Assembly (NCBI RefSeq): GCF_023698535.1
Contig: NZ_JALJCL010000005.1
Span: 62,001 to 126,000, forward strand
Origin: Halorientalis regularis
GTDB lineage: Archaea > Halobacteriota > Halobacteria > Halobacteriales > Haloarculaceae
Reading direction: 5' to 3'
Length of the DNA stretch: 64,000 nt
The notes under the pieces are model-generated. The model was not told where the DNA came from, ran no database searches, and was given only the letters and a program-made list of their open reading frames with translations. Of this stretch, positions 1 to 64,000 are shown one piece after another (within the stretch, counting starts at the first letter, position 1; every line of letters starts with the position of its first letter). The translations under genes and the position numbers were made by a program.

Positions 1-647
1 TCGCGGATGGCGATGTCACCGTCGCGTGGCTTGCCGATGTCGACCTCGTCGCGCTCGGCGGCCTCGTGTTCCACGTCCACCGCATAGTCGTGGTGCGGTT
101 CGGTGAGCCGCATCGCGGACTCGGGTACGTCGACGGGCGCGTTGACGTTCAACACGTCGGCATCCTCGAACACCGGGCTGCTCTGGCTCCGGACGAGCAG
201 TTCCCGAGCCACCTTCGCGGGGCGGCCGAAGTCGTACTCCTCGGGCGGGTGGACGAAGAAATCCTGGGCGTGGTAGGCGGAGATGGCGATGCCTGGCACG
301 TCGAGGAAGGCGGCTTCGATGCAGGCACCCACAGTCCCCGAGCGGCCGACGACGTAGTTGCCGGCGTTGGGGCCGTGGTTACAACCGGCGACGACGAGGT
401 CGAAGTCGGCGTCGAGGCCACCGATCCCGTAGGCCACGCAGTCGGCGGGCGTCCCGTCGATAGCGTAGCCCCAGGGGTGCTCCTCACGGGTGGTGCGGTG
501 AGTCCGGGTCCGGCCCGTTCCGCTCTGGTTGTCCGTCGGTGCGACGACAGTCACCTCGGCGACCCCCGTCAGTTCCTCGTACAGCGCCGCCAGCCCGGGG
601 GCGTCGATGCCGTCGTCGTTCGTCAACAGCACGTGGGGGGCAGTCAC
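1..647 (-). CDS. surE: 5'-nucleotidase SurE (3' end outside window)
   Basis: SurE-family phosphatase, which hydrolyses nucleoside 5'-monophosphates in the cytoplasm. Reading down from a GTG at 647, the protein begins VTAPHVLLTNDDGIDAPGL. The NDDG metal-binding motif at about residues 10-13 is the family hallmark. It is followed by a DNQSGTGR loop and by a DLVVAGCNHGPNAGNYV stretch matching the second conserved SurE block. About 215 codons are present and the C-terminus lies beyond position 1. It is divergent from the MgtE-like pair, with about 120 bases between. The opposite-strand open frames here are shadows. The family call is secure; the GTG start is chosen because NDDG is always near the N-terminus. 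Confidence 0.9.
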   Translation of the reverse strand, partial: MTAPHVLLTNDDGIDAPGLAALYEELTGVAEVTVVAPTDNQSGTGRTRTHRTTREEHPWGYAIDGTPADCVAYGIGGLDADFDLVVAGCNHGPNAGNYVVGRSGTVGACIEAAFLDVPGIAISAYHAQDFFVHPPEEYDFGRPAKVARELLVRSQSSPVFEDADVLNVNAPVDVPESAMRLTEPHHDYAVDVEHEAAERDEVDIGKPRDGDIAIR

Positions 648-769
648 GGTCGGTGGTTGGGGCCCCGACGCGTCAGTCTTTCGGGCCTGTCGTGATTCCT
701 GTCCACACGCACCACGGCAGTCGGCCGGGCTACCGGGGTTTTTGTCTCGGGGGTTCGTTGGGCCGGCCA

Positions 770-1348
770 ATGACCGTCCGCGAGGTCGCCGCCGAGGCCT
801 ACCGCGAGGCGCTCCCGGTGCTGGCCGTGAGCGCGGTCGGTGGCCTGTTCGCCGGCGTCGTCCTCGGCGGGATGGAGGCGGAACTGCAGGCGGTCCCCGG
901 TCTCCTGATGCTCGTCCCCGCCCTGCTGGCGACCCGCGGGAACGTCTACGGATCGCTGGGCGCGCGGCTCGCCTCCGCGCTCCACCAGGGGCTGATCGAG
1001 CCGACGCTGAACCTGGACGACGAGCGGTTGCGGGACGCGGTCGCGGCGGCGCTGGCGAACGGGGTCCTCGTGAGCCTCTTTGCGGCCGTGCTGGCGTTCG
1101 TCGTCCTCGCGGTGCTGGGACGGCGGGTCGCACCCGTCACCACGCTCCTCGGGATCGCCGGTATCGCCGGACTGATCTCCGGCCTCCTGCTGACGGCGGC
1201 GGTCGTCGGCGTCGTCTTCCTGGGGTATCGCCGCGGCTACAACCCCGACACACTCGCGGGGCCGGTCGTCACGACCACCGGCGACGTGGTCGGCGTCGCC
1301 ACACTCCTGCTCGCCACGCGAATCGTCCTCGGGCTGGGTGGGCTCTGA
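770..1348 (+). CDS. MgtE-type divalent cation transporter, half-size subunit 1
   Basis: 192-residue membrane protein of the MgtE/SLC41 transport-domain family (Mg2+ or another divalent cation). It has about five hydrophobic segments. The first loop, LLMLVPALLATRGNVYGSLGARLASALHQG, is the classic MgtE pore-region signature, and a later GPVVTTTGDVVG segment is the second one. The cytoplasmic N and CBS domains of full-length bacterial MgtE are absent. Its stop overlaps the start of the next gene (TGATG), so the two halves are probably co-translated and pair in the membrane. The ATG at 770 is the first start that gives a sensible N-terminus. Confidence 0.85.
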   Translation: MTVREVAAEAYREALPVLAVSAVGGLFAGVVLGGMEAELQAVPGLLMLVPALLATRGNVYGSLGARLASALHQGLIEPTLNLDDERLRDAVAAALANGVLVSLFAAVLAFVVLAVLGRRVAPVTTLLGIAGIAGLISGLLLTAAVVGVVFLGYRRGYNPDTLAGPVVTTTGDVVGVATLLLATRIVLGLGGL

Positions 1349-1905
1349 TGGAGACGCGCTGGTCCCCCGGCGCGATCATGCGCACGATGCTCCCCATCCT
1401 GCTGGTCCTCACCGGCATCGAACTGGCGAGCGGGTTCGTCCTCGATACCTTCGAGGGCACACTCCTCAGGTACCCCTCCCTGCTGGTGCTGGTGCCCGTT
1501 ACCATCGGGATGGCGGGAAACCTCGGGAGCATCCTCGCGGCGCGGCTCTCGACGGTGGTCCACCTCGGCCTGCTCTCCTTCGAGCCGGACGACGAGTACC
1601 TGCTGGGCAACGCCGTCGCGACGTGCGGGCTGGCGCTGACGCTGTTCCCGCTGGTCGGGGCCGGCGCGTGGCTGGCCCAGACGCTCGTGGGTGGCTCCAG
1701 ACTGAGCGTCGGGACCGTCGTGCTGGTGGCGTCCGGAAGCGGCGCAGTGCTGGCGGTGCTGGCAGTGGTCGTGACGCTGGTGACGACCTACGCCGCCTAT
1801 CGGTTCGGGCTGGACCCCGACGACGTGGTGATTCCCGTCGTCACGAACGTCTGTGACGTGCTGGGCGTCGTGGTGCTGTTCACCGTCGTGCGACTCGTGG
1901 TGTGA
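1348..1905 (+). CDS. MgtE-type divalent cation transporter, half-size subunit 2
   Basis: 185-residue partner of the preceding gene with the same fold: several membrane spans, the loop PSLLVLVPVTIGMAGNLGSI and a later IPVVTNVCDVLGVV block corresponding to the MgtE transport-domain motifs. Its ATG at 1348 shares one base with the upstream stop, which implies translational coupling. Together the two proteins look like a split, CBS-less MgtE that works as a hetero-oligomer. The transported ion cannot be told from sequence. Regulation by cytosolic Mg2+ through CBS domains, known for bacterial MgtE, cannot operate within these proteins. Confidence 0.85.
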   Translation: METRWSPGAIMRTMLPILLVLTGIELASGFVLDTFEGTLLRYPSLLVLVPVTIGMAGNLGSILAARLSTVVHLGLLSFEPDDEYLLGNAVATCGLALTLFPLVGAGAWLAQTLVGGSRLSVGTVVLVASGSGAVLAVLAVVVTLVTTYAAYRFGLDPDDVVIPVVTNVCDVLGVVVLFTVVRLVV

Positions 1906-1965
1906 GGGGCGGTGTGGCAGGCAGGATAGTCAGGGCTTTGACCGCCAGATTCCAAGGGACGCCAA

Positions 1966-2994
1966 ATGGCACCGGAGCCGACGGCGTTGCTGGTGGAGGT
2001 GTTGGTCCGCGTGGCGTCGATCACGGTCTTCATCGCCCTGGGGGTCGGCCTGGCCAGCGTCGCCGTCGAGTTCGGCGCGGTCGAGTACATCGCGGGCTTT
2101 GCACGACCACTGACACAGCCGGCGAACCTCCCGCCGGAGGTCGGGACGGCGATTCTGGCGACGACGGCCTCCCCGACCGCAGGATACGGCATGCTCGCCG
2201 AGTATCGGGAGGCCGGCCTGCTCGACGACCGGGCGACGCTCGTGGCCGTCACGATGAACACGTTCTTCGGGTTCGCCCAGCACATCTTTACGTTCTATGC
2301 GCCCGTATTGATCCCCATCCTCGGCCTGAGAGTGGGCCTCATGTACGTCGGGGCGCGGGCGCTGATCTCGCTCGCGATCACCGCAACCGGTGTTCTGGCG
2401 GGCGCACTCTTGCTCTCGGAGCGAAACGTCGACACCACCGTGGAGGCCGACGTGGACGAGGCGGCGGCGGGAGCGGAAGCGGACGGCGGCGAGGTGCAGG
2501 ATCGCCGCGCCAAGCTCCGGGCCGCCGCCGAGAGCACCGTCGAGAAGGTCCGGGACATCGTGCCGCGCCTGCTGGTCGTCTACCTGGTCGTCGCGACGCT
2601 GGTGGCCTACTACGCGGAGTTCGTCACCGTCCTCTTCGGCAGTCCGGACGCGCTCGGCATCGCGGGCGCGGTCGCACCACTCACCGGAGCGCTCGGTCTG
2701 CCGAGCGCGGCGATCCCGGCCGTTGCAGTCTACGCCGTGGACACGACCAACGGGGCGATCTTCGTCGCGCCGCTGATCGAGAACGGGACGTTCACCGCGC
2801 GGGCGGCCGTCGCGACGATGCTCGTGGGCGGGATCGTCTCCTTCGCCGTCTCGACGTTCAAGCGGTCGATCCCCTTCCAGTACGGCATCTGGGGTCGCGA
2901 GTTCGGGTCGAAAGTGATCGTCGTCAACACGGTACTCAAAGTCGTCTTCATCGCCGTGGCACTCGTCGTCCTGCTCGCGCCGTCGGCGGTGTGA
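1966..2994 (+). CDS. nucleoside-recognition (Gate) domain membrane protein
   Basis: 342 residues with many hydrophobic spans and one long hydrophilic, acidic segment at about residues 155-190 (a run of E, D and A). The two Gate-like halves, FARPLTQPANLPPEVGTAI near residue 47 and a matching VAPLTGALGLPSAAIPAVAVY block after residue 230, fit the nucleoside-recognition/Gate family found in haloarchaea and in spore-maturation proteins. The family is membrane-bound and its substrate is unsettled. It follows the MgtE pair by 60 bases on the same strand and may be co-transcribed. Family confidence is moderate; the function is open. Confidence 0.7.
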   Translation: MAPEPTALLVEVLVRVASITVFIALGVGLASVAVEFGAVEYIAGFARPLTQPANLPPEVGTAILATTASPTAGYGMLAEYREAGLLDDRATLVAVTMNTFFGFAQHIFTFYAPVLIPILGLRVGLMYVGARALISLAITATGVLAGALLLSERNVDTTVEADVDEAAAGAEADGGEVQDRRAKLRAAAESTVEKVRDIVPRLLVVYLVVATLVAYYAEFVTVLFGSPDALGIAGAVAPLTGALGLPSAAIPAVAVYAVDTTNGAIFVAPLIENGTFTARAAVATMLVGGIVSFAVSTFKRSIPFQYGIWGREFGSKVIVVNTVLKVVFIAVALVVLLAPSAV

Positions 2995-3054
2995 GAATCG
3001 GGTCACGCACAGCGCGGCAGCTCTGGACCCGAAAACAACCGAAAAGTGGAGGCC

Positions 3055-3186
3055 TCAGAGTGCGTGGCCGGCGACCGGCTGCTTGGCCTCGATTTCGGTG
3101 TTGTAGCAGGTGTTGCAGGCGTACTCGTTCAACTTCGTCGTCTCGTCGTTCAGAGCCATCCGTGTCCCGCACTGTGGGCAATACAT
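3055..3186 (-). CDS. 43-residue zinc-ribbon microprotein
   Basis: A small gene starting at an ATG at 3186 and ending in TGA at 3055. The protein opens MYCPQCGTRMALNDE and later has YACNTCYNTE. The CPxCG and CxxC pairs form a four-cysteine zinc ribbon, a type common among haloarchaeal microproteins. Its reading frame is clean, it lies alone between convergent neighbours, and an AT-rich patch (TTATACAATCATA on its strand) just precedes the start. Its role is unknown; proteins of this class often bind nucleic acids or other proteins. Confidence 0.75.
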   Translation of the reverse strand: MYCPQCGTRMALNDETTKLNEYACNTCYNTEIEAKQPVAGHAL

Positions 3187-3351
3187 TATGATTGTATAAG
3201 GACTGCCGCCGACCTTAATTCTTTGCATCTGATAGGTTTGGTGAGCCGTCCCACGGCACGAGGTAACGAACTGAGAGGAACTGACGGGGCGTTTCCGGCA
3301 GTCAGGAGACGGATCGGCGGAAAGTCGGAGAAGCGTGTCGGCTGAAGACGG

Positions 3352-4292
3352 TCAGGCCGTGTCGGTGATCGGGTCGGCGATGACGACGGCTTCACCGTCG
3401 ATGACCTCGTCGCCGTCGGTGTGGACGCTGGTGGTCAGCCGGTAGCGGTCGTTCCCGAGGTCCTCGACGACTTCACACTCGGCGGTGACCTCGCTCCCGA
3501 TGTCGACGGGGCCCAGGAAGGAGGTGTCCTGCGAGAGGTGAACGATGAGGCCGGGCAGGCGGCCAGCGCGGCGCTGACGACGCCGGCAACGAGGGTTCCG
3601 TGGGCGATGGGGTGGCCGAAGCGGGTGCCCTGAGCGTAGTCGGGGTCGAGGTGGAGGCGGTTGGTGTCGCCGCTGGCCTCGGCGAAGGCCGCCACGTCCC
3701 CCTGGGAGAGGGTCTTGGTGAACTTCACCACGTCACCGACCTCGATGCGGTCGTCGTGGGGGCCGAGGCTCTCGAACTCCCACTCGTCGCGCTCGTAGGC
3801 GGTGTCGACGCGGTCGCGGTGGTGGTGGTCGGCCGTCGAGCCACCGCTGGCTTTCGTTCGCCGGCTGAGCTGAGGCAGGTAGTAGGAGATGTCGGTCGTC
3901 GTGACGATGCCAACGAGGTCGCCGTCGCCGGACTGCGTCCGGCTACCAGAGGCGCTTCGCGCCTCGCTGTTGTCGAGGACTGGGAGTTTCTTGATCGTGT
4001 GCTCGCGGAAGCGGTCGACGGCCGTCTCGATGGAGTCGTCGGCGTCGACGGTGACGACCGGACCGGACATGCAGTCGGCGGCGGTCACCGTCCCAGCGTC
4101 GTACCCCTCGGCCACCAGTCCGACCACGTCCAATTCAGTGACGATGCCGACGGGGTCGCCATCCTCGACGACGACCGCCGAGCCGATATCCTTCCCGTGG
4201 AGCAGTTCGGCGACGGCGGCGGCGTCGAGGTCCGGACTGATCGTCTCGACTGTGGGGTTCATTACCTCGCGGATGGTGACGGGGACGAGCAT
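3352..4292 (-). pseudogene. CBS-pair plus MaoC-like hotdog protein, frameshifted near the 3' end
   Basis: Starting at the ATG at 4292, residues 1 to about 140 form two CBS domains (MLVPVTIREVMNPTVETI, later ADCMSGPVVTVD and LVGIVTTTDISYYLPQL). After a histidine-rich linker comes a MaoC-like hotdog domain (IEVGDVVKFTKTLSQGDVAAFAEASGD, then GHPIAHGTLVAGVVSAAL). The frame breaks at about 3559-3570. Adding one G restores GRLPGLIVHLSQDTSFLGP and a good hotdog C-terminus ending at TGA 3352. Without it, translation stops at 3435 after 27 out-of-frame residues. A true mutation, a sequencing error or recoding would all fit. The second CBS domain also holds an in-frame hairpin insertion (see 3928-3965). 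An alternative start is the ATG at 4262. Confidence 0.75.
3928..3965. repeat. two short-loop hairpins inserted in the CBS coding sequence
   Basis: Two adjacent perfect inverted repeats lie inside the CBS-MaoC gene: CCGGAC-TGC-GTCCGG at 3928-3942 and GAGGCGC-TTC-GCGCCTC at 3949-3965. Both have 3-base loops, like the intergenic hairpins elsewhere in this window. They encode the odd stretch SEARSASGSRTQSG between LPVLDN and DGDLVGIV, where CBS domains normally have a direct short turn. The inserted length is about 42 bases, a multiple of three, so the frame survives here. Confidence 0.6.
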
Positions 4293-4388
4293 TCGGTGAC
4301 ACCTCCGGGGCCGGATTCTCTGTGCCTTGGGGTCACCCCACCACCGGTCGGCCTCGCCGCTCAAGTAGCTGGCCCCCACAGGCGACGT

Positions 4389-5354
4389 ATGGACCGTGCC
4401 GTCGTCGCCCTCGTGGTCCTCGTCGCCGCGAGCGGCTGTCTCGGAGTCTCGCCGGACGGCTCGAACGCGCCGGGGACGCCCGCACCACCCGCGGACGCCG
4501 ACCTGGCGAACAGCTACGCGGTGACCGTCACGGCCGTGGTCGACGGCGACACCGTGACGGTCCGCTACCGGAACGGCACGCAAGACACCGTCCGCCTGCT
4601 CGGCGTCGACACGCCCGAGACGGGCGGCGAGAACGACGCCGCCGAGTTCGAGGGCGTCCCCGAGACCGCAGCCGGCCGGGCGTGTCTCGCCGAGGCCGGC
4701 CACGACGCCACCCGCGCGATGACCCAGCGCCTGCTGGGCGAGACCATCACGCTCGGTGTCGACGCCGAGAGCGACCGCCGGGGCTACTACGGCCGCCTGC
4801 TGGGCTATCTCTACCAGGACGGTGAGAACGTCAACTACTGGCTGCTCACCGAGGGCCACGCCCGCGTCTACGACAGCCAGTTCACCGAACGGGAGGCCTT
4901 CGACGCCGCCGAACAGCGAGCGCGTGCCGACGGCACTGGACTCTGGACCTGCGCGACCGAGGACCCGCCGACGGCGACCGGAACGGGCGACGGCACCGTC
5001 GCCGCGGACGGCGGCACGGTCACGGGCGCGCTCGCGATCACCGAGATCCACGCAGACGCCGCCGGCGACGACCGCGAGAACCTGAACGACGAGTACGTGC
5101 GCTTCGAGAACCGCGGCGAGACGGCGCTGGACCTCTCGGGATGGACCGTCGCCGACGCGGCCGACCACCGGTTCCGGTTCCCCGATGGGACGACGCTCGA
5201 CCCCGGCGCACGACTCACGCTCCGGACCGGGAGCGGGACCGACTCGGCGACGACGCTGTACTGGGGTCAGGGGAGTCCGGTCTGGAACAACGGCGGCGAC
5301 ACCGTGACCGTGCGGGCCGCGAACGAGACCGTGATGGCGCGGCAGGCGTACTGA
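4389..5354 (+). CDS. secreted lipoprotein: thermonuclease (SNase) domain plus lamin-tail domain
   Basis: 321 residues. The N-terminus MDRAVVALVVLVAASGC is a signal peptide ending in a lipobox-like ASGC, so the mature protein is probably lipid-anchored outside the cell. Residues about 43-175 are a staphylococcal-nuclease domain: VTVTAVVDGDTVTVRY, RLLGVDTPETGG and YYGRLLGYLYQDGENVN contain the expected catalytic Arg/Glu/Arg region. After an acidic Thr/Gly linker, residues about 205-320 form a lamin-tail domain (ALAITEIHADAAGDD, LDLSGWTVADA, GDTVTVRAANETV). The likely role is degrading extracellular DNA or RNA; the lamin tail probably tethers the enzyme or binds substrate. Confidence 0.88.
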   Translation: MDRAVVALVVLVAASGCLGVSPDGSNAPGTPAPPADADLANSYAVTVTAVVDGDTVTVRYRNGTQDTVRLLGVDTPETGGENDAAEFEGVPETAAGRACLAEAGHDATRAMTQRLLGETITLGVDAESDRRGYYGRLLGYLYQDGENVNYWLLTEGHARVYDSQFTEREAFDAAEQRARADGTGLWTCATEDPPTATGTGDGTVAADGGTVTGALAITEIHADAAGDDRENLNDEYVRFENRGETALDLSGWTVADAADHRFRFPDGTTLDPGARLTLRTGSGTDSATTLYWGQGSPVWNNGGDTVTVRAANETVMARQAY

Positions 5355-5406
5355 GCCGCCACCGACCCGTCCGAGCATCCAAGCCCGTCCAGCCCCGAGT
5401 GGGGGT

Positions 5407-6528
5407 ATGGGCGTGCTCGCCCGCCTGGCACCGCCGCCGAGCCTGGTCGACTGGTCGATCCTCGCGCTGGTCGCGTTCGAGGTCGGGTCGGGACTGGTGA
5501 GTCTCACCGTCGGCCAGCCCTCGGGCGCGTGGCTGTTCACCCTCCACGCGCTGGCTGGCTTCACGCTGGTCGCCCTGCTGGGCTGGAAGTTCCGCCGCGT
5601 CCGTCGCCGCGTCACCGACCGCGATCTGTGGGACGACGGCACTCCGGTCTCGATCCTGCTCGGCACGCTCGCCTTGGCGACTCTCGGGACCGGCATCTAC
5701 TGGGCGCTGTCGGGGCCCGTCCGGATCGCCGGCTGGCCGCTCCTCTTTCTCCACATGGTCCTGGGCACGCTCGTCGTCCCCGTCTTGCTGTGGCACCTGC
5801 GCCACCGGTTCCGGCTCCCCTCGACCGCGGGGATAGATCGACGACGGACGACCCTCCAGTACGGGGCCCTGCTGGGCTTCGGCGCGCTCTCCTGGAAGGC
5901 CCAGCAGGTCGCCGGCGACGCCCTCTCGCTCCCCGGTCGGGACCGCCGGTTCACCGGCTCCAAGGAGGACGGGAGCGACGACGGCAACGCCTTCCCGGTC
6001 ACCAGCTGGGTCGCCGACGACCCCGATCCCATCGACCCCGACGCCTGGACCCTGACCGTCGCCGGCGCGGTCGCGACACCCCTCGAACTCGATTTCGACG
6101 CCCTCCCCCCCGACTCCCGGTCGGCACCGCGCCAACGCGACGGATCGGCCGCTGACACCCCCGTCGGCGCGACCAGCGAGCGGGCCGTCCTGGACTGCAC
6201 CAGCGGCTGGTACTCCGAACACGACTGGGCGGGCGTCCGCGTCGGCGACCTGCTGGATCGAGTGGAGCCGGCCGACGACGCCGCCTGGGTCCGCTTTCGC
6301 TCCGTCACGGGTTACTACTGGAGCCTGCCCATCGAGGAGGCCCAGAACGCGCTGCTGGCGACCCGCGTCGACGGCGACCCGCTCGCGCACGGCCACGGGT
6401 TCCCGCTCCGACTCGTCGCGCCCGGCCGCCGCGGCTTCCAGTGGGTCAAGTGGGTCGAGCGCGTGGAAGTCACCCACCGACAGGATCTGGGTCAGTGGGT
6501 CGCCATCTTCGTCAGCGGGCTAGACTAG
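5407..6528 (+). CDS. membrane-anchored sulfite-oxidase-like molybdopterin protein
   Basis: 373 residues in two parts. Residues 1 to about 135 hold four hydrophobic spans with histidines at 47, 116, 130 and 133, resembling a small cytochrome-b-type heme membrane domain. Residues about 200-373 match the oxidoreductase molybdopterin-binding domain of sulfite oxidase/YedY. Cys264 in AVLDCTSGWYSEHDWAG is the expected molybdenum ligand, followed by GVRVGDLLDRV and a GHGFPLRLVAPGRRGFQWVKWV block. The domain order suggests an enzyme passing electrons between the quinone pool and an external substrate. The substrate cannot be inferred. Its last 9 bases overlap the convergent HAD gene. Confidence 0.85.
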   Translation: MGVLARLAPPPSLVDWSILALVAFEVGSGLVSLTVGQPSGAWLFTLHALAGFTLVALLGWKFRRVRRRVTDRDLWDDGTPVSILLGTLALATLGTGIYWALSGPVRIAGWPLLFLHMVLGTLVVPVLLWHLRHRFRLPSTAGIDRRRTTLQYGALLGFGALSWKAQQVAGDALSLPGRDRRFTGSKEDGSDDGNAFPVTSWVADDPDPIDPDAWTLTVAGAVATPLELDFDALPPDSRSAPRQRDGSAADTPVGATSERAVLDCTSGWYSEHDWAGVRVGDLLDRVEPADDAAWVRFRSVTGYYWSLPIEEAQNALLATRVDGDPLAHGHGFPLRLVAPGRRGFQWVKWVERVEVTHRQDLGQWVAIFVSGLD

Positions 6529-7134
6529 GGCGTCCAGCGCCCCCCAGAGACTGGGGCCGTCGTCCTCGTAGTGGATCGGAACGAACCCCGCCTCGCGTGC
6601 GGCCTCGACGTCGCCCTCGTAGTCGTCACCGACCATCACGTACTCGTCGGCGTCGACCTGCTCGCGGGCGTACTCGTAGATCGCCGGATCGGGTTTCGCC
6701 GCACCGGCCCCGGGCGCGGTCACGACCGTCTCGAAGAGGCCATCGAGGTCGTGGGCCGCCAGTTTGGCCATCTGTCGGTCACGACTCCCGTTCGTGAGGA
6801 TCGCGAGGTGCTCGGTCTCGGCGAGCGCCGCCAGCGCCGACGGCGCGGCCTCGGGCACCGTCGTCGCCTCGATCTCGGCCTCGCGGAGCGCGTCGGTGAG
6901 TTCGTCCGGCGCGACCTCGCCGTCGACCGCCGCCGCGACCGCCTCCGCGCCCGCCCGCTCGGCCCCGGAATCGAGCGCCGCCCGCCGCTCGTCGAGCGTG
7001 TCGAGGTACGTCTCGACGAGTTCCGGGTCGGCCTCCCCGAGGACCGTTTCGAGTCCGCGCTCGACGACGGTCTCCCGGTCGGCGGTGTGGGAGAGCAGCG
7101 TGCCGTCGACCGCGAAGAAGATCGCACCCGTCAT
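6520..7134 (-). CDS. HAD-superfamily hydrolase-like protein lacking the nucleophile Asp
   Basis: 204 residues with a HAD fold of the phosphoglycolate-phosphatase/haloacid-dehalogenase type. Motif I reads IFFAVDGTLL, so the first Asp of DxD, the phosphate-attacking nucleophile, is Ala (codon GCG). The other motifs are intact: LAILTNGS (II), AAKPDP (III) and VMVGDDYEGDV (IV). With motif I broken, the enzyme is probably inactive as a phosphatase or works as a binding or regulatory protein. It is the last gene of a tight operon: its start overlaps the stop of the UPF0201 gene by four bases. Confidence 0.88.
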   Translation of the reverse strand: MTGAIFFAVDGTLLSHTADRETVVERGLETVLGEADPELVETYLDTLDERRAALDSGAERAGAEAVAAAVDGEVAPDELTDALREAEIEATTVPEAAPSALAALAETEHLAILTNGSRDRQMAKLAAHDLDGLFETVVTAPGAGAAKPDPAIYEYAREQVDADEYVMVGDDYEGDVEAAREAGFVPIHYEDDGPSLWGALDALV

Positions 7135-7547
7135 CGGTCGTCGGACTGGACCGGTCGCCCCTCCTCGGTCGCCGGCGCGACGTGGTCGATGTACTCCTCG
7201 ACGGACGGCTCCTCGACCCGCACCCGGACGTGGAGGTCGCCGAGTTCGCTCGGGTTCCCCACCGCGAAGGTGACCACGCCCTCGAAGGCCGGCTGTTTCT
7301 TCAGATCGAAGCTGAACGTGTCGCCCTGCCGGTTCTCGAAGCAGACCTTGCGGGCGGCGTCGAGGATCTCCTGGCGGTGGAGCGCCTCCGAGAGCGTCTC
7401 CAGACTGTGGGTCTCGGCCAGCAACTCGCCCGGTCGCTCCTCGATCTCGGCGTCCGGGAAGAGGTTGCGGATGGCGTCGGCCACCCGGTCGGTGACCTCC
7501 GTGTCGTTGACCGGCGCGGTGATTTGCACGTCGACGCTGTAGATCAT
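7131..7547 (-). CDS. UPF0201 family RNA-binding-fold protein
   Basis: 138 residues. The segments TDRVADAIRNLFPDAEIEE and LHRQEILDAARKVCFENRQG, followed by FSFDLKKQPAFEGVVTFAV, match archaeal UPF0201 proteins, which have an RNA-binding-like alpha/beta fold and no settled function. It overlaps both neighbours by four bases (ATGA type), lying between the UPF0200 kinase-like gene and the HAD gene. The UPF0200-UPF0201 pairing is recurrent in archaea and supports a shared role, perhaps in nucleotide or RNA metabolism. No catalytic residues are evident. Confidence 0.82.
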   Translation of the reverse strand: MIYSVDVQITAPVNDTEVTDRVADAIRNLFPDAEIEERPGELLAETHSLETLSEALHRQEILDAARKVCFENRQGDTFSFDLKKQPAFEGVVTFAVGNPSELGDLHVRVRVEEPSVEEYIDHVAPATEEGRPVQSDDR

Positions 7548-8104
7548 CGTACCGCCTCCGGTCCCTCGTCGAAGACCGTCCGAATTTGTTTGCGGAACCG
7601 TTCGAGCGTGTCGGTGTTCTCGATGGTCACGTCGGCCCGCTCCATGGCCTCGCCCATCCCGAACCCGAGTTCGCGTTCGTCGCGCTCCCGCAGACTCTCG
7701 CCGCCCTCGGTGTCGTCGCGCCCGCGGTCGGTGATCCGCTCGCGTCGCACCTCGAACGGTGCTTCGATACTCACGAGATAGAACTCCCCGCCGAACCGGT
7801 CGCGAAAGGCCGCCAGTTCCACGTCCGACCGGAGGCCGTCCACGAGGACGGTGTCGGTGTCCTCACCGGCCAGTCGCTCCTCGATCAACGGCAGGGATCG
7901 CTCGGCGATGGCCGCGGGCCCGTTCTCATCGCGGAGTTTCTGGGCGATCTCGCCGTGGTGGCTGGCCGGGTCCAGCCCGCGGTCCCGGCACTCCCGGCGG
8001 ATCACGTCGCCCATCGTCACGACCGGCACGCCCAGCTCGCGGGCGACCTCCGCCGCCTCGCCTTTCCCACTGCCCGGGAGGCCGACTGTCCCGATAACGG
8101 TCAT
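7544..8104 (-). CDS. UPF0200 P-loop kinase-like protein (dephospho-CoA-kinase/adenylate-kinase fold)
   Basis: 186 residues. The N-terminus MTVIGTVGLPGSGKGEAAEV carries a P-loop (GLPGSGKG). Further blocks are VVTMGDVIRRECRDRGL (NMP-binding-like), VLVDGLRSDVEL and an arginine-rich lid-like segment (EVRRERITDRGRDDTEGG). This is the archaeal UPF0200 family, related to dephospho-CoA kinase and adenylate kinase, with an unproven substrate. It is the first gene of a three-gene operon whose members overlap by four bases. It starts at the ATG at 8104, about 110 bases from the divergent tRNA gene. Confidence 0.82.
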   Translation of the reverse strand: MTVIGTVGLPGSGKGEAAEVARELGVPVVTMGDVIRRECRDRGLDPASHHGEIAQKLRDENGPAAIAERSLPLIEERLAGEDTDTVLVDGLRSDVELAAFRDRFGGEFYLVSIEAPFEVRRERITDRGRDDTEGGESLRERDERELGFGMGEAMERADVTIENTDTLERFRKQIRTVFDEGPEAVR

Positions 8105-8215
8105 TACCAGCCGGTAGTCCCGAGGCGCGCTTAAGGGCTGTGACTGGCCGTGGCGGTCGAAACCGGTCCCCGAAACCGAGGTTCTTTTTGTCCCTCACGG
8201 TACAGTCCAACCCGA

Positions 8216-8320
8216 GGGCACGTAGCTCAGTCCGGACTAGAGCGTCGGACTTCTATCACCTGCAGTCATCTGCCGGTGGAAGCCATCCGATGGTCGTGGG
8301 TTCGAATCCCACCGTGCCCG
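8216..8320 (+). tRNA. tRNA-Arg (anticodon UCU) with a 29-base intron
   Basis: Acceptor stem GGGCACG pairs with CGTGCCC, with discriminator G at 8320. The D arm is GCTC...GAGC and the T arm GTGGG-TTCGAAT-CCCAC. The anticodon stem TCGGA/TCCGA encloses the loop C-T-TCT-A + A, giving anticodon TCT at 8252-8254. The intron at 8256-8284 sits after position 37. The splice sites form a textbook bulge-helix-bulge: a four-pair central helix CTTC (8250-8253)/GAAG (8279-8282), a three-base bulge T-A|T at the 5' site and a three-base bulge C-C|A at the 3' site. Removal leaves a normal cloverleaf. Confidence 0.95.
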
Positions 8321-8421
8321 TTATCTGCGAACGACAGTGAGCAGTAACGGCACCGGATTTGAACCACGGCAGACCGAGCGAAGCGAGGTCTGGCATCGGG
8401 TGAAAATCCCACCGTGCCCGT
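8305..8421 (+). repeat. duplicated tRNA-Arg 3' end (att-like remnants)
   Basis: The 17 bases AATCCCACCGTGCCCGT at the 3' end of the tRNA (8305-8321) recur exactly at 8405-8421, 100 bases downstream. Between them, 8346-8367 read on the minus strand as GTGGTTCAAATCCGGTGCCGTT, a degenerate inverted copy of the tRNA T-arm and acceptor. A small inverted repeat CAGACC/GGTCTG also lies between. Repeated tRNA 3' ends are what site-specific integration at a tRNA leaves behind. No integrase or cargo gene remains here. Confidence 0.6.
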
Positions 8422-8548
8422 CCACCATTTTTGCGTCGGGTGCGCCTGCGGCGCACCACTCCACGAAAAACGTGGGCGAAAAAGACCTCCACGCTCGCTA
8501 CGCTCGCGTGAAGTGAACCGCGGCGCGAAGCGCCGCGGATGCTGGTGC
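8422..8548 (+). repeat. intergenic hairpin element, copy B
   Basis: Order on the plus strand: box I CCACCATTTTT (8422-8432); hairpin GGTGCGCC-TGC-GGCGCACC (8439-8457); box II GAAAAACGTGGGCGAAAAAG (8465-8484); a GCTCGCTACGCTCGC segment; hairpin CCGCGGCGC-GAA-GCGCCGCGG (8518-8538); box III GGATGCTGGTGC (8537-8548). The same boxes in the same order occur at 15754 (no box III), 28604 (minus strand) and 63354 (minus strand). The stems differ between copies while the boxes are kept. Open frames across it are not gene-like. Confidence 0.75.
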
Positions 8549-8706
8549 AGGCAAATGCCAGCCAGCGCCAGGCCTGACGAATTTCAGAGCGAGATTGACG
8601 TGATGGAATCGACGGTCGACACGTACCTCGGAACGTACCGCGGTGCAACTTCTGACACTCTCTCGACGCCAGCAGAATTTTCAGCCCCCCACACCTCAGC
8701 GGGGGT
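8549..8706. other. remaining gap between hairpin element B and the YbaK-like gene
   Basis: After element B the gap continues with a GCCAGCCAGCGCC stretch, then a sequence of normal composition up to the start at 8707. The bases CACACCTCAGCGGGGGT directly precede the start. No small gene with convincing codon use and no clear TATA box were found here. Confidence 0.4.
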
Positions 8707-9177
8707 ATGCATCCCCGAGCCGAGGAGTTCGCCGAGACGGCCGCCGACCGCTACGGTATCGCAATCGACGTCCACGAGTTTGACGAGGGGACCAAGACGG
8801 CTGCGGACGCGGCCGAGGTGGTCGGCTGCGAGGTGGCACAGATCGCCAGCGGCCTCGTGTTCGCCGCCGACGACGAGCCGATTATAGTCGTCACCAGCGG
8901 GGCCAACCGCGTGGACGAGGCCCATCTGGCCGACGAGATCGGTGCCGAGGAGGTGGCGATGGCCGATCCCGACCTGGTCCGGGACGCGACGGGCTACGGG
9001 ATTGGCGGCGTCCCGCCGTTCTGTCACGACTCGGAGATCCGGAGTTACATCGACGAGACACTGCTCGACCACGACGAGGTGTGGGCGGCCGCCGGGACGC
9101 CACAGACGGTGTTCCCCGTCGATCCCGAACGGCTGGCCGACCTCGCCGACGCGACCCCGGTCCCGGTGACGGACTGA
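8707..9177 (+). CDS. YbaK/EbsC family aminoacyl-tRNA editing domain protein
   Basis: 156 residues. MHPRAEEFAETAADRYGI leads into VHEFDEGTKTAADAAEVVGCEVAQIASGLVF, and GYGIGGVPPFCHD is the YbaK/ProX signature loop. An early Lys (in GTKTAADAA) and the glycine-rich loop are where the family's deacylase site lies. The family hydrolyses mischarged tRNA such as Cys-tRNA(Pro) in the cytoplasm. The substrate here is inferred from the family only. It is a single gene located between hairpin element B and the liv control region. Confidence 0.85.
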   Translation: MHPRAEEFAETAADRYGIAIDVHEFDEGTKTAADAAEVVGCEVAQIASGLVFAADDEPIIVVTSGANRVDEAHLADEIGAEEVAMADPDLVRDATGYGIGGVPPFCHDSEIRSYIDETLLDHDEVWAAAGTPQTVFPVDPERLADLADATPVPVTD

Positions 9178-9210
9178 ACCGTCGGGGCTACCGGGGGCTG
9201 TTCGACCGGA

Positions 9211-9275
9211 TATTGTGAGCGAGTGACACGGGAGTATTTATATTGTGAGAGTGAAACACGTACCATATATGGTAC
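9211..9275 (+). promoter_or_regulatory. promoter and candidate operator of the liv binding-protein gene
   Basis: A TATA-like TATTTATATT (9235-9244) lies 25-34 bases before the ATG at 9269, the spacing of a leaderless haloarchaeal transcript. Two related 20-base direct repeats, TATTGTGAGCGAGTGACACG (9211-9230) and TATTGTGAGAGTGAAACACG (9241-9260), match at 16 of 20 positions. Their starts are 30 bases apart and they flank the TATA box. A perfect 16-base palindrome GTACCATATATGGTAC (9260-9275) overlaps the start codon. The layout suggests a dimeric repressor or activator; no regulator gene is adjacent. Confidence 0.6.
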
Positions 9276-10504
9276 GGCGAATACGGAGACGGCAGGTACT
9301 CGGAGGAATCGCAGGGGCCGGTGTCGCCGGCCTGGCGGGGTGTACGGGTGGCGACGGCGGCGGGAGTGGACGCACGATCAAGATGGGGCTGTTGATGGGC
9401 GTCACCGGTGGGCTGAGCAACCTGGGGCCGCCGATCCGCAACGCGGCCCAGCTGGTGCCCCAGCAGGTCAACGACGCCGACACCGACTTCGAGGTCGACG
9501 TGCAGTTCGAGGACACGGCCACGGCCGCGAGCCAGGGTGTCAGCGGCGGGAACGCGCTGGTCAACGCCGGCTATCCGATGATCTGTGGGGCGCTCAGTTC
9601 CGAGGTCAGCCTGCAGGTGGCCAACCAGGTCGCGATTCCCAACGGAATCACGATGTGTTCGCCGGCCAGTACCGCGCCGGACTTCACGACGCTCGAGGAC
9701 AACGACTACTTCTTCCGGACGCCGCCGACCGACGCCCTCCAGGGGCAGGTCCTGGCCCGGATCGCCTCGGAGCGGCAGGGCCACAGCAGCGCGGCGACGC
9801 TGTATCTCAACAACGCGTACGGGAACGGGCTCTCGGCCGGGTTCGTGGACTCCTTCGAGAACGAGTTCGGTGGGACCGTCACCGCGTCGGTGTCGTACTC
9901 GGAGGGGCAGAACTCCTACAGTTCGCAGTTGAGCGAAGCGCTGAGCGACGATCCCGACGTGTTGCTGGTCGTCGGCTACCCCGGGAGCGGGGTCACGATC
10001 TTCCGGGACTACTACAACGACTACAGCGCCGACCGGGACATCCTCGTCTCGGACGGGCTCCAGTCGGGTGATCTCCCGGCCAACGTCGGGCGCAGCATGG
10101 ACAACGTCACCGGGACCGCGCCGCTCGGTGAAGGCCCCGGCGTGGAGTTCTTCACGGAGCAGTACCAGCAGGTCTACGACGCGGATCCGTCGGGGAAACC
10201 GTTCACGCGGCAGTCCTACGACGCCGCGGCCGTGCTGGTACTCGCCAACGCCGCCGCCGGCGAGAATGCCGGCGCTGCGGTCCGGGACAACATGCGCACG
10301 GTCGCACAGGGCGACGGCCAGGAGGTCACGCCGGGCAACCTCGTCGAGGGCATCGAGATGGCCGCCAACGGCGACGCCGTCAACTACCAGGGCGTCTCCG
10401 GGCCGGTGGCGTTCGACGAGGCGGGCGACCTGGCGGCGGCCACCTACGAGTACTTCGAGTTCACCGACTCCGGCGTGGAGACGGTCGAGACGATCACGCC
10501 CTGA
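9269..10504 (+). CDS. branched-chain amino acid-type ABC transporter, substrate-binding lipoprotein
   Basis: 411 residues. The N-terminus MVRRIRRRQVLGGIAGAGVA with LAGC combines twin arginines and a lipobox, so it is probably Tat-exported and lipid-anchored outside the membrane. The mature part is a periplasmic-binding-protein type I fold (Leu/Ile/Val-binding family): IKMGLLMGVTGGLSNLGPP, YPMICGALSSEVSL, ATLYLNNAYGNGLSAGF and VSDGLQSGDL. The ATG at 9269 is preferred over the upstream in-frame GTG because the TATA box predicts transcription beginning about there. It faces livFGMH: its TGA (10502-10504) directly abuts the livF stop. The ligand could be a branched-chain amino acid, amide or urea-like compound. 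Confidence 0.88.
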   Translation: MVRRIRRRQVLGGIAGAGVAGLAGCTGGDGGGSGRTIKMGLLMGVTGGLSNLGPPIRNAAQLVPQQVNDADTDFEVDVQFEDTATAASQGVSGGNALVNAGYPMICGALSSEVSLQVANQVAIPNGITMCSPASTAPDFTTLEDNDYFFRTPPTDALQGQVLARIASERQGHSSAATLYLNNAYGNGLSAGFVDSFENEFGGTVTASVSYSEGQNSYSSQLSEALSDDPDVLLVVGYPGSGVTIFRDYYNDYSADRDILVSDGLQSGDLPANVGRSMDNVTGTAPLGEGPGVEFFTEQYQQVYDADPSGKPFTRQSYDAAAVLVLANAAAGENAGAAVRDNMRTVAQGDGQEVTPGNLVEGIEMAANGDAVNYQGVSGPVAFDEAGDLAAATYEYFEFTDSGVETVETITP

Positions 10505-11209
10505 TTAGCCGCCGAGGAAGTCCGCACGGACCCGCTCGTCGTCGAGCAGGGCCCTGCCGGTGTCCTCGTGGCGGTTCTGTCCCTGCACCAGTACGTACCC
10601 GCGATCACACCGACGGAGGGCCTCCTTCGCGTTTTGCTCGACCATCAGCACCGCGGTCCCCGCCTCGTTGATCTCGTCGATCCGGTCGAACATCTCCGCG
10701 ACCAGGTCCGGAGCCAGCCCCGCGCTGGGTTCGTCGAGCAAGAGCAGATCGGGGTCGAGCATCAGCGCCCGCCCCATCGCGAGCATCTGCTGTTGGCCGC
10801 CCGAGAGCGACCCGGCCCGCTGGCCCTGGCGCTCTTCGAGGATGGGGAAGCGCTCAAACACCGCTTCGACCCGGGACTCGGGGACGCCGTCGAGGGTGTA
10901 GGCCCCCATCTCCAGGTTCTCCCGCACCGTCAGCCCGGCGAACACGTTGTCGCTCTGCGGGACGTAACTCAGCCCGCGCGTGATGATCTCTGAGGGGCCC
11001 AGCCCGCTGATCTCCTCGCCGTCGAACTCGATGGAGCCCCCCATGTAGGTGGTCAGCCCGAAGACGGACTTCATCACGGTGGATTTGCCGGCGCCGTTGG
11101 GGCCGACAATGGCGACGTACGCCTCGCTGCCCACGTCCATGTCGACGCCGTCGAGGATCTGCAGGTCGCCGTAGCCGGCGTCCAGATCGCGGATCTCCAG
11201 CAACGCCAT
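10505..11209 (-). CDS. livF: branched-chain amino acid-type ABC transporter ATP-binding protein LivF
   Basis: 234-residue ABC ATPase with Walker A GPNGAGKS, signature LSGGQQQM, Walker B LLLLDEP and a switch His region (MVEQNAKEAL). The phrase SYVPQSDNVFAGLTVRENLEMGAY is characteristic of LivF rather than LivG. It energises import by the LivHM permease. It is the last gene of the operon livH-livM-livG-livF, sharing one base with livG. Its stop touches that of the convergent binding-protein gene, leaving no terminator between them. Confidence 0.9.
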   Translation of the reverse strand: MALLEIRDLDAGYGDLQILDGVDMDVGSEAYVAIVGPNGAGKSTVMKSVFGLTTYMGGSIEFDGEEISGLGPSEIITRGLSYVPQSDNVFAGLTVRENLEMGAYTLDGVPESRVEAVFERFPILEERQGQRAGSLSGGQQQMLAMGRALMLDPDLLLLDEPSAGLAPDLVAEMFDRIDEINEAGTAVLMVEQNAKEALRRCDRGYVLVQGQNRHEDTGRALLDDERVRADFLGG

Positions 11210-12051
11210 CAGACCTCACCTCCGAGGTACGCCTCCAGCACACGGTCGTCGTTTTTGACCTGCTCGGGCGACCCCTCGACCAGCACCTCGCCCTGGTGAA
11301 GCACGATCACCGGCTCACAGTGGTTCATGATGACGTCCATGTCGTGTTCGACCAGGAGGAAGGTGTAGCCGTCGTCCCGTAGCGAGTGGAGCCGGTCGAG
11401 GAGTTTCTCTTCGAGCGTCGGGTTGACGCCGGCCAGTGGCTCGTCGAGCAGGATCATCTCGGGTTCGATCATCAGGACCCGGGCCAATTCAAGGAGTTTG
11501 CGCTGGCCGCCCGAGAGCGCGCCGGCGTACTCCTCGGCGAGGTGGTCGAGTTCGAGAAACTCCAGGGTCTCCCAGGCCTGCTCGCGCAGTTGCTCCTCCT
11601 GCCGGACGACCTCTTTCCGGACACCGGGGAGGACCGCCCGCCAGAGGTTCTCGCCGACCTGGCCCCGCGGCGCGAGCATCGCGTTCTCCAGGACCGTCAT
11701 CTCGTCGAGTTCGCGGGCGATCTGAAAGGTCCGGACGAGGCCGCGGTTAGCCGCCTGGTGGGGTCGCCACCCCGTGATGTCGGTCCCGTCGAAGACCACC
11801 TGCCCGCTGTCGGGCGTCTGCACGCCCGTGACGAGGTCGAAGGTGGTGGACTTGCCCGCGCCGTTGGGCCCGATCAGGCCGGTGATCGTGCCCCGTTCGA
11901 CCTCGAAGGTCGCGCCGTCGACGGCCGTGATCCCGCCGAAGGACTTCTCGAGTTCGCGGACCTGCAAGAGCGGGGCGTCGGCGTCCGCGTCGGTCGTCGC
12001 GGCCGATTCGTCGGCAGGCGCGTCATCGCTGTCGGGCGCGGTGGTCGTCAT
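11209..12051 (-). CDS. livG: branched-chain amino acid-type ABC transporter ATP-binding protein LivG
   Basis: 280-residue ABC ATPase with an acidic N-terminal extension of about 25 residues (TTTAPDSDDAPADESAATTD), typical of halophile surface acidification. The core has VRELEKSFGGITAVDGATFEV, Walker A GPNGAGKS, LSGGQRKL and Walker B MILLDEP. RGLVRTFQIARELDEMTVLENAML is the LivG hallmark. It pairs with LivF at the inner face of the LivHM permease. Its start overlaps the livM stop by four bases. Confidence 0.9.
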   Translation of the reverse strand: MTTTAPDSDDAPADESAATTDADADAPLLQVRELEKSFGGITAVDGATFEVERGTITGLIGPNGAGKSTTFDLVTGVQTPDSGQVVFDGTDITGWRPHQAANRGLVRTFQIARELDEMTVLENAMLAPRGQVGENLWRAVLPGVRKEVVRQEEQLREQAWETLEFLELDHLAEEYAGALSGGQRKLLELARVLMIEPEMILLDEPLAGVNPTLEEKLLDRLHSLRDDGYTFLLVEHDMDVIMNHCEPVIVLHQGEVLVEGSPEQVKNDDRVLEAYLGGEV

Positions 12052-13361
12052 CGATCCTCACCTCCGGGCCGCTCGCTGAGATCGACGCTCGCGGCCGTCT
12101 CGGTCCGGTGGCCGAGCAGGCCTTCCGGGCGGTTCTGGATGAGGTAGATGAGGACGACGCCGAGCAAGACGAGGCGGAGCGCCGAGACGTTCACGTCCGA
12201 GATGGTGTACGCGAGCAGGGGCGTCACGTCCAGCGACGCCAGCGGGCCCACGGCCTCGAAGATGGTGCTGGGCGTCTGGCCGATGCCGATGTCGACGTAC
12301 TGCGTGACGACCCGGCGGACGAAGTTCGGCCCCTCGAACAGCAGGCTCGCGAACACCGCGCCGCCAACCACGCTCCCGGTGTTGGACCCGGCCCCGCCGA
12401 TGATGAGCGCGACGAACACGTAGAAGGTCGTGATCGGCCGGAAGTCCGCCGTCGAGGCGAGGCCGCCGATCCGCCAGAGGATGGCCGCCAGTCCCATCAG
12501 TCCACAGCCCAGCGCGAACACCTTCACCTTGAACAGGCGGGTGTCCTTCCCGAGGGCACCCGCGACCGTCTCGTCCTCGCGGATAGCCTTCAGCACGCGC
12601 CCGAACGGCGAGTTGCCGACGCGGCGCAACAGCGCGTACACGCCGGCGACGACGAACAGGAGGACGATGGCGTACGCCGTCCCCTCGACGACCGGGGCGC
12701 GGACGCCAATGGCCTCGAAGGTCCCGAACACCGCCTCGCCGAAGGCCGAGGGCGGCGACGTGACCTCCTGTGAGTTCTCGTAGAACAGTATCCGGATCGG
12801 GTTGGTGGGCAGAGACATCCCCGTCGAGCCGCCGGTCCCGAGCGACAGCCCGGCGACCGAGAAGGTCTCGAACACCGGCGACCGGTAGGTCAGCCGGACG
12901 ATCTCGGAGAACGCGAGCGTGACGATAGCCAGGTAGTCACCGCGCAGGCGCAGGGCCGGCAACGAGGCGACTGCCCCGACCAGTGCGGCGGCGATGACGC
13001 CGCCGAGGATGCCGATGGGAAGGGGGAGACCCAGCCCCGGCGGGTTGGTGGTGGGTGCGGTGCTGAGCATCCCCATCGTGTAGACGCCGACGGCCATGAA
13101 GCCGGCGACGCCGAGGTTGAACAGGCCCGTGTACCCCCACTGGAGGTTCAACGCCAGCACGAGCATCGCGTAGATAGCCGAGAGGAACGTGATCCGGCGG
13201 AGCGTGTTGACGATCCCGCCGAGATCGTATCCCAGCACGAGCGAGACGCCCGTGAACAGTGCGTATAGTCCGACGGCCAGCACCAGCAAGAGTGCGGCGT
13301 CGCTCCGGCCGTCGAACCACTCCGAGACGGCGGCCATGCCGTCGTCGACCCGGGCGCTCAT
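12048..13361 (-). CDS. livM: branched-chain amino acid-type ABC transporter permease LivM
   Basis: 437-residue permease beginning MSARVDDGMAAVSEWFDG, then about ten membrane segments. The motif LNLQWGYTGLFNLGVAGFMAVGVY is the LivM signature, and the cytoplasmic loop GRVLKAIREDETVAGALGKD is the ATPase-coupling segment. The open frame extends further upstream, but that part is a shadow of livH. The ATG at 13361 gives the standard four-base overlap with livH. It forms the membrane channel with LivH. Confidence 0.88.
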   Translation of the reverse strand: MSARVDDGMAAVSEWFDGRSDAALLLVLAVGLYALFTGVSLVLGYDLGGIVNTLRRITFLSAIYAMLVLALNLQWGYTGLFNLGVAGFMAVGVYTMGMLSTAPTTNPPGLGLPLPIGILGGVIAAALVGAVASLPALRLRGDYLAIVTLAFSEIVRLTYRSPVFETFSVAGLSLGTGGSTGMSLPTNPIRILFYENSQEVTSPPSAFGEAVFGTFEAIGVRAPVVEGTAYAIVLLFVVAGVYALLRRVGNSPFGRVLKAIREDETVAGALGKDTRLFKVKVFALGCGLMGLAAILWRIGGLASTADFRPITTFYVFVALIIGGAGSNTGSVVGGAVFASLLFEGPNFVRRVVTQYVDIGIGQTPSTIFEAVGPLASLDVTPLLAYTISDVNVSALRLVLLGVVLIYLIQNRPEGLLGHRTETAASVDLSERPGGEDR

Positions 13362-14458
13362 ACGGTCGTCACCCCCCCGAGCAGACCCTGGGGCCGAACC
13401 AGCAACATGACGATCATCACGACGAACGCCGCCGCGATGATGAAACTCTCGGGGAGCCACACGAGCGAGAGCCGGCTCGCGAGCCCGATCACGAGCCCAC
13501 CGACCATCGCGCCGTAGACGGAGCCGATGCCGCCGAGGATGACCGCCGCGAACACGAGCAAGAGGAGTTGCCAGCCGAAGCTCATGGTGAGGGCACCGCG
13601 TTCGAGCGCGATCAGGAACCCGGCCGCGCCCGTCAGCCCGGCACCCAGCAGCCAGGTCGTGCGGATCACGCGTTCGGTCGGAATGCCGCTGACCTGTGCG
13701 AGGTCCTCGTTGTCGGCCATGGCGCGCATGGCGGTGCCGAACGTGGTGTACCGCAGGAGGACGTGCGTGCCGATCATCAGCGCCACCGCCAGCACGGCCA
13801 GCGTCGCCTCGTGTGCGGTGATCGTCACCGATCCGCCGCCGACGGGGAGGTCCCACGAGGGCGTGGCCTGGCCGGCGGTCAGTCCGCGTGGCCCGGTCTG
13901 GAGCGTGAACACGAGCAGATAGCGGACCGCGAGCGCGACGCCGACGCTCGCGATCAGCAGGGCGATCCCCCGCTGGCCCCGCATCGGCCGGAAGACGATC
14001 CGGTCGATCAGGAGCGCGAGCCCGGCGGTCACCACCACCGAGACGACGAGGCCGAGAAAGATCGCGACGGGAGCCGTCGTGACGCTGATGCCGAGCGTCC
14101 GCGACGACGCCCGCAACAGCACGAGTGGTTGGGCCTCGAACGAACCCAGTCCGGTGACGAGAAACGCAGTGATCCAGCCGACCACGCCACCGACGGTGAT
14201 GTAGTCACCGTGTGCGAAGTTGGCGAAGTTGAGAATGCTGTAGGTCATCGCCAGCCCGATCCCCGCGAGACCGAGCGACAACCCGAGAACGGTGCCATCC
14301 TTGACGAATCCGGCGAGACTCGCGGCCGTGAGCGCGCCCGTCCCGAGTTTGCGGAACAGATCGGCAACGAGAAGGGCGACGAAGAGCCCGAGGGCGATGA
14401 GGACCGCTCGCTCACGGACGAACGCGACGAGGGTGTTCGTCTCCGTATCTGTGGCCAT
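13358..14458 (-). CDS. livH: branched-chain amino acid-type ABC transporter permease LivH
   Basis: 366-residue permease with eight or more spans. GLAMTYSILNFANFAHGDYITVGG is the LivH hallmark, and TAMRAMADNEDLAQVSGIPTERVI the coupling loop. The start at ATG 14458 (MATDTETNTLVAFV) is favoured because a TATA box lies 22-28 bases upstream; the longer open frame would need transcription to begin within or ahead of that box. It is the first gene of livHMGF, whose members overlap by one to four bases. Confidence 0.88.
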   Translation of the reverse strand: MATDTETNTLVAFVRERAVLIALGLFVALLVADLFRKLGTGALTAASLAGFVKDGTVLGLSLGLAGIGLAMTYSILNFANFAHGDYITVGGVVGWITAFLVTGLGSFEAQPLVLLRASSRTLGISVTTAPVAIFLGLVVSVVVTAGLALLIDRIVFRPMRGQRGIALLIASVGVALAVRYLLVFTLQTGPRGLTAGQATPSWDLPVGGGSVTITAHEATLAVLAVALMIGTHVLLRYTTFGTAMRAMADNEDLAQVSGIPTERVIRTTWLLGAGLTGAAGFLIALERGALTMSFGWQLLLLVFAAVILGGIGSVYGAMVGGLVIGLASRLSLVWLPESFIIAAAFVVMIVMLLVRPQGLLGGVTTV

Positions 14459-14479
14459 ACTGTCGCATATGTGGCGAGG

Positions 14480-14486
14480 TATAAAA
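14480..14486 (-). promoter_or_regulatory. TATA box of the livHMGF operon
   Basis: On the minus strand TTTTATA sits 22-28 bases before the livH ATG, in otherwise GC-rich surroundings (GAACGTTTTATACCTCGCC). This is the spacing of a leaderless archaeal transcript. It does not share the direct repeats or palindrome seen before the binding-protein gene, so the two liv transcripts may be controlled differently. Confidence 0.6.
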
Positions 14487-14612
14487 CGTTCACAGACTCT
14501 CGCGGTCACGCGACCCTCGCGGGAGACCCCGTCGGTCGCCGACGTATCTGCCAGGAGAACTACATACGGCGGCGGGCTGTGAGTTCCAGTCGAGCGCCGC
14601 GATCCGGCCCAG

Positions 14613-15275
14613 TCAGATGTAGCCCAGCGCGTCCTCGATCCGGCCCAGTTCCGGACCCGTGGTGTCCTCGCCGACCACGTAGCCGTTCTCGTTGGCCAGC
14701 AGGCCCGACCCGACGAGCGGGCCGCCGTAGTTGATCGTCCCGATGTCGGCGGGCACGTCGAGCAGGTCTTCGAGGAAGTCCAGTTCCTCGTCGGTGGTCT
14801 TGGGGTGACAGAGGACGCCGCGGTTCGTGGCGACGGCGGCGGTGCCCACAGTTCGAACGCCCGCCAGCGTGCCGCGTTCGACGGGCACGTCCAGCGCGTC
14901 TTGCACCGTCTGGACCGCCTCGCGTGAGAGGTCCGGGTGGAGGTACGCGCCGGTGTCGTTGGCCAGGACGACGTTGCCGGCGGCGGTGATCCGGCCCGGG
15001 AGTTCCGTCACGGAGAGCGAGACGGCGTCTTCGATAGTCTCGCGTTCGCGGTCGGTGGCGCGGCCGCTGACCAGCAGGCCGTTCTCGTTACCGGTCGCCA
15101 GCGCACCGACGGTGCCCGAGCCGCCGACCGTCGTCGGGACGGCCGGGACCGCGAGTTCGTCGGCGAGGTCCGAACGGAGGTCCTCGTCGACGTCGGGGCG
15201 GACCAGCAGACAGTCGTCGGTGGCCCGGGCGAAGACGCCGACGTACGCCGAACCGGCGAAGGCCGCGCGGAGCAA
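14613..15275 (-). CDS. eif6: translation initiation factor aIF6
   Basis: 220 residues. The start is a TTG at 15275 (decoded [20 protein letters not shown]), which fits the usual MLRA.F.G N-terminus of the family; no ATG exists at that place. Five internal repeats of the pentein fold are visible, e.g. [41 protein letters not shown] and [20 protein letters not shown]. aIF6 binds the large ribosomal subunit and blocks subunit joining. It lies two bases after the L31e gene in the L39e-L31e-eIF6 operon that is conserved across archaea. Confidence 0.93.
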
Positions 15276-15277
15276 AG

Positions 15278-15553
15278 CTATGCCGTCTCTGCTTCGACGA
15301 CGGCCTCGCCCTCCTCCTCGAAGCGGGCGGCCCGCACGCGAAGCTTGCTCGGGGGCTTTTTTTGGCCGCGTTCCCAGATTTCCTCGTTGATCGAGGGGTC
15401 CAGTCGGACGGCGTCGCCCTCGACGCTGAAGTGCTGGGCGAGGTGTTCGCGGATCAGCGTCATGGCCTTGCCGGCGCGTTCGTGTTTCGGTTCCGCGTTC
15501 ACGTCTCGAAGCGGGACGGTGATGACCCGCTCCTCGAAATCACTCGCGCTCAT
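15278..15553 (-). CDS. rpl31e: 50S ribosomal protein L31e
   Basis: 91 residues: [30 protein letters not shown]..., with [19 protein letters not shown] and [29 protein letters not shown], an unambiguous L31e. It is a component of the large ribosomal subunit near the exit tunnel. Its ATG begins on the last base of the L39e stop (TAATG), so the two are translationally coupled. eIF6 follows two bases later. Confidence 0.95.
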
Positions 15554-15705
15554 TATTCGTCGGTGTCGCTGTTACGCCAGCTACGACGCTGGGGGTTGCG
15601 CTGGACCTCGCGGTCCGTCTTCAGCATGACCCACGCTGGAATTCGGCTGTTCTGGCGGTCCTTCTTGGCGAGACGCTTTTTCTTGGCCTTCGACTTCTTA
15701 CCCAT
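15553..15705 (-). CDS. rpl39e: 50S ribosomal protein L39e
   Basis: A 50-residue basic protein starting [18 protein letters not shown], containing [19 protein letters not shown] and ending [11 protein letters not shown]. The [12 protein letters not shown] block is diagnostic for L39e, which lines the ribosomal exit tunnel. It is the first gene of the L39e-L31e-eIF6 operon. Its basic composition stands out among the acidic proteins here. The upstream sequence has an AT-rich patch (GCTTAAATTTG, 15730-15740) that may carry the promoter. Confidence 0.95.
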
Positions 15706-15753
15706 GGTGCCCGTCTCTACCCCGCCGCGGCTTAAATTTGTGTTCTTTCGTCC

Positions 15754-15911
15754 CCACCTTTTTCCGTCGTTCGAGAGAGCGAAGCTCTCTCGTGATCCCG
15801 AAAGAGCGCGAGCGCTCTTTCGGGCGACCTCGGGTGGCGAGCGAGGCTCGCCACCGCTCGGCGCAAAAACGTGGGCGAAAAAGGCCGAGCGCTCGCTCCG
15901 CTCGCGCTCGG
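15754..15911 (+). repeat. intergenic hairpin element, copy A
   Basis: Plus-strand order: box I CCACCTTTTT (15754-15763); hairpin CGAGAGAGC-GAA-GCTCTCTCG (15772-15792); hairpin CCCGAAAGAGCG-CGAG-CGCTCTTTCGGG (15797-15824); hairpin GGTGGCGAGC-GAG-GCTCGCCACC (15833-15855); box II CAAAAACGTGGGCGAAAAAG (15864-15883); hairpin with arms CCGAGCG/CGCTCGG (15885-15911). The end box of the other copies is missing. On the minus strand box II reads as two T5 tracts just after the ZIP gene, so it may also serve as that gene's terminator. Confidence 0.75.
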
Positions 15912-15965
15912 TACAACGTACTCAAGGCCGACCGCACAGCATCCGCACCGCCGCCGCATCCTCGC

Positions 15966-16775
15966 CTACAGAAACGCCAGCGGCACCATCACCGCGAACC
16001 CGACGGCGAGGCCAGTAGCCAGTTCCCGGTAGCCACGGCCCGGGAGCCCACTGCCCATCTCCAGGGCCTCGGGCACGAACTCCGAAAGGACGAGATAGAT
16101 CATCGCGCCCGCGGCGAAGCCGAACCCGGCCGGCAGGAACTCCCGGGCGATCCGCACGAAGTAGAAGGCCAACACTGCGCCGATAGGCTGGGGTAGACTG
16201 GAGAACACCGCCCACCAGACCATCTTCCAGTTGGGCACGTCCATCGACCGGAGCGGGATGGAGATCGCCAGCCCCTCCGGAACGTTGTGGATGGAGATGG
16301 CGATGGTCATGAACACCGCCAGCAGCGGGACGACGAAGGGCCCGAACGCGAGCCCACCTTCGAGGTTCAACTCGGCGAAGGAGACGCCGACCGCGACCCC
16401 CTCGGGGAAGCTGTGGACCGTCAAGATGCCGAGGATCAAGACGAGTTTCTGGAAGTCGGCCTCCTCGTACTGCCTGGGGTCGAAGTGGTGGTCGGAGATG
16501 ATCCTGTTAGCGACGACGACGAGCACGACGCCCGCCGCCAGTCCGGCGACCATCAGCAGGTAGTCACCCTGGCCGTCGGCCTCGGCCAGCCCCTCCAAGA
16601 TCAGCCCGAACGTCGACGCCGAGATCATGATCCCCGAGGCCAGCCCCCAGAGACCGACCTGCAACCGGTCGCTCACCTCCGAGATGAAAAAGAACGGGAG
16701 CGCACCCAGCCCCGTGGCCAGGGCCGTGATCAGCCCCGCGACGAACACCAGCGTCAGATTCGCGAGCGTTCCCAT
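15966..16775 (-). CDS. ZIP family divalent metal transporter
   Basis: 269 residues with eight hydrophobic spans. The two ZIP metal-site helices are clear: LTVHSFPEGVAVGVSF (about residue 118) and SIHNVPEGLAISIPLRS (about residue 162). A mildly acidic, His-containing loop (ISDHHFDPRQYEEADF) lies between spans 3 and 4, where ZIP proteins have their variable metal-binding loop. The family moves Zn2+, Fe2+ or Mn2+ into the cytoplasm; the metal is not predictable here. It is transcribed alone, toward hairpin element A. Confidence 0.88.
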   Translation of the reverse strand: MGTLANLTLVFVAGLITALATGLGALPFFFISEVSDRLQVGLWGLASGIMISASTFGLILEGLAEADGQGDYLLMVAGLAAGVVLVVVANRIISDHHFDPRQYEEADFQKLVLILGILTVHSFPEGVAVGVSFAELNLEGGLAFGPFVVPLLAVFMTIAISIHNVPEGLAISIPLRSMDVPNWKMVWWAVFSSLPQPIGAVLAFYFVRIAREFLPAGFGFAAGAMIYLVLSEFVPEALEMGSGLPGRGYRELATGLAVGFAVMVPLAFL

Positions 16776-16940
16776 GGGTGAGCTTCGAACGTCGCCGGCT
16801 TAAGAATTATCACGAACCTGATTGTTTTTGGCCGGCCTAAACGGACGACGGAGCGCGTGTTGGGGTGATCCTTAAACAGTCGTAGGGCCTTTCGGGTGTT
16901 CCGTAGACATACACGCATTTCTATCACCTAGTACCAAACA

Positions 16941-16950
16941 CTTATATCTC
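16941..16950 (+). promoter_or_regulatory. TATA box of the 88-residue gene at 16972
   Basis: CTTATATCTC lies 22-31 bases before the ATG at 16972, within an unusually AT-rich stretch of the 196-base gap (16776-16971). The spacing predicts a leaderless mRNA and supports the start codon. The rest of the gap shows no open frame or repeat of note. Confidence 0.6.
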
Positions 16951-16971
16951 GATTTCGCATTTCACTATTCG

Positions 16972-17238
16972 ATGTCAACGACGAAGGCGACTGGAAGTGG
17001 AGAAACGGTCACTATCGTATCGGCGATGGACGAGCGCGGTACCCTGACGGTCACGAAGCCGACGACCGGCGAGACAGTCGAAGTGGTCGACTACGCCGAC
17101 GAACTGCTCCGGGAGCGCGCGAAGACGCTCTCACCGGGCGCGACGGCGCGGCTGGAGCTGACGCCGACCGACGACGGAACGTACTCGCTCACCCGACTCC
17201 TCCCGGGTGGCCCGGCACTGGGATTCGGCGCTGACTGA
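16972..17238 (+). CDS. small hypothetical haloarchaeal protein
   Basis: 88 residues, MSTTKATGSGETVTIVSAMDE through LLPGGPALGFGAD, acidic and predicted all-beta: short alternating strands such as RGTLTVTKPTTGETVEVVDYA and GATARLELTPTDDGTYSLTRLL. It has no signal peptide, membrane span or cysteine. The composition and the well-placed TATA box support a real, cytoplasmic, independently transcribed gene. I do not recognise a named family. Confidence 0.7.
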   Translation: MSTTKATGSGETVTIVSAMDERGTLTVTKPTTGETVEVVDYADELLRERAKTLSPGATARLELTPTDDGTYSLTRLLPGGPALGFGAD

Positions 17239-17311
17239 CCGACGCGCCGGCGCGACGGCGTCACGGCGGCAGCCAGGGGTGGCACACTGGCGTTCCTGCA
17301 CCTTCTCTCGT

Positions 17312-17869
17312 TCACAACTCGAACCGTTCGACCGTGTGGTACTCGGGCCCCGCGTCGGTGAGGACGCTCTCGGTGAGACGGACCTCGTCGACGCGGAGTT
17401 GGCCCGCCGTGGGGTCCCGTTCGCGGACTGTGTCCTGAACCAGGTCTTTGCCGCCGGCGTGCTCCATCCGGGCGAGGGTGGCGTGGGGTGTGAACTCGTG
17501 ATCCGGCGGTTCGAAGCCCAGCTCGACCAGCCGGGGCACGATAGCCTCGTGGAGTGCCGTCAGCTGGTCGTCCCCGGACTCGACGCCGAGCCAGACGACG
17601 CTGATGTACTCCAGTGAGGGGAACACGCCGAGACCGCCGAACTCGGCAGTGAATGGGTCGACATCGGCCTCGGCGACCGCGGTGTCGAGTGTGGCCGTGA
17701 TCTCGTCGAGGCGGGCGGGATCGGTGTCGCCGAGAAAAAAGAGCGTGACGTGTGCCTGGTCCGGATCGGTGACGTTCAGTCCCGACGCGTCGGCGAACAG
17801 GTCCTGTACGTCCGCGACGGCCTCGGCGAGGCCGTCGAGGTCGACGCTGACGAACAGTCGGTTGCCCAT
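17312..17869 (-). CDS. thpR: RNA 2',3'-cyclic phosphodiesterase (2H family)
   Basis: 185 residues starting MGNRLFVSVDLDGLAEAV. The two catalytic HxT motifs of the 2H phosphoesterases are present: HVTLFFLGD (about residue 40) and HATLARMEHAGG (about residue 130). The DVDPFTAEFGGLGVFPS segment is typical of the LigT/ThpR subfamily, which opens 2',3'-cyclic phosphates on RNA. The longer open frame upstream is a shadow of the JAMM gene on the other strand; the ATG at 17869 gives the usual N-terminus. RtcA, another RNA-end enzyme, is 13 kb away. Confidence 0.88.
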   Translation of the reverse strand: MGNRLFVSVDLDGLAEAVADVQDLFADASGLNVTDPDQAHVTLFFLGDTDPARLDEITATLDTAVAEADVDPFTAEFGGLGVFPSLEYISVVWLGVESGDDQLTALHEAIVPRLVELGFEPPDHEFTPHATLARMEHAGGKDLVQDTVRERDPTAGQLRVDEVRLTESVLTDAGPEYHTVERFEL

Positions 17870-17977
17870 ACGGGATCCAGTGGCGACGGCGAGTTGAACG
17901 TTCGGACCCGACTCGGCACGTGACACGAACGAAATCGTCCTAAGTGGGCCGTCCCAAATCACGCCGAGGACGACCGC

Positions 17978-18430
17978 GTGGTAGCGCTCACCCGGATCAG
18001 ACGCGTGACGATCCCGCAGGGACTCGTTCGCGCCGTCGACGAACACGTCGCGGCCGAACACCCCCGGGAGGCCGGCGGCTTCCTGGCCTGTGAGCGCCGC
18101 GGCGGACGCCTCCACGCGACCGAACACGTCCCCCTGCCCAACGAGGCGACCACGCCGGAACGACGGTTCGTCGCGACCGTCGACGAGCGCGCCCCACCCG
18201 AACCCCGGATCTGCTATCACTCCCACACGTCGGCGTCTACTCCCTCCGGCCTGACCGACATCGACCGCCGGAAGATTCCCGAACGGTACGCCCTCGTCGT
18301 GTTCGCCCCGCGCGGAACGCCCCACAGTTACCGGCTGTTCCAGCGCGGCCTGCTCCGCTGGCAGGAACTCCCCGTCGGCCGCGACGGCACCGACCCCGGC
18401 GACTGGCACCCGCTCCCGCGACTGTCCTAG
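17978..18430 (+). CDS. JAMM/MPN-domain (JAB) protein
   Basis: 150 residues with an MPN fold: EHPREAGGFLACER (catalytic Glu helix), strands around VPLPNEATTPERRFVATVD, and the metal site CYHSHTSASTPSGLTDIDRR. The H-x-H pair and the Asp are spaced as in JAMM metalloproteases (HxH-x7-[S]-x2-D), but the Ser position holds Gly. Family members cleave isopeptide bonds, such as those of SAMP conjugates in haloarchaea, or process sulfur-carrier proteins. The Gly leaves activity uncertain. The GTG at 17978 is the likely start; an in-frame GTG at 18005 is an alternative. Confidence 0.75.
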   Translation: MVALTRIRRVTIPQGLVRAVDEHVAAEHPREAGGFLACERRGGRLHATEHVPLPNEATTPERRFVATVDERAPPEPRICYHSHTSASTPSGLTDIDRRKIPERYALVVFAPRGTPHSYRLFQRGLLRWQELPVGRDGTDPGDWHPLPRLS

Positions 18431-18435
18431 CATAC

Positions 18436-18444
18436 CTTATATTT
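18436..18444 (+). promoter_or_regulatory. strong TATA box ahead of the symporter region
   Basis: CTTATATTT stands out at 18436-18444 in the gap after the JAMM gene. Transcription would begin near 18463-18470, leaving about 225 bases before the symporter GTG at 18695. That gives either a long leader or an mRNA that first encodes the small frame described at 18595. Confidence 0.5.
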
Positions 18445-18594
18445 CCCCGGTCGAGACAGGACCTTCCTGATCTGTGCGTACGTCCAGGTATTCGCCATGT
18501 GCGACGGGAGTCGTTGCATCAGTACGGGATTCGATATACAATCATATGGGAAAGCCTTTCAGTTGTGATCAGACCCTAATTTTTGTAGCGAAAA

Positions 18595-18698
18595 TGAGCC
18601 TGAACGTGGCGCACTTCGGCGATACGATTGGAGAAGTTCGATTTCGAACCGGATTCGATGACGAATCGGGCACCGTGAGACGGGAGGTGGTGGTGTGA
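18595..18698 (+). CDS. possible 34-residue leader peptide before the symporter
   Basis: An ATG at 18595 opens MSLNVAHFGDTIGEVRFRTG... and ends in a TGA that overlaps the symporter's GTG start (GTGA), the arrangement of translationally coupled genes. The frame runs further upstream to a GTG at 18474, which would give 74 residues. It has no recognisable domain. It could be a small accessory protein, a leader peptide, or an untranslated leader that happens to be open. Confidence 0.35.
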
Positions 18699-20260
18699 GC
18701 GTCATCCTCTACGGGGTCGGCGGGGCCATCGTCGTGATGTTGGCGGTCGGGCTGTACGTCTCCCAGAAGATCGAGGGCGACAGCATCAACTACATCGTCG
18801 CGGGGCGGGGGTTGATCCTCCCGCTGGCGGCGGCGACGTTGATGGCCCAGTCGCTGGACGCGAACGCGACGCTCGGCAACACCGACCTGGTGGCCGCCGC
18901 CGGGTTCTGGGCCGGCGCGGCGTTGCCGATCGGACTGGCGCTGTGTCTGTTCATCACTGGCCTCTTTTTCGCCAAGCCGATGAACCGAATGAACCTCACG
19001 ACGCTCCCGGACTTCTTCCGGCGCAAGTACGGCCGCACCGTCGAGATGATGGCGAGTTTCATCATGGTCATCAGTTACGCCTTCCTGCTGGCCGGGAACC
19101 TCGTGGCCGGCGGCTACCTCTTCCAGACGTTCGTCGGCACCAGCTACGCCGTCGGCGTCGTGTTGATCGCCGCCATCGTGTTCGCCTACACCATCGCTGG
19201 CGGCCTGTTCGCGGTCGCGTACACCGACGTGATCCAGGCGTTCGTGGCCTTCTTCGGCTCCATCGGCCTGATCGTCTTCGTCGCGACCCAGTACGGCATC
19301 ACCATCCCCGACGGGATGGGGCCGATGGCGCTGGGCCAGCTGACCGACCCGAGCCAGGGCGCGTACATCAACCTCGCGACCATCGTCGCGCTGGGACTGG
19401 GTGACATCGTCGCTATCGACTTCATGGAGCGGGTGTTCGCGGCCGACAGCCCCGAGACGGCCCAGCGGGCCTGTTTCATCGGCGCGGCCGGTACGCTGAT
19501 CATCGGCATCCCCTTCTCCATCGTCGCGCTGTCCTCGAGTTCGATCCTCGCCTCGCTCGGGGTCGAGGCCGGCAGCCAGGCGGTGCTGTACGTCCTCCTG
19601 CAAAACGCCGTGCCGCCGTGGCTCGCGGCCGTCGTCATCGCGGGTATCGTCGCCGCCTCGTTCTCGACCAGTGACGGTGCCATCCTCGGCACCTCCTCGG
19701 TGATGGCCCGCAACATCGTCGGCATCCGGGTCGACGAGGAACACAGCTCGGGCGAGGCCGTGGCGACCGACGGCGGTTCCGGCGGCTTCTTCAGCGGCGA
19801 GAGCGACAAACTGCTGAAAGTGACGCGGCTGATGGCCGTCCCGATCACGCTGTTGGGCATCTTCTTCGCGCTCCGCGTCTCGGCGACCGGCATGTTGCTC
19901 GTGCTGGCGTTCGACATCATGCTCGCCGGGGCGCTGGTGCCGCTCGTGTTCGGCCTCTACCGGCCGAGTCTGGCGAACACGCCCGCCGCGCTGTCCTCGA
20001 TGGTCGCCGGGTCGGTCACGCGTCTGGTCTTTTTCGTCCTCGTCCCGACGACCTACGCCTACCAGAACACGCTGCTGTACATCCCCAACGACATCTTCAC
20101 GGCGTCGTTCGACGGCCTGCCGACGTTCATCGCCCCCGCGGTGAGCCTCGTCGTGTTCGTGGCCGTCGGTTACGTCACCCGCGACAGTTACGGGAGCCGG
20201 TCGCTGGACGAGGAGGGCCACCGGACCATCGTCGCCGGCGGTGACGACAGCGACGAATAA
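18695..20260 (+). CDS. sodium/solute symporter (SSS/SLC5 family)
   Basis: 521 residues with about 13 membrane spans. The start is GTG 18695, preceded by GGGAGGTGG. Family features are the DSINYIVAGRGLILPLAAATLMAQSLDANATLGN N-terminal region, the KPMNRMNLTTLPDFFRRKYGR loop and the AAIVFAYTIAGGLFAVAYTDVIQAFVAF SSS signature. A hydrophilic loop at about residues 350-375 precedes KLLKVTRLMAVPITLLG. It imports an organic solute with Na+; the solute is not predictable, though the loops resemble the proline/pantothenate-type branch. Confidence 0.87.
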   Translation: MSVILYGVGGAIVVMLAVGLYVSQKIEGDSINYIVAGRGLILPLAAATLMAQSLDANATLGNTDLVAAAGFWAGAALPIGLALCLFITGLFFAKPMNRMNLTTLPDFFRRKYGRTVEMMASFIMVISYAFLLAGNLVAGGYLFQTFVGTSYAVGVVLIAAIVFAYTIAGGLFAVAYTDVIQAFVAFFGSIGLIVFVATQYGITIPDGMGPMALGQLTDPSQGAYINLATIVALGLGDIVAIDFMERVFAADSPETAQRACFIGAAGTLIIGIPFSIVALSSSSILASLGVEAGSQAVLYVLLQNAVPPWLAAVVIAGIVAASFSTSDGAILGTSSVMARNIVGIRVDEEHSSGEAVATDGGSGGFFSGESDKLLKVTRLMAVPITLLGIFFALRVSATGMLLVLAFDIMLAGALVPLVFGLYRPSLANTPAALSSMVAGSVTRLVFFVLVPTTYAYQNTLLYIPNDIFTASFDGLPTFIAPAVSLVVFVAVGYVTRDSYGSRSLDEEGHRTIVAGGDDSDE

Positions 20261-20396
20261 CACGTTCGTCGATTTGTTCCACCATTTCGTACGTTTTCCT
20301 GAACCAGTAATCGCTTATGCCGCGGACCGAAACACGAAATCGAGAATAGATGGACGATCATCGACCGATCAGTTCCAGCCGACGGAGTGAGCGGGC

Positions 20397-21440
20397 GTGA
20401 ATCGGGACCCGATCCGGATGAAGCGGAAGGTCCAGCAGTTGGGGTCGTCGACACTCGGCGTGACGGTGCCGGCCGACTGGGTCCGCCACCACGGGATCGA
20501 GAAGGGGGACGAACTCATCATGCAACGCGACGAGAGCGGCGGATCGCTGTTGCTCGTTCCCGAGGACCCGACACTCACCGACGAGGAGGCGACCGTCGAC
20601 GCGGACTCGCTCGGCGCCGACGCGCTGGAACGGGCCATCGAGACTCAGTACGTCCTCGGCCGGCAACTCATCCGCATCGCCGGAACGGAACCGCTGACGG
20701 GGCCACAGCGCGACGCCGTCCTCAGTGCGGAACGCTGGCTCATGGGGCTGGGCATCGTCGAGGAACGCGAGACCGAGATCACGGTCCGATGTTCCATCGC
20801 GCCGACCGATTTCGAGCTGGCGACGCTGCTGGGCCGACTCTACCGGACGGAGGCCACGATGCGCCGGGACGCCCTGACCGCCCTCCGGGAGGGTGACGCC
20901 GCGGCGACCGAGCGGGTCATCGACCGGCAGTCACAGGTGCGGAAACTGTTTTACCTGTTCCTCCGGATCGTCTTCGCGACCTACCGCAACCCCCGGCTCA
21001 ACCGGGCCGTCGGCCTCGATACCGGCTTCCCGCTGATCGGCTACCGGTCGGCGGTCCAGGACATCGTGTTGATGGCCGACGCCGCCACCGAGATCGCCGC
21101 GCTGGTCCGGGACCACGACGTGTCGGCGCTCGACGAGGAGACCGCCGCCCACGTCGACGCGCTCGCGGACGCTCTCGACACGGCCGCAGAGGCCACCCGG
21201 ACCGCGGTCGTCACACCCGACTACGACACGACCTGTGAGGCCCGGACGGCACTCGAAAGCGTCGACGATCACGTGGCCGAAGTCAACGGCTACCTCCGCG
21301 ACCGCCGACCCGAGCCACTGCTCGTCCTCCAGCGCGCCGTCGACATGCTCGAACGGAGCGCCCGCCACACCCGGGACACCCTCGCCGTCGCCACCCACCT
21401 CGCCTTCCGCGAGGACCCCGACCTGGTCACCGCCGAGTGA
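20397..21440 (+). CDS. AbrB/SpoVT-type DNA-binding plus PhoU-like regulator
   Basis: 347 residues. The N-terminus VNRDPIRMKRKVQQLGSSTLGVTVPADWVRHHGIEKGDEL is a swapped-hairpin AbrB domain (about residues 8-55). The rest is helical with two PhoU-like bundles (HGIEKGD onward, ERVIDRQSQVRKLFYLFLRIV, DHVAEVNGYLRDRR). Haloarchaeal AbrB-PhoU fusions are thought to regulate phosphate or related transport. It begins at GTG 20397, 137 bases after the symporter gene, and may respond to the same signal. No pst genes are near, so its target is unknown. Confidence 0.83.
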   Translation: MNRDPIRMKRKVQQLGSSTLGVTVPADWVRHHGIEKGDELIMQRDESGGSLLLVPEDPTLTDEEATVDADSLGADALERAIETQYVLGRQLIRIAGTEPLTGPQRDAVLSAERWLMGLGIVEERETEITVRCSIAPTDFELATLLGRLYRTEATMRRDALTALREGDAAATERVIDRQSQVRKLFYLFLRIVFATYRNPRLNRAVGLDTGFPLIGYRSAVQDIVLMADAATEIAALVRDHDVSALDEETAAHVDALADALDTAAEATRTAVVTPDYDTTCEARTALESVDDHVAEVNGYLRDRRPEPLLVLQRAVDMLERSARHTRDTLAVATHLAFREDPDLVTAE

Positions 21441-21647
21441 CTGCCCCACCGGTTTTCCGGACGCTCGCACGCCACCGGCGGCAACCTCTAGGACCTTAAT
21501 CACCCAGTGACAACCACTGGACCCAGCCGTACATGGGGGACGGTATTACACATCTCAGGGAACGCTTTTGCATACTGGTCGATCACACAGAAACGTCGAG
21601 AAAAACGCGACAGACGATTCGCGTTCGAGCATTCAGATACACAAACC

Positions 21648-22757
21648 ATGACCGACGACAGATCAGGCCGCGACATCTACGGCGAGGCGTACGACGAGGC
21701 GAACGAACCCATCTTCTCGGGCATCCCTTCCTTCCTCAAACTCCCCGAAGTGGACCGCGGGAACCTCGACGAGGAGGACGTGGACGTGGGCATCATCGGT
21801 GCCCCGCTGGACACGGCGACGACGATCCGGCCGGGCACCCGGTATGGCCCCCGCGCGGTGCGGGCCGCCTCCACGGTCCCCTCGCCGCCGTACCAGCACT
21901 TCAACATCGAGACCGGTGTCGATCCCTTCGATCACTTCAGCGTCGCCGACACCGGGGACGCGGCGGTCTCGCCGGGCGACACTCGCCAGAGCCAGCTGAA
22001 CATCGAGGACGCCGTCTACGAGATTAGCGAGCAGGCGACGCCCATCGTCATCGGCGGCGACCACTCCATCAGCTACCCGGATATCAAAGGCTGGGCCGAG
22101 GCCAACGGCTACGAGGACGTTGGGCTGATCCACTTCGACTGTCACGCCGACACCGGCGAGGACGGACTCACCGGCTTCGAGTACGACCACGGCGCGTGGG
22201 TCGCTCGCGTCTTCGACGACGACCTCGTGACCGGCGAGAACTACACCCTGATCGGCCCGCGCGGGTTCTGGCCCGGGCCGGAGATCTACGAGGCGATGCG
22301 CGAGGAAGGCATGAAGTGGTACACCGCGATGGAGGTCGGAAACATGGACCTCGACGACATCGTGACCGACGCGGTCCAGCGCGCACAGGACGGGACCGAC
22401 GCCGTCTGGGTCTCCTTCGACGTGGACGTGATGGAACCGGCCTACGCGCCCGGCACCGGCGAACCCGAGCCCGGCGGGCTGATCCCCCGGGAAGCCATCT
22501 ACATGATCCGGGAGGTCGTCAAGGCGCTCGATCCGGAGGACTTCGGCTTCGACGTGGTCGAGGTCTCGCCGGCCTACGACGTGAGCGACACCAACTCCTA
22601 CAACGGCGGGATCACCAGCGGCTTCGCCAACCGCCTCATCATCGAGGTCCTGGGGAGCATGGCGCTGGCCGAGCAGGGGCTGGAATCGGGCGACCCGATC
22701 AAGCCCAAGGAATCGCTCGGGCCGACCGAGGAGACGGAAGCACCGGCGGACGACTAG
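21648..22757 (+). CDS. ureohydrolase, agmatinase family
   Basis: 369 residues starting MTDDRSGRDIYGEAYDEA. Metal-binding motifs of the arginase/agmatinase superfamily are complete: VIGGDHSISY, HFDCHADTGEDG and SFDVDVMEPAYAPGTGEPEPGG. In the last, the usual DxDxxDP ends in Glu-Pro instead of Asp-Pro; the two metal-binding aspartates are kept. The enzyme hydrolyses agmatine or a related guanidino compound to urea plus an amine. The start at ATG 21648 is preferred; a longer in-frame extension to 21507 lacks coding character. A T-rich hairpin at 22857-22876 may terminate it. Confidence 0.85.
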   Translation: MTDDRSGRDIYGEAYDEANEPIFSGIPSFLKLPEVDRGNLDEEDVDVGIIGAPLDTATTIRPGTRYGPRAVRAASTVPSPPYQHFNIETGVDPFDHFSVADTGDAAVSPGDTRQSQLNIEDAVYEISEQATPIVIGGDHSISYPDIKGWAEANGYEDVGLIHFDCHADTGEDGLTGFEYDHGAWVARVFDDDLVTGENYTLIGPRGFWPGPEIYEAMREEGMKWYTAMEVGNMDLDDIVTDAVQRAQDGTDAVWVSFDVDVMEPAYAPGTGEPEPGGLIPREAIYMIREVVKALDPEDFGFDVVEVSPAYDVSDTNSYNGGITSGFANRLIIEVLGSMALAEQGLESGDPIKPKESLGPTEETEAPADD

Positions 22758-22759
22758 CG

Positions 22760-22876
22760 GGAGATTCGAGCGTAGCGACGAATCTCCGAACGAGCGAGCG
22801 GGGAGCGCGATGTCTTCGACCTCGGCTCGAACGGACGGAGTCCGTGAGAGAGAGACGACACGTCCTTTTTCGTGTC
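22760..22876. repeat. small hairpin array downstream of the agmatinase gene
   Basis: Three inverted repeats in a 167-base gap: GGAGATTCG/CGAATCTCC (22760-22787, 10-base loop), ACGGAC-GGA-GTCCGT (22831-22845), and GACACG/CGTGTC around TCCTTTTT (22857-22876). The last has the shape of a T-tract terminator. The first two belong to the same GC-rich hairpin class as the other arrays here but lack boxes I-III. Confidence 0.55.
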
Positions 22877-22924
22877 TGTCCCGTGGACGTAGCTCTTAAC
22901 CGCCTGCCCGTCCAATCGGTCGGT

Positions 22925-23683
22925 ATGACAGATAGAGAGCCCGACGACTACGAGTTCTCGGAGGGGCAGGGGTTCGAGGACCCATACGACGAGTTCGATC
23001 TGGACCCGCCGGAACTCGACGTGGACCCGGACAAGGTCGACCCAATCGACTCCCGGGCGCTCACGGACATGCTCGACGAGCGCAACCTCGCGAGCGACGA
23101 GGTCGACACCGAGGAGTTGCTCGACGTGGCGCTGTCCTACATGCAGATCAACCGCTTCGAGCAGGCCGCCGACGCCTTCGAGCGGGTCGCCCAGTTCGCC
23201 GACGACGACCGGATCGAACAGGAGGCCTGGACCAACAAGGGCGCGGCCCACGCCGAACTCGAAGAGTACGACATGGCTATCGGCGCGTACAAGGAGGCTA
23301 TCGACATCGACGATTCGAGCGAACACGCCGCCACTGCAGAGACCAACCTCGCCTACGCCCTCTGGGAGTTCGGCCGTAGCGAGGAGGCCCTGGAACACGC
23401 CGAACGCGCCGTCGAGATCGACGAGCGGTTCGCCGAAGCCTGGTACAACCGCGGCTTCTTCCTGCTGGAACGGGGCCTCGCCGAGGACGCGCTGAACGCC
23501 TTCGACAACGCGATCCGCCTGGGCGAGCGCAACACCCGAATCCTGGAGGAAAAGGCCCGCGCACTCGAAGAGATGGGCGAGTTCGACCGCGCCAAGGAGG
23601 TCGCCCAGGAGGCAGAGGAGATGCGCGAGGAGGCCGAGGCCGACCTCGTCGACGAGCAGCAGCAACAGCGACTCGACGAATGA
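22925..23683 (+). CDS. tetratricopeptide-repeat protein
   Basis: 252 residues with a very acidic N-terminus (DDYEFSEGQGFEDPYDEFDL...). From about residue 65, five to six TPR units follow: LLDVALSYMQINRFEQAADAFERV, AWTNKGAAHAELEEYDMAIGAYKEAI, TNLAYALWEFGRSEEALEHAERAV, AWYNRGFFLLERGLAEDALNAFDNAI, LEEKARALEEMGEFDRAKEVAQEA. It is probably a cytoplasmic scaffold for protein interactions. Its TGA overlaps the start of the DUF424 gene by four bases, so the two are an operon. Partner proteins are unknown. Confidence 0.87.
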   Translation: MTDREPDDYEFSEGQGFEDPYDEFDLDPPELDVDPDKVDPIDSRALTDMLDERNLASDEVDTEELLDVALSYMQINRFEQAADAFERVAQFADDDRIEQEAWTNKGAAHAELEEYDMAIGAYKEAIDIDDSSEHAATAETNLAYALWEFGRSEEALEHAERAVEIDERFAEAWYNRGFFLLERGLAEDALNAFDNAIRLGERNTRILEEKARALEEMGEFDRAKEVAQEAEEMREEAEADLVDEQQQQRLDE

Positions 23684-23970
23684 TCCTCAACGAGCGCGAG
23701 ACCGACGAGGGCCTGCTCGTGTCGGTCTGTGATCCCGACGTACTCGGCGAGACCTTCGAGAACGGCGAGATTTCCCTGACCGTGGAGGCCGACTTCTACG
23801 ACGGCGAGGAGGTCGACGAGGACGCCGTCGTCGACAGCCTCGCGCGCTGTGCCGTGGCCAACATCGTCGGCACCCGGGCCGTCGAAGTCGCCATCGAACA
23901 CGGCTTCGTCGAGGAGGCCAACGTCCTCGACATCGAGGACACGCGCCACGCCCAGCTGTTGCGGATGTGA
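23680..23970 (+). CDS. DUF424 family protein
   Basis: 96 residues, MILNERETDEGLLVSVCDPDVLGETFENGEISLTVEADFY..., matching the archaeal DUF424 family: a DPDVLGETF block, then ALARCAVANIVGTRAVEVAIEHGFVE with a central cysteine, and a C-terminal HAQLLRM. DUF424 proteins are widespread in archaea and have been linked by context to translation, without a proven role. It overlaps the TPR gene by four bases (ATGA). Confidence 0.83.
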   Translation: MILNERETDEGLLVSVCDPDVLGETFENGEISLTVEADFYDGEEVDEDAVVDSLARCAVANIVGTRAVEVAIEHGFVEEANVLDIEDTRHAQLLRM

Positions 23971-24053
23971 CCACCGCCCGCTGTCCACACCCACTTTCCG
24001 TCCCTCACCGCTCCGGCTGAACGCTTTTGTGCCCGCCGGGTGGCCCACCTCGC

Positions 24054-25148
24054 ATGCAGATCACCGGCGTCGATCAGCACCACCTAGAACACCAGGCCGG
24101 GGGGAGCTTCGAACCGACGTGGATTCCGGGCTACCCGCAGGGCACCCACGAGGTCGAGTTGTTCGAGATCGAGACCGACACCGGGCTGACCGGCTACGGC
24201 GCGATGCCGAGTTTCGCCGGCGGGATGGACTTCTCGGAGCCGTTATCGTACTTCCTGCTCGGCGAGGACCCCCACGACGTGGAGGGGGTCCTCCGGAAAC
24301 TCGACAGCATCAACCTCGTCGGCCCGCGGCCGTGGGGCGTCGAGATCGCGCTGTGGGACATCATCGGCAAAGACGCCGGCAAGCCGATCTACGAACTGCT
24401 CGGGGGATCGGCGAGCGAGATTCCCGTCTACGCGTCGACGGGCGAGGTGATGCCGGCCGAGGAGCGCATCGAGTACGTCGGAGACGTGATCGATGCGGGT
24501 GTGGGCGCGGTCAAACTCCGTGTGACCGAACCGGACCACATCGAGATCGTCCGTGAGGTGCGCGAGGCCTACCCCGACCTGCCGCTGATGGTCGACGCGA
24601 ACAAGGGGTGGGCGGTACGGGTGATGGAACACGAACGCCAGTGGTCGTTCCGGGAGGCTCTGGAGTTCGCCCGCGGGCTGGAGGACGTGGGCGACGTCCG
24701 CTGGTTGGAGGAACCGCTCCCGCGCCACGACTACGAACAGTACGCCCGTCTGCGCGAGGCGACGGACGTGCCCATCGCCGGTGGGGAGTTCAACGACGGT
24801 ATTCACCACTTCCGGGAGTTCGTGAAACAGGGGTCGCTCGACGTGTTGCAACCCGACGCCGCGCTGGCGACGGGGATCAAACGCGCCGACGAGGTGGCGG
24901 CGATGGCCCGTCAGCACGGCCTCGAATACGTGCCACACACCTGGACCAACGGGATCGGGTTCGTCGCGAACCTCCACGTCATGGCCGCCAACGACTCGCC
25001 GTGGTGTGAGTTCCCGATGGAACCGCCGTGGACGCCCGACGTGCGGGACTTCCTGCTCGACGAAACCGTCGATCACGAGGACGGCGTGGTCACCCCGCCC
25101 GAGGGACCGGGGCTGGGGGTCGAGATCGACGATTCGTTGCTGGAGTAA
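24054..25148 (+). CDS. enolase-superfamily enzyme (mandelate racemase/muconate lactonizing type)
   Basis: 364 residues starting MQITGVDQHHLEHQAGG. The barrel domain carries K154-L-R156 at the second strand, D181-A-N183, a Glu in WLEEPLP (about 219), E235 in IAGGEFND and H295 in EYVPHTW. These give the three acidic metal ligands plus Lys and His acid-base residues. The pattern fits acid-sugar dehydratases and related racemases; the substrate cannot be read from sequence. The start at 24054 gives the normal N-terminal capping domain. It stands alone, 83 bases after DUF424. Confidence 0.83.
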   Translation: MQITGVDQHHLEHQAGGSFEPTWIPGYPQGTHEVELFEIETDTGLTGYGAMPSFAGGMDFSEPLSYFLLGEDPHDVEGVLRKLDSINLVGPRPWGVEIALWDIIGKDAGKPIYELLGGSASEIPVYASTGEVMPAEERIEYVGDVIDAGVGAVKLRVTEPDHIEIVREVREAYPDLPLMVDANKGWAVRVMEHERQWSFREALEFARGLEDVGDVRWLEEPLPRHDYEQYARLREATDVPIAGGEFNDGIHHFREFVKQGSLDVLQPDAALATGIKRADEVAAMARQHGLEYVPHTWTNGIGFVANLHVMAANDSPWCEFPMEPPWTPDVRDFLLDETVDHEDGVVTPPEGPGLGVEIDDSLLE

Positions 25149-25231
25149 TGAGAGCGGCGACCGGCGTCACCGATCCGCATGGACGGCAGGGATCGTAACT
25201 GAGAGGAGTCTCCGAAGGTTCTCCCGACGCG

Positions 25232-25648
25232 ATGACCGAGTTCGCGTTCACGACGACAGTGCCGATCCGCTACCGCGACATCGACCCCTGGGACCACGTC
25301 AACAACGCCGTCTTCGCGACCTACATGGAGGAAGCGCGGGGCGAATACCTCGAACGCGCGTTCGACGCCGAGGACCTCGGGACCCGCAACTTCGTGCTGG
25401 CCAACCTCGAACTGGACTACCACGCGCCGATCACCTACGAGGGCGGCGGCGTCGAGGTCGCCGTCCGGGCCGCCGAGATGGGCGAGTCGAGCCTGACGCT
25501 GGCCTACCGGATGGCGAAGGACGGGACCCTCGCGGCGACGGGGGAGACGACACAGGTCTACATGGGCGAGGACGGGACACCGACGGCACTGCCCGCGGCG
25601 TGGCGCGGGGCGATCCGGGCGTTCGAACCGGAACTGGACCAGGCGTAA
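25232..25648 (+). CDS. hotdog-fold acyl-CoA thioesterase (4HBT type)
   Basis: 138 residues. The motif IRYRDIDPWDHVNNAVFATYMEEARGEYLER is the 4-hydroxybenzoyl-CoA thioesterase signature with its catalytic Asp and the helix following it. LANLELDYHAPITYEGG and AYRMAKDGTLAATGETTQVYM complete the hotdog. The family hydrolyses acyl-CoA thioesters in the cytoplasm. The chain-length preference is unknown. Located between the enolase-superfamily enzyme and sufS, with no operon link evident. Confidence 0.87.
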   Translation: MTEFAFTTTVPIRYRDIDPWDHVNNAVFATYMEEARGEYLERAFDAEDLGTRNFVLANLELDYHAPITYEGGGVEVAVRAAEMGESSLTLAYRMAKDGTLAATGETTQVYMGEDGTPTALPAAWRGAIRAFEPELDQA

Positions 25649-25716
25649 CCATTGCTACCTAGCAGTACCTGGCAGGACCGAAGGAGTGTTGGGTCCGGAA
25701 CCCCTCCTAACTGGTA

Positions 25717-26961
25717 ATGGGAACCACTGAATCAGCGCCGCTTTCCGTCGAGGACATCCGGGCGGACTTCCCGATCCTCGAACGGGAGTTCGACGGGACG
25801 CCGCTGGTCTATCTCGACAACGCGGCGACGAGTCAGACGCCCGATCAGGTGGTCGACGCCATCGTCGAGTACTACCGCACCTACAACTCGAACGTCCACC
25901 GCGGCCTCCACCAGCTCTCACAGGAGGCCTCGATCGCCTACGAGGACGCCCACGACCGCGTCGCGGAGTTCATCGGGGCCTCCGGCGAGCGCGAGGAGAT
26001 CGTCTTCACGAAAAACGCCACGGAGTCGATGAACACCGTCGCCTACGCCTGGGGCCTCGAAGAACTGGGGCCGGGCGACGAGATCGTCCTCACGGAGATG
26101 GAACACCACGCGGCGCTGGTCACCTGGCAACAGATCGCCAAGAAGACCGGTGCCTCGGTCCGCTTCATCGAGGTCGACGAGGATGGCTACCTCGACATGG
26201 ACCACGCCCGCGAGTTGATCGGGCCCGACACCGCGATGGTCAGCGTCGTCCACGTCTCGAACACCCTCGGGACCGTGAACCCCGTCTCGGAACTGGCCGA
26301 CCTGGCCCACGAACAGGACGCGCTGATCTTCGTGGACGGGGCCCAGTCGGTCCCGCACATGCCAGTCGACGTCGAGGCAATCGACGCCGACTTCTTCGCC
26401 TTCTCGGGCCACAAGATGTGCGGCCCGACCGGCGTTGGCGTCCTCTACGGCAAGAAGCACCTGCTGGAGGAGATGCAGCCGTACCTCTACGGCGGCATGA
26501 TGATCGAGAAGGTCACCTTCGACGACTCCACGTGGCACGACCTCCCCTGGAAGTTCGAGGCCGGCACGCCCGTCATCGCACAGGGCATCGCCCTCGCGGA
26601 GGCGTGTGACTACCTCGACGAGATCGGCATGGAGAACGTCCACCGCCACGGCGAGGCCCTGGCCGAGTACGCCTACGACAGGCTCTCGGAGTTCGAGGAC
26701 ATCGAGATCCTGGGGCCGGCGGGCGACGACCGCGCCGCCCTGGTCTCGTTCAATCTGGAGAGCGTCCACGCCCACGACGTGTCAGAGATTCTCAACGCCC
26801 ACGGCGTGGCGGTCCGGGCCGGCGACCACTGCACCCAGCCCCTGCACGACAAGCTCGGCGTCGCCGCCTCCGCCCGGGCGTCCTTCTACATCTACAACAC
26901 GCGGGAGGAAGTGGACAAACTCGTGGAGGCGCTGGAGGACGCCCGGGAGCTGTTCGCCTGA
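25717..26961 (+). CDS. sufS: cysteine desulfurase SufS
   Basis: 414 residues, full length for group II cysteine desulfurases. It has VYLDNAATSQTP, EMEHHAALVTWQ, VDGAQSVPHMPVDV, the PLP Lys233 in FSGHKMCGPTG, and the active-site Cys372 in RAGDHCTQPLH. It removes sulfur from cysteine for Fe-S cluster assembly. The scaffold-like SufU gene lies 1.9 kb further on, separated by AzlCD and three smaller genes, so the two Suf genes are near each other but not one operon. Confidence 0.92.
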   Translation: MGTTESAPLSVEDIRADFPILEREFDGTPLVYLDNAATSQTPDQVVDAIVEYYRTYNSNVHRGLHQLSQEASIAYEDAHDRVAEFIGASGEREEIVFTKNATESMNTVAYAWGLEELGPGDEIVLTEMEHHAALVTWQQIAKKTGASVRFIEVDEDGYLDMDHARELIGPDTAMVSVVHVSNTLGTVNPVSELADLAHEQDALIFVDGAQSVPHMPVDVEAIDADFFAFSGHKMCGPTGVGVLYGKKHLLEEMQPYLYGGMMIEKVTFDDSTWHDLPWKFEAGTPVIAQGIALAEACDYLDEIGMENVHRHGEALAEYAYDRLSEFEDIEILGPAGDDRAALVSFNLESVHAHDVSEILNAHGVAVRAGDHCTQPLHDKLGVAASARASFYIYNTREEVDKLVEALEDARELFA

Positions 26962-26997
26962 GCGGCTCCGACGCGACCGATTCGGACGTATTCGGAG

Positions 26998-27219
26998 TTA
27001 CAGCCGCCGGAACTGGAGCGCCGCGTGGGCGAACAACACGACGGCCACCGCGAAGTACGCGACCGGTGGCAGTCGCCAGTCGAGCGCGCCGGTCGAGCGG
27101 CCGACACCGTAGGCCAGCAGTCCGACACCGAGGACGAACACGACTGTCGCCATCGCCCAGCGAACGCCGGAGGCGTCGGTGCCAGAGCGACCGAGCATCG
27201 TTCGGGCCGATGACACCAT
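26998..27219 (-). CDS. small two-span membrane protein
   Basis: 73 residues from ATG 27219: a short basic N-terminus, then VRWAMATVVFVLGVGLLAYGVGRS and PPVAYFAVAVVLFAHAALQF as two membrane helices, ending FRRL. No family is recognised. It is convergent with sufS and follows azlD on the same strand with an 18-base gap, so it could be co-transcribed with azlCD. The hydropathy pattern and compact arrangement support a real gene; its function is unknown. Confidence 0.6.
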   Translation of the reverse strand: MVSSARTMLGRSGTDASGVRWAMATVVFVLGVGLLAYGVGRSTGALDWRLPPVAYFAVAVVLFAHAALQFRRL

Positions 27220-27237
27220 CCGGAATAAGTCGGTCGG

Positions 27238-27579
27238 TCAGAGCGCCGGGAGGACCAGGAATCGGACGAGCCAGAGCGTGCCCATCCCGGCGGCCATGGT
27301 GGCGAAGACGTTCTCCGTACGCCAGGCGACGAGGGCGGCGAGGCCGCCGGCGACGAGTTTGTCGGCCGCGAGGCCGCTGGCCTCGAGCGTGACGAACGCC
27401 GGGAGGACCAGCGCCGCGAGGACGGCCGCAGGGACGTACCGGAGCGGGCGTTCGAGCCGGGGCGGAATCTCGTCGAGGTAGCCAAAGAGCCCGATGAAGG
27501 AGAGGCGGATAGCGAAGGTCAGGACGCCGATGACGAGGATGACGCCCCACACCAGCGGATCGGCGTAGCTAGTGGCCAT
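27238..27579 (-). CDS. azlD: AzlD-type branched-chain amino acid exporter subunit
   Basis: 113 residues with four spans. ILVIGVLTFAIRLSFIGLFGYLDEIPPRLERPLRYVPAAVLAALVLPAF is the AzlD pattern, including the conserved R-x-S and the RYVPAAVL block. AzlD is the small partner of AzlC in exporters of branched-chain amino acids and analogues. Its start overlaps the azlC stop by 11 bases. Together with the liv importer, this gives the window both uptake and efflux functions of this type. Confidence 0.88.
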   Translation of the reverse strand: MATSYADPLVWGVILVIGVLTFAIRLSFIGLFGYLDEIPPRLERPLRYVPAAVLAALVLPAFVTLEASGLAADKLVAGGLAALVAWRTENVFATMAAGMGTLWLVRFLVLPAL

Positions 27580-28267
27580 CGGTGGCGTTCACCTCCATGG
27601 GTCGCTCGGCGAGCAGTCCGGCGACGATGCCGACCGACGCGCCGACCAGCAGGCCGAGGTTGAGCGGGAGGCCGGCACCGGCGACGGCGACGGTCCCGCC
27701 GACGAGGCCGGCGACCGTGGTCGGGCCGTCCTCCATCGCGGGGACCAGGAGGGCCAGAAAGACGAGCGGGACGGCGAACTCCAGCCCCCAGGCGTCGGGG
27801 ACGCCCGTCCCGAGGAGGACGCCGGCGGCGGTGGTGAGCTGCCAGACGACCCACAGCGTGACGGCGACGCCGAGGTAGTAGGCGACGCGGTCGACCGACG
27901 CCTCGGCCCGGTAGCTGGCGATGGAGAGGGCGTAGGCCTGGTCGGTCAGCAGGTAGGCCAGACCGGCCTTGACCCGGGCGGCGAACGTCCGGAAGTAGGG
28001 GGCGATGGAGGCCGAGTACATCAACATGCGGAGGTTGATGACGACGGCGGTGAGGACGACGACCGAGAGCGGCGCGTCCCGGCCGATGAGGTCCAGCGCG
28101 GCCAGCTGGGAGGCCCCGGCGAAGACGATCACCGACATCCCGACGGCCTGCGTGAGGTCGAGACCGGCGTTCGCGGCCGCGATGCCGGCGACGAGTCCGA
28201 ACGGGGCCACGCCGAGCAAGAGCGGGGCGACGTCGCGAACGCCGCGACGGAAGTCTGCGCGGTTCAT
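27569..28267 (-). CDS. azlC: AzlC family branched-chain amino acid exporter subunit
   Basis: 232 residues. APLLLGVAPFGLVAGIAAANAGLDL, MSVIVFAGASQLAALDLIGRDAP, VINLRMLMYSASIAPYFR and LLTDQAYALS are the characteristic AzlC segments. It forms the large membrane subunit of an AzlCD exporter. It begins at ATG 28267, which is divergently spaced from nothing: the next gene on the same strand ends 62 bases upstream. No regulator of the Lrp type is adjacent. Confidence 0.88.
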   Translation of the reverse strand: MNRADFRRGVRDVAPLLLGVAPFGLVAGIAAANAGLDLTQAVGMSVIVFAGASQLAALDLIGRDAPLSVVVLTAVVINLRMLMYSASIAPYFRTFAARVKAGLAYLLTDQAYALSIASYRAEASVDRVAYYLGVAVTLWVVWQLTTAAGVLLGTGVPDAWGLEFAVPLVFLALLVPAMEDGPTTVAGLVGGTVAVAGAGLPLNLGLLVGASVGIVAGLLAERPMEVNATDGH

Positions 28268-28329
28268 GGCTGGGGATACATCTGGGCGTGTTTATCCGTG
28301 ACTATCCTCGCCGGGGCGGCCGAGCGGAG

Positions 28330-28533
28330 TCAGTCGTCGGCGTCGCCGCCGCGGCGCGAGACGACCCACAGGAGGATGAGGATGCCTTCGATACGAGCGG
28401 CGGTGTAGACCCAGGGGCGAAGTTCGACCTCGCTGTCGTCGGTGACGGCGAGATCCATCCAGAAGTCGACGACTTCGCGTGGGGCGAGCAGTTCGGCGAG
28501 ACCCAGCAGGGCCAGCGGGAGTTGGAGTGCCAT
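28330..28533 (-). CDS. small hypothetical membrane protein
   Basis: 67 residues starting MALQLPLALLGLAELLAPREVVDFWMDLAV and ending in a second hydrophobic helix, YTAARIEGILILLWVVSRRGGDADD. There are two predicted membrane segments joined by an acidic loop (TDDSEVELRPW). No named family is recognised. It starts beside hairpin element D and runs toward azlC. The ATG at 28533 is preferred over longer frames, which extend into the hairpins. Confidence 0.6.
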   Translation of the reverse strand: MALQLPLALLGLAELLAPREVVDFWMDLAVTDDSEVELRPWVYTAARIEGILILLWVVSRRGGDADD

Positions 28534-28603
28534 GTGGTCGGCTACGAATGGGGCGGCAAAAACAGTTGACCCAAAGCGAGCGGCCGGGGTGCGGTCGGCG
28601 GTG

Positions 28604-28812
28604 GCACCAGCACAGCAACGGAACTCGCGCACTGCGCGAGTTCCGCTTTTTCGCCACCGAAAGACGCGGAGCGTCTTTCGAGTGCTCACGAGAGCGGAGC
28701 TCTCGTGGCATACCGAAAACCTCCGGTTTTCGTGGACACCCGCTCACTCCGTTCGCGGGAACCACGGTTTTGCCGCGGGGGTCGCCACGCGACCCCCGCG
28801 GGAAAAAGGTGG
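28604..28812 (-). repeat. intergenic hairpin element, copy D (central box interrupted)
   Basis: Read on the minus strand: box I CCACCTTTTT (28812-28803); hairpin with 13-base arms and a 3-base loop (28801-28773); left half of box II GCAAAACCGTGG (28773-28762); an insert with hairpins at 28714-28732, 28687-28707 and 28658-28680; right half GGCGAAAAAGC (28655-28645); hairpin with 11-base arms (28644-28620); end box TGCTGGTGC (28612-28604). All five hairpins have perfect arms and 3-base loops. The element fills most of the gap 28534-28855 between divergent genes. Confidence 0.75.
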
Positions 28813-28855
28813 CTCGGAAGCCTTTTGCGTCGCACTCGTCTATCAATGAGTACCA

Positions 28856-29281
28856 ATGGTCGGCGGCTCCGATATGTACCGACAGCAGATCCTCGATCAC
28901 TACAAGAGCCCGCGCAACTACGGGGAGATGGAGGACCCCACGTTCACACACGTCGGCGAGAACCCGATGTGTGGCGACACCATCGAGATGCAGGTACAAC
29001 TCGACGACGACGAAGAGGCGATCGAGTACGTCGCCTTCCAGGGCGACGGCTGTGCGATCTCGCAGGCCTCGGCGTCGATGCTCTCCGAAAAGCTCCAGGG
29101 GATGACGATCGAGGAACTCCAGGAACTGGACCGTGACGACGTGGTCGACATGCTCGGCGTCGACATCTCACCGATGCGGATCAAGTGCGCCGTTCTGGCC
29201 GAGAAGGTCGCGCAGGACGGCGCGGACATCTACTTCGGCGAACTGGACGTGGACAAGACCACGACCGAAGACGACGACTGA
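28856..29281 (+). CDS. sufU: SufU/NifU-like iron-sulfur assembly protein
   Basis: 141 residues, MVGGSDMYRQQILDHYKSPRNYGEMEDPTF.... The three conserved cysteines are in NPMCGDTIEM, GDGCAISQASASML and RIKCAVLAEK, the SufU/IscU pattern. It accepts sulfur from SufS as a zinc- or cluster-binding partner. The start MVGGSDMYRQ resembles the usual haloarchaeal N-terminus. The last 20 codons are repeated downstream as a non-coding copy (29438-29498). Confidence 0.9.
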   Translation: MVGGSDMYRQQILDHYKSPRNYGEMEDPTFTHVGENPMCGDTIEMQVQLDDDEEAIEYVAFQGDGCAISQASASMLSEKLQGMTIEELQELDRDDVVDMLGVDISPMRIKCAVLAEKVAQDGADIYFGELDVDKTTTEDDD

Positions 29282-29498
29282 GCGGGCAAGCACAGCACCT
29301 TCTCGCGGACGAGTCTGCGAGCATAGCGAGCAGACGATGGCCCGCGAGAAGCAGTTTTATACTAAATTTTGCGACGAGAGGTTCCCGAAGTGAGCACTGC
29401 GAGCGAGGGAACCCGAGGACGTAAAATTTAGGCGCGACATCTACTTCGGCGAACTGGACGTCGAGAAGACCACGACCGAAGACGACGACTGAGCGGCC
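29225..29498. repeat. duplicated 3' end of sufU flanking a nested hairpin segment
   Basis: A 61-base segment ending sufU (29225-29285, GACATCTACTTCGGCGAACT...) is repeated at 29438-29498 with three changes, including codons GTGGACAAG becoming GTCGAGAAG. The 152 bases between hold CTTCTCGCGG/CCGCGAGAAG around GTCTGC/GCAGAC, then CTAAATTTT/AAAATTTAG around GGTTCCC/GGGAACC. The second copy keeps the sufU stop but has no start, so it is not a gene. This accounts for most of the 232-base gap to the kinase gene. Confidence 0.7.
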
Positions 29499-29515
29499 CG
29501 GCGCTGGTTTTCCGG

Positions 29516-30550
29516 TCAGTTCCGGCACGGATAGCGGATCGTGACGGCAGTGCCATCGTCGTCGTTCTCGACGACGGCGACGTGGCCGCCGACGCGTTCG
29601 ACGGCCAGGCGGACCATCCACAGCCCCAGGCCGGTGCCGTGGACGAGCGGGGTGGTCTCGTCGTCGCGCAGGGCCAGCAGTTCGCTCTCGGGGATAGGCG
29701 GGCCGTCGTCGGTGACGGTGAGTTTGACCCAGGGTTCGTCCGGGGGGACACCGACGGTGACGACGACCTCGGGGTCGTCGGCGTCGGCGTGCTGGATGGC
29801 GTTCTCACAGAGTTCCGTCAGGGCGAGTTCGACCTCGGGACGGATGGTGGCCACACCCTCGGAGGGGCGCAGCATGTGGACGTGGGCGTCGGGGTGGCGG
29901 TCGTTGAGGTCGCTCTCGACGCGTTCGAGGACGGTCGTGAGGTCGGTCGGTCGCCAGTCGTCCTCCGGGGAGAGGACCTGCCGGATGCGCTGGACCTTCT
30001 CGACAAGGCGGTCCCAGCGCTCGGCGATGTCGCGGACCTTCCGGGCGGAGTCCTGCTCGGTCTCGTCCAGTGCGTCGGCGAGCAGGCGGGCGTGACTCAA
30101 GACGACGGTCATGTCGTTGCGGAGGTTGTGCCGGAGCAGGCGGTTGAGGACGGTCGCCTGCCGGCGGCGCTGCTCGCGCATCGTGATGTCGACGAACAGA
30201 AACCGGGTGCCGATGACGCCGTCGCCGTCCGTTCGTGGCACTGCACGGACGAGTGTGTGGACGACAGTGCCGTCGGCACACACCAGTTTGCGCCGCTCGG
30301 TGGCCGGGTCGGCGTCGGCCGCCGGTCGCGCGTCGCCGGCTTCGAGTGTCGCCGCCGACTCGGGCGTGTACACGTCCGCGAGCGGCCGCCCCTTCAGCGA
30401 CTCGCGGTCGTAGCCCAGCGTCTCGACGAACCGCTCGTTGCACACGTCGATTACCGCCTGCCCGTCCTCGGTGCGTGTGTGGACGTACATCACCGGCAGG
30501 TCCTCCAGCAGACACTGCCACTCCCCCGCATCATCAGCCCCCTGAGACAT
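29516..30550 (-). CDS. PAS-domain histidine kinase
   Basis: 344 residues from ATG 30550, MSQGADDAGEWQCLLEDLPV. A PAS domain (about residues 15-130: ERFVETLGYDRESLKGRPLADVY, FLFVDITMREQRRR) precedes a HisKA-like helix with LNRLLRHNLRNDMTVVLSHA, where the His in RHNLRND is the phosphoacceptor of the haloarchaeal type. It ends in an HATPase domain (ELCENAIQHAD, VTDDGPPIPESEL, HGTGLGLWMV). It has no membrane span, so it is a cytoplasmic sensor. No response regulator gene is next to it. Confidence 0.87.
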   Translation of the reverse strand: MSQGADDAGEWQCLLEDLPVMYVHTRTEDGQAVIDVCNERFVETLGYDRESLKGRPLADVYTPESAATLEAGDARPAADADPATERRKLVCADGTVVHTLVRAVPRTDGDGVIGTRFLFVDITMREQRRRQATVLNRLLRHNLRNDMTVVLSHARLLADALDETEQDSARKVRDIAERWDRLVEKVQRIRQVLSPEDDWRPTDLTTVLERVESDLNDRHPDAHVHMLRPSEGVATIRPEVELALTELCENAIQHADADDPEVVVTVGVPPDEPWVKLTVTDDGPPIPESELLALRDDETTPLVHGTGLGLWMVRLAVERVGGHVAVVENDDDGTAVTIRYPCRN

Positions 30551-30743
30551 CTTCACGGGTTGTTTTCGATTACTATTATTTGAAACTATCGCGGATTACG
30601 AACCGTGTGCCGCTATTTCCCGTCGTGCTACCCACACTGTGCTCGGCAGTTCGTGTCACATCATCAGAAAATTTCTGGACCGGATCGGCTTTTCCAGACA
30701 CGGGAACGGCGCGTTTTTGCCCGACGGCGGGCTACTGTGTCTC

Positions 30744-31775
30744 ATGCTCGAACTCGACGGCAGGGACGCGGGCGGGGGATTCCTCCGGACCGCGCTGGCG
30801 CTGGCGGCCCTGACCGACCGGGCCGTTCGCGTCGAGAACGTCCGGGGCGACCGGCCGGAACCGGGACTGAAACCCCAGCACGCCGCGGCCGTCGAGGCGG
30901 TGGCGGCGGTCTGTGACGCGACCGTCACCGGGATCGACCTCGGGTCGGAGACCGTCACGTTCGAGCCCGGCGGGCGGCCGGGTGGGTCGGCGTCGGTCAC
31001 GGTCGGGACCGCGGGGAGTGTTACACTCGTGTTCGACACTGTAGTGCCGCTGGCGCTGGCGGCGGACGCGCCGATTCGCCTGTCGGCGACCGGTGGGACG
31101 GACGTTGCGTGGTCGCCGCCGCTCACGACCTACCGCCGCGTGAAACTCCCACTCCTGCGCCGACTGGGCGTCCCGGTCGCGGTCGACGCCACACGACGCG
31201 GCTTCTACCCGGTCGGCGGCGGACGGGCGACGCTCACGCTCGGTCCGGTCGATCCGACACCGCTCGCACTCGGCGAGCGCGGCGACCCCGAAGGCGTCCG
31301 GGTGTACTCGGTGGCGAGTGCGGACCTGGCCGACGCCGACGTGGCAACGCGCCAGGCCGACGCCGCGGTCGACCGGCTGGAAGGTGCGGGCCGGACGGTC
31401 CAGGAGCGACTGGTCGGCTACGTCGAGAGTGACTCGCCGGGGACGGTCTGCACCGTTCGGGCCGACTACGCGAACGGCATCGCGGGGCTGGACGCGCTGG
31501 GCGAGAAGGGCAAGCCGGCCGAGGAAGTCGGACGCGAGCCGGTGGATGCGCTCGATGCCTTCGAGGGCACCGGAGCCGCGGTGGACCGCCATCTGGCGGA
31601 TCAACTGTTGCCGTTCCTGGCGATGGGAGGCGGGGAGGTGACCGTGCCAGCGGTGACCGAGCACGTCGCGTCTGGGGTCGACCTGCTCGCGCGCTTTGGC
31701 TGTGACGTGGCGGTCGAGGAGGGAGCGGCGGGTGGTCGGGTCCGGTTGCGCGGGGACGGACTGGCCGGGAACTGA
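30744..31775 (+). CDS. rtcA: RNA 3'-terminal phosphate cyclase
   Basis: 343 residues starting MLELDGRDAGGGFLRTALALAALTDRAVRVENVRGDRPEPGLKPQHAAAV, the RtcA N-terminus. YPVGGGRATL and the catalytic-His segment RHLADQLLPFLAMGGGEVTV near the C-terminus are both conserved. It converts RNA 3'-phosphates to 2',3'-cyclic phosphates using ATP. Frames upstream of the ATG at 30744 lack codon bias. It pairs functionally, though not in position, with the ThpR-type phosphodiesterase at 17.3 kb. Confidence 0.9.
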   Translation: MLELDGRDAGGGFLRTALALAALTDRAVRVENVRGDRPEPGLKPQHAAAVEAVAAVCDATVTGIDLGSETVTFEPGGRPGGSASVTVGTAGSVTLVFDTVVPLALAADAPIRLSATGGTDVAWSPPLTTYRRVKLPLLRRLGVPVAVDATRRGFYPVGGGRATLTLGPVDPTPLALGERGDPEGVRVYSVASADLADADVATRQADAAVDRLEGAGRTVQERLVGYVESDSPGTVCTVRADYANGIAGLDALGEKGKPAEEVGREPVDALDAFEGTGAAVDRHLADQLLPFLAMGGGEVTVPAVTEHVASGVDLLARFGCDVAVEEGAAGGRVRLRGDGLAGN

Positions 31776-31842
31776 GTGCCGTCGAGCGGTGAGCCTGGAG
31801 TAACTCCTCGTTTTATTCGGCGGGGCGTCCAACTCGGGAGTG

Positions 31843-32232
31843 ATGCCAACGGTCGACCCGCAACCGGACCGGTTTCGCGAACTGATGCTCGACGACGAGC
31901 CGGGGTTCGAGGACGTGCTGACCTGTGTGTTCGACGTCCAGCGCCACGAGGCGCGGACGTATCTGGAACTCGCCGAGCGGCCCGAGAGTACCGTCGCCGA
32001 ACTGGCGGACGTGCTGGACCGGGACCGCTCGAACGTCAACCGGTCGCTGTCGACGCTCCGGGAGAAGGGGCTGGCCAGTCGCAACCGGCGACTGCTGGAC
32101 GACGGCGGGCACGTCTACCAGTACACGGCGACGCCGGTCCCGGAGGCCCGCGAGTTGATGCACGAGACGCTCGACGAGTGGGCGGCCTACGTCCACGAGC
32201 GCATCGACGAGTTCGGCGAAGACGGGGCCTGA
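31843..32232 (+). CDS. winged-helix transcriptional regulator
   Basis: 129 residues from ATG 31843. The N-terminal half is variable; RHEARTYLELAERPESTVAELADVLDRDRSNVNRSLSTLREKGLASRNRR forms a winged helix-turn-helix resembling TrmB/MarR-type haloarchaeal regulators. The C-terminus is helical (EARELMHETLDEWAAYVHERIDEF), probably for dimerisation. A TATA-like TTTTATTC (31811-31818) lies 25-32 bases before the start and favours this ATG over the GTG three bases earlier. It has a single cysteine (LTCVFDV). The targets are unknown; thrC follows 64 bases later. Confidence 0.83.
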   Translation: MPTVDPQPDRFRELMLDDEPGFEDVLTCVFDVQRHEARTYLELAERPESTVAELADVLDRDRSNVNRSLSTLREKGLASRNRRLLDDGGHVYQYTATPVPEARELMHETLDEWAAYVHERIDEFGEDGA

Positions 32233-32296
32233 CGGCCCCGCGAGTCCCGGAGCGAAACCACCCCACTTTTGCGCCGGCGCGCCGTCGTGTCAGGTA

Positions 32297-33619
32297 ATGG
32301 CAACCCTCGATCTCGAACTCGGCGGTCCGCAGACGGTGCCCGAGGCCGCCGACGACGGCGTCTGGCTGACCTGCATCGAGTGCGGCGAGACCTTCGCCCC
32401 CTTCGACGACGTGCGCTACACCTGTGACGACTGCGACGGCCTGCTGGAGGCCCGCTACGCCGACACGCCCACCTTCGACGACTTCGAGGGCCGGGGCGTC
32501 TGGCGCTACAGCGAGGCCCTCCCCTTCGAGGAGGGCGTCACGCTCCCCGAGGGTGACACGCCACTGCACTACGTCCCCGATCTGGAGGACGACATCGGCG
32601 TCCGCAACCTCCGGATCAAACACGAGGGGATGAACCCCACCGGCTCGTTCAAGGACCGGGGCATGACCGTCGGCGTCCGGGTCGCCCAGGAAGTCGGCGT
32701 GGACCGCCTGGCCTGTGCCTCGACGGGCAACACCAGCGCCGCGCTGTCGGCCTACGGGGCCCGCGCAAACCTCGAAACCCTCGTCCTCCTGCCCGCCGGG
32801 AAGGTCGCCGCCGGGAAGGTGGCCCAGGCGAGTCTCCACGGCGCGCGCATCCTCGAAGTCGACGGCAACTTCGACTCGTGTCTCGACATCGTCCAGGACC
32901 TGGCGAGTCGGGGCGAGGCCTACCTGCTGAACTCCCTCAATCCGTTCCGCCTGGAGGGTCAGAAGACCATCGGCTTCGAGATCCTCGAACGGTTCTACGA
33001 GGACGAGGGGCGGTTCCCCGACCGGATCGTCCTCCCCGTCGGGAACGCGGGCAATACCGCGGCGCTGTACAAGGCCTTCCGCGAACTCGTTCGCAGCGGT
33101 GCACTCGCGCCCGGCGACGTGCCCAAGCTCACCGGCGTGCAGGCCGAGGGGGCCGCGCCGATGGTCGAAGCCATCGAGAACGACCTGGCAGACACCAAGC
33201 GCTGGGACGACGTCGAGACCCGCGCGACCGCCATCCGCATCGGCAACCCGGTCAACGCGCCGAAGGCCCTGCCCGGCATCCGCAACACGGGCGGGACCGC
33301 AGTCGCCGTCTCCGACGAGCGCATCACCGAAGCCCAGCGCGACCTGGCCGAACAGGGCGTCGGCGTCGAACCTGCCTCCGCTGCCTCCGTCGCCGGCCTG
33401 CGGAAACTCCGTCTCTCCGGCGAGGTCGACCCCGGCGAGGACGTGGTCTGTCTGACCACCGGCCACCTCCTCAAGGACCCCGAGGCCGCCGCCGAGGCCG
33501 GTGCCGACCCCGAACCCGTCCCCAACGACACGGACAAAGTCCTCGACCACCTCGCGGGTAAACGCGTCAGCCTCGACGGCGACGGCCTGCTCGGGAAGGT
33601 GCTGGGCGCGCTCCGGTAA
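32297..33619 (+). CDS. thrC: threonine synthase
   Basis: 440 residues. The N-terminus has a four-cysteine zinc-ribbon-like segment (LTCIECGETFAPFDDVRYTCDDCDG), then the PLP lysine in GMNPTGSFKDRGMTVG. CASTGNTSAALSAYG and LPVGNAGNTAALY bind the phosphate and substrate. It converts O-phosphohomoserine to threonine. The fold-type II architecture and length match archaeal ThrC. It stands with serA, serB and metX in an amino-acid biosynthesis neighbourhood but in its own transcript. Confidence 0.92.
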   Translation: MATLDLELGGPQTVPEAADDGVWLTCIECGETFAPFDDVRYTCDDCDGLLEARYADTPTFDDFEGRGVWRYSEALPFEEGVTLPEGDTPLHYVPDLEDDIGVRNLRIKHEGMNPTGSFKDRGMTVGVRVAQEVGVDRLACASTGNTSAALSAYGARANLETLVLLPAGKVAAGKVAQASLHGARILEVDGNFDSCLDIVQDLASRGEAYLLNSLNPFRLEGQKTIGFEILERFYEDEGRFPDRIVLPVGNAGNTAALYKAFRELVRSGALAPGDVPKLTGVQAEGAAPMVEAIENDLADTKRWDDVETRATAIRIGNPVNAPKALPGIRNTGGTAVAVSDERITEAQRDLAEQGVGVEPASAASVAGLRKLRLSGEVDPGEDVVCLTTGHLLKDPEAAAEAGADPEPVPNDTDKVLDHLAGKRVSLDGDGLLGKVLGALR

Positions 33620-33707
33620 TCGCCCGACAACACGGCGTCGGCCGCCCGTGTGCCGGGCGTCTGACTGGGCTTTACGTGAGTCGGTGACACAGTTGTACGT
33701 CCGCGAG

Positions 33708-34079
33708 ATGACTTCCGACACGACACACGCCGCCCCCGGGGGATCGGCCGACGAGCGGGCCGTGGACGGGATTCCGGCCGCGCCGCCGCCCGATCTCGGG
33801 ACGCGGCCCGCAACCGGCCGGTTCCCGCGCACCGACACCGCGCGCCTGCGAGCGACCGAACGCGAGATCCTCAGAGCGCGGATTGCCCTGCTGGAACAGC
33901 GCGTCGCCCGGAAAGAGCGCGAACTCGACGCGGTGATCGACCGCTACGAGGAGCTTCTGGCCGCGGAGAGCCCCCGGACGCACGTCGACGACGGGGCCGT
34001 CGAGATCGAGTTCGAGAGCGACGAGACCGAACCGGGTATCGGTGCACGGCTCCGTGACGCACTGTCGCGAGTATTTTAA
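33708..34079 (+). CDS. hypothetical protein with central coiled coil
   Basis: 123 residues from ATG 33708. A disordered N-terminus rich in Pro, Ala and Asp (MTSDTTHAAPGGSADERAVD) is followed by a long charged helix, RLRATEREILRARIALLEQRVARKERELDAVIDRYEELLAAE, with coiled-coil heptads. An acidic tail ends IGARLRDALSRVF, which could be an amphipathic membrane-contact helix. No family is recognised. It is convergent with serA, with 17 bases between the stops. Codon use is normal for the window. Confidence 0.65.
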   Translation: MTSDTTHAAPGGSADERAVDGIPAAPPPDLGTRPATGRFPRTDTARLRATEREILRARIALLEQRVARKERELDAVIDRYEELLAAESPRTHVDDGAVEIEFESDETEPGIGARLRDALSRVF

Positions 34080-34096
34080 AAGAGCTGCGTGCCCGG

Positions 34097-35698
34097 TTAC
34101 TCGTCGTCTTCGGCCGCGCCGTTGAGGCTGATGTAGCTCACGTCGATGATCCGCTCGTCGTCGAGGATCGCGTCGAACACCTCGTCGCTCGGCGGGTCGT
34201 CGAGGTTGTAGACCGAGAGCGCTTCGCCGCCGATGGTCTCGCGGGCGTTGAACATCGCCGCGATGTTGACGCCGTGGTCGCCCAGCGTCGAGCCGATGAA
34301 CCCGATGACGCCGGGCACGTCGTCGTTGCGCGCGACGAGCATGTGGCCGTGCGGGATGGCGTCGACGCGGTAGCCGTCGATCCGCACGATCCGCGGGTCC
34401 TCGCCGGCGAACTGGGTGCCACAGACGCTGACCTCGTCGTCACCGTTGCGGACGGTGACGGTAACGAGACTCTGGAAGTCCTCGGAGGAGCGGCTCTTTT
34501 TCTCTGTTACGTCGATACCGCGCTCGTCGGCGATCCGGGGCGCGTTGACGGCGTTGACCTGCCACTCCAGGGGCTCGAAACAGCCCTTGAGGGCGCTGGC
34601 AGTCACCAGATCCAGCTCTTCCTCGGCGATCTCGCCCTCGTAGGAGATTTCGACCTCCTCGACGCGGTCGTCGAACAGCTGGACGGCGATCTTGCCGGCC
34701 GTCTCCGCGAGGTCGATGTACGGTCGCACGCGGGGGAACGCCGACTCGTCCATCGACGGGGCGTTCAGCGCGTTCATGACGGGTTCGCCCCGGAACGCGG
34801 CCAGCACCTGATCGGCCGTGGCGGTCGCGACGTTCTCCTGTGCGGCCTCCGTACTCGCGCCGAGGTGGGGCGTGACGATCACGTCGTCCACGTCCAGGAG
34901 CGGGTTGTCCTGATCGACCGGTTCCTCGGCGAACACGTCGATTGCGGCCCCCTTCAGCTGGCCGTTCTCGACGGCTTCGGCCAGCGCGGGCTCGTCGATG
35001 ATGCCACCGCGGGCGCAGTTGACGACGTAGCCGCCGCCGAGCGTGGCGAGTTCGTCCTCGCCGATCATGTTCTCGGTCTCGGGCGTCAGCGGCGTGTGGA
35101 TCGTGATGAGATCCGCCTGGTCGAGACACGCCTCCAGATCGTCCGCGAGGTCGGCACCGAGCTGGTCGGCCCGTTCCTCGGAGATGTAGGGGTCGAACGC
35201 GACGAGGTTCATGCCCAGACTACCCAGGCGCTTGGCGACCTCCTGGCCGACGCGGCCGAGGCCGACGATGCCCAGCGTCTTGCCGTTGAGTTCCGTACCG
35301 AGGAACTCGCCTTTGGCCCACTCGCCGCCCCGGAGGCGGACGTGGGCCTGCGGGATCGAGCGGGCGGTGGCGAACGTCATCGCGACGGTGTGTTCGGCGG
35401 CCGCGCGGACGTTGCCCTCGGGTGCGTTGGCGACGATGACGCCGTGTTCGGTCGCGGCGTCGATGTCGATGTTGTCCACACCGATGCCGGCGCGACCGAC
35501 GATGACGAGGTCGTTCGCGGCATCGAGCACCTCGTCGGTGACCTCGGTGCCCGAGCGGACGATCAGCGCGTTCGCGTCGGCGACGGCGTCGAGCAGTGCC
35601 TCACCCTCCACGTCGTAGGCCGTCTCCACGTCGTGGCCCGCCGCGCGCAGGCGTTGGATCCCTGCGTCGGCGATCGGGTCCGTGACGAGTACCTTCAT
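34097..35698 (-). CDS. serA: D-3-phosphoglycerate dehydrogenase
   Basis: 533 residues from ATG 35698 (MKVLVTDPIADAGIQRLRAAG). The order is substrate-binding domain, NAD-binding domain (LGIVGLGRVGQEVAKRLGSLGM), catalytic Arg in VNCARGGIIDEPAL, Glu and His in VIVTPHLGASTEAAQE, then the intervening domain (VEISYEGEIAEEELDLVTASALKG) and a C-terminal ACT domain (MLVARNDDVPGVIGFIGSTLGDHG). It performs the first step of serine synthesis. The ACT domain implies feedback control by serine. serB lies 1.4 kb away. Confidence 0.93.
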   Translation of the reverse strand: MKVLVTDPIADAGIQRLRAAGHDVETAYDVEGEALLDAVADANALIVRSGTEVTDEVLDAANDLVIVGRAGIGVDNIDIDAATEHGVIVANAPEGNVRAAAEHTVAMTFATARSIPQAHVRLRGGEWAKGEFLGTELNGKTLGIVGLGRVGQEVAKRLGSLGMNLVAFDPYISEERADQLGADLADDLEACLDQADLITIHTPLTPETENMIGEDELATLGGGYVVNCARGGIIDEPALAEAVENGQLKGAAIDVFAEEPVDQDNPLLDVDDVIVTPHLGASTEAAQENVATATADQVLAAFRGEPVMNALNAPSMDESAFPRVRPYIDLAETAGKIAVQLFDDRVEEVEISYEGEIAEEELDLVTASALKGCFEPLEWQVNAVNAPRIADERGIDVTEKKSRSSEDFQSLVTVTVRNGDDEVSVCGTQFAGEDPRIVRIDGYRVDAIPHGHMLVARNDDVPGVIGFIGSTLGDHGVNIAAMFNARETIGGEALSVYNLDDPPSDEVFDAILDDERIIDVSYISLNGAAEDDE

Positions 35699-35879
35699 GG
35701 TCGACCCATTCCAGCCTGCCGGCATAACCCTTTCTTCATCGCCTCGCACCGTATCGGGAGCGAGCGTCCGCCTCGCGTGGGATTCGTCCGCACGGTCGCC
35801 CGAGCGCAGGCGGTCGAACCCCCGGTCACGTCCCGACGCTGGGAGAGGGTTGATATAGCGGGCGGCCCTGAGCGGTGGT

Positions 35880-36518
35880 GTGAGCGACGGGACCGAAACG
35901 CCGCTCGACCTGGAGGCGCTCCCGACGGGGGAGAGCGTGCTGATCGCCGGACCAGCGATGACTGGCAAGCGCCGGCTGTTGTTCGACCTGGTGGGGGCCA
36001 GTCCGGACGGGACCGCCCTCCTCGTCACGACCAAGCGCGGTGCCGACCGCTTCCGGGAGCGCTTTCTGGCGGGCCGGGACGCCGACGACTGGGACATCCG
36101 GTCGGTCGACTGCGTCTCCCGGAGCCGCGGGTTCACCCAGCACCGGGACAGCGATACCGTGAAGTACGTCACCAGCGCCGGCGACCTCACGGGTGTCGGG
36201 ATCGCCGCGTCGGGCTTCTTGCGGGAGTTCTACCACGCCGACCGCGCGGCCCGCGTCGGTCTGCACTCGCTGTCGACGATGCTGATGTACGCGGATCTCC
36301 GACGGGTCTACCAGTTCGCCCACGTCATGACCGGCCGCATCGAGTCCTCGGGCTTCGCCGGCGCGTTCACGCTCGATACGACCGCGCGCAACACCGAGTC
36401 GCTGGACGTGCTGACCCAGGTGTTCGACGCGCTGGTCGAGGTACGCGAGGACGGAAACGGCCCCGAGCTCAAAGTGAGAGGCGGCGACTTCGGCCCCCGG
36501 ACGTGGACCACGTTCTGA
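35880..36518 (+). CDS. RecA-superfamily ATPase-like protein (haloarchaeal HTR-like)
   Basis: 212 residues starting at GTG 35880, with a TATA-like TTGATATAGC about 25-30 bases upstream. LPTGESVLIAGPAMTGKRRLLFDLVGA resembles a KaiC/RecA-type P-loop, but the residue after GK is Arg instead of Ser/Thr. DRAARVGLHSLSTMLMYADLRRVYQFAHVMTGRIESSG is a shared feature of haloarchaeal HTR-like proteins of unknown role. It probably binds nucleotide weakly or not at all. It sits between serA and the next gene with no clear operon partner. Confidence 0.72.
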   Translation: MSDGTETPLDLEALPTGESVLIAGPAMTGKRRLLFDLVGASPDGTALLVTTKRGADRFRERFLAGRDADDWDIRSVDCVSRSRGFTQHRDSDTVKYVTSAGDLTGVGIAASGFLREFYHADRAARVGLHSLSTMLMYADLRRVYQFAHVMTGRIESSGFAGAFTLDTTARNTESLDVLTQVFDALVEVREDGNGPELKVRGGDFGPRTWTTF

Positions 36519-36521
36519 CGG

Positions 36522-36962
36522 CTATTCGTCCAGCTGTTCGTGAACGAGATCGACAAGCGGTGCCTCCGTCCGGTCGAAGGTGAACACGATTCCCGACCAC
36601 TCACGGAAGGGGAAGTGGGCCACGAGGACGTTGTCGTAGAACCGCATCGTCGCGTCGAGCGTGCCGAAATCGAACAGCGCGCCCTCCTGTGGCGGATCGC
36701 TCAGTCCCTTCATGATGAGCGTCTCGGCGCGCTCTTCGCGTTCGGGGAGCGAGAGGGTCTCGGCCACGTCTTCGCGGAGAAAGAGCACGTCGTAGTCGTC
36801 GGCGGCGTACCGGATCGCCGAGCGAAGGGAGGCGTCGGATTCGTCCTGCAGGTCGTCGATGAGGTCACGGACGTGGTCGTCCACGTCGTCGAGTTCGTCG
36901 TCGTCGATCTCCGCCATCTCGTCCGATGGGGCCTCGAGATCGTCCGGCGGGGTGTCGGCCAT
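36522..36962 (-). CDS. hypothetical acidic haloarchaeal protein
   Basis: 146 residues from ATG 36962. The first 40 residues are extremely acidic (DDLEAPSDEMAEIDDDELDDVDDH). The remainder looks like a small alpha/beta domain: RSAIRYAADDYDVLFLREDVAETLSL, LDATMRFYDNVLVAHFPFREWSGIVFTFDR. No cysteines and no membrane span were seen. It is convergent with the HTR-like gene (three bases between stops). The family name is not known to me. Confidence 0.68.
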   Translation of the reverse strand: MADTPPDDLEAPSDEMAEIDDDELDDVDDHVRDLIDDLQDESDASLRSAIRYAADDYDVLFLREDVAETLSLPEREERAETLIMKGLSDPPQEGALFDFGTLDATMRFYDNVLVAHFPFREWSGIVFTFDRTEAPLVDLVHEQLDE

Positions 36963-37072
36963 GCCGCGTACGTAGTCACGAGCGGATATAAGCGCAGGGG
37001 ACGGTTCGGGGTCGGCGACGCCGACCGACGAAAACCACCGCCCTTGAAGCCCCCGGCCGCGAACGGGAGAAT

Positions 37073-37708
37073 ATGACACTCGTGGCCTTCGACTTCGACG
37101 GCACGCTCTCGGACTCGGAGATGACCGTCCTGCTGGGCGAGCAGTGCGGGGTCGCCGACCAGATGGCGGAGATCACCCAGCGGGCGATGAACGACGAGAT
37201 CGGCTACGCCGAGAGCCTCCGCAGTCGGTGTGAACTGCTGGAGGGGCTCACCCAGGACAAGGCCGAGGCCGCCTTCGATCAGGTCGTCCTCCGGGCGGAC
37301 GCCGCCATGGTCATCGAGCACCTCAACGAGGCCGGCATCCACACCGCCATCCTGACCGGTGGGTTCGAGCGCGGCGTCGAGCGCGCACTCGAAAAGGCCG
37401 GTGTCACCGTCGACTCCATCGTCGCCAACCGGCTTCCGGTGGAAGCGGGCGAACTCACCGGCGAGGTCGAGGGCCCGCTCATCGAGGGGACCAAAGACGA
37501 CGCCCTCGAAGACCTGGCCGGCACGGTCGGCGTGGAGATGGCCGACACCATCGCCGTCGGCGACGGGGCCAACGACATGCCGATGCTGGAAGTCGCGGGC
37601 CTGTCGGTCGGGTTCGATCCGAAACCGGCCGTCGAACCCGCGTGTGACACCATCGTCCTCTCGATGGCCGAACTCCACGGACTCCTGGAGGCCGAAGGCG
37701 TCCTCTAA
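37073..37708 (+). CDS. serB: phosphoserine phosphatase
   Basis: 211 residues. HAD motif I is VAFDFDGTLSDSE with both aspartates, motif II is AILTGGF, the Lys lies in EGTKDDAL, and motif IV is VGDGANDMPMLEVAG. The arrangement and cap size match SerB, the last step of serine synthesis. The ATG follows closely on AT-rich GAGAATATG. Together with serA at 34-35.7 kb it gives two of the three serine enzymes; the aminotransferase at 43.6 kb may belong to the same metabolism. Confidence 0.88.
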   Translation: MTLVAFDFDGTLSDSEMTVLLGEQCGVADQMAEITQRAMNDEIGYAESLRSRCELLEGLTQDKAEAAFDQVVLRADAAMVIEHLNEAGIHTAILTGGFERGVERALEKAGVTVDSIVANRLPVEAGELTGEVEGPLIEGTKDDALEDLAGTVGVEMADTIAVGDGANDMPMLEVAGLSVGFDPKPAVEPACDTIVLSMAELHGLLEAEGVL

Positions 37709-37845
37709 CGGCCGCGCTGTCCGGCCGACGAACGGTATCGTGATGGGGCGGCCGCCGATCTTTTCATGCCATCTCTGATTTTAATTTACGTCGTACTGGG
37801 CGGAGGCCTTTTGTGTAGGAAACGTGTACAGGAAGTGTCTTGAGT

Positions 37846-38559
37846 GTGAGTCTGTTTCCCACGCAACAGTGGCTCGACGCATACCGGCGCGAGATCAACG
37901 AGAGCGCTGCGCTGGACGACGTCGGTGTCGGCTGGGGTGTGGGGTCGAACGGTGACGTGCTGATCGTGGTCGAGGACCTGCCGCTTTCGGAGACGCGGAT
38001 CGGGGACCTGCCGGAGCTGGTGTTCGAGGGCGTCCCGGAGAAAATCCGGAACGACATCGACGACGTGACGCTCGACGAGGCACCCGAGTTGATCGACGAC
38101 GGGGTCCGCGAGCACTTCCCGCCGGTGTCACAGGACCTCCTCGATCAACTCGAGTTCTGTGTCCACGAGGGGAACATCTACTGTTACATCGGGCTGGAGA
38201 ACGGGAAGTGTCCCGAGGTGGAAATTCTCGACGGGCCCGACGACCGCGAGGTCAACGCGGTGCTCGAAGCCGAGTGGGACATCTGGCAGGCGATCATCGA
38301 CGGCCGGCCGGCCACCTCGGCCGTCCTCGGCGGTGACCTATCCATCGAGACCGACGGCCCCTTCGGGCCACAGACGCTGACGGTGCTGCAGTTGCTCGGC
38401 GACGTGGCGGCCGACGTAGCGACCACCTTCATGTTCGAGCAGTCCCGCCGGTCGATGCCGGACCTCGTGCTGGACGAGGCAGTCCGGCAACCCGCCGCGT
38501 TCCAGAAACTGGCCTACCGGCAGGCCGCGCTGACCAGTCGGCTCTTTAGCCTGTTCTAG
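37846..38559 (+). CDS. SCP2-like (sterol-carrier fold) domain protein
   Basis: 237 residues. MSLFPTQQWLDAYRREINESAALDDVGVGWGVGSNGDVLIV leads into an alpha/beta region ending in a helical part (FMFEQSRRSMPDLVLDEAVRQPAAFQKLAYRQAALTSRLFSLF). The pattern, including EWDIWQAIIDGRPATSAVLGGDLSIETDG, resembles SCP2 hydrophobic-ligand-binding domains. The ligand is unknown. The GTG at 37846 is preferred; a TTG six bases earlier (37840) is in frame. An AT-rich TTTTAATTTACG at 37778-37789 could hold the promoter. Confidence 0.68.
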   Translation: MSLFPTQQWLDAYRREINESAALDDVGVGWGVGSNGDVLIVVEDLPLSETRIGDLPELVFEGVPEKIRNDIDDVTLDEAPELIDDGVREHFPPVSQDLLDQLEFCVHEGNIYCYIGLENGKCPEVEILDGPDDREVNAVLEAEWDIWQAIIDGRPATSAVLGGDLSIETDGPFGPQTLTVLQLLGDVAADVATTFMFEQSRRSMPDLVLDEAVRQPAAFQKLAYRQAALTSRLFSLF

Positions 38560-39851
38560 GTCGACTGAGCGATGGCCTGATCGAGGTCGGCCGTGATGTC
38601 CTCGACGCCCTCCAGTCCCACGGAGAGGCGGACCAGATCGTCGGTGACACCTGCGGCTTCCTTCTCCTCGTCGGTGAGTTGCTGGTGGGTCGTGCTGGCG
38701 GGATGGATGATGAGCGTCTTGGCGTCGCCGACGTTGGCCAGCAGGCTGGCGACCTCGGTGGACTCGACCGTGCCACGGGCGGCATCGTAGCCGTCTTCCA
38801 GCCCGAACGTGATCATGCCGCCATACCCCCCGTCGAGGTACTTCGAGGCGTTGTCGTGGGTCTCGTGGCCTTCCAGGCCGGGATAGGTGACCCACGAGAC
38901 CTCGGGGTGGTCCTGGAGGAACTCCGCGACGGCCATGGCGTTTTCACAGTGGGCGCTCATGCGCTGGGGCAGGGTCTCGACGCCCTGGAGGGTCTGCCAG
39001 GCGTCGAAGGGGGACTGCTGGTTGCCCAGGTCGCGCAGGCCGCGCGCGATGGCGGTGTAGGTGAACGCCTGCTCGCCCATGGCTTCGGCGAAGTTGACGC
39101 CGTGGTAGGCGGGGTTGTCCGTCGCGATCTCGGGGTAGTCCTCGGCGTGGGCGCTCCAGTCGAAGTTGCCCCCGTCGACGACGACGCCGCCGACGGTCGT
39201 CCCGTGACCGTGGATCCACTTCGTCGTGGAGTTCCAGACGAGGTTCGCGCCGTGTTCGATGGGGTTGCACAGGTACGGCGTCGCGAATGTGTTGTCCACG
39301 AACAGCGGGATGCCGTGATCGTCGGCGATCTCCGCGAGGCGGTCGAAATCGGGCGTGACCAGCGCGGGGTTGCCGATGGTCTCGCAGTGGATGTACTTCG
39401 TGTTCTCGTCGATGGCGTCCTCGTAGGCCTCGTAATCGAGGGTGTCGACGAACCGCGCCTCGACACCTTTCCTGGGGAGCGTGTGGGTGTAGTAGGTGTA
39501 GGTCCCCCCATAGAGCGAGGAAGCGGTGACGATGTTGTCGCCCGGCCCGGCCAGCACGAAGTCGGTGAGGTTGAGCGCACCCATCCCGGAGGCCGTGGCG
39601 ACCGCGCCGACGCCACCCTCCAGCGCGGCGATGCGCTCCTGCAGGGTCTCGACGGTCGGGTTCATCAGCCGCGAGTAGATGTAGCCCGGTTTCGCCAGCG
39701 CGAACTGGTCGGCGGCGTCCTCGGCGTCCTCGAACACGTAGCTCGTGGTCTGGTAGATCGGCGGTGCGCGCGCCCCCGTGGCCGGATCCGGGTCTTCCTG
39801 GCCGACGTGGAGCGACTTCGTCTCGATCTGGTCGTCGTCGTCGTCCGTCAT
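38556..39851 (-). CDS. O-acetylhomoserine sulfhydrylase family PLP enzyme (copy 1)
   Basis: 431 residues from ATG 39851. [32 protein letters not shown] is the O-acetylhomoserine (thiol)-lyase N-terminus. YSRLMNPTVETLQERIAALEGG, the PLP lysine in [16 protein letters not shown] and [20 protein letters not shown] complete the Cys/Met-metabolism PLP family. It combines O-acetylhomoserine with sulfide to give homocysteine. A close paralogue lies at 41.5-42.8 kb, with metX between them. Confidence 0.9.
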   Translation of the reverse strand: MTDDDDDQIETKSLHVGQEDPDPATGARAPPIYQTTSYVFEDAEDAADQFALAKPGYIYSRLMNPTVETLQERIAALEGGVGAVATASGMGALNLTDFVLAGPGDNIVTASSLYGGTYTYYTHTLPRKGVEARFVDTLDYEAYEDAIDENTKYIHCETIGNPALVTPDFDRLAEIADDHGIPLFVDNTFATPYLCNPIEHGANLVWNSTTKWIHGHGTTVGGVVVDGGNFDWSAHAEDYPEIATDNPAYHGVNFAEAMGEQAFTYTAIARGLRDLGNQQSPFDAWQTLQGVETLPQRMSAHCENAMAVAEFLQDHPEVSWVTYPGLEGHETHDNASKYLDGGYGGMITFGLEDGYDAARGTVESTEVASLLANVGDAKTLIIHPASTTHQQLTDEEKEAAGVTDDLVRLSVGLEGVEDITADLDQAIAQST

Positions 39852-39952
39852 GGCTGGGGGCGATTCACACGCCCCGAAGAAATAGCTGTCCACTCGTGGG
39901 TGACAGTGGCCGAATACGTTCGGGCCGGAGCCGTCTCCCCGGTGTGGATGGG

Positions 39953-39962
39953 TTCATATTTC
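39953..39962 (+). promoter_or_regulatory. TATA box of the 86-residue gene at 39984
   Basis: TTCATATTTC lies 22-31 bases before the ATG at 39984, consistent with a leaderless transcript and supporting that start against longer open frames. Confidence 0.55.
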
Positions 39963-39983
39963 TCCGGTGAGAAGCGACGGGCG

Positions 39984-40244
39984 ATGAGTGGTCGCGTCGG
40001 TCGGACCGGAAGCGTCGTCCTCGAACGACTCAGTGACAATCCGCTGGCCGTCGCCGGGTTCGTCGCCGCCCTCGGGGCCGCCGTGACCGTGCTCGCGACG
40101 GCCAGCGACCGGAGCGGGGCGGCGCTGACCGATCCCGCGCAGGCGGCGACGGTACTGGCGGCCGTGCCGGCCGTCGCGGTCGCGCAACCGGCCCACGTCG
40201 CGGCGTTTCTGGTGGGTGTGGCTGCAGCCGTCTCCGCGCGGTGA
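39984..40244 (+). CDS. small two-span membrane protein
   Basis: 86 residues, MSGRVGRTGSVVLERLSDNPLAVAGFVAALGAAVTVLATASD followed by a second hydrophobic helix, AATVLAAVPAVAVAQPAHVAAFLVGVAAAVSAR. The N-terminus is basic and the two spans are joined by a short loop. No family is recognised. The TATA box at 39953 supports independent transcription. It sits in the middle of the methionine gene cluster on the opposite strand; no functional link can be inferred. Confidence 0.55.
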   Translation: MSGRVGRTGSVVLERLSDNPLAVAGFVAALGAAVTVLATASDRSGAALTDPAQAATVLAAVPAVAVAQPAHVAAFLVGVAAAVSAR

Positions 40245-40264
40245 GCGGAGCGGCTCACACCTGC

Positions 40265-41470
40265 TCAGGAGAACAGACTCGTGTGGACGGGCGCGAACTG
40301 ACTCTCGGGTTCGTCGTCCTCGGCGGTGTCGGTGATCGCCTTCCCGTCGACCCCCGAATCGAGGAAGTCGGCGAGGGGCGGCCCCACTTTCTCGGGTTCG
40401 ACGAGGAAGGCGTCGTGACCGTGGTCGGATTCGATGACGTGGTGGGCGACCGGCGTGTCGAGGTCGCGGAAGGCCTCCGCGACCTGTTCGGACTGCTCGG
40501 TCGTGAAGTGCCAGTCACCGGTAAAGGACATCAGCAGGGCCTCGCCCTCGAAGGCACTGAGGGCGTCGGCGTCGTCCTCGAAGCCGGCGGCGAGGTCGTA
40601 GTTGTCCATCGACCGGGTGAGATAGAGGTAGGCGTTGGCGTCGAACCGCTCGACGAACTTCTCGGCCTGGTAGTCCAGATAGGACTCCACGTCCCGGTAG
40701 GGGAAGAAGGTTCCAGCGGGGTCGACGGGGAAGGTCCGCATGGCGTCCCGGCCCGCGGCACGGCGGCCGAACTTCTGTTCCATCGAGGCCTTCGAGAGGT
40801 ACATGATGTGGCCGATCTGGCGGGCCAGCGCCAGGCCATCGGTGGGTTCGTCGTCGGTGTCGTAGTAGTCGCCGCCCTGCCAGGCGTCGTCAGTGGTGAT
40901 AGCCCGGCGGGCGACCGCATCGAGGGCGAGACACTGCGGGTCGAGGCGGGCGGCGGCGGCGATGGACACCACGCGCTCGACGTGGTCGGGGTGGCGTTTC
41001 GCCCAGTCCAGGGCGTTCATGCCGCCGACGCTCCCGCCGACGACGGCGTGGAGCGCGGGAATCCCGAGTTCGTCGAGCAGGCGGCGCTGGGCTTCCGTCC
41101 AGTCGCCGACCGTGACGGCGGGGAAGTCGGTGCCGTAGGGCTCGCCGGTCTCGGGGTTCTCGCTGGCCGGGCCCGTGGTGCCGTAGCAGGAGCCGGGAAC
41201 GTTGGCACACACCACGTAGTACTCGGTGGTGTCGATGGCCTTCCCCGGGCCGACGATGTCGTCCCACCACGCGCGGGCCTGGCCGCTGGTGTCTTTGCCG
41301 GTCCTGTGGCCGGCGACGTGTGAACTGCCGGTCAGGGCGTGACAGACCAGCACCGCGTTCTCGCCGGTGAACTCGCCGTAGGCCTCGTAGGCGACTTCGA
41401 GGTCGGGGATGGACTCCCCGCACTCGAACTCGAACTCGCCGACCGAGATCGTGTCGCGTTCGACCTCCAT
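40265..41470 (-). CDS. metXA: homoserine O-acetyltransferase
   Basis: 401 residues, alpha/beta-hydrolase fold. It has [42 protein letters not shown], the nucleophile elbow [15 protein letters not shown] and the catalytic His in [14 protein letters not shown], all typical of MetX. It acetylates homoserine for direct sulfhydrylation. It begins one base after the stop of the second sulfhydrylase gene, so the two form an operon that makes homocysteine from homoserine and sulfide. The substrate homoserine is shared with the threonine branch. Confidence 0.92.
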
Positions 41471-41471
41471 G

Positions 41472-42770
41472 CTACGTCCTCGTGGCCGTCGCGATGGCTT
41501 GGTCGAGGTCTGCCTTGATATCTTCGACGTCCTCGATGCCGACCGAGAGCCGCAGGAGGTCGGGCGTGACGCCGCTTTTGCGCTGTTCGTCCTCGGTCAA
41601 CTGAGCGTGGGTGGTGCTCGCGGGGTGGACGACCAGCGTCTTGGCGTCGCCGACGTTGGCGAGGAATTGTCCGAGCTCGACCGACTCGCACACGTCACGG
41701 CCGGCCTCGTAGCCGTCTTCCAGCCCGAAGGCGATCATGCCGCCGTAGCCCCCCTCCAGATACTCGCTGGCGTTGTCGTGGGTCTCGTGGTGCTCCAGGC
41801 CCGGGTAGGTGACCCACGCGACTTCCGGGTGGTCGTCGAGGTGTTCCGCGACGGCCATCGCGTTCTCGCAGTGGCGCTCCATCCGGACGGCGAGCGTCTC
41901 CGAGCCCTGGAGGGTCTGCCAGGCGTCGAAGGGTTTCTGCCCGTCGCCAAGGGCCCGGAGAGACCGATAGCGGGCGGCGGCGGCGAACGCGCGGTCACCG
42001 AACCGCTCGCTGAAGGTCGTCCCGTCGAAGACAGGATTCGGCGCGCCGATCTCGGGGTACTTCTCGGGGAACTCTCCCCAGGCGAAGGAGCCGCCGTCGA
42101 CGAGGACGCCGCCGACGGTCGTGCCCGACCCGTGGATCCACTTCGTCGTCGACTCCCAGACGATGTCCGCGCCGTGATCGAGGGGCGTACAGAGCGCGGG
42201 CGTCCCGAACGTGTTGTCGACGAACAGCGGCACGTCGTTTGCCTCACAGACGGCAGCCAGTTCGTCGAAATCGGGCGTGACCAGCGCGGGGTTGCCGATG
42301 GTCTCACAGTGGACGTAGGCGGTGTCCGCGTCGATGGCGTCGTCGTAGGCCGCGTAGTCCAGCGTGTCGACGAAGCGGGCCTCGACCCCGCGCCGGCGGG
42401 CGTTGTGTGAGAGATAGGTGTGGGTCCCGCCGTAGATCGACGAGGCCGAGACCACGTTGTCGCCGGCTTCGGCCAGCACCGACGTGGCGGCGTCCAGCGC
42501 CGCCATCCCGGCACCCGTGGCGACGGCGTCGACCCCGTTCTCCAGCGCGGCCAGTCGCTCCTCCAGGGTCCGGACCGTCGGGTTGTGAAACCGCGAGTAG
42601 ATGTTACCGTCGCCCTCCAGCGCGAACAGGTCCGCCGCGTGCTCCGCGTCCTCGAAGACGTAGGACGTTGTCTGATAGATCGGCGGCGCGCGTGCCCCCG
42701 TCGCCGGATCCGGCTCTTCCTGGCCGGCGTGGACACACCGCGTCCCGAACCGTCGCGTGTCGTCAGTCAT
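41472..42770 (-). CDS. O-acetylhomoserine sulfhydrylase family PLP enzyme (copy 2)
   Basis: 432 residues from ATG 42770 ([30 protein letters not shown]). It has the PLP lysine in [16 protein letters not shown] and the same C-terminal [20 protein letters not shown] as copy 1; the two align along the whole length with scattered differences. It is first in the operon with metX. On the minus strand a TATA-like TTATAG (42804-42799) lies about 30 bases upstream. One copy may prefer sulfide and O-acetylhomoserine and the other a related reaction; sequence does not decide. Confidence 0.9.
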
Positions 42771-42902
42771 GTACCACACTCATATATCTCAAGCCATCTA
42801 TAACCGAGAGTTACGGCAATATTTCTGTGAGTGTTCGTGACACACGGGAGAGTGGCCGTGAAATCGGACACTGTAGTCGACGGGGCGAGAAGACGCGGGC
42901 AG

Positions 42903-43274
42903 TCAGGCGTCCGATTCCGTCGGTGCGGCGGTCCCGGTCGGGGTGGCGGTCGCGTTGCCGGTCGGCGTGGTCGAGGTCGTCGAGCCGTTCGGTGCGGTCT
43001 CGTTCCCGCAGGGCTCCTCTTCGAGGATCTCGTCGATCGCCAGTTCGGCCAGTTTCCGGCCGGTGAGGACGAAGCCGTCGTCCTCGCTCACGTTCGACCG
43101 GGAGTCCTCGTAGTCGGAGGCGTTCGTCCGGTTCTGGAGGCGCTCTTTCGAGATGTTCTGGGTCTCGTCGACCGGTTCACACCGGCTCGAATCGGCCGTG
43201 CTGGACGCCACCGCGATTCCGGTCCCGGCGAGGACGGCGAGTACCGCCATCACGAGTGTACGTTTTCGGACCAT
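42903..43274 (-). CDS. secreted hypothetical protein with Thr-rich tail
   Basis: 123 residues. MVRKRTLVMAVLAVLAGTGIAVASS is a signal peptide or anchor. The body has two cysteines (SSRCEPVD and EEPCGNET) that could form a disulfide outside the cell, several N-x-S/T sites (NIS, NRT, NAS, NVS, NET, NGS) suited to glycosylation, and a Thr/Ala-rich tail. No family is recognised. It is monocistronic between the methionine operon and a pseudogene-like remnant. Confidence 0.65.
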   Translation of the reverse strand: MVRKRTLVMAVLAVLAGTGIAVASSTADSSRCEPVDETQNISKERLQNRTNASDYEDSRSNVSEDDGFVLTGRKLAELAIDEILEEEPCGNETAPNGSTTSTTPTGNATATPTGTAAPTESDA

Positions 43275-43376
43275 CGGTGTCGGAGGGCCCCACAGCGTGT
43301 CACGCCGGGAGCGTTCGCGTTTATGTTCTTGTATTTCCTATTTGGAATTTACGATCCGTCGGGGCGAAACCGATGC

Positions 43377-43516
43377 CGTCGAGGGGTTGCGCGCGAAGCG
43401 GGTGTATAGCCACCCGGCTCGCTACCCTGTGCGCCGAGAGCGACGTGGTGGCCGTCGTCGGGCGGGGTCACCTCGATCCGCTGGCCGAACGACTCTGCGG
43501 GGACGGATCCGACTGA
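43377..43516 (+). pseudogene. possible 3' remnant of a TraB-family gene
   Basis: The plus-strand frame ending at TGA 43516 reads TRLATLCAESDVVAVVGRGHLDPLAERLCGD, which resembles the C-terminal VVAVVG.GH block of TraB/PrgY-type proteins. Nothing upstream in this frame looks like the rest of such a gene, and the sequence before it (43310-43360) is AT-rich non-coding. It could be the last piece of a decayed gene or a chance match. Confidence 0.3.
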
Positions 43517-43590
43517 ATGGCCGGCCCCCGCCGCGGTATCAAAACTACCATGCCCCCCGGCCGAGGAGTTGGGGGTACCAGGTGGTTTCG

Positions 43591-46823
<3,233 letters not shown>

Positions 46824-46860
46824 CCCAAGTGATTTTTCGGGGGCCCCTGTACCCGCGAGT

Positions 46861-47451
46861 ATGCCCTCCAGACTCGACGCGCTCCGAAAACTCTCCAGAC
46901 GCGACCTGCTCGCCGCCGGAGCGGGAAGTCTCCTGACACTGGGCGCGACCAGCGCCCTCGGCCGGCCCTCGGTCCGGTTGACCGGCGGTCACGCGGACCT
47001 CCATCCGGCCGCCGACCGCGCCATCGACAACGGCCTCCAGCAGGACGGCGAGGAACAGGCGTACGTCACGCTCGTCGCCGACGAAGCGCCGGCCGTGGCA
47101 GGCCCCGACCTCGACCCCGAAGTTCGGGAGACGCTGAAAACCGCCGAGACCGACGAGAAGGGTGGCGTTTTCCACGTCATCATCCAGACGCGCTCGACGT
47201 TCGAGTCGGCGTACTACCTGACGCCGGCCGGCCTCCGCGATCCCTACTGGCGCGGGCGGGACACACTGGTGGTCCCGGTCACTGTCGAGGAGTGGGGGTC
47301 GCTCGACGGAATCGACGACGACGCCAGGCGCGAGCGACTCCGGTCGGCCGAGGAACTGGTCACGACCTCGATCTGGGGCGTCACACCTGCGCTGCACGTC
47401 TTCCCGAGCAACGTCGATCTGGCGCAGGTTCACCGGGAGTACGTCGGGTAG
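46861..47451 (+). CDS. Tat-exported hypothetical protein
   Basis: 196 residues. The N-terminus LDALRKLSRRDLLAAGAGSLLTLGATSALG is a twin-arginine signal (SRRDLL), so it is probably exported folded. The mature part is a small alpha/beta domain: EEQAYVTLVADEAPAVAGPDLDP, GVFHVIIQTRSTFESAYYLTP, RDTLVVPVTVEEWGSL. No cysteines for a lipobox and no known family. It begins 37 bases after ligA, possibly on the same transcript. Confidence 0.75.
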   Translation: MPSRLDALRKLSRRDLLAAGAGSLLTLGATSALGRPSVRLTGGHADLHPAADRAIDNGLQQDGEEQAYVTLVADEAPAVAGPDLDPEVRETLKTAETDEKGGVFHVIIQTRSTFESAYYLTPAGLRDPYWRGRDTLVVPVTVEEWGSLDGIDDDARRERLRSAEELVTTSIWGVTPALHVFPSNVDLAQVHREYVG

Positions 47452-47560
47452 CGGATGGCCGGCCACGACGAACGCGCGCCTGAGTCTGTCCGTGACGGCT
47501 CGCGGCTCCCCCGCCGCCGCTCGCTCGTTCGATGCCTCTCCCTGCGTCGCCGGCGTGGTC

Positions 47561-47708
47561 CGAGAGAGCAAAGCTCTCTCGTCATCACCAGAACGCTCCG
47601 CGTTCTGGTTAGCAGCCAGATGCCGACGGCGTCTGGCGACATCACGAAAGGCGCGAAGCGCCTTTCGAACGACGACGCGCCGGCTGCCAGAGGGATCTTC
47701 GATCCCTC
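47561..47708. repeat. array of five short-loop hairpins
   Basis: Five successive inverted repeats with 3-base loops: CGAGAGAGC-AAA-GCTCTCTCG (47561-47581), ACCAGAACGC-TCC-GCGTTCTGGT (47587-47609), GCCAGATGCC-GAC-GGCGTCTGGC (47615-47637, one mismatch), CGAAAGGCGC-GAA-GCGCCTTTCG (47645-47667), GAGGGATC-TTC-GATCCCTC (47690-47708). The first stem is the same as the first stem of element A. Boxes I-III are absent. The array fills the middle of the 388-base gap 47452-47839. Confidence 0.7.
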
Positions 47709-47713
47709 ACTGG

Positions 47714-47841
47714 TCGGGCCATCCGGCTCGCGGTTTCACCGCTTGCTCGTTCGATGGCCCTCCCTGCGGTCGGGCCATCCGGCTCGCGGTTTCACCGCTT
47801 GCTCGTTCGATGGCCCTCCCTGCGGTCGGGCCATCCGGCTC
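47714..47841. repeat. 56-base tandem repeat
   Basis: TCGGGCCATCCGGCTC begins at 47714, 47770 and 47826. The first two copies are identical over 56 bases; the third continues for 16 bases before diverging at the end of the next gene. The unit contains GGGCCATCC/GGATGGCCC-like arms. It directly follows the hairpin array and touches the stop of the minus-strand gene ending at 47840. Confidence 0.75.
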
Positions 47842-48103
47842 ACACCTCGTCGTCGGGATCGTGTCGCTCGGCCATCCGCTCGGCCTCGGTCGCGTACCGC
47901 TCCCGGTCCTCGGGATCGACGGCTTCCAGGCGGTCGGGTTCCACGTCGAGGCCGGCGGTGACGGTCGAGTCGAACAGCATCCGCGTCGAGCGTTGCTGGA
48001 AGACAGCCCGCTGGCCGTCCGGCGTCGCGTAGACGAGCGTCACCATGTCCTCGTGTTCGTACTCGCGGGCGACGAGCCAGACGCGAACGGTCTCGTCGGA
48101 CAT
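47840..48103 (-). CDS. small conserved protein, tandem paralogue 1
   Basis: 87 residues, MSDETVRVWLVAREYEHEDMVTLVYATPDGQRAVFQQRS..., ending RMAERHDPDDEV. It is a clear relative of the next gene upstream: both share WLV-REY, TLVYATPDG-R and RERYA-EA-R-AE...PDDE. Predicted beta strands then an acidic helix; no cysteine, no membrane span. Its ATG overlaps the stop of its paralogue by one base (48103), so they are co-translated. The function is unknown. Confidence 0.7.
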   Translation of the reverse strand: MSDETVRVWLVAREYEHEDMVTLVYATPDGQRAVFQQRSTRMLFDSTVTAGLDVEPDRLEAVDPEDRERYATEAERMAERHDPDDEV

Positions 48104-48369
48104 CAGATCTCGTCGTCGGGGCCGTTGTTCTCGGCGACGCGGTCGGCCTCGCTGGCGTAGCGCTCCCGCAAGTCAGGGTCGTCCACCGGCTTCAACTGGT
48201 CGGCAGTGGCCTCCTTTGCGGCGGTGACACCGCTACCCTGGAGCATGTTCGATGAGCGGTTACTCTGCATGTAGCGTTCGCCGTCGGGGGTGGCGTACAC
48301 GAGCGTGAGCAGTCCCTTGTCGCTGTACTCGCGCTCGACGAGCCAGACCCGTTCGGTCCCGTCGGTCAT
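48103..48369 (-). CDS. small conserved protein, tandem paralogue 2
   Basis: 88 residues from ATG 48369, MTDGTERVWLVEREYSDKGLLTLVYATPDGERYMQSNRSSNMLQGSG..., ending RVAENNGPDDEI. It is the upstream member of the tandem pair. Conserved positions with its neighbour include the WLV-REY opening, the TLVYATPDG core and the acidic C-terminus, while the middle (residues 38-60) has diverged. Two different yet overlapping copies suggest a hetero-oligomer or sub-functionalisation after duplication. The longer open frame to 48423 lacks a better start. Confidence 0.7.
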   Translation of the reverse strand: MTDGTERVWLVEREYSDKGLLTLVYATPDGERYMQSNRSSNMLQGSGVTAAKEATADQLKPVDDPDLRERYASEADRVAENNGPDDEI

Positions 48370-48425
48370 ACCGGGGATTGCAGGCCGGCCGGCTTGTATC
48401 CACTCATCGCACGTCAGGTTCATGT

Positions 48426-49382
48426 GTGCTGGCCGACAACCGGCAGGGCATGCAGCGGTGGAGCGAGCAGGCCAGCCGTCGCCTCAGGGACGGCGAACGG
48501 ATCGAGACGACGGTGCCCATCGGCGAGAACGGGATCGTCGTCACCAGCCAGCGCGTGCTGGCGTTCACCCCCGACGGCGACGGGTCGAACTTCCGGGCCA
48601 TCGAGCGGCCCAACGTCGAGGGCGTCGGCCGCGAGACCGTCGGCGAGACCGGCTGGATCGGCTACGCGCTCCGGGGCCTGGTCGCGGGCGTGGCCGGCGT
48701 CGGGGTCGGCCTCGTCGTCGACTTCGACTCGCTGATCGACCTCGGCACGATCGACCCGCAGGCCGCCGGGCGGACCGGAATGGGCGGTATGCTCGGCCTC
48801 CTCGGACAGATTTCGAACGCGGTGGGGATGCTCGGCGAGGCCCTGCTGGTGGGCGGCCTGCTCGGCTTCGCGGCGGCACTGGGCGCAGTCGGGATGTACA
48901 TCGAGAGCCGGACGGCGATCATCGAGGTTACAGTCGCCGGCGACGCGGACCTGCACGTTCCGTCCGCAGACGGTGACGACGACCCGGTCGCGCGACTGCG
49001 ACGGCACCTCTCGGGCACGCCCGCAGGCGAACCGCTGGCGGAAGCCGCCGAATCGAGCGACCGCGGAACGCTCGGGACGATCGTGGACTCGCTCACCGGC
49101 GACGACGCGGACGCGGCCGAGGCGTCCGCCGTCACCGAACCGTCGGTCGACGACCGGCCCGAGGACGACACGACCCCCAACGCCGAGACTCGCGGGACGA
49201 ACGCGGAGGCGTCCCCCGACGAGGTCTCGGCGGCCACCGGCTCGGCGAGCGAGGACGACGCGGCGGCCCCGGTGGAGACGGCCGAGTCGGCGGACGCCAC
49301 CGAGGCGATCAGAGAAGCATCCGAGTCAGCGCAGGAAGCCCCCGCCGAGGAGATTCTGGACTTCGACGACGACGAAGAGTAA
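48426..49382 (+). CDS. hypothetical membrane protein with acidic cytoplasmic tail
   Basis: 318 residues if started at GTG 48426 ([47 protein letters not shown]). The N-terminal part resembles a PH-like module ([19 protein letters not shown]). Two or three membrane helices follow ([44 protein letters not shown]), then a beta segment ([16 protein letters not shown]) and about 140 residues of acidic low-complexity tail ending DFDDDEE. The ATG at 48450 is an alternative. Its partner and function are unknown. uvrC starts 34 bases later. Confidence 0.65.
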
Positions 49383-49416
49383 TCCACATACACGGCGGGC
49401 CCGTACGGCCTCCGAG

Positions 49417-51174
49417 ATGGACCCGAGCGAGGTCCGTGATCGGGCGGCCGACCTGCCCCGCGAGCCGGGGAGCTACCAGTTCCTCGACGAGTCGGGGGTC
49501 GTGCTGTACGTCGGGAAGGCCGTCGACCTGCGCGACCGGGTGCGCTCCTACAGTGATCCGCGGGGCGAGCGCATCCGCCGGATGGTCGAGCGGGCCACCG
49601 ACCTGGACGTGGCCGTCACCGACACGGAGACCCAGGCGCTGCTTCTGGAGGCCAACCTCATCAAGCGCCACCAGCCCCGCTACAACGTCCGGCTGAAAGA
49701 CGACAAGTCCTATCCACTGGTTCAGTTGACCGACCACGACGTCCCTCGCATCGAGATCACCCGGGATCCCGACGACGACGCGACCGTCTACGGCCCGTTC
49801 ACGGACAAGGGCCGCGTGGAGACGGTCGTCAAGGCCCTGCGGGAGACCTACGGCCTGCGGGGGTGTTCCGATCACAAGTACGCCAACCGCGACCGGCCGT
49901 GTCTGGACTACGAGGTCGGGCTCTGTACCGCGCCCTGCACCGGCGAGATCGGCGCGGAGGCCTACACCGAGGACGTCGAGAGCGTCCGGCGGTTCTTCGA
50001 GGGCGAGACGGGCGTGCTGGCAGACCCCATCCGGCGGGAGATGGAACAGGCGGCCCAGGCGGAGGCGTTCGAGCGCGCCGCGAACCTCCGGGATCGGCTG
50101 GATGCCGTCGAGGCGTTCCACGGCGAGGGCGGCGAGGCCGTCAGCGCGGGCGGGCGCGACGGCGAGCGGGCCGTCGACGTGCTGGGCGCGACCGTCGAGG
50201 GCGACGAGGCGACGGTCGCTCGCCTCCACGCCGCCGACGGCCAGCTCGTCGAGCGCGAACGCCACACGCTGGCCGCGCCGGAGGGCGACGACGGCGAGAC
50301 CCGGATCGGCGCGGTGTTCGCCGCGTTCGTCCCGCAGTACTACGCCGAGCGGGCGTTGCCCGACGCCATCCTGCTGTCCGAGCGACCCGACGACCCCGAA
50401 CTCGACGCCTGGCTCGCCGCGGAGGGAGTCGAACTCAGGGTGCCCGGCGCGGGCCGGGAGGCCAAGCTGGTCGATCTGGCGCTGAAGAACGCCCGCCGGG
50501 GCGTCGGTGCCCGGGACGACGGGGGAGCGGCGCTGGCGGAGGCGCTGGGGCTGGACGCGCCCGTCGAGCGCATCGAGGGGTTCGACGTGAGCCACGCCCA
50601 GGGCAGCGCGGTCGTCGGCAGCAACGTCACCTTCGTCGACGGGAGCCCGGAGAAAAGCGACTACCGGCGGCGGAAACTCGACGAGCGCAACGACGACTAC
50701 GCGAACATGCGGGCGCTGGTGCGCTGGCGGGCCGAGCGCGCCGTCGAGGGCCGCGACGACCGCCCCGACCCCGACCTGCTCCTGATCGACGGCGGCGACG
50801 GGCAACTCGGCGCGGCCCGGGACGCCCTCGCGGAGACGGGCTGGAGCCGGCCCGCCGTCGCGCTCGCCAAGGAAGAGGAACTGGTGGTGACACCCGCCGG
50901 AACGTACGACTGGGACGACGACGCGCCCCACCTCCACCTCTGTCAGCGGGTCCGCGACGAGGCCCACCGCTTCGCCGTCCAGTACCACCAGTCCCTGCGC
51001 GACGACGTGTCGACGGCGCTGGACGACGTGCCGGGCGTCGGTCCCGAGACCCGCCGGCGACTCCTCCGGCGGTTCGGCAGCGTCGAGAACGTCCGCGGGG
51101 CCGACCCCGACCAGCTCCGGCAGGTCGACGGTGTCGGCGAGCAGACCGCCGAGACCATCGCCTCGCGACTGTGA
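49417..51174 (+). CDS. uvrC: excinuclease ABC subunit C
   Basis: 585 residues. The GIY-YIG nuclease is at the N-terminus ([43 protein letters not shown]). It is followed by a Cys-rich segment ([28 protein letters not shown]), the UVR/UvrB-binding motif ([19 protein letters not shown]), the RNaseH-like endonuclease domain ([36 protein letters not shown]) and a C-terminal double helix-hairpin-helix ([20 protein letters not shown]). It makes both incisions in nucleotide excision repair. Its partner uvrB lies 6 kb away on the other strand. Confidence 0.95.
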
Positions 51175-51469
51175 CCGCGAGCGCACCGACGATCTGATGG
51201 AATACCAACAGGACGGAGGTGGCGATGCAAGCCCCCTGCGCGGTTCGTTTCGTTCGTTCTCCGGTGGGAAAATTCTAAGACGTTGCAGAATGATATGAAG
51301 ACGAGCATGGGGGAGGGAGTGAACAGCGCGGGCGTCGCGGGTGGTCCGGCGCTCGGAGACGAGACCACGGGACGGAGGACCGGCCGGGAGGCACGGGCGT
51401 GGCAGTCCGGGGGGACACGGCGGGGACGCCGTCGACACGCCTGCAGCCGGTCCGGAGGGGGACCGGGTG
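51175..51469 (+). other. gap upstream of the cysteine-repeat surface protein
   Basis: The 295 bases hold an AT-rich patch GGGAAAATTCTAAGACG (about 51267-51283) that could be a promoter. An open frame starting ATG 51295 runs to a TGA at 51480, overlapping the next start by 11 bases. Its product (MKTSMGEGVNSAGVAGGPAL..., arginine- and glycine-rich) is basic and unlike its neighbours. It is more likely a leader than a gene. Confidence 0.35.
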
Positions 51470-53197
51470 ATGACAACTGACGAGGGCACGCCCTGGTCGG
51501 TGATCGGCAGCGTCGCCGTCCTCCTCGCCGTGGCCGTAGTCGGTGGCCTCGCGTTCTCGAACGCGGGACCGGCCGGCACAGCGGTCGCCACGCAGTCCAA
51601 CGACACCGACTGGAACACGACCAACGGTTCGACCGCGGTCGCCCCGGGCTGTCCGCCCGCCGACGCGCTCCGGCAGGAAGTGTTCGACGGCCTGGAAACC
51701 CGTAGCATCAAGGAAGTCCGGTCAGTCATCCCGTCCGAGGCCGTCAGATGTCTCCCCGAAGACGTACTGGAGACGTTGAATCTCGGGAACGGGACGGACG
51801 ATTCGACCGCGGAGAACGACGGGAACGGGACAGACGGTACCGACTCGAGCGAGGAGACGAACCCGACGGACGGCTCCGATTCGACCGACGAGACCGGTTC
51901 GGGCGGCGACTGTCCGCCAGCCGACGTGATCCGGCTGGAGGTCAACGCGGCGCTGGCCGACGAGTCCAAAGCCGAGGTGCGGGCGGAGTTCACCGACGAG
52001 GAGATCGACTGCCTCCCCGCGGACGTGAAAGACGACCTGAACATCGGGGACGGCAGTTCGGGGAGCGGGAACGGAACCGACGACGCGACCGGCGACAGCA
52101 CGACCGGCGTCGAGTGTCCGTCGGACGAGACGATCCGCGAGTCGATCGAGACGGCGCTTGCGGGCTCGTCGGCCGCGACGGTCCGCGAGAAGATTCCGGA
52201 GGAGTACGAGGACTGTCTCCCCGCGGACGTGAAATCGAAGCTGTACGTGGGGACCAGCGCGTCCGCGGACTCGACAGCAACCGACACCACGACAGCGACG
52301 GGGAGCGACACCGGGGCCGAGACGGCGACTGACGGTGGCGGCGTGAACTGTCCGCCGGCCGAAACCATCCGGAAGGACGTGAACAGAACGCTCGAAAAGA
52401 TGTCGGCCGCGCAGTTCCGGACGATGGTTCCCGAGCAGTACGTCGAGTGTTTCCCGCCGGACGTGCGCGAGCGACTCGGACTGACGGCGAGTTCGGGGCC
52501 GTCGACCGACGGCGACTCGCGGTCGTCCACCGACGGGGCGGCATCGGCCGACTCGTCGACACCGATGGACGACCCCGATTCCGAGGTGTTCGACTCGGAC
52601 GGTGACGGCGTCGTCAACGCGCGGGACTACGCACCGTACAACGCCAGCGTGCAGTTCGCGGATTCGGACGGCGACGGTGTCCCGGACCCGTACGATTACG
52701 CACCGCGTGACCCCGACGTGCAGGACGAAGGCGACGTGGCGGCAGCCGCCGATCCGGGCGGCGACGACGGGAGCAGTGGCGGGAGCGGCGACAGCATCCC
52801 GGTCGCCGCCGGATCGGCGTTGCTCCTCGTCCTGACGGCCGGCACCGGGGTGATCGTCTACCGCCGCTTCGGGGGGACCGGATCGGACGACGACGGGTTG
52901 CCCCAGCCGACCGGTGCCGAGTCGATGATGGCCGAGGCGAACAGTTCGGACCCACACGACGTGTTCGGCGAGAGCGCGTTCGACGCCGACGACTCGCCCG
53001 GCACGGACACGGAGTTCGCGTTCGACGACCACGCGGCCGACGACGGCGGGTTCGTCTTCGACAACGAGACGGACGAGGACGTGATCACGCTCGACAGCGA
53101 CGGCTCGGTCCCCGACGAGGAGACCGAGACCGGCTTCGTCTTCGAGGGCGGACCGAGCGCGGAACTCGACGACGCGGGCGAACCCGCGGACGATTGA
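51470..53197 (+). CDS. surface-anchored protein with four cysteine-pair repeats and Ca2+-binding repeats
   Basis: 575 residues from ATG 51470. A signal segment (VIGSVAVLLAVAVVGGLAFS) precedes four homologous domains of about 45 residues. Each begins [GDEN]CPP/SA and ends C[LF]P[AEP]DV..L. The paired cysteines are at 61/94, 148/181, 216/249 and 294/327, always 33 apart. Acidic Ser/Thr/Gly linkers with N-x-S/T sites separate them. Residues 375-416 hold two thrombospondin-3-like calcium repeats (DSDGDGVVNARDYAPYN, DSDGDGVPDPYDYAPRD). A membrane span at about 443-463 and an acidic cytoplasmic tail follow. Probably a cell-surface receptor or stalk. The repeat family is not one I recognise. Confidence 0.75.
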   Translation: MTTDEGTPWSVIGSVAVLLAVAVVGGLAFSNAGPAGTAVATQSNDTDWNTTNGSTAVAPGCPPADALRQEVFDGLETRSIKEVRSVIPSEAVRCLPEDVLETLNLGNGTDDSTAENDGNGTDGTDSSEETNPTDGSDSTDETGSGGDCPPADVIRLEVNAALADESKAEVRAEFTDEEIDCLPADVKDDLNIGDGSSGSGNGTDDATGDSTTGVECPSDETIRESIETALAGSSAATVREKIPEEYEDCLPADVKSKLYVGTSASADSTATDTTTATGSDTGAETATDGGGVNCPPAETIRKDVNRTLEKMSAAQFRTMVPEQYVECFPPDVRERLGLTASSGPSTDGDSRSSTDGAASADSSTPMDDPDSEVFDSDGDGVVNARDYAPYNASVQFADSDGDGVPDPYDYAPRDPDVQDEGDVAAAADPGGDDGSSGGSGDSIPVAAGSALLLVLTAGTGVIVYRRFGGTGSDDDGLPQPTGAESMMAEANSSDPHDVFGESAFDADDSPGTDTEFAFDDHAADDGGFVFDNETDEDVITLDSDGSVPDEETETGFVFEGGPSAELDDAGEPADD

Positions 53198-53299
53198 CGG
53201 GGCCGCTGGCGTCCCGTGCCGGGCGAACGGCGGGACCCCGACCCGGCCGAGCCGGTCCGCCCACCAACAGTTAAACCCCAGGGCGTCGAAGCCACAGGC

Positions 53300-54454
53300 A
53301 TGACAGACGGGGGTCGGGAGAGTCTCGCGTACAAGCTCGGGCGAGCGAGCGCGAGCGGCGGCTCGCCGGCCTCGCCCCGCAGAATCGCGGCCTCGCTGGC
53401 CGTCTTCGGGGTCGTCCTCTTCCTCTTCGACGTGATCGGCGGGACGGAGCTCGTCGGGGTCCTCCTGCTGGCCATCGCCGTCGTGGCGGTCAACAGCGCG
53501 GTCGTCATCGTCCAGGCCACCGAGAAGCAGGTGCTGACGGTGCTGGGGAGTTACCGACGGACGCTCGACCCGGGGATCAACTTCGTGCCGCCGTTCGTCT
53601 CGACGACCCACAGCTACGACATGCGAACGCAGACGATGGACGTGCCCCAGCAGGAGGCGATCACGCGTGACAACTCGCCCGTGACCGCCGACGCCGTCGT
53701 CTACATCAAGGTGATGGACGCGAAGCAGGCATTCCTCGAGGTCGAGGGCTACAAACGCGCCGTCTCCAACCTCGCACAGACGACGCTGCGGGCGGTGCTG
53801 GGCGACATGGAACTGGACGACACGCTGAGCAAGCGGGGGAAGATCAACGCCGTCATCCGCCGGGAGCTGGACGAGCCGACCGACGAGTGGGGCGTCCGCG
53901 TCGAGTCCGTCGAGGTCCGCGAGGTGAAACCCTCCGCGGACGTGGAGGACGCGATGGAGCAACAGACCGCCGCCGAGCGCCGCCGGCGCGCCATGATCCT
54001 CGAAGCCCAGGGCGAGCGCCGGTCGGCCATCGAGCGCGCCCAGGGGGACAAACAGTCCGACATCATCCGCGCCCAGGGCGAAAAGCAGAGCCAGATCCTC
54101 GAAGCCCAGGGTGACGCCGTCTCGACGGTCCTCCGGGCGCGATCCGCCGAGTCCATGGGCGAACGGGCGATCGTCGACAGGGGGATGGAGACGCTGTCGA
54201 GCATCGGCCAGAGCCCGTCGACGACGTACGTCCTGCCCCAGGAACTGTCCTCGCTGGTCGGTCGCTACGGCAAACACCTCTCCGGCAGCGACGTACAGAC
54301 CAGCGGTGAGGGGACGCTGGAGAGTCTGGAGTTCGACGCGGAGACCCGCGAGATGCTCGGCCTCGACGACATCGCGGCGACCCTGGAGGAACTCGACACC
54401 GAGGCCGAGCGGCCGACGGGCACCGCCGAGGCGGCGGCCGACGGTGACGACTGA
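53300..54454 (+). CDS. SPFH/stomatin-like protein
   Basis: 384 residues. Two N-terminal hydrophobic helices (IAASLAVFGVVLFLFDVIGG, LVGVLLLAIAVVAVNSAVVIV) anchor the protein. The SPFH domain follows: LGSYRRTLDPGINFVPPFVSTTHSYDMRTQTMDVPQQEAITRDNSPVTADAVVYI, then a coiled-coil flotillin-like region (QTAAERRRRAMILEAQGERRSAIERAQGDKQS). The tail is acidic. SPFH proteins form large oligomeric membrane cages that often control proteases. An NfeD partner gene is usual but absent here. It starts 102 bases after the repeat protein. Confidence 0.87.
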   Translation: MTDGGRESLAYKLGRASASGGSPASPRRIAASLAVFGVVLFLFDVIGGTELVGVLLLAIAVVAVNSAVVIVQATEKQVLTVLGSYRRTLDPGINFVPPFVSTTHSYDMRTQTMDVPQQEAITRDNSPVTADAVVYIKVMDAKQAFLEVEGYKRAVSNLAQTTLRAVLGDMELDDTLSKRGKINAVIRRELDEPTDEWGVRVESVEVREVKPSADVEDAMEQQTAAERRRRAMILEAQGERRSAIERAQGDKQSDIIRAQGEKQSQILEAQGDAVSTVLRARSAESMGERAIVDRGMETLSSIGQSPSTTYVLPQELSSLVGRYGKHLSGSDVQTSGEGTLESLEFDAETREMLGLDDIAATLEELDTEAERPTGTAEAAADGDD

Positions 54455-54540
54455 CCGAACGTCCACCGGTTCGAGGGATACGCCGTCGTGCGTTCGGGAT
54501 CACAACTATTGAGCGGGCGGCCGACGAACCGCTCGTCACG

Positions 54541-55344
54541 ATGCCCACGCTCTCCCGCATCACCGTCTTCCCCGTCAAATCCCTGGACGGGCTGACACTC
54601 GACAGCGCCACCGTCGGCGAGCGGGGCGCGCTCGAACTCGACCGCGAGTACGCACTCTTCGACGTCGACGGCGAGTACGTCAACGGGAAAGCCACCGCGA
54701 AGATCCACCGGCTCCAGTCGTCGTTCGACCCCGCGACCCACGAACTGACCGTCGGTCGGTACGGCGACGACGAGCGCCACAGCTTCTCGCTGCGCGACGA
54801 GGCGGGGCGGGCGGCCTGTGGCGAGTGGCTCACCGACTTCTTCGGCGACCCCGTCACCGTCGAGCGCGACGACGCGGGTGGCTATCCGGACGACGAGGAC
54901 CTCCACGGGCCGACGGTGATCAGCACCGGCACGGTGCGGGCGGTCGCCGACTGGTTCGACCTCCCGCCCGAGAACGTCCGGCGGCGGTTCCGGGCCAACA
55001 TCGAGATTGGCAGTCCGGAACCGTTCTGGGAGGATCGGCTGTTCGCCGATCACGGCGAGGTCGTCGCGTTCGCGGTCGGGGACTGCCGGGTCCACGGCGT
55101 CAACCCGTGTCAGCGGTGTGTCGTGCCGACGCGGGACCCCGACACGGGCGAAGAGACCGAAGATTTCCGCGAGCGATTCATCCAGCGTCGGGAGGCGACC
55201 CTCCCGGAGTGGACGCCCTCGGAGCGGTTCGACCACCCCTATCGGCTCATGTTGAACACGGTGGTCCCCGAAGCGTCGTGGGACACCGAGATCGCGGTGG
55301 GCGACGAGGTGACGGTCGACGGCGTTCGAACGGCCGAGTTCTGA
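54541..55344 (+). CDS. MOSC-domain protein with N-terminal beta barrel
   Basis: 267 residues. MPTLSRITVFPVKSLDGLTLDSATVGERGALELDREYALFD is the MOSC N-terminal barrel. The MOSC core has RRRFRANIEIG and GVNPCQRCVVPTRDPDTGE, whose Cys is the likely molybdenum ligand, as in mARC/YcbX proteins. Such enzymes reduce N-hydroxylated compounds or handle sulfur on the cofactor. It needs an electron donor, and none is adjacent. The window's other molybdenum-type enzyme is at 5.4 kb. Confidence 0.87.
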   Translation: MPTLSRITVFPVKSLDGLTLDSATVGERGALELDREYALFDVDGEYVNGKATAKIHRLQSSFDPATHELTVGRYGDDERHSFSLRDEAGRAACGEWLTDFFGDPVTVERDDAGGYPDDEDLHGPTVISTGTVRAVADWFDLPPENVRRRFRANIEIGSPEPFWEDRLFADHGEVVAFAVGDCRVHGVNPCQRCVVPTRDPDTGEETEDFRERFIQRREATLPEWTPSERFDHPYRLMLNTVVPEASWDTEIAVGDEVTVDGVRTAEF

Positions 55345-55346
55345 GG

Positions 55347-55784
55347 TCAGTCCTCGTCGAGTCGGACGGTCATCACGGGAACCGGGGACTTGCGGACGAC
55401 TTTCTCGGCGACGCTCCCGATGAGGTAGTGGTCGATACCGGTGCGGCCGTGGGTACCCATGACGACGAGATCGACGGGAAGATCGTCGATGGCGTCGAGA
55501 ATTGCCGTCTTCGGGACGCCCTCGGCGACGTGGGTCTCGACGGCCACACCGTCCGGGAGCGCGTCGACGGCGGCTGCGACGGCGTCTTCGGCGCGCTCGT
55601 GTTCGGCTTCGTCCCAGACTTTCGAGGAGAGGCCGCTGCTGGGACTCTCGAATCGGTTGCGCGTGTCGGCGACCGAGAGGACGTGGACCGTGGCGTCGAA
55701 TCGTTCGGCGACGGCCGCGGCGTGGTCGGCGGCCGCGGCGAACCCCTCGCTGCCGTCGGTCGGGAGGAGGATGTGCTGGTACAT
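55347..55784 (-). CDS. universal stress protein (UspA family)
   Basis: 145 residues: MYQHILLPTDGSEGFAAAADHAAAVAERFDATVHVLSVAD..., and the ATP-binding loop VVMGTHGRTGIDHYLIGSVAEKVVRKSPVPVMTV. It has the G-2x-G-9x-G[ST] pattern of nucleotide-binding Usp proteins. It lies six bases after the TauE/SafE gene on the same strand, so the two are probably one transcript, as often seen for Usp plus transporter pairs. Its stop is two bases from that of the convergent MOSC gene. Confidence 0.9.
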   Translation of the reverse strand: MYQHILLPTDGSEGFAAAADHAAAVAERFDATVHVLSVADTRNRFESPSSGLSSKVWDEAEHERAEDAVAAAVDALPDGVAVETHVAEGVPKTAILDAIDDLPVDLVVMGTHGRTGIDHYLIGSVAEKVVRKSPVPVMTVRLDED

Positions 55785-55790
55785 CGTGAA

Positions 55791-56873
55791 TCAGAAGCCC
55801 CCGCTCGCCATCAGGAACAGTGCGATCGCGATCAGCGTAAAGAGGACGCCGACACCCACCTGGATCGTCTCCGTGTCGAGCGCGCTGGAGACGTATGGCG
55901 CGATCTGACCGCCCGTGACGGTCGCGGGGACGGTGAACACGACCATGTTCCAGGGTGTCGACGCGATGCTCAGCGCGTGGATGCCGGGGATGACGCTCCC
56001 GGCGAACACGTGGACGATGGACGCGAGGATCGCCGTGGTCGCGACGACGATGTGGTTGGTGCCGATGGCCACCCGCGTCGGAACGTCCGTCCGGAGCTGG
56101 GAGATGATGCCGAGTTCGCCGATCCCGAACCCGGCCAGCCCCTGGAAGGTGCCGCCGATGCTGTAGTTGGCGAAGCGTTCGAGGTACCCCGACCAGGTGT
56201 ACTCGTAGGTGTCGCCCTGCGTGTCGACTCGCGTGATCTGCCCGTCGTCGGCGGCGTCGACCCCGGCGGGACCGAGTTTCCCGGCGTCGTCGGGCAGGTC
56301 CCGCTCGGAGCCGCCGTCGGCGGTCACCTCGGTGTCGTCACCGGTGGGTTCGTCGTGTGCCAGATCCGCTTTGAACATCAGGTAGGCGGCCGTCATGAGC
56401 GCGGCCCCGAGCGCCGCGTGGAAGAGCCACTCCGGGATGAAAAACGACAGGAGTGCGCCACCGACCACGAAGGGGATGCTGCCGCCGACGAGCGTGAGCG
56501 CCAGCCGACGGTCGACGAGGCCGTACCGGATGAACGCGATGGCCGAACTGGACAGACCGAACGACTCGCTGATCAACCCGACCTTCACCAGGGTTTCTGG
56601 ACCGATCGGATACGCCAGCAGCGGGAAGATGAAGATGAAAAACGGCACGAACAGGGCCGACCCGCTGATGCCGACGGTGTTCACGGTGGTCGCGCCCAGC
56701 AGGAAGAAGGGGAACAGCCACCAGTACTCCAGCCAGTAGCTCGTCCCACTCCCCTCGGTCGGCGCAAACAGGAGCACTGTAGCCACGAATATCACTGGGG
56801 CAGTGAACACGAAGAAGTGCTGATACCTCAGGAACGTCTTCTGGAACCTGCTGGACGCTGACGACGCGGTCAT
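55791..56873 (-). CDS. TauE/SafE family transporter
   Basis: 360 residues from ATG 56873 (MTASSASSRFQKTFLRYQHFF). About nine spans, with the two TauE halves: FFLLGATTVNTVGISGSALFVPFFIFIFP and, after an acidic hydrophilic loop (about residues 175-230), GGTFQGLAGFGIGELGIISQLRTDVPTRVAIGTNHIVVATT. The family exports sulfite, sulfoacetate or other small anions. The frame upstream of the chosen ATG is non-coding. Operon with uspA. Confidence 0.85.
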   Translation of the reverse strand: MTASSASSRFQKTFLRYQHFFVFTAPVIFVATVLLFAPTEGSGTSYWLEYWWLFPFFLLGATTVNTVGISGSALFVPFFIFIFPLLAYPIGPETLVKVGLISESFGLSSSAIAFIRYGLVDRRLALTLVGGSIPFVVGGALLSFFIPEWLFHAALGAALMTAAYLMFKADLAHDEPTGDDTEVTADGGSERDLPDDAGKLGPAGVDAADDGQITRVDTQGDTYEYTWSGYLERFANYSIGGTFQGLAGFGIGELGIISQLRTDVPTRVAIGTNHIVVATTAILASIVHVFAGSVIPGIHALSIASTPWNMVVFTVPATVTGGQIAPYVSSALDTETIQVGVGVLFTLIAIALFLMASGGF

Positions 56874-57081
56874 TTGATTCTTGAATCCCGGTTTGGGAAT
56901 TGCCTTACAAATGTCTTGTCGTTTGCTCGGGCTCTGATCCCCGACAATCGGATACAACCGGTAACTTTTCGACCGACAGTGACAGACCGTTATATTTGCG
57001 GCCGGGTTAGTGGCAACAACTGCCGACTCGACCACCGACGAATACGTTCCCCAAATCTTTAAGACAGACCCGAATAAACTA

Positions 57082-57282
57082 ATGGATGTAATGAGCCTTA
57101 AGGAGGGACTTCCGACGGAAGCCGAGCAGTCCACAGAGAGTGAGCGCCGGATGGACTCGGAGTCTCTCCCGCCGACAGCGGAGCCCCCAGCGACTGGTCT
57201 CCGCGGCAAGCTCAAACGGTTCAGTCGAGACTGGTCCCGCCGCTACGTCGAGATGCGGGTTCAGGCGCGGACGCGGAAGTAG
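57082..57282 (+). CDS. small hypothetical protein with basic C-terminus
   Basis: 66 residues from ATG 57082 (MDVMSLKEGLPTEAEQSTESERRMDSESLPP), ending GLRGKLKRFSRDWSRRYVEMRVQARTRK, an amphipathic basic helix unusual in an acidic proteome. A CTTTAAG element 20-26 bases upstream favours this start; ATG 57091 and GTG 57010 are alternatives. A second AT-rich site (GTTATATTTGC, near 56990) could drive a longer message. No family is recognised. Divergent from the TauE/SafE gene. Confidence 0.5.
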   Translation: MDVMSLKEGLPTEAEQSTESERRMDSESLPPTAEPPATGLRGKLKRFSRDWSRRYVEMRVQARTRK

Positions 57283-57448
57283 AGCGCGGACGTAACACCC
57301 GACCGACCCGGAACGGGAGTGTCGGGTGAATTTTGTGTGAACGAGCCGGTATCGGTCACGCCGTGTGACCGGATTCGGGAGACGAACGACGAGTCTTCCG
57401 GCGCACGCGGTTTCTGGAAACGGTAGGTCGCCAGCGACGGCCGTCCCC

Positions 57449-59509
57449 TCAGAACTCCTCGGCCGGTTCCGGGACGACGCCGTCTTCCGCGTCCTGTAGC
57501 TCGTACTCCTGGCGCAACTCGCGGATGCGGTCCCGGATGTCGGCGGCGAGTTCGAACTCCAGGTTGTCGGCGGCCTCGTCCATCCGTTCCTGCAGGTCGG
57601 CGATCAACTGCTCGGCCTCGTCCTCGTCGCTCGGGTCCATCCCGGAGACGGTGCCGGTGTCGGTCTTGGCCCCGGGGAGATTCGTCTCGCCGACCGGTTT
57701 GTCGATGGTCGTCGGCTCGAAGCCGTGTTCGTCGTTGTACGCCTGTTGAATCTCCCGGCGGCGGTTGGTCTCCGCGATGGCCGACTCCATGGCCGAACTC
57801 ACCTCGTCGGCGTACAGCACCACCTCGCCATTGACGTTCCGCGCGGCCCGCCCCATCGTCTGGACGAGCGTCGTCTCGCTCCTGAGGAAGCCCTCCTGGT
57901 CGGCGTCGAGGATGGCGACCAGCGAGACCTCCGGAATGTCTAGCCCCTCCCGGAGCAGGTTGATGCCGACGAGAACGTCGATCTCGCCCAGCCGGAGCGA
58001 GCGGATCAGTTCGTGTCGTTCGAGCGTGTCGGTCTCGTCGTGCATGTACGCCACGTCGACGCCGGCCTCTTCGAGATACTCGGTGAGGTCCTCGGCCATC
58101 CGCTTGGTGAGCGTCGTCACCAGGACGCGCTCGTCGCGTGCGACGCGGTCGTCGATCCGGTCCATCAGGTCGTCGACCTGCCCCGTCGCGTCGGCGATCT
58201 CGACCGCGGGGTCGACGAGGTGGGTGGGTCGGACGATCTGTTCGACCACTTGGTCGCTTTCCTCGCGCTCGTACTCACCGGGCGTCGCGCTCACGAACAG
58301 GGTCTTCCCGGTCTTGTCCTCGAACTCCTCGAACGTGAGCGGGCGGTTGTCGAAGGCGGTGGGGAGCCGAAACCCGTTCTCGACCAGGCTCTCCTTCCGG
58401 CTCTTGTCGCCCTCGTACTGCCCGCGGATCTGGGGCACGGTCTGGTGGGACTCGTCGATGACGGTCAGGAAGTCGTCGGGGAAGTAGTCCAGCAGGGTGT
58501 ACGGTGCCTCCCCGGATTCGCGATCCGAGAGGTGGACGGAGTAGTTCTCGATGCCGGAACAGTAGCCGGTCTCTTTCAGCATCTCCAGATCGAAGGTGGT
58601 GCGTTCCTCGATGCGCTGGGCGGCGACGGCGTCGCCGTTGCGCTCGAAGTAGCGTACACGCTGTTCTAGCAGCTCCTCGATCTCCGCGATGGCCTCTTCG
58701 AGGCGCTGCTCGGGGATCGAGTAGTGCTCTGCGGGGTGGAGCAGGACGGCGGGATCCTGGCTCTTGACCTCGCCCTCGAGCGGGTCGATCTTCACGAGCC
58801 GGTCGATCTCGTCGCCCCAGAACTCCACGCGGACGGCGTAGCGGCCGTACATCGGATAGATTTCGAGGGTGTCGCCCCGGACGCGGAAGGTCCCCTGCGT
58901 GAAGTCCACGTCGTTGCGCTCGTAGTTGAGGTCGACCAGCTGGCCGAGCAACTCGTCGCGTTCGATCTCTTGGCCCTGCCGGAGTTCGAGGGACATGTCG
59001 ACGTAGTTGCGCGGGTCACCGAGGCCGTAGATGGCCGAGACGGAGGCGACGACGATCACGTCGTCCCGCGTCAAAAGCGAGCGGGTCGCGGAGTGGCGCA
59101 GGCGGTCGATCTCGTCGTTGATCGAGGCGTCCTTGTCGATGAAGGTGTCCGTCTGCTCGACGTAGGCCTCGGGCTGGTAGTAGTCGTAGTAGCTGACGAA
59201 GTACTCGACGGCGTTGTCGGGGAACAGTTCCCGGAACTCCTCGTACAACTGCGCGGCCAGCGTCTTGTTGTGGGCGATCACCAGCGTCGGCTTCTGGATC
59301 TCCTCGATCACCCACGAGACCGTGTTGGTCTTGCCCGAGCCGGTGACGCCCAGCAGGGTCTGCGTGTCCATGCCCTGCCGGAAGCCGTCGGCCAGTTGCT
59401 CGATGGCCTCGGGCTGGTCACCCGCGGGGTCGAACGGCGCGTCGACGCGGAACTCGCGGTCCACGTCCGGACGGTCGGGCGAGAGGGGGTTCCCGGAGGT
59501 GTCGCTCAT
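57449..59509 (-). CDS. uvrB: excinuclease ABC subunit B
   Basis: 686 residues. Walker A GVTGSGKT, the damage-probing beta-hairpin region [25 protein letters not shown], the DESH box ([12 protein letters not shown]), SATPGEYE, helicase motif [11 protein letters not shown] and a C-terminal UVR motif ([23 protein letters not shown]) are all present. UvrB verifies lesions and recruits UvrC. Full length for the family, with an acidic N-terminal extension. No uvrA in the window. Confidence 0.95.
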
Positions 59510-59555
59510 TGCAGGAAGACTAGGGCCGCGGATACTTCAGGCGCTCGCTCGCGAG

Positions 59556-59699
59556 TTAGAGTGGCATGTCTTCGGTCCGGATACGTTTCAGCTCGCGTGG
59601 GTCCATCGGCTCGGCGTCGTCGGCCTGTGTCTCTTCGTCGATACAACCAGTCATCTTCTCGATGAGTTCTGGCCGGGACACCGAACCGTCGTCGTCCAC
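59556..59699 (-). CDS. possible 47-residue protein
   Basis: A frame from GTG 59699 to TAA 59556 reads VDDDGSVSRPELIEKMTGCIDEETQADDAEPMDPRELKRIRTEDMPL. It is acidic, with one cysteine, and shows haloarchaeal codon bias. It lies between the MFS gene and uvrB on the same strand. It could be a small protein; the absence of a clear promoter keeps confidence low. Confidence 0.35.
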   Translation of the reverse strand: MDDDGSVSRPELIEKMTGCIDEETQADDAEPMDPRELKRIRTEDMPL

Positions 59700-59740
59700 A
59701 CATTCATTACTGCGACTGTGCCTGTGAACCTTGCCCCCGG

Positions 59741-61051
59741 TCACCCCTCCACGGCCCCGCCCTCGGCTCCCGTCCCCGCCCCGCGGGTCCGGAGGTGGAG
59801 GTAGCTCACGCAGAGCAGGGAGACGAGGCCGCCCGCGGCGGCGAGCCCGAACATGACCCGGTAGCCGAGCATGGTGTACACGCGCGCGCCAGCGAGGGTC
59901 TCCTCGGTCCAGTAGGCGTCCAGAATCGCGCCCATCACGGTCGGGAAGACGGCGGCCCCGGCGAAGGCGACGGCGTTGACCGCGCCGGTGGCGACCCCCG
60001 ATGCCCCCGCGCCGTGGCGATTCTTGACGACGGTGTAGCCCAGCGCGTAGGAGCCGGCGAGGAAACTCACCACGAAAAAGAGGAGTCCGACGACCAGAAA
60101 CGGCGGCCTGCCGACCAGCGAGAGGGTCGCGAACGTCGCGGTGTAGAGGCCCGCACCGACGATCATCAGGCCCGTGCGCCGGCCCAGACCGTCGGAGATG
60201 CGGCCAACGACGGGCGGGCCGACGAGCAGGCCGACACTGCCCAGCAGGGTCAGCGTGGAGGCGGTCGTGATCGACACGTCGTACACCTGCGAGACGTAGG
60301 GGACGCCCCAGAGGCCGAGGACGGTGATGTTGATGCCAGTCGAGGTAAAGAGGGCGAGGCCGGCTAGCCAGGTCTCGCGCTGGCCGAAGACGGCCCGGAC
60401 GTTCCGGCCGACCTGGCGGAGCGAGAGCGTCGGCGCGGACGGTACGTTGTCCAGCGACCGGAGGCCGGCGTCCTCGGGGGTGTCCCGAGCCAGCACCCAG
60501 ACGAGGGTGGCGATCAGCAGGCCGACGATACCGATACCCAGCAGGGTGGTCCGGACGCCGAGCGCGGCGACGGTGACCGCCAGCGGCGTCGTCGCGAGGA
60601 TGCCACCGAGGCCGGCGACGCCGACGGTGAGGCCGTTCATCGTGGCGAACTCGCCGGGACGGAACCAGTTGGCACAGAACCGCAGGATGGCGATGAAGAT
60701 AACACTGCCACCGAGACCGATACAGAGGCGCGCGAGGAAGGCGACGGCGTAGGAGTCCGCGAGGCCGAAGGCGAGGCCGCCGAGGCTCATCACGACGGTG
60801 CCGGCGGTCGCAGTCCGGCGGATGCCCAGCCGGTCGGCGAGGACGCCCGCGATCACCTGCATCGGCGCGTAGACGTAGAAAAACGCCGAGTGGAGGGTTC
60901 CGAGGGCGGTCCCGGTGGTGTCGAACGCTCGCATGAGGTCGGCCGAGAGGACCGCCGTCGAGAGCCGGTGGACGTTCACCAGCAAGAAGGCAGTCGCCAG
61001 TGCCGTCCACACGATCCAGCGCCGTCGAACGGGATCGGACCAAACGCCCAT
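59741..61051 (-). CDS. MFS transporter, paralogue 1
   Basis: 436 residues from ATG 61051 (MGVWSDPVRRRWIVWTALATAFLLVNVHRLSTAVLSADLMRAF). Twelve spans; the MFS loop motif is VLADRLGIRRTATAGT, a central loop (ARDTPEDAGLRSLDNVP) divides the halves, and GRISDGLGRRTG is the second-half equivalent. It is closest in pattern to the oxalate/nitrate-type general MFS_1 group; the substrate is unknown. It shares long stretches with the transporter at 61.9 kb (GTLHSAFFYVYAPMQ/GTLHASFFYIYAAMQ). Confidence 0.87.
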   Translation of the reverse strand: MGVWSDPVRRRWIVWTALATAFLLVNVHRLSTAVLSADLMRAFDTTGTALGTLHSAFFYVYAPMQVIAGVLADRLGIRRTATAGTVVMSLGGLAFGLADSYAVAFLARLCIGLGGSVIFIAILRFCANWFRPGEFATMNGLTVGVAGLGGILATTPLAVTVAALGVRTTLLGIGIVGLLIATLVWVLARDTPEDAGLRSLDNVPSAPTLSLRQVGRNVRAVFGQRETWLAGLALFTSTGINITVLGLWGVPYVSQVYDVSITTASTLTLLGSVGLLVGPPVVGRISDGLGRRTGLMIVGAGLYTATFATLSLVGRPPFLVVGLLFFVVSFLAGSYALGYTVVKNRHGAGASGVATGAVNAVAFAGAAVFPTVMGAILDAYWTEETLAGARVYTMLGYRVMFGLAAAGGLVSLLCVSYLHLRTRGAGTGAEGGAVEG

Positions 61052-61201
61052 CACTGGAGCCACCGACACCAGTTAAAAAAACGTTGTGTCGATTCGGGAA
61101 ACTGTACTGTGGCCCGAGGCGTCCCGCGGCGGGGGATTCGGCGTAGGTCACTGCCGGAAACGGGGCCAGTCGTTTTTTGAGTGGCTTCCATGCTGGGTGA
61201 C

Positions 61202-61951
61202 ATGGACGCCGCCCTCCCCGTCCAGGTCGAGGCGATCGAACCGGGAACGGTTCGCCGTCGGCCGAAACGCAGTCGCCACGTCCACCTCCAGGTCGACGAC
61301 GCGACCATCGCCGTCTACGATCCCCAGACAGTGGTGACACCCGACGCAGTGGGGACCGAACGGGAGGTAGTACTGTCGGCGGAGGTGCCCTCGGTCGAAC
61401 CCTGTCCCACGGGTGAGGTCGGCATCGTCTCTCGGGCGGACGGCGACGCCGTGACGTTTTACGGTATCGTCGTCGCCTTCGACGAGGCGGGGGCGGAGGC
61501 GCTACTCGACGTGGGCGCGGGGACGGTCCGGTTCGACACGAGTTCGGTCGACCAGCGGCTCTACGTCGGCGACTTCCTCGAACTCGCCGACCCGGTCGTC
61601 CACGTTACGGGGATGTCGCCGACGGGCCAGTCCTACGAGGCGTACCTGTCCCAGCTCGACAGCGACGACCCGGCGGCGCGACGGGAGGCGGCGACACACC
61701 TCGGCCACCGCGGTCGGGAGTGTGCGGTCGACCGGCTGGTCGCCCAGTTCCGCGTGGAGCGCGACCCCAGCGTCCGCCGGGCGGTCGTGACGGCGCTCGG
61801 GCGATTAGCGGTGACGGCCCGACGACCCGACGAACGGCCGGATCCGCGAATTCGCTCGACGCTGGAGGTGGCGACGGGCGACCAGGCCAGCGAAGTCAGA
61901 GACGCCGCCGACGACTGGCTCGACCGCGTCGCGGACTACTGGTTCTCCTGA
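61202..61951 (+). CDS. HEAT-repeat protein with N-terminal beta domain
   Basis: 249 residues from ATG 61202; ATG 61190 and GTG 61181 are in-frame alternatives. Residues 1 to about 150 are mostly beta (HVHLQVDDATIAVYDPQTVVTP, AVTFYGIVVAFDEAGAEALLDVG, RLYVGDFLELADPVVHVTG). The end has HEAT-like helices (SDDPAARREAATHLGHRGRECAVDRLVAQF, DPSVRRAVVTALGRL). It lies on the opposite strand between two MFS paralogues, and its 3' end overlaps the second one by 16 bases. The function is unknown; the HEAT part suggests protein binding. Confidence 0.75.
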   Translation: MDAALPVQVEAIEPGTVRRRPKRSRHVHLQVDDATIAVYDPQTVVTPDAVGTEREVVLSAEVPSVEPCPTGEVGIVSRADGDAVTFYGIVVAFDEAGAEALLDVGAGTVRFDTSSVDQRLYVGDFLELADPVVHVTGMSPTGQSYEAYLSQLDSDDPAARREAATHLGHRGRECAVDRLVAQFRVERDPSVRRAVVTALGRLAVTARRPDERPDPRIRSTLEVATGDQASEVRDAADDWLDRVADYWFS

Positions 61952-63213
61952 GACCGGTAGAGCGCGACCGAGGCGAGCAGGGCGACGACGCCGGCGGCGG
62001 CCGCAAGCCCGAACGCGACCCGGTAGCCAAGCGTCGAGTAGACCTGCGCGCCGTTGATCGTCTCACCGGTTTTGTAGGCGTCCAGCACGAGGCCCATCAG
62101 CGTCGGGAGCAGTGCCGCGCCGGTAAAGCCGAGGGTGTTGACCGTCCCGGTGGCGACGCCGCTGGCCCCGCTCTCGTGGCGCTCTTTGATGACGGTGTAG
62201 CCCAGCGCGTACCCGCCGGCCAGAAAGCCAGCGGCGAAGAAGGCGACGGCAACGACGGGCAGGGGTGGTTTGCCCGTGATCGCGAGCAGGGCGAACGACC
62301 CGGCAAAGGCGGCCTGCGCGGTGGCCATCAGCCCCAGCCGGCGGCCCAGTCGGTCCGAGAGCCAGCCGACCAGCGGCGGCCCCAGGAGCAGGCCGGCACT
62401 GCCGGCGAGCGTGTACGTCGACGCGCCGGTGACGGAGACGCCGTAGGTCTGGACGACGTAGGGGACGCCCCACAGCCCGAAGACGGTGATGTTGACGCCG
62501 GTGCCACAGAACAGGAGGATACCCACGAGCCAGGTCTCTCGTTCGCGGAGGACGCCCGCGGCGTTGGCGGCCACCGCCGAGATCGAGGGGGTCTGTGCAA
62601 GCGGGACGCCCTCGATCTCGGCGAGGCCGGCGTCGGCCGGCGAGTCCCGGGCCAACAGGTAGGCCACGGTCGCCAGCACGAACCCGGCGAGTCCGAGTCC
62701 GAACAGCGTCGTCCGCCAGTCGGTCGCCGCGACGACGACCGCGAGTGGTGTGGTCGCGAGGACGCCACCGAAGCCAGCGGCCGCGATGGTCAACCCGCTC
62801 ATACGGGCGAATTCGGTCGGTCGGTACCAGTTCGCACAGAACCGCAGGACAGAGATGAACAGCAGGCTCCCGCCGAGACCGATCAGCGCCCGGGCGAGGA
62901 AGGCGACGGCGTAGCTGTCCGCGACAGAGAAGGCGAGCGCGCCGACGCTCATCACGGCCGTTCCGGCGGTGACGGCGCGGCGACTCCCCACCCGATCCGC
63001 CACGAACCCTGCGGGGAGTTGCATCGCCGCGTAGATGTAGAAAAACGAGGCGTGCAGGGTGCCAAGCGCCGCACCGGTCGTATCGAAGGCCGTCGCCAAC
63101 TGCTCGGCCAGCACCGCCGTCGAGAGCCGGTGGACGCTGACCAGCGTGTACGCTGCCGCTAACGCCGCCCAGATGAGCCAGCGCCGCTTCGTCGGGTCCG
63201 ACCAGATGCGCAC
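61936..63213 (-). CDS. MFS transporter, paralogue 2
   Basis: 425 residues from GTG 63213 (VRIWSDPTKRRWLIWAALAAAYTLVSVHRLSTAVLAEQL). It has the same architecture as the protein encoded at 59.7 kb: VADRVGSRRAVTAGT, LRFCANWYRPTEFARMSGL, GWLSDRLGRRLGLM and YALGYTVIKERHESGASGVATGTVNTLGF. Many residues are identical in order, so the two arose by duplication, with the HEAT gene now between them. The substrate is unknown. The message end overlaps the HEAT gene. Confidence 0.87.
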   Translation of the reverse strand: MRIWSDPTKRRWLIWAALAAAYTLVSVHRLSTAVLAEQLATAFDTTGAALGTLHASFFYIYAAMQLPAGFVADRVGSRRAVTAGTAVMSVGALAFSVADSYAVAFLARALIGLGGSLLFISVLRFCANWYRPTEFARMSGLTIAAAGFGGVLATTPLAVVVAATDWRTTLFGLGLAGFVLATVAYLLARDSPADAGLAEIEGVPLAQTPSISAVAANAAGVLRERETWLVGILLFCGTGVNITVFGLWGVPYVVQTYGVSVTGASTYTLAGSAGLLLGPPLVGWLSDRLGRRLGLMATAQAAFAGSFALLAITGKPPLPVVAVAFFAAGFLAGGYALGYTVIKERHESGASGVATGTVNTLGFTGAALLPTLMGLVLDAYKTGETINGAQVYSTLGYRVAFGLAAAAGVVALLASVALYRSQENQ

Positions 63214-63353
63214 ACGTCCCGGTCCGACCTGCTGGTTGTTAAGTATTCGTAGTCCAGAGGCAGTCAGCGTTCAGTCTGCGGCGCGGTGGTATAACATTGT
63301 TTGGTAGTGTCTGGCAGGGCGGTGTGGCGGTCGGGCAGTCGCCGTGCGGTGGA

Positions 63354-63513
63354 GCACCAGCATCCGGCGGCCGCAGGCCGCCGGTCACCGTCAGAGCGAC
63401 GCTCTGACGAGCACCCCCTCGTTCCCTGCGGTCACTCGCGAATCCCGTGTTTTTCGCCCACGTTTTTGCGAGGAGGGTGCGCCAGCGGCGCACCCTCCGA
63501 AGTAAAAAGGTGG
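63354..63513 (-). repeat. intergenic hairpin element, copy C
   Basis: Read on the minus strand: box I CCACCTTTTT (63513-63504), hairpin GGAGGGTGCGCC-GCT-GGCGCACCCTCC (63498-63472), box II GCAAAAACGTGGGCGAAAAAC (63469-63449), a spacer, hairpin GTCAGAGCG-T-CGCTCTGAC (63408-63390), hairpin CCGGCGGCC-TGC-GGCCGCCGG (63384-63364), box III GGATGCTGGTGC (63365-63354). It fills the second half of the 301-base gap 63214-63514. The order matches copies B and D. The T5 of box I lies just after the stop of the gene ending at 63515. Confidence 0.75.
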
Positions 63514-63514
63514 T

Positions 63515-64000
63515 TTAGCAGACGGGTTTCGGGTTCACGCCCAAGTCTTCGAGGGTGTCGAAGTAGTCGTCGTAGGCGGCCTGGATGGTGTCGACGGCGG
63601 CCTCGTGGGCCAGGTCCTCGTCGGCGTCGGTCGCACACGCGTCGGCGAGGGTGTCGGCGGCGTCGTCGGCGAGCGATTCGACGGCGTCGCGCACGTCGCG
63701 GAAAGTGCTGGCGGTCCCCGGGGCAGCCTGCCCGACGAAGAAGCCGACGGCCTGGGAGGTCTTGTTCTCGACAACCAGCGTCCAGCCGAGGACACCGGCG
63801 ACGCGCTCGGGCGCGGTGTCGAGGGCCTGCATGGATTCGGCGAGCGGGGAGGGCGTGCTGGCCTCGTGGTCGCCGAGTTCGCCGGCGACGGTGCCGTACT
63901 GCTCGCCGGCCAGATCGGCGGCGTCGGCGAAGAACTCGGCGGCGGGGCCGTCTGCCGCGTCGGCCCAGTCCTCGAAGGTGGCTGCGGCGTGGTGGAAGGT
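63515..64000 (-). CDS. rubrerythrin-like helical protein (N-terminus outside window)
   Basis: The last 161 residues are visible and end GVNPKPVC at TAA 63515. The sequence is helical and acidic: TFHHAAATFEDWADAADGPAAEFFADAADLAGEQYG, RVAGVLGWTLVVENKTSQAVGFFVGQAAPGTASTFRDV, DTIQAAYDDYFDTLEDLG. It matches a haloarchaeal family of about 210 residues with a four-helix, rubrerythrin-like layout and a conserved NPKPVC tail. The iron-binding EExxH motifs are not evident in the visible part. Its role is unknown. Confidence 0.6.
   Translation of the reverse strand, partial: TFHHAAATFEDWADAADGPAAEFFADAADLAGEQYGTVAGELGDHEASTPSPLAESMQALDTAPERVAGVLGWTLVVENKTSQAVGFFVGQAAPGTASTFRDVRDAVESLADDAADTLADACATDADEDLAHEAAVDTIQAAYDDYFDTLEDLGVNPKPVC

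Follow-up and report, generated by a model that had tools for sequence, protein, structure and literature searches.

Upstream of a gene in the analyzed window, a stretch of 64,000 nucleotides from the genome of Halorientalis regularis, the two halves of a box that is kept whole elsewhere are separated by an array of hairpins, raising the question of whether these hairpins entered an existing element and constitute a mobile unit. At this locus, termed copy D, the box AAAACCGTGG|GCGAAAAAGC is parted on the minus strand by 107 nt (28655-28761), with a one-base ambiguity of the insert boundary at G. The half-boxes are located at 28771-28762 (AAAACCGTGG) and 28655/28654-28646 ((G)GCGAAAAAG). The split had been recognized in a first-pass annotation of the sequence, whose estimate of about 106 inserted bases is corrected here to 107 nt. 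Read along the minus strand, CCACCTTTTT, a hairpin, CAAAACCGTGG, the insert, GCGAAAAAGC and a second hairpin follow one another. Within the window, the pattern of spaced half-boxes was matched once, compared with no match in 100 shuffled versions, and the arrangement recurs at eight other loci; a chance match of two half-boxes, the objection considered in that annotation, therefore has a negligible probability.

A long, imperfect stem-loop starts with CCACCTTTTT (28812) and has AAAACCGTGG as its 3' arm. The insert is thus placed at the foot of this left stem-loop, and the central box was no longer regarded as a single unit. The interrupted host element comprises the left stem-loop (CCACC-TTTTT, hairpin and AAAACCGTGG; 28762-28812, minus strand), deduced from sequence, folding and 19 cores in the own genome, the 3' arm of which is the left half of box II. 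It is followed by the right half of box II, GCGAAAAAG (28646-28654, minus strand), deduced from its sequence and from the spaced pattern in comparison with shuffles, and by a right hairpin CGGAACTCGCGC..GCGCGAGTTCCG (28619-28645, minus strand), which was detected in a hairpin scan and is of a type that recurs in other copies. The predicted fold of the 209-nt copy D region is far more stable than that of shuffled sequences, with z values of -10.6 as DNA and -9.4 as RNA. Divergent neighbors of copy D are a sufU/nifU-like scaffold gene (28856-29281, plus strand), which we take to be sufU based on the first-pass annotation and the sequence, and a small ORF of 67 amino acids (28330-28533, minus strand) that adjoins sufU in several congeners, too. 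The predicted effect of the insert on sufU is probably small, because it lies outside the 44 nt closest to the start codon. Searching the whole window against Rfam at gathering scores revealed a single tRNA and nothing else.

The insert itself (TTCCCG...CGGTG, minus strand) is a cassette of four hairpins. Three of them had been described previously and all proved to be perfect, namely H2 (CGAAAACC-GGA-GGTTTTCG, 28714-28732), H3 (CACGAGAGC-TCC-GCTCTCGTG, 28687-28707) and H4 (CGAAAGACGC-TCC-GCGTCTTTCG, 28658-28680), all on the minus strand; the total of three had to be raised by a fourth, imperfect hairpin on the same strand, H1 (CCCGC-GA-AC-GGA-GT-GA-GCGGG, 28739-28759), featuring tandem G.A mismatches. 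In an alignment of eight cassettes, 94.8% of the cells pair, and 10 of the 34 pairs exhibit a double change. The corresponding covariation score was reached by none of 500 shuffles and by no slid version, the significance deduced from shuffling being overstated because the cassette rows are related. The cassette stems are maintained through compensatory change.

Host elements of the same layout (CCACC-T5 / hairpin / A5-CGTGG | GCGAAAAAGC / hairpin) are dispersed. The repeat finder applied to the window returned mainly repeats caused by codon bias, and its pairs I2 and I9 led to the host elements. For the unsplit core CGTGGGCGAAAAA, 19 matches were counted in the own genome, compared with one for the reversed control; three of the 19 lie in the window, where box II is intact in the copies at 8422-8538 and 15754-15910 (both plus strand) and at 63448-63511 (minus strand). 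The second of these carries two extra hairpins in its left arm (15772-15792 and 15797-15824), which are missing from the sister genome G002 at the same site. Moreover, the 19-mer CAAAAACGTGGGCGAAAAA is present in 26 of 58 relatives, and many of the box matches in named genomes belong to Halorientalis. Judging from its dispersal, the host element may itself be mobile.

In order to determine the polarity of the split, four gene-defined sites (sufU, Thi4, IleS and PolD) were compared in eight congeneric genomes, G000 being the own genome. At the sufU site, for which the first-pass annotation had proposed this comparison, G000 is split, G004 possesses an element with the uninterrupted box GAAAAACGTGGGTGAAAAAGG, G007 retains a decayed, unsplit remnant, and no element is present in G001, G002, G003, G005 and G006. 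The case of all relatives being split was thus not encountered, and the uninterrupted box in G004 indicates insertion. At the Thi4 site, only G002 is split, by a cassette of 55 nt; the box is intact in G000, G001 and G007, a near-box CAAAAACTTGGGGAAA is present in G004 and G005, and G003 and G006 lack the element. The IleS site is split only in G000, by a 107-nt form of the cassette, and is intact in G001, G004 and G006, unsplit with a different insert in the left arm in G002, and devoid of the element in G003, G005 and G007. At the PolD site, an element was found in seven of the eight genomes and a faint relic in G007; only G000 carries a two-hairpin insert, CAAAAACGT[CCCCAG...GAACGT]GGGCG, which belongs to another module family than the cassette of copy D. 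Compared with this site of G000, the box in G004 is intact, the right hairpin is identical and the left arm nearly the same (loop AGG vs. CCT). The sufU pair G000/G004 is less clean than those at Thi4 or PolD, because the element arms differ. Furthermore, at site B a cassette resides in the right-hairpin loop of G005, and none is present there in the own genome or G002. As an additional observation, hairpin arms of host elements were swapped wholesale between species, the T-tracts and the box staying in place (D, B and C sites; L032, L211, L213).

Since each site is split in one genome, and the others have an uninterrupted box, show a relic or lack the element, the split box appears to be the derived state, and insertion is the simpler reading of these sequences. 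An ancestral split form, from which relatives would have lost the cassette precisely, might explain why a cassette of Haloarcula vallismortis sits at the same box base as that of copy D. Many precise losses would be needed, however, to arrive at a single split genome per site, that at Thi4 differing from that at sufU, IleS and PolD, and this course of events is considered very improbable. The split and unsplit pairs at sufU, Thi4, IleS, PolD and site B bear out the earlier claim that hairpin blocks insert into existing elements; copy D by itself, which had been taken as direct evidence, does not suffice, since relatives are needed.

Searching with the insert sequence yielded a copy with 95% identity at G000:C12:12398, one with 89% at C33:91353 and additional ones in the genomes G004 and G005. 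A covariance model built from six copies (R1) uncovered further cassettes, including diverged ones in G001. Its top 11 matches resemble real cassettes, and the weaker ones were left out of the counts because they are mostly generic hairpin arrays. In total, 17 copies with common ends, each read in context, were identified in six Halorientalis genomes and Haloarcula vallismortis; since the latter has its cassette at the same base, cassettes in the box span more than one genus. All 17 start with a pyrimidine run followed by CG (TTCCCG, TCTCCG, TTTCCG and similar) and 15 end in CGGTG, the remaining two in CGGTT and CGGCG. Their length ranges from 53 to 158 nt, H2 and H3 being missing from the short forms. 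In line with the expectation that the insert ends would define the mobile unit, these ends are constant over the 17 copies, and the insert was also found outside the box. At the junctions of these copies and in the same-site comparisons, no target duplication is required; a GTG duplication was considered and set aside, as every box copy would need to have lost one G. Likewise, neither inverted terminal repeats (TTCCCG and CGGTG are not complementary) nor a GTAG tag were found at the cassette ends.

Regarding the targets, nine of the 17 cassettes are located at the exact base CGTGG|GCGAAAAA or its variant, six are placed between the host element's right hairpin and AACCG or ACCG, one lies within a right-hairpin loop (L216, at site B of G005), and for one no host element is recognizable (L249). 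Hence 16 of the 17 are situated in or beside host-element hairpins, and the preferred targets are mostly palindromic elements, in which the left stem-loop is most often entered at its 3' foot. One cassette contains a nested two-hairpin module (L254). For the cassette family, insertion, constant ends, target preference, nesting and compensatory change were demonstrated. An objection to transposition is that nine copies share one identical base, which could also be achieved by short-homology gene conversion. The cassette would then have arisen once in box II and moved between host copies by such conversion or by template switching, in agreement with the GTG/GTGG at both of its ends and with the wholesale exchange of arms at orthologous sites. 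Gene conversion through the half-boxes is possible for the nine box cases and leaves the loop and host-free copies unexplained: cassettes with the same ends reside in a hairpin loop, after the right hairpin and outside any host element, where no half-boxes exist. Purely recombinational spread is therefore held to be unlikely.

Based on these results, copy D is probably a dispersed palindromic element interrupted by a non-autonomous mobile cassette of four hairpins that would be mobilized in trans via its hairpins. In single-stranded DNA the palindromes would extrude, and a trans-acting enzyme may use a host hairpin, at its foot or in its loop, as entry point for a hairpin-guided cut-and-join reaction comparable to single-strand transposition of the IS200/IS605 type or to the mover of the Haloquadratum SMR-A repeats. 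Owing to its target-like terminal GTG and its own palindromic nature, the cassette could admit further modules beside or inside it, so that arrays would grow and nest. The suggestion that hairpin units are mobile in their own right is borne out for blocks that contain two to four hairpins joined by fixed linkers, rather than for single hairpins. No mobilizer emerged from a search for Y1 transposases (PF01797), which detected them in seven of the eight genomes and not in the cassette carrier G005, in which past loss is possible. The end hairpins at the Y1 loci are of the CCCAC...GTGGG type, which differs from those of the cassette. The Y1 transposase appears to be an unlikely carrier of the cassette in view of this other end-hairpin type and its absence from G005. 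A hand-made pattern for one IS605 end in its uninterrupted state had no match in the loci examined. Viral contigs matched in two stretches and in one stretch, and no match was obtained among the phages searched, with no sign of viral spread. The plasmids searched contained one partial match (L387), located on pHME132 of Haloferax mediterranei (55605-55653), which matches half of the D cassette at 84% and adjoins the edge of an IS6-family transposase gene.

The usual view of palindromic repeats is that of static terminators or of transposons in decay. In the present comparison of orthologous sites between sister species, blocks of hairpins enter, nest and are exchanged, and their ends can be placed to the base. 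In the literature, no account of these elements was found, the nearest being that of small mobile repeats (SMR-A; HqIRS42, 43 and 55) in Haloquadratum walsbyi (PMC3119063). These are non-coding, comprise about 110 bp, generate no target duplication, have prominent inverted terminal repeats and enter palindromes located close to the ends of PATEs and of IS605 elements, their mobilizer being called enigmatic (PMC3119063). The cassette is likewise non-coding, of similar size (107 nt in D, 53-158 nt over the 17 copies) and free of target duplication, and it targets palindromes of other, presumably mobile, elements; in contrast, no inverted terminal repeats were seen (TTCCCG vs. CACCG), and the cassette consists of several hairpins with fixed linkers. 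It behaves like SMR-A and is not classed as one, because a search for the defining inverted terminal repeats gave a negative result, the comparison being made by description and not by sequence. Palindrome-associated transposable elements (PATEs), which are derived from IS605 (PMC3119063), share with the cassette the absence of inverted terminal repeats and target duplication and the palindromes near the ends, but the cassette shows no similarity to the end hairpins of the Y1 loci of the genus. Bacterial REP, BIME and REPIN sequences resemble it as dispersed extragenic palindromes of 19-27 bp in composite arrays (PMC2817692, PMC3116915, PMC3733652); however, no GTAG/CGTC tag was identified at the cassette ends, several different hairpins occur in fixed order, and no linked RAYT gene is known within the scope of the PF01797 search. 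Known target sites and cassette ends make the mobilization of small haloarchaeal palindromic repeats, termed enigmatic previously (PMC3119063), directly testable.

The genomic context of the host elements suggests a possible further role. Among 111 host elements, 30% start at most 10 nt from the end of a same-strand ORF (control 3%), and for 62% an opposite-strand ORF ends no more than 120 nt from the box (control 25%). Because of this clustering and the T-tracts on both strands, the host element fits a putative terminator that acts in both directions between convergent genes; copy D with its divergent neighbors is an exception. The clustering behind stop codons and between the ends of convergent ORFs, together with the compensatory changes in the stems, would also agree with a functional RNA or an enlarged terminator that gained its hairpins by local expansion without any mobility. 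This explanation is hardly tenable, since the cassette, linkers included, recurs at unrelated loci as well as in other genera, and loops flip strand. Flipped loops (TCC/GGA, GAA/TTC, AGG/CCT) were observed between orthologous palindromes at 47561-47708, L205:9545-9668 and L016/L342; the first is a stand-alone hairpin array of cassette-like style (plus strand), the counterpart of which in G004 has its loops flipped. Moreover, G-U pairs in 130 intact left stems are equally distributed over the two strands (56 vs. 56), those of the right hairpins amounting to 116 vs. 79. Loop flipping and the equal G-U counts point to symmetry at the DNA level over a single RNA strand, at least for the left stems. 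Separately, host elements were seen in tandem with duplicated neighboring gene ends (L004-L006, G000:C12:37251-37579; L018-L019; G021:C1:2703835-2705392), with periods of 158 bp and 171 bp and ten copies in G021, and at L010 and L043 a single host element lies between direct copies of 50-80 bp of a gene end.

Hairpins of this style extend beyond the cassette. In 395 kb of the own genome, 48 perfect hairpins with a three-base loop and a stem of at least 8 were counted, and a single first-order random sequence contained 24; the commonest, with either strand counted, are C(GGA)G and C(GAA)G. GNA triloops are known to give unusually stable DNA mini-hairpins. Two-hairpin modules of cassette style were found in host-element left arms (window copy B), alone (window 47561-47708), in box II after ACGT (own-genome PolD site and G004) and near Y1-transposase genes of the IS605 type. 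The stem CGAGAGAGCnnnGCTCTCTCG is present in 76 of 146 genomes of the order, with up to 62 copies per genome and no control match, and is flanked by recurring linkers such as GTGGTT/TCATC and GTCGTT/TGATGA. In a genome from another family (G263), 62 copies of a CGAGAGAGC...GCTCTCTCG module (L359-L373) were observed, often arrayed with AACGAC/GTCGTT outer repeats. Tentatively, and with considerable doubt, an order-wide haloarchaeal system of modular mobile DNA hairpins may be envisaged, characterized by conserved outer stems, fixed linkers, frequent strand-flipping C(GRA)G triloops and defined cassette ends, in which modules would form cassettes, nest, and enter palindrome feet or loops via single-stranded DNA, and even reading frames, the mobilizer being other than the IS200/IS605 Y1 transposase.

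Within the window, a 39-nt two-hairpin module (3927-3965, minus strand) lies in frame in the ORF at 3435-5696 and encodes EARSASGSRTQSGD. In-frame copies occur in proteins that, as recognized from their sequences, are presumably CBS-domain-like (own genome, G002, G004), kinase-like (protein end, G004) and PolX-like (G106), and the peptides encoded in the unrelated proteins of G004 and G106 are almost identical to that of the window. Rickettsia palindromic elements (RPE) are palindromic modules inserted in frame inside unrelated proteins. The module described here (EARSASxSRTxSGD) resembles them in this respect, but the modules of this study lie mainly between genes and nest within other elements.
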